Assembly: GCA_023389545.1 (NCBI GenBank)
Contig: JAEWEI010000265.1
Coordinates: forward strand, 1-16,884
Direction: 5' to 3'
DNA length: 16,884 nt
From: Actinomycetes bacterium
GTDB taxonomy: Bacteria; Actinomycetota; Actinomycetes; Actinomycetales; Cellulomonadaceae
The notes below the pieces were generated by a model. The model saw nothing but the letters and a program-made list of their open reading frames with translations. It was not told where the DNA came from and did no database searches. The stretch's first letter is position 1; every line of letters begins with the position of its first letter. The position numbers and the translations under genes were made by a program. Below, piece by piece: positions 1 through 16,884 of the stretch.

Positions 1-1194
1 CCTCCACCGCCACCACGCCCGACCCCCACGTCTGCGGCCGGGCGCCCACCGGCGATCGCGCCAGCCACGACACGCGGGAGTTCCGCCGCGGCCCCGGAGT
101 CCGTGCCACCCGTTCGGGTGGCCGGACGCCCAGCAGATCCGGCCGCGCAGCGCCCTGTGCCGACGCGCGGCAGGCCGTCCGCCCGAGCTGGAGGCTCCGC
201 GGGGGGCGGAGGCCGTCCTCCGGTCGCCACCACGCCCACCCGCGTCCGCGCCCCGCGCCGCAAGATGATCCTGCTGGGGATCGCCGTGCTGCTGGTGCTC
301 CTGCTCGCCTGGCCCATCGGCCTGCTGATCTGGGCCAACGGCAAGATCGAGCACGTCGAGGCACTGTCGGGCGCCGCGGGCACCCCGGGCACCACGTATC
401 TGCTGGCTGGCTCGGACTCGCGCGCCGACGGCGCCATCGAGGACACCGAGACGCAGGGCGCCCGCACCGACACGATCATGCTGCTGCACGTCCCCGACAG
501 TGGGCCGACGGCGCTGATCAGCCTTCCGCGTGACACGTATGTGGAGATTCCCGGCCACGAGGCGTCGAAGCTGAACGCCGCGTTCTCCTGGGGCGGCGCC
601 CCGCTGCTGGTGCAGACAGTGGAGCAGCTCACCGGCCTGACCGTGGACCACTACGTCGAGGTCGGCTTCGGTGGGATCGAGCAAGTGGTGGATGCCGTGG
701 GCGGCGTGGAGCTGTGCTCGGACCTGACGGTAGACGACGCGGACAGCGGCATGGTGTGGACCCCGGGCTGCCGCGAGGTCGGCGGCGTGGAGGCGCTGGC
801 CTTCGCGCGGATGCGCAAGGCGGACCCGACGGGCGACATCGGCCGCGCCGAGCGTCAGCAGCAGCTCATCGGCGCACTGTCCAGCAAGGTCGAGGACCCC
901 GGGCTGGTCTTCCAGCCCGGGCGACAGGTGGACCTGCTGACGGCGGGCACCGGCGCCCTGACAGTGAGCGAGGGCACGGGCATCCTCGACTTGGGGAGCC
1001 TCGCGCTCGCGTTCCGCAATGCCAAGGGCGAGGGCGGGATCACGGGCACCCCGCCGATCGTCAGCATGGACTACCGCCCGGGGAACGTCGGCTCGACCGT
1101 GCGGCTGGACCCCGACCAGACGCCCGGGTTCTTCGCCTCGATCGGCGCAGGCACGTGGCCTGCCGGAGCGACGGGTGGGGCGCCCACAGGGTGA
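1..1194 (+). CDS. LytR-CpsA-Psr (LCP) family cell-wall glycopolymer ligase, 5' end beyond window
   Basis: LCP enzymes sit in the cytoplasmic membrane and transfer polyprenyl-phosphate-linked glycopolymers (arabinogalactan, teichoic or other wall polysaccharides) to peptidoglycan. The frame is open from base 1. The first usable start inside the window is GTG at 103 (363 aa), but the Pro/Ala/Arg-rich sequence continues upstream, so the true start may lie to the left. Numbering from 103: a disordered basic cytoplasmic tail 1-53, one membrane helix about 55-77, then the extracellular LCP domain about 97-260. Hallmarks are GSDSR (103-107), RTDT (121-124), SLPRD (140-144), KLNAAF (156-161) and GDIGRAERQQ (244-253), covering the Arg/Asp residues that bind the pyrophosphate lipid and metal. 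Cys205 and Cys223 could form an extracellular disulfide. The tail after about 265 is the usual less conserved LCP C-terminus. The gene faces purE. The family call is firm; the attached polymer is unknown. Confidence 0.93.
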   Translation, partial: PPPPPRPTPTSAAGRPPAIAPATTRGSSAAAPESVPPVRVAGRPADPAAQRPVPTRGRPSARAGGSAGGGGRPPVATTPTRVRAPRRKMILLGIAVLLVLLLAWPIGLLIWANGKIEHVEALSGAAGTPGTTYLLAGSDSRADGAIEDTETQGARTDTIMLLHVPDSGPTALISLPRDTYVEIPGHEASKLNAAFSWGGAPLLVQTVEQLTGLTVDHYVEVGFGGIEQVVDAVGGVELCSDLTVDDADSGMVWTPGCREVGGVEALAFARMRKADPTGDIGRAERQQQLIGALSSKVEDPGLVFQPGRQVDLLTAGTGALTVSEGTGILDLGSLALAFRNAKGEGGITGTPPIVSMDYRPGNVGSTVRLDPDQTPGFFASIGAGTWPAGATGGAPTG

Positions 1195-1201
1195 CGCGAC
1201 G

Positions 1202-1233
1202 GGCCGCCACAGCCCGCTGCCTCCGGTGCGGCC
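1202..1233. terminator. Possible weak hairpin between convergent LCP gene and purE
   Basis: The 57-base gap between the two converging genes holds a short inverted repeat, GGCCGC at 1202-1207 and GCGGCC at 1228-1233, extendable by AC/GT with one bulged base. It has no T-tract. In such GC-rich DNA a 6-bp stem can occur by chance, so its role as a shared terminator is only a suggestion from its position. Confidence 0.25.
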
Positions 1234-1251
1234 AGCGCAGTCCGTGGGGAG

Positions 1252-1797
1252 TCAGGCCCCGAAGCCGATGGGCTTGCGCTGGCCCGTTCCCGACGTGGCG
1301 CGCAGCCGCTCGCCCTTCGCGTCTGCCTGCTCGCGCAGCCCGTCCTGGAACACGGACATCGCCGCCTTCAGCCGAGCCGCATCCTCGTCGGAGCCCGATG
1401 CGAGAATGCGCACCGCCAGCAGCCCGGCGTTGCGGGCTCCCCCCACGGACACCGTGGCCACCGGCACCCCGGCGGGCATCTGCACGATGGACAGCAGCGA
1501 GTCGAGGCCGTCGAGGTGCGCGAGCGGGACGGGCACGCCTACCACCGGAAGCGTCGTCACGGACGCGAGCATCCCTGGCAGATGGGCCGCTCCCCCGGCG
1601 CCGGCGATGATGACGCGGAGCCCGCGCGCGGCGGCGGTGCGCCCGTAGTCGATCATCTTGTCGGGCTGCCGGTGCGCGGAGACGACATCCACCTCGACGG
1701 GCACGTCGAACTCGGCGAGCGCGTCGGCCGCGGCCTGCATCACCGGCCAGTCGGAGTCCGAGCCCATGACGATGCCCACCAGCGGCTGCCCGCTCAT
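1252..1797 (-). CDS. purE: N5-carboxyaminoimidazole ribonucleotide mutase (class I PurE)
   Basis: PurE moves the carboxyl group of N5-CAIR to carbon 4 to give CAIR in de novo purine synthesis, using the product of PurK. The protein is 181 aa, slightly longer than the usual 160-175. It has the class I signature: GSDSDW (12-17), SAHRQP (40-45) with the catalytic His42, [10 protein letters not shown] (66-75), and the GVPV and [14 protein letters not shown] segments (87-108). The frame extends upstream to 1869. ATG at 1797 is chosen because the family N-terminus begins just before [10 protein letters not shown], and a strong Shine-Dalgarno AAGGAG ends 7 bases before it. It starts one base after the purK stop, so the two genes form a tightly coupled operon (purK then purE). 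The last 20 residues are a polar tail without known function. Confidence 0.97.
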
Positions 1798-1798
1798 C

Positions 1799-2980
1799 TC
1801 AGATCTCCTTCTGGTCCAGGGAATCGCCACGCAGCAGCGCGGCGGCGGCGCGGGCTCGGGCCCGCACATCGGCGAGGTCCTCGCCGGAGACGTTCACGTG
1901 GCCGAGCTTGCGGCCAGGCCGCACGGCCTTGCCGTACAGGTGGACCTTCACGGCCGGGTCGAGCCGGGCCACGGGCGCGAGGCCGTCGGTCAGCTCATCG
2001 AGCGTCGAGCCGAGCACGTTGACCATCACAGTCCACGGCGCGCGGGGCGACGTGTCACCGAGCGGCAGGTCGAGCACCGCCCGCAGGTGCTGCTCGAACT
2101 GGCTGGTCACGGCGCCGTCGATCGTCCAGTGACCTGAGTTGTGCGGGCGCATCGCCAGCTCGTTCACGAGCACGTGCGGGGCCTCGTCGGGCGTGGCGCC
2201 GGGGACCTCGAACAACTCGACGGCCAGGACGCCGGTGACCCCGAGGCCCTCAGCGACACGGACGGCCAACTCCTGTGCCGCGCGGGCGGTCTCAGGATGC
2301 AGTCCGGGAGCGGGCGCGATGACCTCGGCACAGACGCCGCCCTCCTGCACGGACTCGACCACAGGCCAAGTGCGCACCTCGCCAGATGGGGTGCGGGCCA
2401 CGAGCACCGCCAGCTCACGGCTGAACGGGACCATCTCCTCGGCGATAAGCGGGACGCCCGCACCGCTCTGCGACGCCTCAAGCCAGTCGGCAGCCTCGCC
2501 GCTCGACCGCACCACGCGCACGCCCTTGCCGTCATAGCCGCCGCGCACCGTCTTGACCACGGCGGACCCGCCGTTCTGGCCGAGGAACGCGTCCAGGTCC
2601 GCGGCCGTGGCCACTGGCGCCCAGCGCGGGCACGGCACGCTCAGCGCGCCGAGCCGCTCGCGCATGACCCGCTTGTCCTGGGCATGCACCAGGGCGTCGG
2701 GTCCCGGGTGCACGGCGACCCCCCGGGCGACGAGCTTCTCGAGCAGGGCGTTCGGCACGTGTTCATGCTCGAAGGTCAGCACCTGCGCGCCCTCGACGAT
2801 CGCGTCCACGGCAGCCGGGTCTTGTGCGGCGCCCACCGGAGCGTCCACCACCACCTGGGCTGCCGACGACTCCGCGTCCTCGACCAGCACACGCAGACGA
2901 ATCCCGAGCGCGGTCGCCGCCGGCGCCATCATGCGGGCGAGCTGCCCGCCCCCGACCACTGCCACCACTGCTGCTGCCAC
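1799..2980 (-). CDS. purK: N5-carboxyaminoimidazole ribonucleotide synthase (PurK), ATP-grasp
   Basis: PurK uses ATP and bicarbonate to carboxylate AIR to N5-CAIR, the substrate of PurE encoded next. Counting from GTG at 2980 the protein is 393 aa, normal for the family. Visible features: N-terminal nucleotide-fold loop GGGQLARMM (10-18), FEHEHV (70-75), the ATP-grasp glycine loop RGGYDGKGV (about 146-154), the acidic pair EE (181-182), the metal/ATP site [14 protein letters not shown] (273-286), and the C-terminal KLGHVNV (358-364). The frame runs up to an ATG at 3097, but those extra 39 residues are unlike PurK and would overlap the gtrA promoter. GTG at 2980 places the start directly before the Rossmann strand and 8 bases after a TAGGCT -10 box, so the mRNA is probably leaderless. 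GTG at 2968 is a possible alternative. Divergent from gtrA. Confidence 0.95.
1805..1810 (-). promoter_or_regulatory. Shine-Dalgarno of purE inside the purK 3' end
   Basis: AAGGAG on the minus strand lies 7 bases before the purE ATG at 1797, and it also encodes the last Lys-Glu codons of PurK. It fixes the purE start over the longer frame and suggests that purE can be translated by direct initiation as well as by coupling. Confidence 0.8.
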
Positions 2981-2988
2981 GACGCCCG

Positions 2989-2994
2989 AGCCTA
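2989..2994 (-). promoter_or_regulatory. Predicted -10 box of the purK-purE operon (leaderless)
   Basis: TAGGCT on the minus strand ends 8 bases before the GTG at 2980, with no Shine-Dalgarno between. Transcription would begin at or within a couple of bases of the start codon. No good -35 is visible at 16-19 bases upstream, as is common for actinobacterial promoters of this class. Confidence 0.5.
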
Positions 2995-3096
2995 GTCGAG
3001 GCCACCGCCGTGTCTGGCGCGCGTCCACAGGCGCCGGACGCCCGGAATCGGAGAAATCGGGTCCTGAGTTCGCCAGCGCCACACCGGCGCCAGGCA

Positions 3097-3102
3097 TAAG
3101 GT
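3097..3102 (+). promoter_or_regulatory. Predicted -10 box of gtrA (leaderless)
   Basis: TAAGGT is followed by exactly six bases and then the GTG at 3109, the same TANNNT-N6-start geometry seen before two other genes in this window. There is no Shine-Dalgarno in the gap and no clear -35. About 100 bases separate it from the opposing purK -10, leaving a compact divergent promoter region. Confidence 0.5.
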
Positions 3103-3108
3103 CGGTCA

Positions 3109-3657
3109 GTGCCTGCCTCCGCCGCCGACGCTCACCGCATGCGTGCCATGCGCTCTCGGCTCCTCGAGCTCTCCAGGTTCCTCTCCGTCGGAGCCGTCGC
3201 CTTCGTGGTCGACCTCGGGCTGTTCAACGTGCTGCGGTTCGGCCCCGGCAGGCTGCTCGAGGACAAGCCGCTGACGGCCAAGATCATCTCGGTGGGGGTG
3301 GCGACCCTCGTCTCGTGGCTCGGGAACCGCCACTGGACCTTCTCGCAGCACCGCACCACGCACCGCGGGCGCGAGCTGACGCTGTACGCGGCGATCAACG
3401 TGCTCGGGGTGCTCATCGGCATCGGAACGCTTGCGTTCACGCACTATGTGCTGAACCTGCGCACCCCTCTGGAGGACAACATCTCCACCGTGCTGGGCAT
3501 CGTGCTCGGCACCATCGTGCGTTACATCGGCTACAAGAAGCTGGTCTTCACGTCCCCTGCCCCGGCCGGTGAGGTGCGGGCTCCGGCGCCCGACGTGCAG
3601 GGCGCCCCGCGTCCGGCCGTCGGGCTCGGCGACGGGGATGTCGAGCCTCAGGCCTGA
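3109..3657 (+). CDS. GtrA-family membrane protein
   Basis: GtrA proteins are small four-helix membrane proteins thought to flip or present polyprenyl-phosphate-linked sugars during modification of surface polysaccharides; in actinobacteria they include proteins tied to arabinogalactan assembly. The 182-aa product has four hydrophobic segments, about 24-43, 58-76, 93-112 and 125-142. It carries the family motifs SWLGNRHWTF (about 69-78) after the second helix and RYIGYKKLVF (about 139-148) at the end of the fourth, then a Pro/Ala-rich cytoplasmic tail of roughly 30 residues. The GTG start is placed by the -10 box six bases upstream. A later ATG (Met11 or Met14) would still keep all four helices. 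It is divergent from purK and convergent with the sensor kinase gene, with only 7 bases between their stop codons. The lipid-sugar substrate cannot be told. Confidence 0.9.
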   Translation: MPASAADAHRMRAMRSRLLELSRFLSVGAVAFVVDLGLFNVLRFGPGRLLEDKPLTAKIISVGVATLVSWLGNRHWTFSQHRTTHRGRELTLYAAINVLGVLIGIGTLAFTHYVLNLRTPLEDNISTVLGIVLGTIVRYIGYKKLVFTSPAPAGEVRAPAPDVQGAPRPAVGLGDGDVEPQA

Positions 3658-3664
3658 GTGCGGC

Positions 3665-4987
3665 TCACCGCCACCTGCGGTCCGTCCTCGGCGAGATCAC
3701 CGACCCGCGCGGCAGCACCACGTCGGGGGCCAGCGATGCGGGCACCCCGGCGAGGAACAGCGCGAACACGGCGGGCCGCCGCTGGGCGAGCTCGAGCCGC
3801 CCACCGTCGGCTGAGGCGAGGTCGCGGGCGAGCGCGAGGCCGAGCCCGGTGCCGGCGCCTGAGGTGACTTCCCGCTCGAAGATGCGGGGGGCGAGGTCGT
3901 CGGGCACGCCCTCGCCCTCGTCGGCGACCTCGACGACCACGGCGCCTGAGGGTCCGCTGGGCCGGGAGCGCACGGTCGTGGTGCCGCCGCCGTGCTTGAG
4001 GGAGTTCTCCAGCAGGGTCGCGATCACCTGGGCGAGGGCGCCGGGGGTGGCGAGCACCTGCACGGCGGGGTCGATCTCGAAGACGAGGCGTCGACCGGCG
4101 GCGACGTAGGCAGGCTCCCACTCCTCGCGTTGTTGGCGGAGCACATCGGCGAGAACGACGGCTTCGGTGGTGCCGCCTTGGGCTCGACGCGACCGGGCGA
4201 GCAGGTCGTCGACGACCGTGACGAGACGCTCCACCTGTTCGAGGGAGATCCGGGCCTCTTCGCGCACCTCGGGCTCGTGGGCGGCGAGGGCGATCTCCTC
4301 GAGGCGCATCGACAGCGCGGTCAGCGGGGTGCGGAGCTGGTGGGAGGCGTCGGCGCCGAACTGCCGCTCGGCGGCGAGCCGCCCGGCCATGCGGTCGGCG
4401 CTGCGGGCGAGCTCGGCGGCGACGAGGTCGATCTCTTCGACGCCGGAGGGGCGCAGTTGTGGCCGGACCTGCCCGGACCCGAGCTGTTCTGCTGATGCGG
4501 CGAGGTACACGAGGGGCGCGGCGAGGCGGTTGGCCTGCCAGATGGCCATGGCGATGCCGGCGCCGAAGGCCACGACGGCTGCGACGACGACGAGGGCGAT
4601 GACGCGTGCGCTGATCCAGAACACGTCCCACCAGGAGACGTACAGCGCGATGGTGGCGCCGTTGGCGGACTCCGTCTGCACGGAGACGTAGCGGCCCTCG
4701 ATGGCGGGCCCGGCTTGGAACTGGGCGCCGTCGGGCGCGACCACGAAGACGCTGGCCTCGAGGGCGCCCTCGCCGCCGACGGCCACCTCGAGCATCCGCG
4801 CTGTCAGCGGGATGCCCTCCTCGATGCGGAAGTCGACGGAGCGCGAGAGCGCGGCGGCGCGGGCTTCGAGGGCGCCGACCTCGTTCTCCCGGACGAGCTG
4901 CGAAACGATGAACGCGAGGGGGAAGCCGAGCAGCACCACCGCGACGGTGACCGCCGCGATCGTCGACTGGAGGACGCGACGACGCAC
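3665..4987 (-). CDS. HAMP-containing sensor histidine kinase (HisKA/HATPase_c)
   Basis: Membrane sensor kinase that should phosphorylate the regulator encoded just upstream. The protein is 440 aa. It has TM1 about 8-31 and an extracellular sensor of about 90 residues (32-121). TM2 is about 124-150, followed by a HAMP linker to about 205. The H-box ASHQLRTPLTAL has the phospho-acceptor His216. The ATP-binding domain has LLENSLKHG (N-box, Asn328), DEGEGVP (356-362) and GTGLGLAL (379-386). A short Arg/Pro-rich tail follows. It starts with GTG one base after the regulator stop (TGA-C-GTG) and has GAGG 5 bases ahead of it, so translation is coupled. Its 3' end nearly abuts gtrA on the other strand. 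All catalytic boxes are intact. The stimulus is unknown; neighbouring LCP and GtrA genes make an envelope signal reasonable but unproven. Confidence 0.94.
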   Translation of the reverse strand: MRRRVLQSTIAAVTVAVVLLGFPLAFIVSQLVRENEVGALEARAAALSRSVDFRIEEGIPLTARMLEVAVGGEGALEASVFVVAPDGAQFQAGPAIEGRYVSVQTESANGATIALYVSWWDVFWISARVIALVVVAAVVAFGAGIAMAIWQANRLAAPLVYLAASAEQLGSGQVRPQLRPSGVEEIDLVAAELARSADRMAGRLAAERQFGADASHQLRTPLTALSMRLEEIALAAHEPEVREEARISLEQVERLVTVVDDLLARSRRAQGGTTEAVVLADVLRQQREEWEPAYVAAGRRLVFEIDPAVQVLATPGALAQVIATLLENSLKHGGGTTTVRSRPSGPSGAVVVEVADEGEGVPDDLAPRIFEREVTSGAGTGLGLALARDLASADGGRLELAQRRPAVFALFLAGVPASLAPDVVLPRGSVISPRTDRRWR

Positions 4988-4988
4988 G

Positions 4989-5681
4989 TCAGCCTCGGTC
5001 GCCCTCGCCGGTCTCGAACCGGAAGCCCATGCCGCGCACCGTGGTGACGTAGCGCGGGGCGTTGGCGTCGTCGCCGAGTTTGCGGCGCAGCCAGGAGACG
5101 TGCATGTCGAGGGTCTTGGTCGAGCCGGAGGGGTCGGATCCCCACACCTCGCGCATGAGGGTGTCGCGCCCGACGACGGTGCCCGCGGCGCCGACGAGCA
5201 CGCGCAGCAGGTCGAACTCCTTGGCGGTCAGGTGGAGCTCGCGCTCGCCCTGGAAAGCGCGGTGGGCGGCGACGTCGACGCGCACGTTCTGGGCGTGCAG
5301 CTCGTCCTCGTCGGCGACGTCGCCGACGGTGCGGCGCAGCAGCGCCCGGACGCGGGCGAGCAGTTCGGCGAGGCGGAATGGCTTGGTGACGTAGTCGTCG
5401 GCGCCCGCGTCGAGCCCGACGACGAGGTCGACCTCGTCGGCGCGCGCGGTCAGGACGAGCACGGGTGTCGTCAGCCCTTGGTTGCGGATGGCGCGTGCGA
5501 CGTCGAGCCCGTCCATGTCGGGCAGGCCCAGGTCGAGCACGACGAGGTCGGCCTCGCTGGCGTGGTCGATCGCGCCTTGACCGGTTCCTTGCACGTGCAC
5601 GTCATAACCTTCACGCCCGAGGGCCCGCGCCAAAGGCTCGGCAATCGCGGGGTCGTCCTCCGCCAGCAGCACGTGGGTCAT
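4989..5681 (-). CDS. OmpR/PhoB-family DNA-binding response regulator
   Basis: Cytoplasmic transcription factor, partner of the downstream kinase. It is 230 aa, standard length. The receiver domain 1-115 has the acidic pocket Asp9/Asp10, phospho-acceptor Asp50 (VVLDLGLPDMDG), Thr78 and Lys100 (VTKPF). The winged-helix effector domain is about 130-225, with LTAKEFDLLRVL, the recognition-helix region STKTLDMHVSWLRRKL and the wing YVTTVRGMGFRF. First gene of a two-gene operon. ATG at 5681 lies six bases after a TAGCAT -10 box and has no Shine-Dalgarno, so a leaderless message is likely. It diverges from the mannanase gene across 153 bases; whether it regulates that gene cannot be told from sequence. 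Confidence 0.95.
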   Translation of the reverse strand: MTHVLLAEDDPAIAEPLARALGREGYDVHVQGTGQGAIDHASEADLVVLDLGLPDMDGLDVARAIRNQGLTTPVLVLTARADEVDLVVGLDAGADDYVTKPFRLAELLARVRALLRRTVGDVADEDELHAQNVRVDVAAHRAFQGERELHLTAKEFDLLRVLVGAAGTVVGRDTLMREVWGSDPSGSTKTLDMHVSWLRRKLGDDANAPRYVTTVRGMGFRFETGEGDRG

Positions 5682-5687
5682 CGGCCC

Positions 5688-5693
5688 ATGCTA
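5688..5693 (-). promoter_or_regulatory. Predicted -10 box of the OmpR-type regulator-kinase operon (leaderless)
   Basis: TAGCAT on the minus strand, six bases (GGGCCG), then the ATG at 5681. Same TANNNT-N6-start spacing as gtrA and the second kinase gene. No Shine-Dalgarno and no convincing -35. Confidence 0.5.
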
Positions 5694-5759
5694 GGTCATG
5701 CGCGGGTTCACGACTCGGCTCCACGCCGCCGCACTTTGTTCGATGCGCGAAGTTAGGCG

Positions 5760-5765
5760 TTGACT
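5760..5765 (+). promoter_or_regulatory. Possible -35 element for the mannanase gene
   Basis: TTGACT matches five of six bases of a sigma-70-type -35 and lies 69 bases before the ATG at 5835. The sequence 17 bases downstream (TTCGCT at 5783-5788) is a poor -10, so this is tentative. Unlike its leaderless neighbours, the gene has a proper 5' leader and a Shine-Dalgarno (AGGAG, 5824-5828, six bases before the ATG). A 6-bp inverted repeat CCGGGC/GCCCGG (5793-5798, 5811-5816) lies in that leader. Confidence 0.25.
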
Positions 5766-5834
5766 CTCCCGTTATGTCCTGGTTCGCTGTCTCCGGGCGA
5801 CAACGAGGCCGCCCGGTGATCCCAGGAGACGACG

Positions 5835-7784
5835 ATGTCCCGACCACGCCCGCTGGTCGCGACCGCAGCCGCGATCGCGCTCTCGCTCCCCCTCGCCGTC
5901 GCGCTCGCGACGCCTGCGACGGCCCATCGCCCCACCCCCGTGCCCGTCGCGGAGCAGTTCGTCAAGCGCTCCGGCCCACTGCTCACCCTCGCCGGCAAGC
6001 CCTACCGCTTCGCCGGGACCAACAACTACTACCTGGAGTACTCGGCGCCCGCGATGACCGACGCTGTCCTGGAGAACGCCGCAGCCTCGGGCTCCACGGT
6101 GGTGCGCGCCTGGGCGTTCCTCGACGTCCCCAGCGCCGACGACGTCGGCGACAAGGGCGTCTACTTCCAGTACTGGAATGGCGAGCGGCCCGCGTACAAC
6201 GACGGGCCGGACGGCCTGGAGAAGCTCGACTACGTCGTGGCGAAGGCCAAGGCGGAGGGCGTGCGGCTCATCCTCCCGTTGACGAACAACTGGTCGGACT
6301 TCGGCGGCATGGACCAGTACGTCGCATGGGCCGGCGGCACTCACCACTCCGACTTCTACACCGACGCCACGATCCGGCAGTGGTTCAAGGACTGGATCAG
6401 CCACGTCCTCGAGCGCACCAACACGATCACGGGCGTGAAGTACAAGGACGACCCGACGATCATGGCGTGGGAGCTCGCGAACGAGCCGCGCTGCGTGGGC
6501 TCCGGCAGGTTCCCCAAGGACCCCGGCTGCACCATCGACACCCTGACCCCGTGGGTGGCGGAGATGTCCGCGCACATCAAGTCGATCGACCGCAACCACC
6601 TGGTCGGCACTGGCGACGAGGGCTTCCTCAACCTGCCCGACGGGACTGACTGGACCGACAACGGCAACGAGGGCGTCGACTCGCAGGCTTGGGCGGCGCT
6701 GCCCACGATCGACTACCTGAGCTACCACCTCTACCCCGACGGGTGGGGCAAGGACACCGCCTGGGGCACGCAGTGGATCAAGGACCACTCCGCCGCCGCG
6801 CGCGCCGTCGGCAAGCCGGCGATCCTCGGGGAGTTCGGCTCCAAGGACAAGGCCACCCGCAACGCCGTCTACCGGGAGTGGACGGACGCCGTGCGGCTCA
6901 GCGGCGGGGCGGGGGCGCTGTTCTGGATCCTGTCGGACGTGCGCGAGGACGGCACGCTCTACCCCGACTACGACGGTTTCACGGTCTACGCGTCCTCGCC
7001 GGTGTCCCGCACGTTGAAGAACTTCGCGACGACGATGGCCAACCCGCTGCGGTTCACCTTCCCGCCGGTCGCCGACGACGACGTGGCGCAAACCGACTTC
7101 GGCGTGCCCGTCACCCTCAGCCTCACCGCGAACGACATCGCCTACCAGGTGAGGATCGCGCCCAGCACGCTCGACCTCGACCTGTCGACCAGGGGCACGC
7201 AGCACGTCCTCACCACCGCGCAGGGCGAGTTCGCCGTCTCCCGCACCGGCGTGCTGACATACACCCCCGCCGACGGGTTCGCGGGCAAGGCCATCGCGTC
7301 GTATCAGGTCAAGGACCAGCTCGGCCGCGCGTCCGCCACCGCGCGCGTCACGGTGACGGTCAAGCCGTCCGCGACGGCGGCGCAGACGCTCTTCGACTTC
7401 ACGGACGGCGCCCAGGGCTGGACCGGTGACAGCTCCGCTGCCGCCGATGGCTCCGGGCGCCTGGCCATCACCAGCGCCAACTCCTGGTTCGGGGGGCGCC
7501 TCGCCGAGCCCGCCGACCTCAGCTCACGCAGCACACTGCGCTTCGACCTGGTCGCCACCACCGGAACGAGCCCCATCCTCGCGCTCCAGCTCGGCCCCGA
7601 GTGGGCCTGGTGCCAGGCGGCGCCGCTGCCCTGGACCACCTCCCCGGCAACCGGGGCAGACGCTGTGGCGTTCGACCTCACGACCCTCGACGACGCCTGC
7701 GCCGCGCTGCTCGGCGACGTGCGCGCAGTGAACATCTGGTTCAACACCGGCGAGCACCTGATCGACGAGGTGGGCGTCGGCTGA
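5835..7784 (+). CDS. Secreted modular GH5 (subfamily 7-like) endo-beta-1,4-mannanase
   Basis: Extracellular hydrolase expected to cut beta-1,4-mannan, glucomannan or galactomannan. It is 649 aa, with a signal peptide 1-30 (basic start, hydrophobic core, cleavage after ATPATA). The catalytic TIM barrel is about 42-405. It opens with RFAGTNNYYLEY (58-69) and contains VVRAWAF (89-95). The acid/base is Glu217 in ANEP, the nucleophile Glu333 in GEFG. SYHLYPDGWG (296-305) and the strand GALFWILSD (360-368) are also present. Cys220 and Cys232 probably form a loop disulfide. Residues about 411-510 form an Ig/cadherin-like module (NDI, GVLTYTPADGFAG, SYQVKD). Residues about 516-649 form a beta-sandwich module opening LFDFTDGAQGWTG, rich in Trp and with Cys593/Cys622, likely carbohydrate-binding but of unassigned family. 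AGGAG lies six bases before the ATG. It is a single-gene unit ending in a strong terminator. GH5 is firm; mannan as substrate is inferred from overall resemblance to GH5_7. Confidence 0.92.
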   Translation: MSRPRPLVATAAAIALSLPLAVALATPATAHRPTPVPVAEQFVKRSGPLLTLAGKPYRFAGTNNYYLEYSAPAMTDAVLENAAASGSTVVRAWAFLDVPSADDVGDKGVYFQYWNGERPAYNDGPDGLEKLDYVVAKAKAEGVRLILPLTNNWSDFGGMDQYVAWAGGTHHSDFYTDATIRQWFKDWISHVLERTNTITGVKYKDDPTIMAWELANEPRCVGSGRFPKDPGCTIDTLTPWVAEMSAHIKSIDRNHLVGTGDEGFLNLPDGTDWTDNGNEGVDSQAWAALPTIDYLSYHLYPDGWGKDTAWGTQWIKDHSAAARAVGKPAILGEFGSKDKATRNAVYREWTDAVRLSGGAGALFWILSDVREDGTLYPDYDGFTVYASSPVSRTLKNFATTMANPLRFTFPPVADDDVAQTDFGVPVTLSLTANDIAYQVRIAPSTLDLDLSTRGTQHVLTTAQGEFAVSRTGVLTYTPADGFAGKAIASYQVKDQLGRASATARVTVTVKPSATAAQTLFDFTDGAQGWTGDSSAAADGSGRLAITSANSWFGGRLAEPADLSSRSTLRFDLVATTGTSPILALQLGPEWAWCQAAPLPWTTSPATGADAVAFDLTTLDDACAALLGDVRAVNIWFNTGEHLIDEVGVG

Positions 7785-7800
7785 CCGTGTCGCCTCGTCC

Positions 7801-7844
7801 ACCCGGGGGCTGACCCGCGCTCCGGCGCCGGTCAGCCCCCGGGT
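7801..7844 (+). terminator. Strong hairpin terminator after the mannanase gene
   Basis: Perfect 15-bp inverted repeat: ACCCGGGGGCTGACC at 7801-7815 and its exact complement at 7830-7844, with a 14-base GC-rich loop. It begins 16 bases after the stop codon. Only two T's follow, so this is the tract-poor type typical of high-GC actinobacteria. TTGAGC, a possible -35 for the next gene, overlaps its last base. Confidence 0.85.
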
Positions 7845-7869
7845 TGAGCCGGTCCGCAGCCTCGGCGTC

Positions 7870-7875
7870 TAGGCT
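7870..7875 (+). promoter_or_regulatory. Predicted -10 box of the second sensor kinase gene (leaderless)
   Basis: TAGGCT, six bases (CGCCAC), then GTG at 7882. TTGAGC at 7844-7849 could be a -35 but the 20-base spacer is longer than usual. No Shine-Dalgarno precedes the GTG. The hexamer is identical to the purK -10. Confidence 0.55.
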
Positions 7876-7881
7876 CGCCAC

Positions 7882-9240
7882 GTGGGTCTGTGGGAGCGCG
7901 TCAACCGGTGGGAGGTCTCCCACCGGTTCGCCATCGACGCCACCCTGACCGGGCTAGTGATGCTCGGAGCGGTGCCGCTCTCGCGCGACACGGGATCGTC
8001 CGCCGACGTCTACCTGTGGGCCGCCGCGGTGATCGCGCCACTGGCCTGGCGGCGCTCCCGCCCCGTCCCGTCCGCGGTGGCCGTCTATAGCGTCGCCCTG
8101 CTGCACCTGCTCGCCGGGCACTGGCTGATCTTCCCCGCCGACATCGCGGTGCTCGCGGCGCTCTACTCGGTGACGGTGCACGGACCGCGCTGGGCGCACC
8201 GGATGGCCATCACGGGCGCACTGCTGGGCGCCGCGCTCTCGAGCGCCGCACAGCCGTACTACGACCCTGTGTCCGCGGTGGCCGGGACGATCTTCACCGG
8301 CACGATCGCGCTGGCGGTGTGGGCGTTCGGCCTGGTGCGGCGCCAGCGCCGACTGACCATCGACACGCTCGTCGACCGCGCGCACCGCCTCGAGGTGGAG
8401 CGGGACCAGCAGGCACGGCTCGCCACCGCCGCGGAGCGCTCCCGGATCGCCCGTGAGATGCACGACATCGTCGCCCACTCGCTCAGCGTGATCATCGCGC
8501 AGGCCGACGGGGGCCGGTACGCCGCCGAGGCTGACCCCGCGGCCGCCACCCGCTCGCTGGGCACCATCTCCGAGACCGGTCGCGCGGCCCTCGCCGACAT
8601 GCGCCGACTCCTCGGGGTGCTGCGCACCGACTCCGACGACGCCTCAACGAACCGGCCCCGCTCCCCGGGCCTCGTCGACACGCCACGCGCCGCACAGCAG
8701 GCGGCCGACGCCCCGACGACCTCCCCGATGCCCGCGGTGCAGGATCTGGACGCACTGGTGCAGCAGGTCCGCGCCTCCGGCCTGCGGGTCTCCCTCGTGC
8801 GGATGGGCACGCCCCGCACGCTTCCGCCCGGCGCCGGGCTCACGGTCTACCGCATCTGCCAGGAGTCGCTGACGAACGTGCTCAAGCACGCCGGACCCGA
8901 TCCGGCCGTGACGATCGTGGTGCAGTGGCAGCCGTCGGCGATCTCGGTCGAGGTGAGCGACGACGGGCGCGGCGCCGCGGCCGATTCCGACGGGCTGGGC
9001 CAAGGGCTGCTGGGGATGAGCGAGCGCGCAGCCATGTTCGGCGGGACGGTCAGCGTCGGCCCACGTCCAGGCGGCGGGTTCCGCGTCCGCGCGCGCCTGC
9101 CGCTGCCACCGGTCCCGGGCGACCAGGAATCCGCGGACGCGGCGCAGTACCCGGCTCCCGAGCCTTCGCGCCGCGTCGTCGCCGAGCGAGGCGCCGGCGC
9201 CCCCCAGGAGACACCGATGAACGGCTGGCAGAACGCATGA
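7882..9240 (+). CDS. DesK/NarL-type sensor histidine kinase (HisKA_3)
   Basis: Membrane kinase for the LuxR-type regulator that overlaps its 3' end. It is 452 aa. The N-terminal half is mostly membrane, with about four to five hydrophobic segments between 17 and 152 and almost no extracellular loop, so the signal is probably read in or at the membrane. A coiled linker 153-182 leads to the HisKA_3 motif ERSRIAREMHDIVAHSLSV with phospho-acceptor His194. A low-complexity Pro/Ala/Ser linker runs from about 249 to 285. The HATPase follows with QESLTNVLKHAG (327-338), DDGRG (360-364) and GQGLLGMSER (373-382). The last 40 residues are a disordered tail absent from minimal family members. GTG at 7882 is set by the -10 box six bases upstream. 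Context with an FtsX-type ABC exporter suggests envelope-stress or antimicrobial sensing, by analogy with LiaS- and VraS-like systems. Confidence 0.93.
   Translation: MGLWERVNRWEVSHRFAIDATLTGLVMLGAVPLSRDTGSSADVYLWAAAVIAPLAWRRSRPVPSAVAVYSVALLHLLAGHWLIFPADIAVLAALYSVTVHGPRWAHRMAITGALLGAALSSAAQPYYDPVSAVAGTIFTGTIALAVWAFGLVRRQRRLTIDTLVDRAHRLEVERDQQARLATAAERSRIAREMHDIVAHSLSVIIAQADGGRYAAEADPAAATRSLGTISETGRAALADMRRLLGVLRTDSDDASTNRPRSPGLVDTPRAAQQAADAPTTSPMPAVQDLDALVQQVRASGLRVSLVRMGTPRTLPPGAGLTVYRICQESLTNVLKHAGPDPAVTIVVQWQPSAISVEVSDDGRGAAADSDGLGQGLLGMSERAAMFGGTVSVGPRPGGGFRVRARLPLPPVPGDQESADAAQYPAPEPSRRVVAERGAGAPQETPMNGWQNA
9206..9240 (+). promoter_or_regulatory. Shine-Dalgarno plus seven-codon mini-cistron leading into the LuxR-type regulator
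   Basis: Within the last codons of the kinase gene, AGGAG (9206-9210) sits six bases before an ATG at 9217 in the kinase frame. That ATG would give the heptapeptide MNGWQNA and stop at the TGA (9238-9240), which overlaps the regulator's ATG (9237-9239). The regulator ATG itself has no Shine-Dalgarno at the right distance. The layout would let ribosomes enter at 9217 and re-initiate at 9237. This is a reading from spacing only. Confidence 0.4.
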
Positions 9241-9953
9241 ACACACCGATCAGGGTCGCGCTCGTCGACGACCAGCAGCTCGTCCGCGCCGGCTTCCGCA
9301 TGGTGATCGACTCCCAGCCCGACCTCGAGGTGGTGCTCGAGGCGGGTGACGGAGCCCAGGCCGTCCGCGCGCTGACGCCCGGATCGGGGCCCGCCGCGCA
9401 TGGCCGCGTGGACGTCGTGTTGATGGACGTGCGGATGCCCCAGATGGACGGCCTCGCGGCCACGGCGGCCATCACGGCGGCCGGCACCGACGAGGCGCCG
9501 GCGCCGCGCGTCATCGTGCTGACGACCTTCGACCTCGACGAGTACGTCCTCTCGGCGATCCGTGCCGGCGCCAGCGGCTTCCTGCTGAAGGACGCACCGC
9601 CCGAGGAGATGCTCGGGGCCATCCGCACCATCCACCACGGCGACGCGGTCATCGCGCCGTCGAGCACCCGGCGCCTGCTCGAGCACCTGGTGACGGCACT
9701 GCCCGCCGAACGGCTGGCGCAGGAGGACGAGCCGGCCCACGCCGCGCTGTCCGACCTGACCGAGCGCGAGCGCGAGGTCCTGGTGCTGATGGCGCGAGGC
9801 CGGTCCAACACGGAGATCGGCGGGGACCTGTTCGTCGCGGAGGCCACCGTGAAGACCCACGTGGGCCGCATCCTCGCCAAGCTGGGCGTGCGTGACAGGG
9901 TCCAGGCCGTCGTCGCGGCCTACGAGGCCGGCCTGGTCCGTCCGGGGGGCTGA
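9237..9953 (+). CDS. NarL/LuxR-family response regulator
   Basis: Transcription factor paired with the kinase just upstream. It is 238 aa. The receiver domain is about 5-130, with Asp11/Asp12, phospho-acceptor Asp64 (VVLMDVRMPQMDG), Thr96 (VLTTFD) and Lys118 (FLLKDA). The short PGSGPAAHG stretch before the Asp64 strand makes this receiver a little longer than the minimal form. The C-terminal LuxR helix-turn-helix is about 173-232, with LTEREREVLVLMARGRSN, then the recognition helix around EATVKTHVGRILAKLGVRDR. The start overlaps the kinase stop in ATGA, so translation is coupled. The frame is open further upstream but that part lies inside the kinase gene. It probably controls the ABC transporter operon that begins 151 bases downstream. 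Confidence 0.94.
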   Translation: MNTPIRVALVDDQQLVRAGFRMVIDSQPDLEVVLEAGDGAQAVRALTPGSGPAAHGRVDVVLMDVRMPQMDGLAATAAITAAGTDEAPAPRVIVLTTFDLDEYVLSAIRAGASGFLLKDAPPEEMLGAIRTIHHGDAVIAPSSTRRLLEHLVTALPAERLAQEDEPAHAALSDLTEREREVLVLMARGRSNTEIGGDLFVAEATVKTHVGRILAKLGVRDRVQAVVAAYEAGLVRPGG

Positions 9954-10042
9954 CCGCCGACGCCCGCACGGGCTCCCAGTCGCACGGTCGGGCGCTGCCC
10001 CTCCCCCTGTGGGTGGACCCGGATCGCGACCACAGCCCGACG

Positions 10043-10069
10043 CGCTATCCGTCCGGTCATCCGTAGCGT
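10043..10069 (+). promoter_or_regulatory. Candidate promoter/operator of the ABC transporter operon
   Basis: The 151-base gap between regulator and ATPase gene holds little else apart from the near-palindrome GCCCGCACGGGC at 9962-9973. Here a direct repeat ATCCGT (10047-10052 and 10059-10064, 12 bases apart) is flanked by an inverted CGCTA/TAGCG (10043-10047, 10064-10068) and overlaps TAGCGT (10064-10069), a plausible -10 box. Repeats about one helical turn apart suit a LuxR-type dimer. The link to the adjacent regulator is inference. Confidence 0.3.
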
Positions 10070-10094
10070 CGTCCACATCGCCCCCAACGAACTT

Positions 10095-10098
10095 GGAG
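10095..10098 (+). promoter_or_regulatory. Shine-Dalgarno of the ABC ATPase gene
   Basis: GGAG lies six bases before GTG at 10105. It decides the start of the ATPase, whose frame is otherwise open upstream to 9892 inside the preceding gene. Confidence 0.65.
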
Positions 10099-10104
10099 CT
10101 AGTC

Positions 10105-10928
<824 letters not shown>

Positions 10929-10929
<1 letters not shown>

Positions 10930-13586
10930 TGCTGCGACTGACACTGGCCCAGATGCGGCAGAGCATCGGGCGCCTGGCCGCCGGCGCCATCGCCATCGCC
11001 ATCGGCACGGCCTTCGTCGCCGCCACGCTGCTCGCGGGCGCGGTGATCACGCGGACCGGCTACGACTCGCTCACGGCGTCGATGGCGCAGGCCGACCTCG
11101 TCGCCATGTCCGTCGGCCCCGACTCGATCGAGGAGATATCGGCGCTGCCGGACGTGGCCGCCACACAGCCGATGACTGTGGTCGGCGTGGAGCTGCAGCA
11201 CGGGCCGACGCAGATCTGGGCGGGCGTCACGCCCCGGGCCACCGACCCCAGCCTGGAGGTGCAGACGCTCGTCGAGGGCATGCTTCCCGTCGGCGCCGGG
11301 CAGATCGCCCTGCCCACGACGATGGCCGAGCGCCTGAAGGTGGCCATCGGCGACGACCTCGAGGCTCCTTACACCTTGTGGACGGAGGCGGCGCCCACCG
11401 ACGACGCGGCTGCCCCCACGGCTGACGCCACTGTGGCTGCCGAGCTCGAGGCTGCGGAGGCCGACGCCGAGCTCACGGATGGCGCGTGGGAGAACTCGAC
11501 GATGACCCTGCGCGTCGTGGGGCTGCTCGACGACCCGCTCGGCGCGTACACGGAGCAGGGCGGCGCGGGAGTCGTGGACATCGCCGATGCCGAGCGCCTC
11601 TACGGCGGGGGCACCCTGGTGGACAGTTACGAGTCTGTGCTCCTCGCGCTCGTGCCGGGGGCCGACCCCGCCGCCGTCCAGCAATCGGTCAGCGAGCTCA
11701 CCGACATGTCGGTCTTCACCAAGGACGAGGCCGCGGAGTACCTCATCTCCAACTTCGCCGCAGACGGCGAGATCTTCACCAAGTTGGTGCTGGGCTTCGC
11801 CGCCGTGGCGCTCATCGTCGCGGCGCTGGTCATCTCGAACACCTTCCAGGTGCTCGTCGCCCAGCGCACCCGCACCCTCGCGCTGCTGCGCTGCGTCGGG
11901 GCCGGCAAGCGCCAGCTCCGCTCGTCCGTGCTCATCGAGGCCACGCTGCTCGGGGTCGCGGCCTCCCTGGCGGGCATCGTGGGCGGGACGGTGCTCGCGC
12001 AGGTCGCCCTGACGGTGCTGCGCCGCACCGCCGTGGACGCGCCGCTGCCCGCGACGGTGTCGATCACGCCCGCGGTGATCTTGGCCCCGCTGCTGGTGGG
12101 CACCTTGATGACGGTCCTCGCGGCCCTGATGCCAGCACGGGCGGCGACCCGGGTGGCGCCCATCGCGGCCCTGCGTCCCGCTGACGCGCCGGTCATCACC
12201 TCGCGCAGCAGCCGGGTGCGGGTCGTGTTCTCGGCACTGCTCACGGTCGGTGGGGCGCTCGGGCTCGGGCTCGGCGTGCTCGTGGGCGCCAGCGACCCGA
12301 CCATCGGGCTGCTGCTGGGCCTCGCCGGTGGCGCGACCTCATTCGTCGGGGTGCTCGTCGGCGCGGTCTTCTGGGTTCCGAAGGTCGTCTCGGCGACCGG
12401 CCGCCTCCTGGGGCGGACGGGACCGAGCGCCAAGCTCGCCGCGGCGAACACGGTGCGGAACCCGCGCCGCACGGCCGCCACCAGCACCGCGCTGCTCATC
12501 GGGGTGACGCTCGTCGCGATGATGAGCACCGGCGCCGCGAGTGCCCGCACGACGCTCAACACCGCGCTGGACTCCCAGTACCCGGTCGACGTGCTCATCG
12601 CCGCCCCTGATCGGGCGGACGGCGTGGCGGAGGCCCTGCCGTCCGCTGTCGAGCGCAACGTCCGGCAGATCGACGGGGTCGAGACGATGATCCCGGTGCG
12701 GTCGATCACCGCCTCGGTGGGACCGGCGGGGGCCACCACAGCGGTCGACGGCGGTTGGACCGGGCTCCGCGCGATCAACGCCGCCGACGCCGCTCAGGTG
12801 ATGCGCGCCGCGCCATCGGCGGGCGATCTGCGGGATGGCGTCGTGGTCATGAGCGCGAGCACCGCCACGCGCTTCGACGTCACGGACGGCGAGACGGTTC
12901 CCATCGAGCGTGCCAACCTGAGCGGCGCCGACTCGTGGTCGGCCCCGACGGCGCAGCTCGAGGTGGTCGTGGCGGACATCGGCGGCTCAGGGCTCTTGGT
13001 GACGACGTCCACGTTCAGCCAGGTCGTCCCGGAGGACGCCGCGCCGAACGAACTGTGGGTCCGGCTCTCATCCGTTGACGCCGCTGCGGACGCGTTCGCC
13101 CAGATCCAGGACGCGCTGCTCGACCACTCGGTGTCCATCCAGGGCGCCGCCGCCGAGCGGGCGCAGTTCCAGCAGGTCATCGACACGCTCCTCGCGATCG
13201 TGATCGGGCTGCTCGGCGTCGCCGTCGTCATCGCCGTGGTGGGCGTCGCGAACACGCTGTCGCTGTCCGTGCTGGAGCGCAGGCGCGAGTCGGCGACGCT
13301 GCGGGCGATCGGGCTCTCCCGGCGCCAGCTCCGGCTCACGCTCGCGATCGAGGGCCTGCTCATCGCGGGGGTGGGGGCGGTACTCGGCGCCGTGCTCGGG
13401 ATGCTGTACGGATGGGCGGGCTCGGCGACTGTCCTCGGCACCGTCGCCGACGTCTCCCTGGTGGTGCCGTGGCGCGACATGACGCTGGTGGTGCTGGTCG
13501 CGCTGGTCGCGGGACTGCTGGCGTCGGTGCTGCCGGGACGGGCGGCGGCTCGCACGTCGCCGGTGGCGGCGCTCGCGGTCGACTGA
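10929..13586 (+). CDS. Two-domain FtsX-family ABC transporter permease
   Basis: Membrane partner of the preceding ATPase. It is 885 aa, as expected for long permeases with two FtsX repeats and about ten membrane helices. TM1 is about 17-40, followed by an extracellular domain to about 270. The first FtsX domain is about 271-414 with three helices and the cytoplasmic coupling segment [19 protein letters not shown]. Two central helices fall between about 432 and 492. The basic segment [16 protein letters not shown] precedes the next helix, then a second extracellular domain runs to about 745. The second FtsX domain is about 747-885, with the matching segment [19 protein letters not shown] and a final [14 protein letters not shown]. 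Residues about 152-190 are an Ala/Asp/Glu-rich low-complexity insert in the first extracellular domain. ATG at 10929 overlaps the ATPase stop. Such proteins act mechanically on envelope substrates rather than forming a simple channel. Confidence 0.94.
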
Positions 13587-13608
13587 CGCGGCCGTCGACT
13601 CACGCGGC
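13578..13608 (+). repeat. 16-base tandem duplication over the permease stop codon
   Basis: GTCGACTGACGCGGC (13578-13592) is followed one base later by GTCGACTCACGCGGC (13594-13608), identical apart from one base. The first copy contains the TGA stop (13584-13586). In the second copy the change of G to C removes the TGA. It looks like a recent slippage duplication. Confidence 0.7.
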
Positions 13609-13630
13609 TGACGGCTGGGAAGTCGCCACC

Positions 13631-13687
13631 CGACTGGCCGGCCTGTGGAGGGGCGCCTCGTCCCCAGATCCACGGGCCGGCCAGTCG
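13631..13687 (+). terminator. Very long hairpin after the ABC transporter operon
   Basis: Bases 13631-13649 pair with 13669-13687 over 19 positions, all Watson-Crick except one T-G wobble (13644 with 13674). The 19-base loop can itself pair GGGG (13650-13653) with CCCC (13662-13665). It starts 45 bases after the permease stop and ends 32 bases before the next gene. There is no T-tract, so it fits an actinobacterial tract-less terminator, but it is longer than usual and could instead be a leader structure of the downstream gene. Confidence 0.7.
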
Positions 13688-13706
13688 CCGTCATGCGGAG
13701 GCGGGT

Positions 13707-13712
13707 CATCGT
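13707..13712 (+). promoter_or_regulatory. Possible -10-like box before the FHA-FtsK gene
   Basis: CATCGT is followed by six bases and then GTG at 13719. The spacing equals that of the window's leaderless genes, though the first base is C rather than T. A GGAGG at 13697-13701 is too far away (17 bases) to act as Shine-Dalgarno for this GTG. Confidence 0.25.
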
Positions 13713-13718
13713 GCCGGT

Positions 13719-16700
13719 GTGCGCCTCACCCTCCACACCCCGGACCCCGATGGCCAGTCCGGCTGGCACGCCGTGGACGTCGACGCCGACGAGGGCGCCC
13801 CGCTTGGCGCGCTCCGTCCGTACCTGGCGCGGTTCACGGGGCACGCCGGCTGGGCAGGCCCGCAGCGCCTGGCCGTGGGCCCCCAGGCAGTGGACGACGC
13901 GCACCCGTGCGGAAGCCCGCCCCTCGTCGAGGGCGCCGTGCTCAGCCTCGGCCGGGGGCCGCGACCCGCCGACGAGGCGGCGCTGCGGACCACCCACCTC
14001 GCGGTGCTGTCGGGGCCCGACTGCGGGCGCCTTCTCGCGGTGGCGGACGGGATCGTCGTCGGACGCAGGGGCTCCGACGATCGACCGGGCGCCACCGCAG
14101 ACACTGGCGCCGGGGATCCGGCGCGCCATGCCCTGGCGGACCCATTGCTGTCCGCCCGGCACATCGAGCTCTGCCCCCACCGACGCGGCGCGCGGGCACG
14201 GGACCTGGGGTCGGCCAACGGCACGACGCTGCGTCGAGTGCGCGCCTGGCCACGGGTTCGGCCAGCCAGCCGGAGCCGCCAGGTCCGCGGCAGGTGGGTG
14301 CTGCTGCGCCCCGGGGACCGAATCGGCGCAGGAGCCACCGAGCTCGAGTTGCGGGGCCCCGACGGCAGCCGCGCCTCCCGCCCAGCGGCAGGTCGAGCCG
14401 ATGACGCGTCCGCGCCGTCGAGCGGGCCGGTCAGCGCGACGGCCTGGACGTGGGCGGCCCCGACGATCGGGTCAGTGGCCCTCGCCGCCACCACCGGTCA
14501 TCGAGTCCTGCTGCTGACCGCCCTCCTGGGGCCGCTGCTCGCTGTCGGCCACGCGCTCGCCGGACGTCGCCGTCGACAAGCAGCCCCGGCGCGCGCAGAT
14601 GACGCTGCGGGCGGGCAGGGCGCCGGTTCCATGACGGGGCAAGGCGACCATGTCGACAACCCCGCGGACCTTCTGACCGCCACGGTGCGCGCGGGCCACG
14701 CCCCGCTGGCGCCGCGATTCGGCGCCGAGGCCTGTCGTGCCGAGCCGGTCGTCGCGCTGGTCGGGCCACGCGAATGGACCCTCGGCGCCGCCCGGGCCCT
14801 CGTACTCGGCGCAGTCGGCACCCACGGCCGCGCGCGCCTCGACGTCCGCGCGGACCCGGAGCACATCGCTGACTGGTCCTGGACCCGCTGGCTCACCGGC
14901 GCATCCCTCCACGGGGAGGCGGCACCGGAGGCCTCCCCAGCGACCCTCGTGTTGGACGGCCCTGGCTGCATCGCCGCCGCGGCACGCGACGTGCCCTCGG
15001 CCAGCGAGGGCGACCGCCTCCTCCTGCTCGTGCCCACCGCGTCGGCGGCGCCCGCCTGGTGCCGCGCGCTGCTGCATGTGGGCCTCGACGGCGCCCGGCT
15101 CGACACCCCGCTCGGCGAGTGGTCCACGCCCTTGCGCGCCGTGTCCCACGGGTGGGCCGAGCAGCAGGCCAGACGGGTCGCGGGGCTTCGATCGGCTGCG
15201 GGCGCGTCGCGCGCTGCGCGGCCCGGAGCCGCGGGACGTGAGCGGCCGCTCCCCCGCGACATGGCGCTGGGCAGCCTGCCAGGGGTGCCCGGCCCGGGCG
15301 CCGAGCACATCAGGCGCGGGTGGGCAGCGCCGCGCCGCGCAGGACTCGGTGCGGTGATCGGAGTGAGCGGGTCCGGTGCCGTCCGGGTCGATCTTCTGCG
15401 CGACGGGCCACATGCCCTGGTGGCAGGCACGACCGGGGCGGGCAAGTCGGCGCTGCTGCGCACCCTGGTGCTCTCCCTCGCGCTCGCACACCCTCCGGAA
15501 CAGCTGGTGATCGCCCTGGTCGACTACAAAGGCGGCGCGAGCTTCGGGCCGTGTGCCGACCTGCCGCATGTCGTGGGGCAGGTCACCGACCTCGACGGGC
15601 ATCTCGCGCTGCGCGCGCTCACGGGGCTCCGCGCAGAACTCCGGCGCCGTGAGCACGTGCTCGCCGAGGCGGCGTGCGCCGACCTCGCCGAGCTGTGGGC
15701 CCGCCATGTGCCTGGCTCCGGGCCGCCTCCGCCGCCTCGCCTGCTCGTGGTGATCGACGAGTTCCGGGCCCTGGCCGACGAGGCGCCCGACTTCGTCCCG
15801 GGGCTGCTCCGGCTCGCCGCCCAGGGCCGCTCGCTGGGGATGCACCTGGTACTCGCCACCCAACGCCCCGCGGGCGCCGTCACCCCGGACCTCCGCGCCA
15901 ACATCACGCTGCGGATCGCCCTGCGGGTCACCGACACCGCCGAGTCGCTCGACGTCATCGAGGCCCCCGATGCCGCGCATCTGCCCGTCAACCGGCCCGG
16001 CCGTGCGGTGCTGCGCCGGGGGAACGCGCCCGTCGAGCACTTCCAGGTCGCCCAGGCCCGCGGGCCCGGGTCCATGGAGCCCGTGCGACTGGCCGCCCCG
16101 TGGTCCGCCCCCATCTTCTCGCCGGCCACCTGGCCGGGGCGAACGCCGTCGGCCACTGCGTGGTCGCCCCCGCAGGAGCGCAAGGCCCCGGAGCAGGGAC
16201 CGGGAACGCCGGCGATCGGGCCGGCGCCCCTCGCGGAGGAACGGCCCAGGCCGCCGACGCCCAGCGACCCGGCGGCCGCCGACGAGCGCGCCTACGTCGC
16301 GGCAATCCTGGCGGCTGCCCACGGCCACGCGGCGCCGACGGCGCCGTGGCTGCCCGAGCTGCCGCCCACCGTCCTGCTGCGTGACCTGCCTCCCGACGAC
16401 GATCCCTGCCCTCCCGAGGACGATCACTGCCCTCCGGAGGACGATCCCGGCGCCATCCCGCTCGCGTTGGCGGACGTCCCCGAGCGCCAACGCCGCGAGG
16501 TCGTGCGCTGGAAACCCGCCCACGGGCACCTCCTCGTGATCGGCGAGCCGGGCTCCGGCCGCACCGAGGCACTGCGGACCGCGGCGGCAGGGGCGCTCGG
16601 GCTCGGGTGGCAGGTGCACGCCATCGGCTTCGCCACTCCCCCAGTGCCGCCGGCCTGCTTGGGGACCCTCGTCGGCGCCGACGACCCGCGGCGGCTCGCC

Positions 16701-16884
16701 CGGCTGCTGACCCTGCTCGCGGAGCGCCCCCGCACCGCGGACGGCGCCGAGTCGGACCCGGGGCCACGCCAGCTCGTGCTGGTGGACGGCTGGGAGACGG
16801 TCCATGACGCGCTCGACGGGATAGGTCGTGGCGGCGCGGGGCGCCTGCTGACGGACCTGCTGCGCGATGGCCTGGCCCGCGGCG
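13719..16884 (+). CDS. FHA-domain FtsK/SpoIIIE-type membrane ATPase (EssC/EccC-like), 3' end beyond window
   Basis: Reading from GTG at 13719, the frame has no stop to the right edge (1,055 codons, incomplete). Residues 1-90 resemble the N-terminal domain of EssC-like proteins. The FHA domain is about 92-210, with GR (115-116), SARH (145-148) and SANGTT (165-170), the phosphothreonine-binding pattern. Two hydrophobic segments lie between about 246 and 282. The FtsK ATPase core has Walker A GTTGAGKS (570-577), LVDYKGGASF, Walker B VVIDEF (Asp680, Glu681) and ATQRPAG with Gln715. A Pro-rich linker of about 160 residues follows. A second P-loop domain shows GEPGSGRT (942-949), where the invariant Lys is Arg, and VLVDGWE (Asp1023) without the catalytic Glu. 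The order FHA, TM pair and ATPase repeats matches type VII secretion motors. The cargo is unknown and no WXG100 gene is in view. A chromosome-pumping FtsK is unlikely given the FHA domain. Confidence 0.9.
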   Translation, partial: MRLTLHTPDPDGQSGWHAVDVDADEGAPLGALRPYLARFTGHAGWAGPQRLAVGPQAVDDAHPCGSPPLVEGAVLSLGRGPRPADEAALRTTHLAVLSGPDCGRLLAVADGIVVGRRGSDDRPGATADTGAGDPARHALADPLLSARHIELCPHRRGARARDLGSANGTTLRRVRAWPRVRPASRSRQVRGRWVLLRPGDRIGAGATELELRGPDGSRASRPAAGRADDASAPSSGPVSATAWTWAAPTIGSVALAATTGHRVLLLTALLGPLLAVGHALAGRRRRQAAPARADDAAGGQGAGSMTGQGDHVDNPADLLTATVRAGHAPLAPRFGAEACRAEPVVALVGPREWTLGAARALVLGAVGTHGRARLDVRADPEHIADWSWTRWLTGASLHGEAAPEASPATLVLDGPGCIAAAARDVPSASEGDRLLLLVPTASAAPAWCRALLHVGLDGARLDTPLGEWSTPLRAVSHGWAEQQARRVAGLRSAAGASRAARPGAAGRERPLPRDMALGSLPGVPGPGAEHIRRGWAAPRRAGLGAVIGVSGSGAVRVDLLRDGPHALVAGTTGAGKSALLRTLVLSLALAHPPEQLVIALVDYKGGASFGPCADLPHVVGQVTDLDGHLALRALTGLRAELRRREHVLAEAACADLAELWARHVPGSGPPPPPRLLVVIDEFRALADEAPDFVPGLLRLAAQGRSLGMHLVLATQRPAGAVTPDLRANITLRIALRVTDTAESLDVIEAPDAAHLPVNRPGRAVLRRGNAPVEHFQVAQARGPGSMEPVRLAAPWSAPIFSPATWPGRTPSATAWSPPQERKAPEQGPGTPAIGPAPLAEERPRPPTPSDPAAADERAYVAAILAAAHGHAAPTAPWLPELPPTVLLRDLPPDDDPCPPEDDHCPPEDDPGAIPLALADVPERQRREVVRWKPAHGHLLVIGEPGSGRTEALRTAAAGALGLGWQVHAIGFATPPVPPACLGTLVGADDPRRLARLLTLLAERPRTADGAESDPGPRQLVLVDGWETVHDALDGIGRGGAGRLLTDLLRDGLARG
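16389..16451 (+). repeat. Three tandem 21-base units coding an acidic Pro/Cys heptad
   Basis: Three in-frame units of 21 bases (16389-16409, 16410-16430, 16431-16451) encode PPDDDPC, PPEDDHC and PPEDDPG at about residues 891-911 of the FHA-FtsK protein, in the linker just before its second ATPase domain. The units differ by a few bases each. It is a small, probably length-variable spacer repeat; two Cys and a His amid Asp/Glu raise a weak possibility of metal binding. Confidence 0.8.

What the first reader, a model, noticed from the sequence alone, without database searches (positions are those of the whole stretch)
13719..16884. Unlisted giant plus-strand frame: FHA-FtsK motor with a crippled second ATPase
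The frame from 13719 is open for over 1,055 codons to the window edge and holds coherent FHA, two-TM and FtsK motifs, while long minus-strand frames over the same DNA show none. The first ATPase is intact (Lys576, Asp680/Glu681). The second has Arg for the Walker A Lys and lacks the Walker B Glu. EccC/EssC motors are known to use an active first ATPase with divergent later ones that bind substrate signals, so domain 2 may be a regulatory or substrate dock. An FHA domain on the motor would let a Ser/Thr kinase control export.
Basis: partly seen in the sequence, partly recalled or inferred. Interest (0 to 1): 0.7.

Follow-up and report, generated by a model that had tools for sequence, protein, structure and literature searches.

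The report
Orphan type VII secretion motor
This gene encodes a membrane-bound motor of the kind that pushes small proteins out of Gram-positive bacteria, and in its relatives the likely partner protein is encoded far away on the chromosome, which would be a stripped-down and so far undescribed layout of a known secretion machine.

Summary
The frame from 13719 is a real gene; a 99% identical 1367-residue protein completes it with a third ATPase. It is a membrane ATPase of the EccC/EssC type (best solved relative T. curvata EccC), not a DNA-translocating FtsK, yet far below NCBI's EccC and EssC cut-offs. Order: ubiquitin-like domain, FHA with phosphothreonine-site residues, two TM helices, degenerate ATPase, intact ATPase 1, then ATPases 2 and 3 with Arg for the Walker A Lys.

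No type VII gene was found beside it. In relatives the motor lies by the kinase gene pdtaS in 31 of 47 genomes, and a solitary WXG100 gene with W-x-G and Y-x-x-x-[DE] occurs in 43 of 47, in 39 of those near groEL and/or a two-component pair. Sixteen genomes hold exactly one such motor and one WXG100, unlinked; 0 of 16 has a YukD/EccD domain, 6 of 6 chosen ESX genomes do. I propose a split, minimal type VII system. Partnership is inferred, not shown. Degenerate later ATPases, and Arg in ATPase 3, were already known.

The parts
13719..16884 (+). Gene for the Ubl-FHA-FtsK motor (truncated at the window edge; full length 1367 aa in a 99% identical relative)
13719..13952 (+). Predicted ubiquitin-like domain, residues 1-78
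13986..14366 (+). FHA domain, residues 90-216, with G-R, S-x-x-H and N-G of a phosphothreonine site
14436..14579 (+). Two predicted transmembrane helices, residues 240-259 and 262-287
14736..15158 (+). Degenerate ATPase ('DUF') domain, about residues 340-480; tentative match to the EccC DUF domain
   Evidence: (weak)
15336..16058 (+). ATPase 1, residues 540-780: Walker A with K576 at 15426-15449, Walker B D680-E681 at 15756-15761
16452..16884 (+). First part of ATPase 2: Walker A G-x-x-G-S-G-R-T at 16542-16565 (R948), Walker B hhhhDG near 16776-16790
9892..13586 (+). Upstream neighbours: ABC ATPase and FtsX-like permease. The permease precedes the motor in C. cellasea, C. timonensis and G003-G009; the ABC gene was not mapped there (my query was misframed). 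Functional link not shown

Best explanation
The gene encodes a core-genome type VII secretion ATPase that stands apart from any secretion gene cluster. Shown by sequence and prediction: a membrane-anchored EccC/EssC-type motor that carries its own ubiquitin-like domain and an FHA domain, with one ATPase that has all catalytic residues and two whose Walker A Lys is Arg. Inferred: it forms a hexamer that exports a homodimer of a single WXG100 protein encoded elsewhere (in relatives near groEL and/or a histidine kinase/response regulator pair). The WXG100's C-terminal Y-x-x-x-[DE] tail would dock on the divergent ATPases 2/3, which would hold ATP without turning it over, and relieve inhibition of ATPase 1. 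The fused ubiquitin-like domain would replace the separate YukD/EsaB or the EccD domain, and the FHA domain would recruit a Thr-phosphorylated protein as an on/off switch.
For: EccC/EssC type: best PDB relative 4nh0 at E 1e-66 against FtsK 2iuu 1e-15; Foldseek 4nh0 5e-21, FtsK 4e-12; 44 of 47 genomes searched also have a separate match at E 3e-22 to 7e-19 that I take to be the housekeeping FtsK (not G025, G039, G041). Motor and solitary WXG100: 31 of 47 genomes have the motor beside pdtaS, 24 of the 39 drawn evenly from the order; 43 of 47 have the solitary WXG100 class (35 of those 39), every one with W.G in the frame and Y...[DE] in its last 40 residues by regex, 39 of 43 with groEL and/or the HK-RR pair in the fetched stretch, the other 4 on contigs of 4.7 to 12.1 kb. 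Co-occurrence with the motor clade: 36 both, 0 motor only, 7 WXG100 only, 4 neither, Fisher p 0.0019. Sixteen genomes have exactly one motor of this type and one WXG100 match, at least 167 kb apart or on different contigs; 0 of 16 have a YukD/EccD domain, 6 of 6 genomes chosen for their ESX motors do. Catalysis: K and D-E of ATPase 1 in 66 of 66 rows with residues there. Published: EccC ATPase 3 accepts Lys or Arg and binds ATP (PMC6954902, passages).
Confidence: 0.6

Rival explanations
1. The motor is a T7SS ATPase, but exports an unknown substrate of its own; the solitary WXG100 serves other motors or acts inside the cell, and both are simply conserved core genes of the order.
For: Both loci are common in the sample, so co-occurrence is weak evidence; 7 of 47 genomes have the solitary WXG100 without this motor clade. 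The motor's own neighbours (FtsX/ABC permease, pdtaS) are not type VII genes.
Against: In 16 genomes no other EccC-type motor or WXG100 match was found, and the WXG100 keeps the export-type motifs.
Confidence: 0.25
2. It is a DNA translocase of the FtsK/SpoIIIE/TcpA kind, perhaps for conjugation or segregation.
Against: EccC/EssC match better by sequence and fold and over more domains; a separate FtsK-type match is present in 44 of 47 genomes.
Confidence: 0.05
3. A decaying relic of an old T7SS cluster with little present function.
For: Interrupted frames in C. timonensis, G006 and G009; reduced forms of 622-661 codons in G012, G029 and G046.
Against: ATPase 1 residues kept in 66 of 66 rows; conserved position; the reduced forms keep two hydrophobic segments, ATPase 1 and a further ATPase-like domain.
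Confidence: 0.1

Closest known systems
EccC of T7SSa (ESX), e.g. T. curvata EccC 4nh0/4n1a
   Same: Two TM helices, degenerate DUF ATPase, three FtsK-like ATPases, active first one, divergent later ones
   Different: Has N-terminal ubiquitin-like and FHA domains; full-length relative scores 230 and 185 bits against cut-offs 509 and 347, while the ESX EccC of C. cellasea passes both (736, 622); no YukD/EccD domain in 16 of 16 single-motor genomes
EssC of T7SSb
   Same: N-terminal FHA before two TM helices and three ATPases; 243 bits to the EssC model
   Different: Far below the 778 cut-off; EssC-N is two FHA domains lacking phosphothreonine-site residues (PMC4925161, passages), here ubiquitin-like plus FHA with those residues
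T7SSd / T7SSe TsxC (PMC11217815; abstract, methods, first third of the results, the T7SSd/e section and the discussion seen)
   Same: FHA with conserved phosphothreonine site; one WXG100 in T7SSd, which is actinobacterial
   Different: Those are gene clusters with WXG100, kinase and TsdH/TsdI; here motor and WXG100 are unlinked. The authors found no ubiquitin-like protein for T7SSd; here one is fused to the motor. I did not compare sequences with TsdC
Kinase-motor clusters of the same order (L053, L083, L087)
   Same: Related motor; FHA domain shown for the L053 motor
   Different: Clustered with a Ser/Thr kinase (3 of 3) and, in L053, with a gene that has a sub-threshold WXG100 match (not scanned in the other two); ATPase 2 keeps Lys

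Membership tests
EccC/EssC-type T7SS ATPase (broad) | Closest sequence and fold match to EccC/EssC rather than FtsK, two TM helices, DUF plus three ATPase domains, intact first ATPase | tested here: met
T7SSa EccC (NCBIfam TIGR03924/TIGR03925) | Score above curated cut-offs | tested here: not met
   229.6 of 509.15 and 184.7 of 346.55 bits for full-length P0002; positive control L023 passes
T7SSa (ESX) | YukD/EccD domain (PF08817) in the genome | tested here: not met
   0 of 16 single-motor genomes; 6 of 6 chosen ESX genomes positive; the window's genome is not held
T7SSa (ESX) | EccB, EccE, MycP | not tested
   Not searched across genomes; no such Pfam name among the neighbours scanned
T7SSb EssC (TIGR03928) | Score above curated cut-off | tested here: not met
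   242.8 of 778.4 bits for P0002
T7SSb | EssB, EsaA, EssA | not tested
   no search made
T7SSd | Gene cluster with WXG100 and Ser/Thr kinase beside the motor | tested here: not met
   none by Pfam among the main window genes and the scanned downstream genes of L001; L002 matched L001 genes by BLAST
T7SSd | FHA with phosphothreonine site | tested here: met
   residues present in the window protein; in 121 aligned proteins R116 60, S145 53, H148 52, N167 47
Any type VII system | A WXG100 protein in the same genome | tested here: inconclusive
   11 of 12 relatives and 38 of 39 order-wide genomes (4 in both sets) have one; the window's own genome is not held
Any type VII system | Motor-dependent export of the WXG100 protein | not testable with these tools
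   needs an experiment
DNA-translocating FtsK (NF007615) | Score above the FtsK model's cut-off | tested here: not met
   50.5 of 1566 bits
Ubiquitin-like fold (residues 1-78) | Fold match to ubiquitin | tested here: met
WXG100 (solitary class) | PF06013 over cut-off | tested here: met
   3 of 3 scanned as proteins, 65.9-72.2 bits against 27.3; the genome searches put all 43 over it

The most novel reading that the evidence does not exclude
A whole order of actinobacteria keeps, as core genes, a split and minimal type VII system: one self-contained motor (own ubiquitin-like and FHA domains) at the pdtaS locus and one solitary WXG100 near groEL, without an EccD-type partner. In some small genomes the motor is cut to about 620-660 codons (two hydrophobic segments, ATPase 1, one further ATPase). 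This would be close to the smallest functional type VII secretion unit, would contradict the view that actinobacterial WXG100 genes always come in pairs, and the fused ubiquitin-like domain could also explain the component reported missing in T7SSd.
Probability: 0.5. Interest if true: 0.75.

Novelty: new variant of a known kind. Interest (0 to 1): 0.58.

Why it matters
A recent survey of type VII systems worked from gene neighbourhoods of the motor (PMC11217815, methods read); such a survey cannot see a system whose two parts lie far apart. A genome with a single motor and a single WXG100 and no YukD/EccD domain is a natural minimal system, in which the open questions of what forms the pore and what ATPases 2 and 3 do could be tested with two genes. 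A 2014 study of genomes available in November 2009 stated that all actinobacterial WXG100 genes are bicistronic without exception (PMC3935865, passages); 43 of 47 genomes here have one with no second PF06013 match nearby, although a very divergent partner could have been missed.

Tried and rejected
FtsK DNA translocase: rejected, though FtsK stands close to EccC for ATPase 1 by VIA-align. Noise frame: rejected. Secretion cluster just to the right of the window: not seen in C. cellasea, where a small multi-TM gene, PdtaS, DUF2505, a sugar transporter and LacI follow, nor in C. timonensis, whose downstream genes match those. The idea that Arg in both later ATPases marks this clade alone: rejected; WXG100-linked motors of the Curtobacterium plasmid, G009:C2, G023, G024, G027, G030, G037, G044 and G047 also have Arg in ATPase 2, and the L021 group mostly has Lys there with Arg in ATPase 3. 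Two of the 23 Arg in ATPase 3 (G018, G037) sit in broken P-loops. The ATPase 1 tree (FastTree, no support values shown) puts WXG100-linked motors inside the pdtaS-linked ones, so the two kinds are not clean sister clades. Five motors without a visible pdtaS (G008, G015, G024, G031, G034) were counted with the clade in one version of the 2x2 table, G030 and G047 too in another (31/0/12/4 p 0.010; 36/0/7/4 p 0.0019; 38/0/5/4 p 0.0007; 36/0/3/4 p 0.0003 after dropping G021, G023, G039, G041). Five further motor matches (G004:C17, G005:C1 near 3.97 Mb, G019:C54, G022:C21 near 336 kb, G026:C1 near 326 kb) were not fetched and are not among the 68 rows. G039 also has one motor and one WXG100, but its motor is of another group and cut by the contig end; it is not among the 16. 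The ubiquitin row was rank 50 of 50 shown, and no YukD chain was among the rows, which excludes nothing. My ABC-ATPase query for the synteny map was misframed, so that gene was not mapped. Literature: searches showed no split system or groEL-linked WXG100 in the titles and abstract openings listed, but several listings were capped (20 of 65, 15 of 162, 15 of 18, 10 of 49, 10 of 234), and subscription papers are not held. The window's genome is not held.
Full report
WHAT IS THERE. The plus-strand frame from 13719 runs open to the window edge. A minus-strand frame over the same DNA is almost as long, and codon-position composition barely separates them, so the proof is homology: a 1367-residue protein from another record is 99% identical over the whole frame, relatives in Cellulomonas cellasea and C. 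timonensis are 63% and 68% identical in their best segments, and the motifs are kept in an alignment of 121 proteins (the window's own and the best 120 listed of 1730 matches). Where a source names these proteins, the usual name is 'FtsK/SpoIIIE domain-containing protein'.

TYPE. By sequence the best solved relatives are T. curvata EccC (E 1e-66), ESX-5 EccC (5e-51) and B. subtilis YukB (4e-43), with FtsK at 1e-15. By Foldseek: EccC 5e-21, EssC 9e-15, FtsK 4e-12. By VIA-align: EccC 28.9 and 28.4, EssC 27.8, with FtsK close behind at 26.6 because it matches ATPase 1 well. NCBI's models for EccCa, EccCb and EssC score 230, 185 and 243 bits against cut-offs of 509, 347 and 778 for the full-length relative; the ESX EccC of C. 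cellasea, as control, reaches 736 and 622 on the first two. So it is of the EccC/EssC kind but outside both named families.

ATPASE RESIDUES. K576 and D680-E681 are kept in 121 of 121. ATPase 2 has Arg at the Walker A Lys in 119 of 121 (2 gaps) and ATPase 3 in 117 of 121 (4 gaps). In the wider sample of 68 motor frames, ATPase 1 is K and D-E in all 66 with residues there; in the 32 pdtaS-linked rows ATPase 2 is R 24, K 4, A 2, Q 1, gap 1, and ATPase 3 is R 23, K 2, V 1, gap 6. Published work already gives [K/R] for EccC ATPase 3 and finds ATP bound there with little turnover (PMC6954902, passages), and reports degenerate D2/D3 (PMC11154593, passages). I read the pattern as ATP-holding platforms; that K-to-R P-loops tend to bind without hydrolysing is recalled knowledge, not a result here.

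NEIGHBOURHOOD. In the window the motor follows a GH5 cellulase, a HisKA_3 kinase, a NarL-type regulator, an ABC ATPase and an FtsX-like permease. Kinase, regulator and permease stand in the same order before the motor, and PdtaS and DUF2505 after it, in C. cellasea, C. timonensis and G003-G007 and G009 as far as the contigs reach; G008's contig ends inside the motor. GH5 was matched only in the two named relatives, and the small multi-TM gene was not matched by BLAST in G005, G008 and G009. Order-wide, PdtaS lies in the fetched stretch beside the motor in 31 of 47 genomes, 24 of the 39 drawn evenly from the order. A frame with three or more hydrophobic segments lies between motor and PdtaS in 24 of 32 rows (not a homology test). 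Within 25 kb of the 32 pdtaS-linked rows one WXG100 match was found, a weak one in G025.

THE SOLITARY WXG100. All 47 genomes were searched for WXG100 and for the motor. A class of WXG100 similar to that of C. timonensis occurs in 43 of 47 (35 of the 39 drawn evenly); two further weak matches beside ESX motors (G007, G016) were not counted. Each of the 43 has W.G in its frame and Y...[DE] in the last 40 residues (regex). In 39 of 43 the fetched stretch holds groEL and/or an HK-RR pair; the other four lie on contigs of 4.7 to 12.1 kb. The 4 genomes scored as lacking it (G011 none; G019 a pair near another motor; G020 and G038 weak matches only) also lack a motor of this clade. Counts: 36 both, 0 motor only, 7 WXG100 only, 4 neither, Fisher p 0.0019; other versions give 0.010 to 0.0003. 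Shared ancestry makes these values optimistic.

ONE MOTOR, ONE WXG100. G002, G006, G010, G012, G013, G015, G028, G029, G031, G034, G035, G036, G042, G043, G045 and G046 each have one non-FtsK motor and one WXG100 match, at least 167 kb apart or on different contigs. In 13 of the 16 the motor is seen beside pdtaS (not G015, G031, G034). A YukD/EccD domain was found in 0 of these 16 and in 6 of 6 genomes chosen for their ESX motors. In three of the 16 (G012, G029, G046) the motor frame has only 622-661 codons: two hydrophobic segments, ATPase 1 and one more ATPase-like domain with a Walker A Lys. For comparison, removing D3 abolishes secretion in S. aureus EssC (PMC4925161, passages).

MECHANISM. 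Shown: domain order (partly by prediction), intact ATPase 1, altered ATPases 2/3, and, in relatives, conserved position and an unlinked WXG100 with export-type motifs. Inferred: hexamer, export of the WXG100, docking of its tail, replacement of YukD/EccD by the fused ubiquitin-like domain, control through the FHA domain. Support for the last comes from clusters with a Ser/Thr kinase near a related motor in G009, G014 and G017 (FHA on the motor shown for G009 only) and from T7SSd/e (PMC11217815). That Y-x-x-x-[DE] is a type VII export signal is recalled.

NOVELTY. T7SSd is the closest described actinobacterial relative with a phosphothreonine-competent FHA on the motor, but it is a gene cluster and its authors found no ubiquitin-like protein (PMC11217815). 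I found no description of an unlinked motor/WXG100 pair in the listings, several of them capped. The finding as first written (FHA motor with a crippled second ATPase) is ordinary for T7SS motors; the split, order-wide arrangement and the fused ubiquitin-like domain are the interesting parts.

Noticed in passing
L053, L083, L087 (G009, G017, G014): Ser/Thr kinase gene shortly before a related motor in 3 of 3; in L053 also FHA-domain genes upstream and a sub-threshold WXG100 gene downstream: a possibly kinase-regulated type VII layout in the same order.
   Followed up: partly
L002 9899-14082; G006:C2; G009:C12: The orphan motor is interrupted in C. timonensis (frames of 854 and 1138 codons) and in two other genomes; decay and assembly error not told apart.
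   Followed up: no
L008 (Curtobacterium plasmid pTCL 141-150 kb): A plasmid carries a WXG100 gene, several hypothetical genes and an FtsK-domain motor with Arg in ATPases 2 and 3.
   Followed up: partly
L001 14009-14425 (-): Small multi-TM protein between motor and PdtaS without a Pfam match; a multi-TM frame lies there in 24 of 32 rows: a candidate membrane partner.
   Followed up: partly
window 5835-7784: GH5 cellulase with a Big_9 domain between two two-component systems; matched at that place in C. cellasea and C. timonensis but not in the G004-G007 loci.
   Followed up: no
L021, L022 (G001:C33), L023 (G001:C28): C. cellasea has three further T7SS-type motors: two near a WXG100 without the W-x-G and Y-x-x-x-[DE] motifs, one ESX type with a YukD/EccD domain nearby.
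   Followed up: partly
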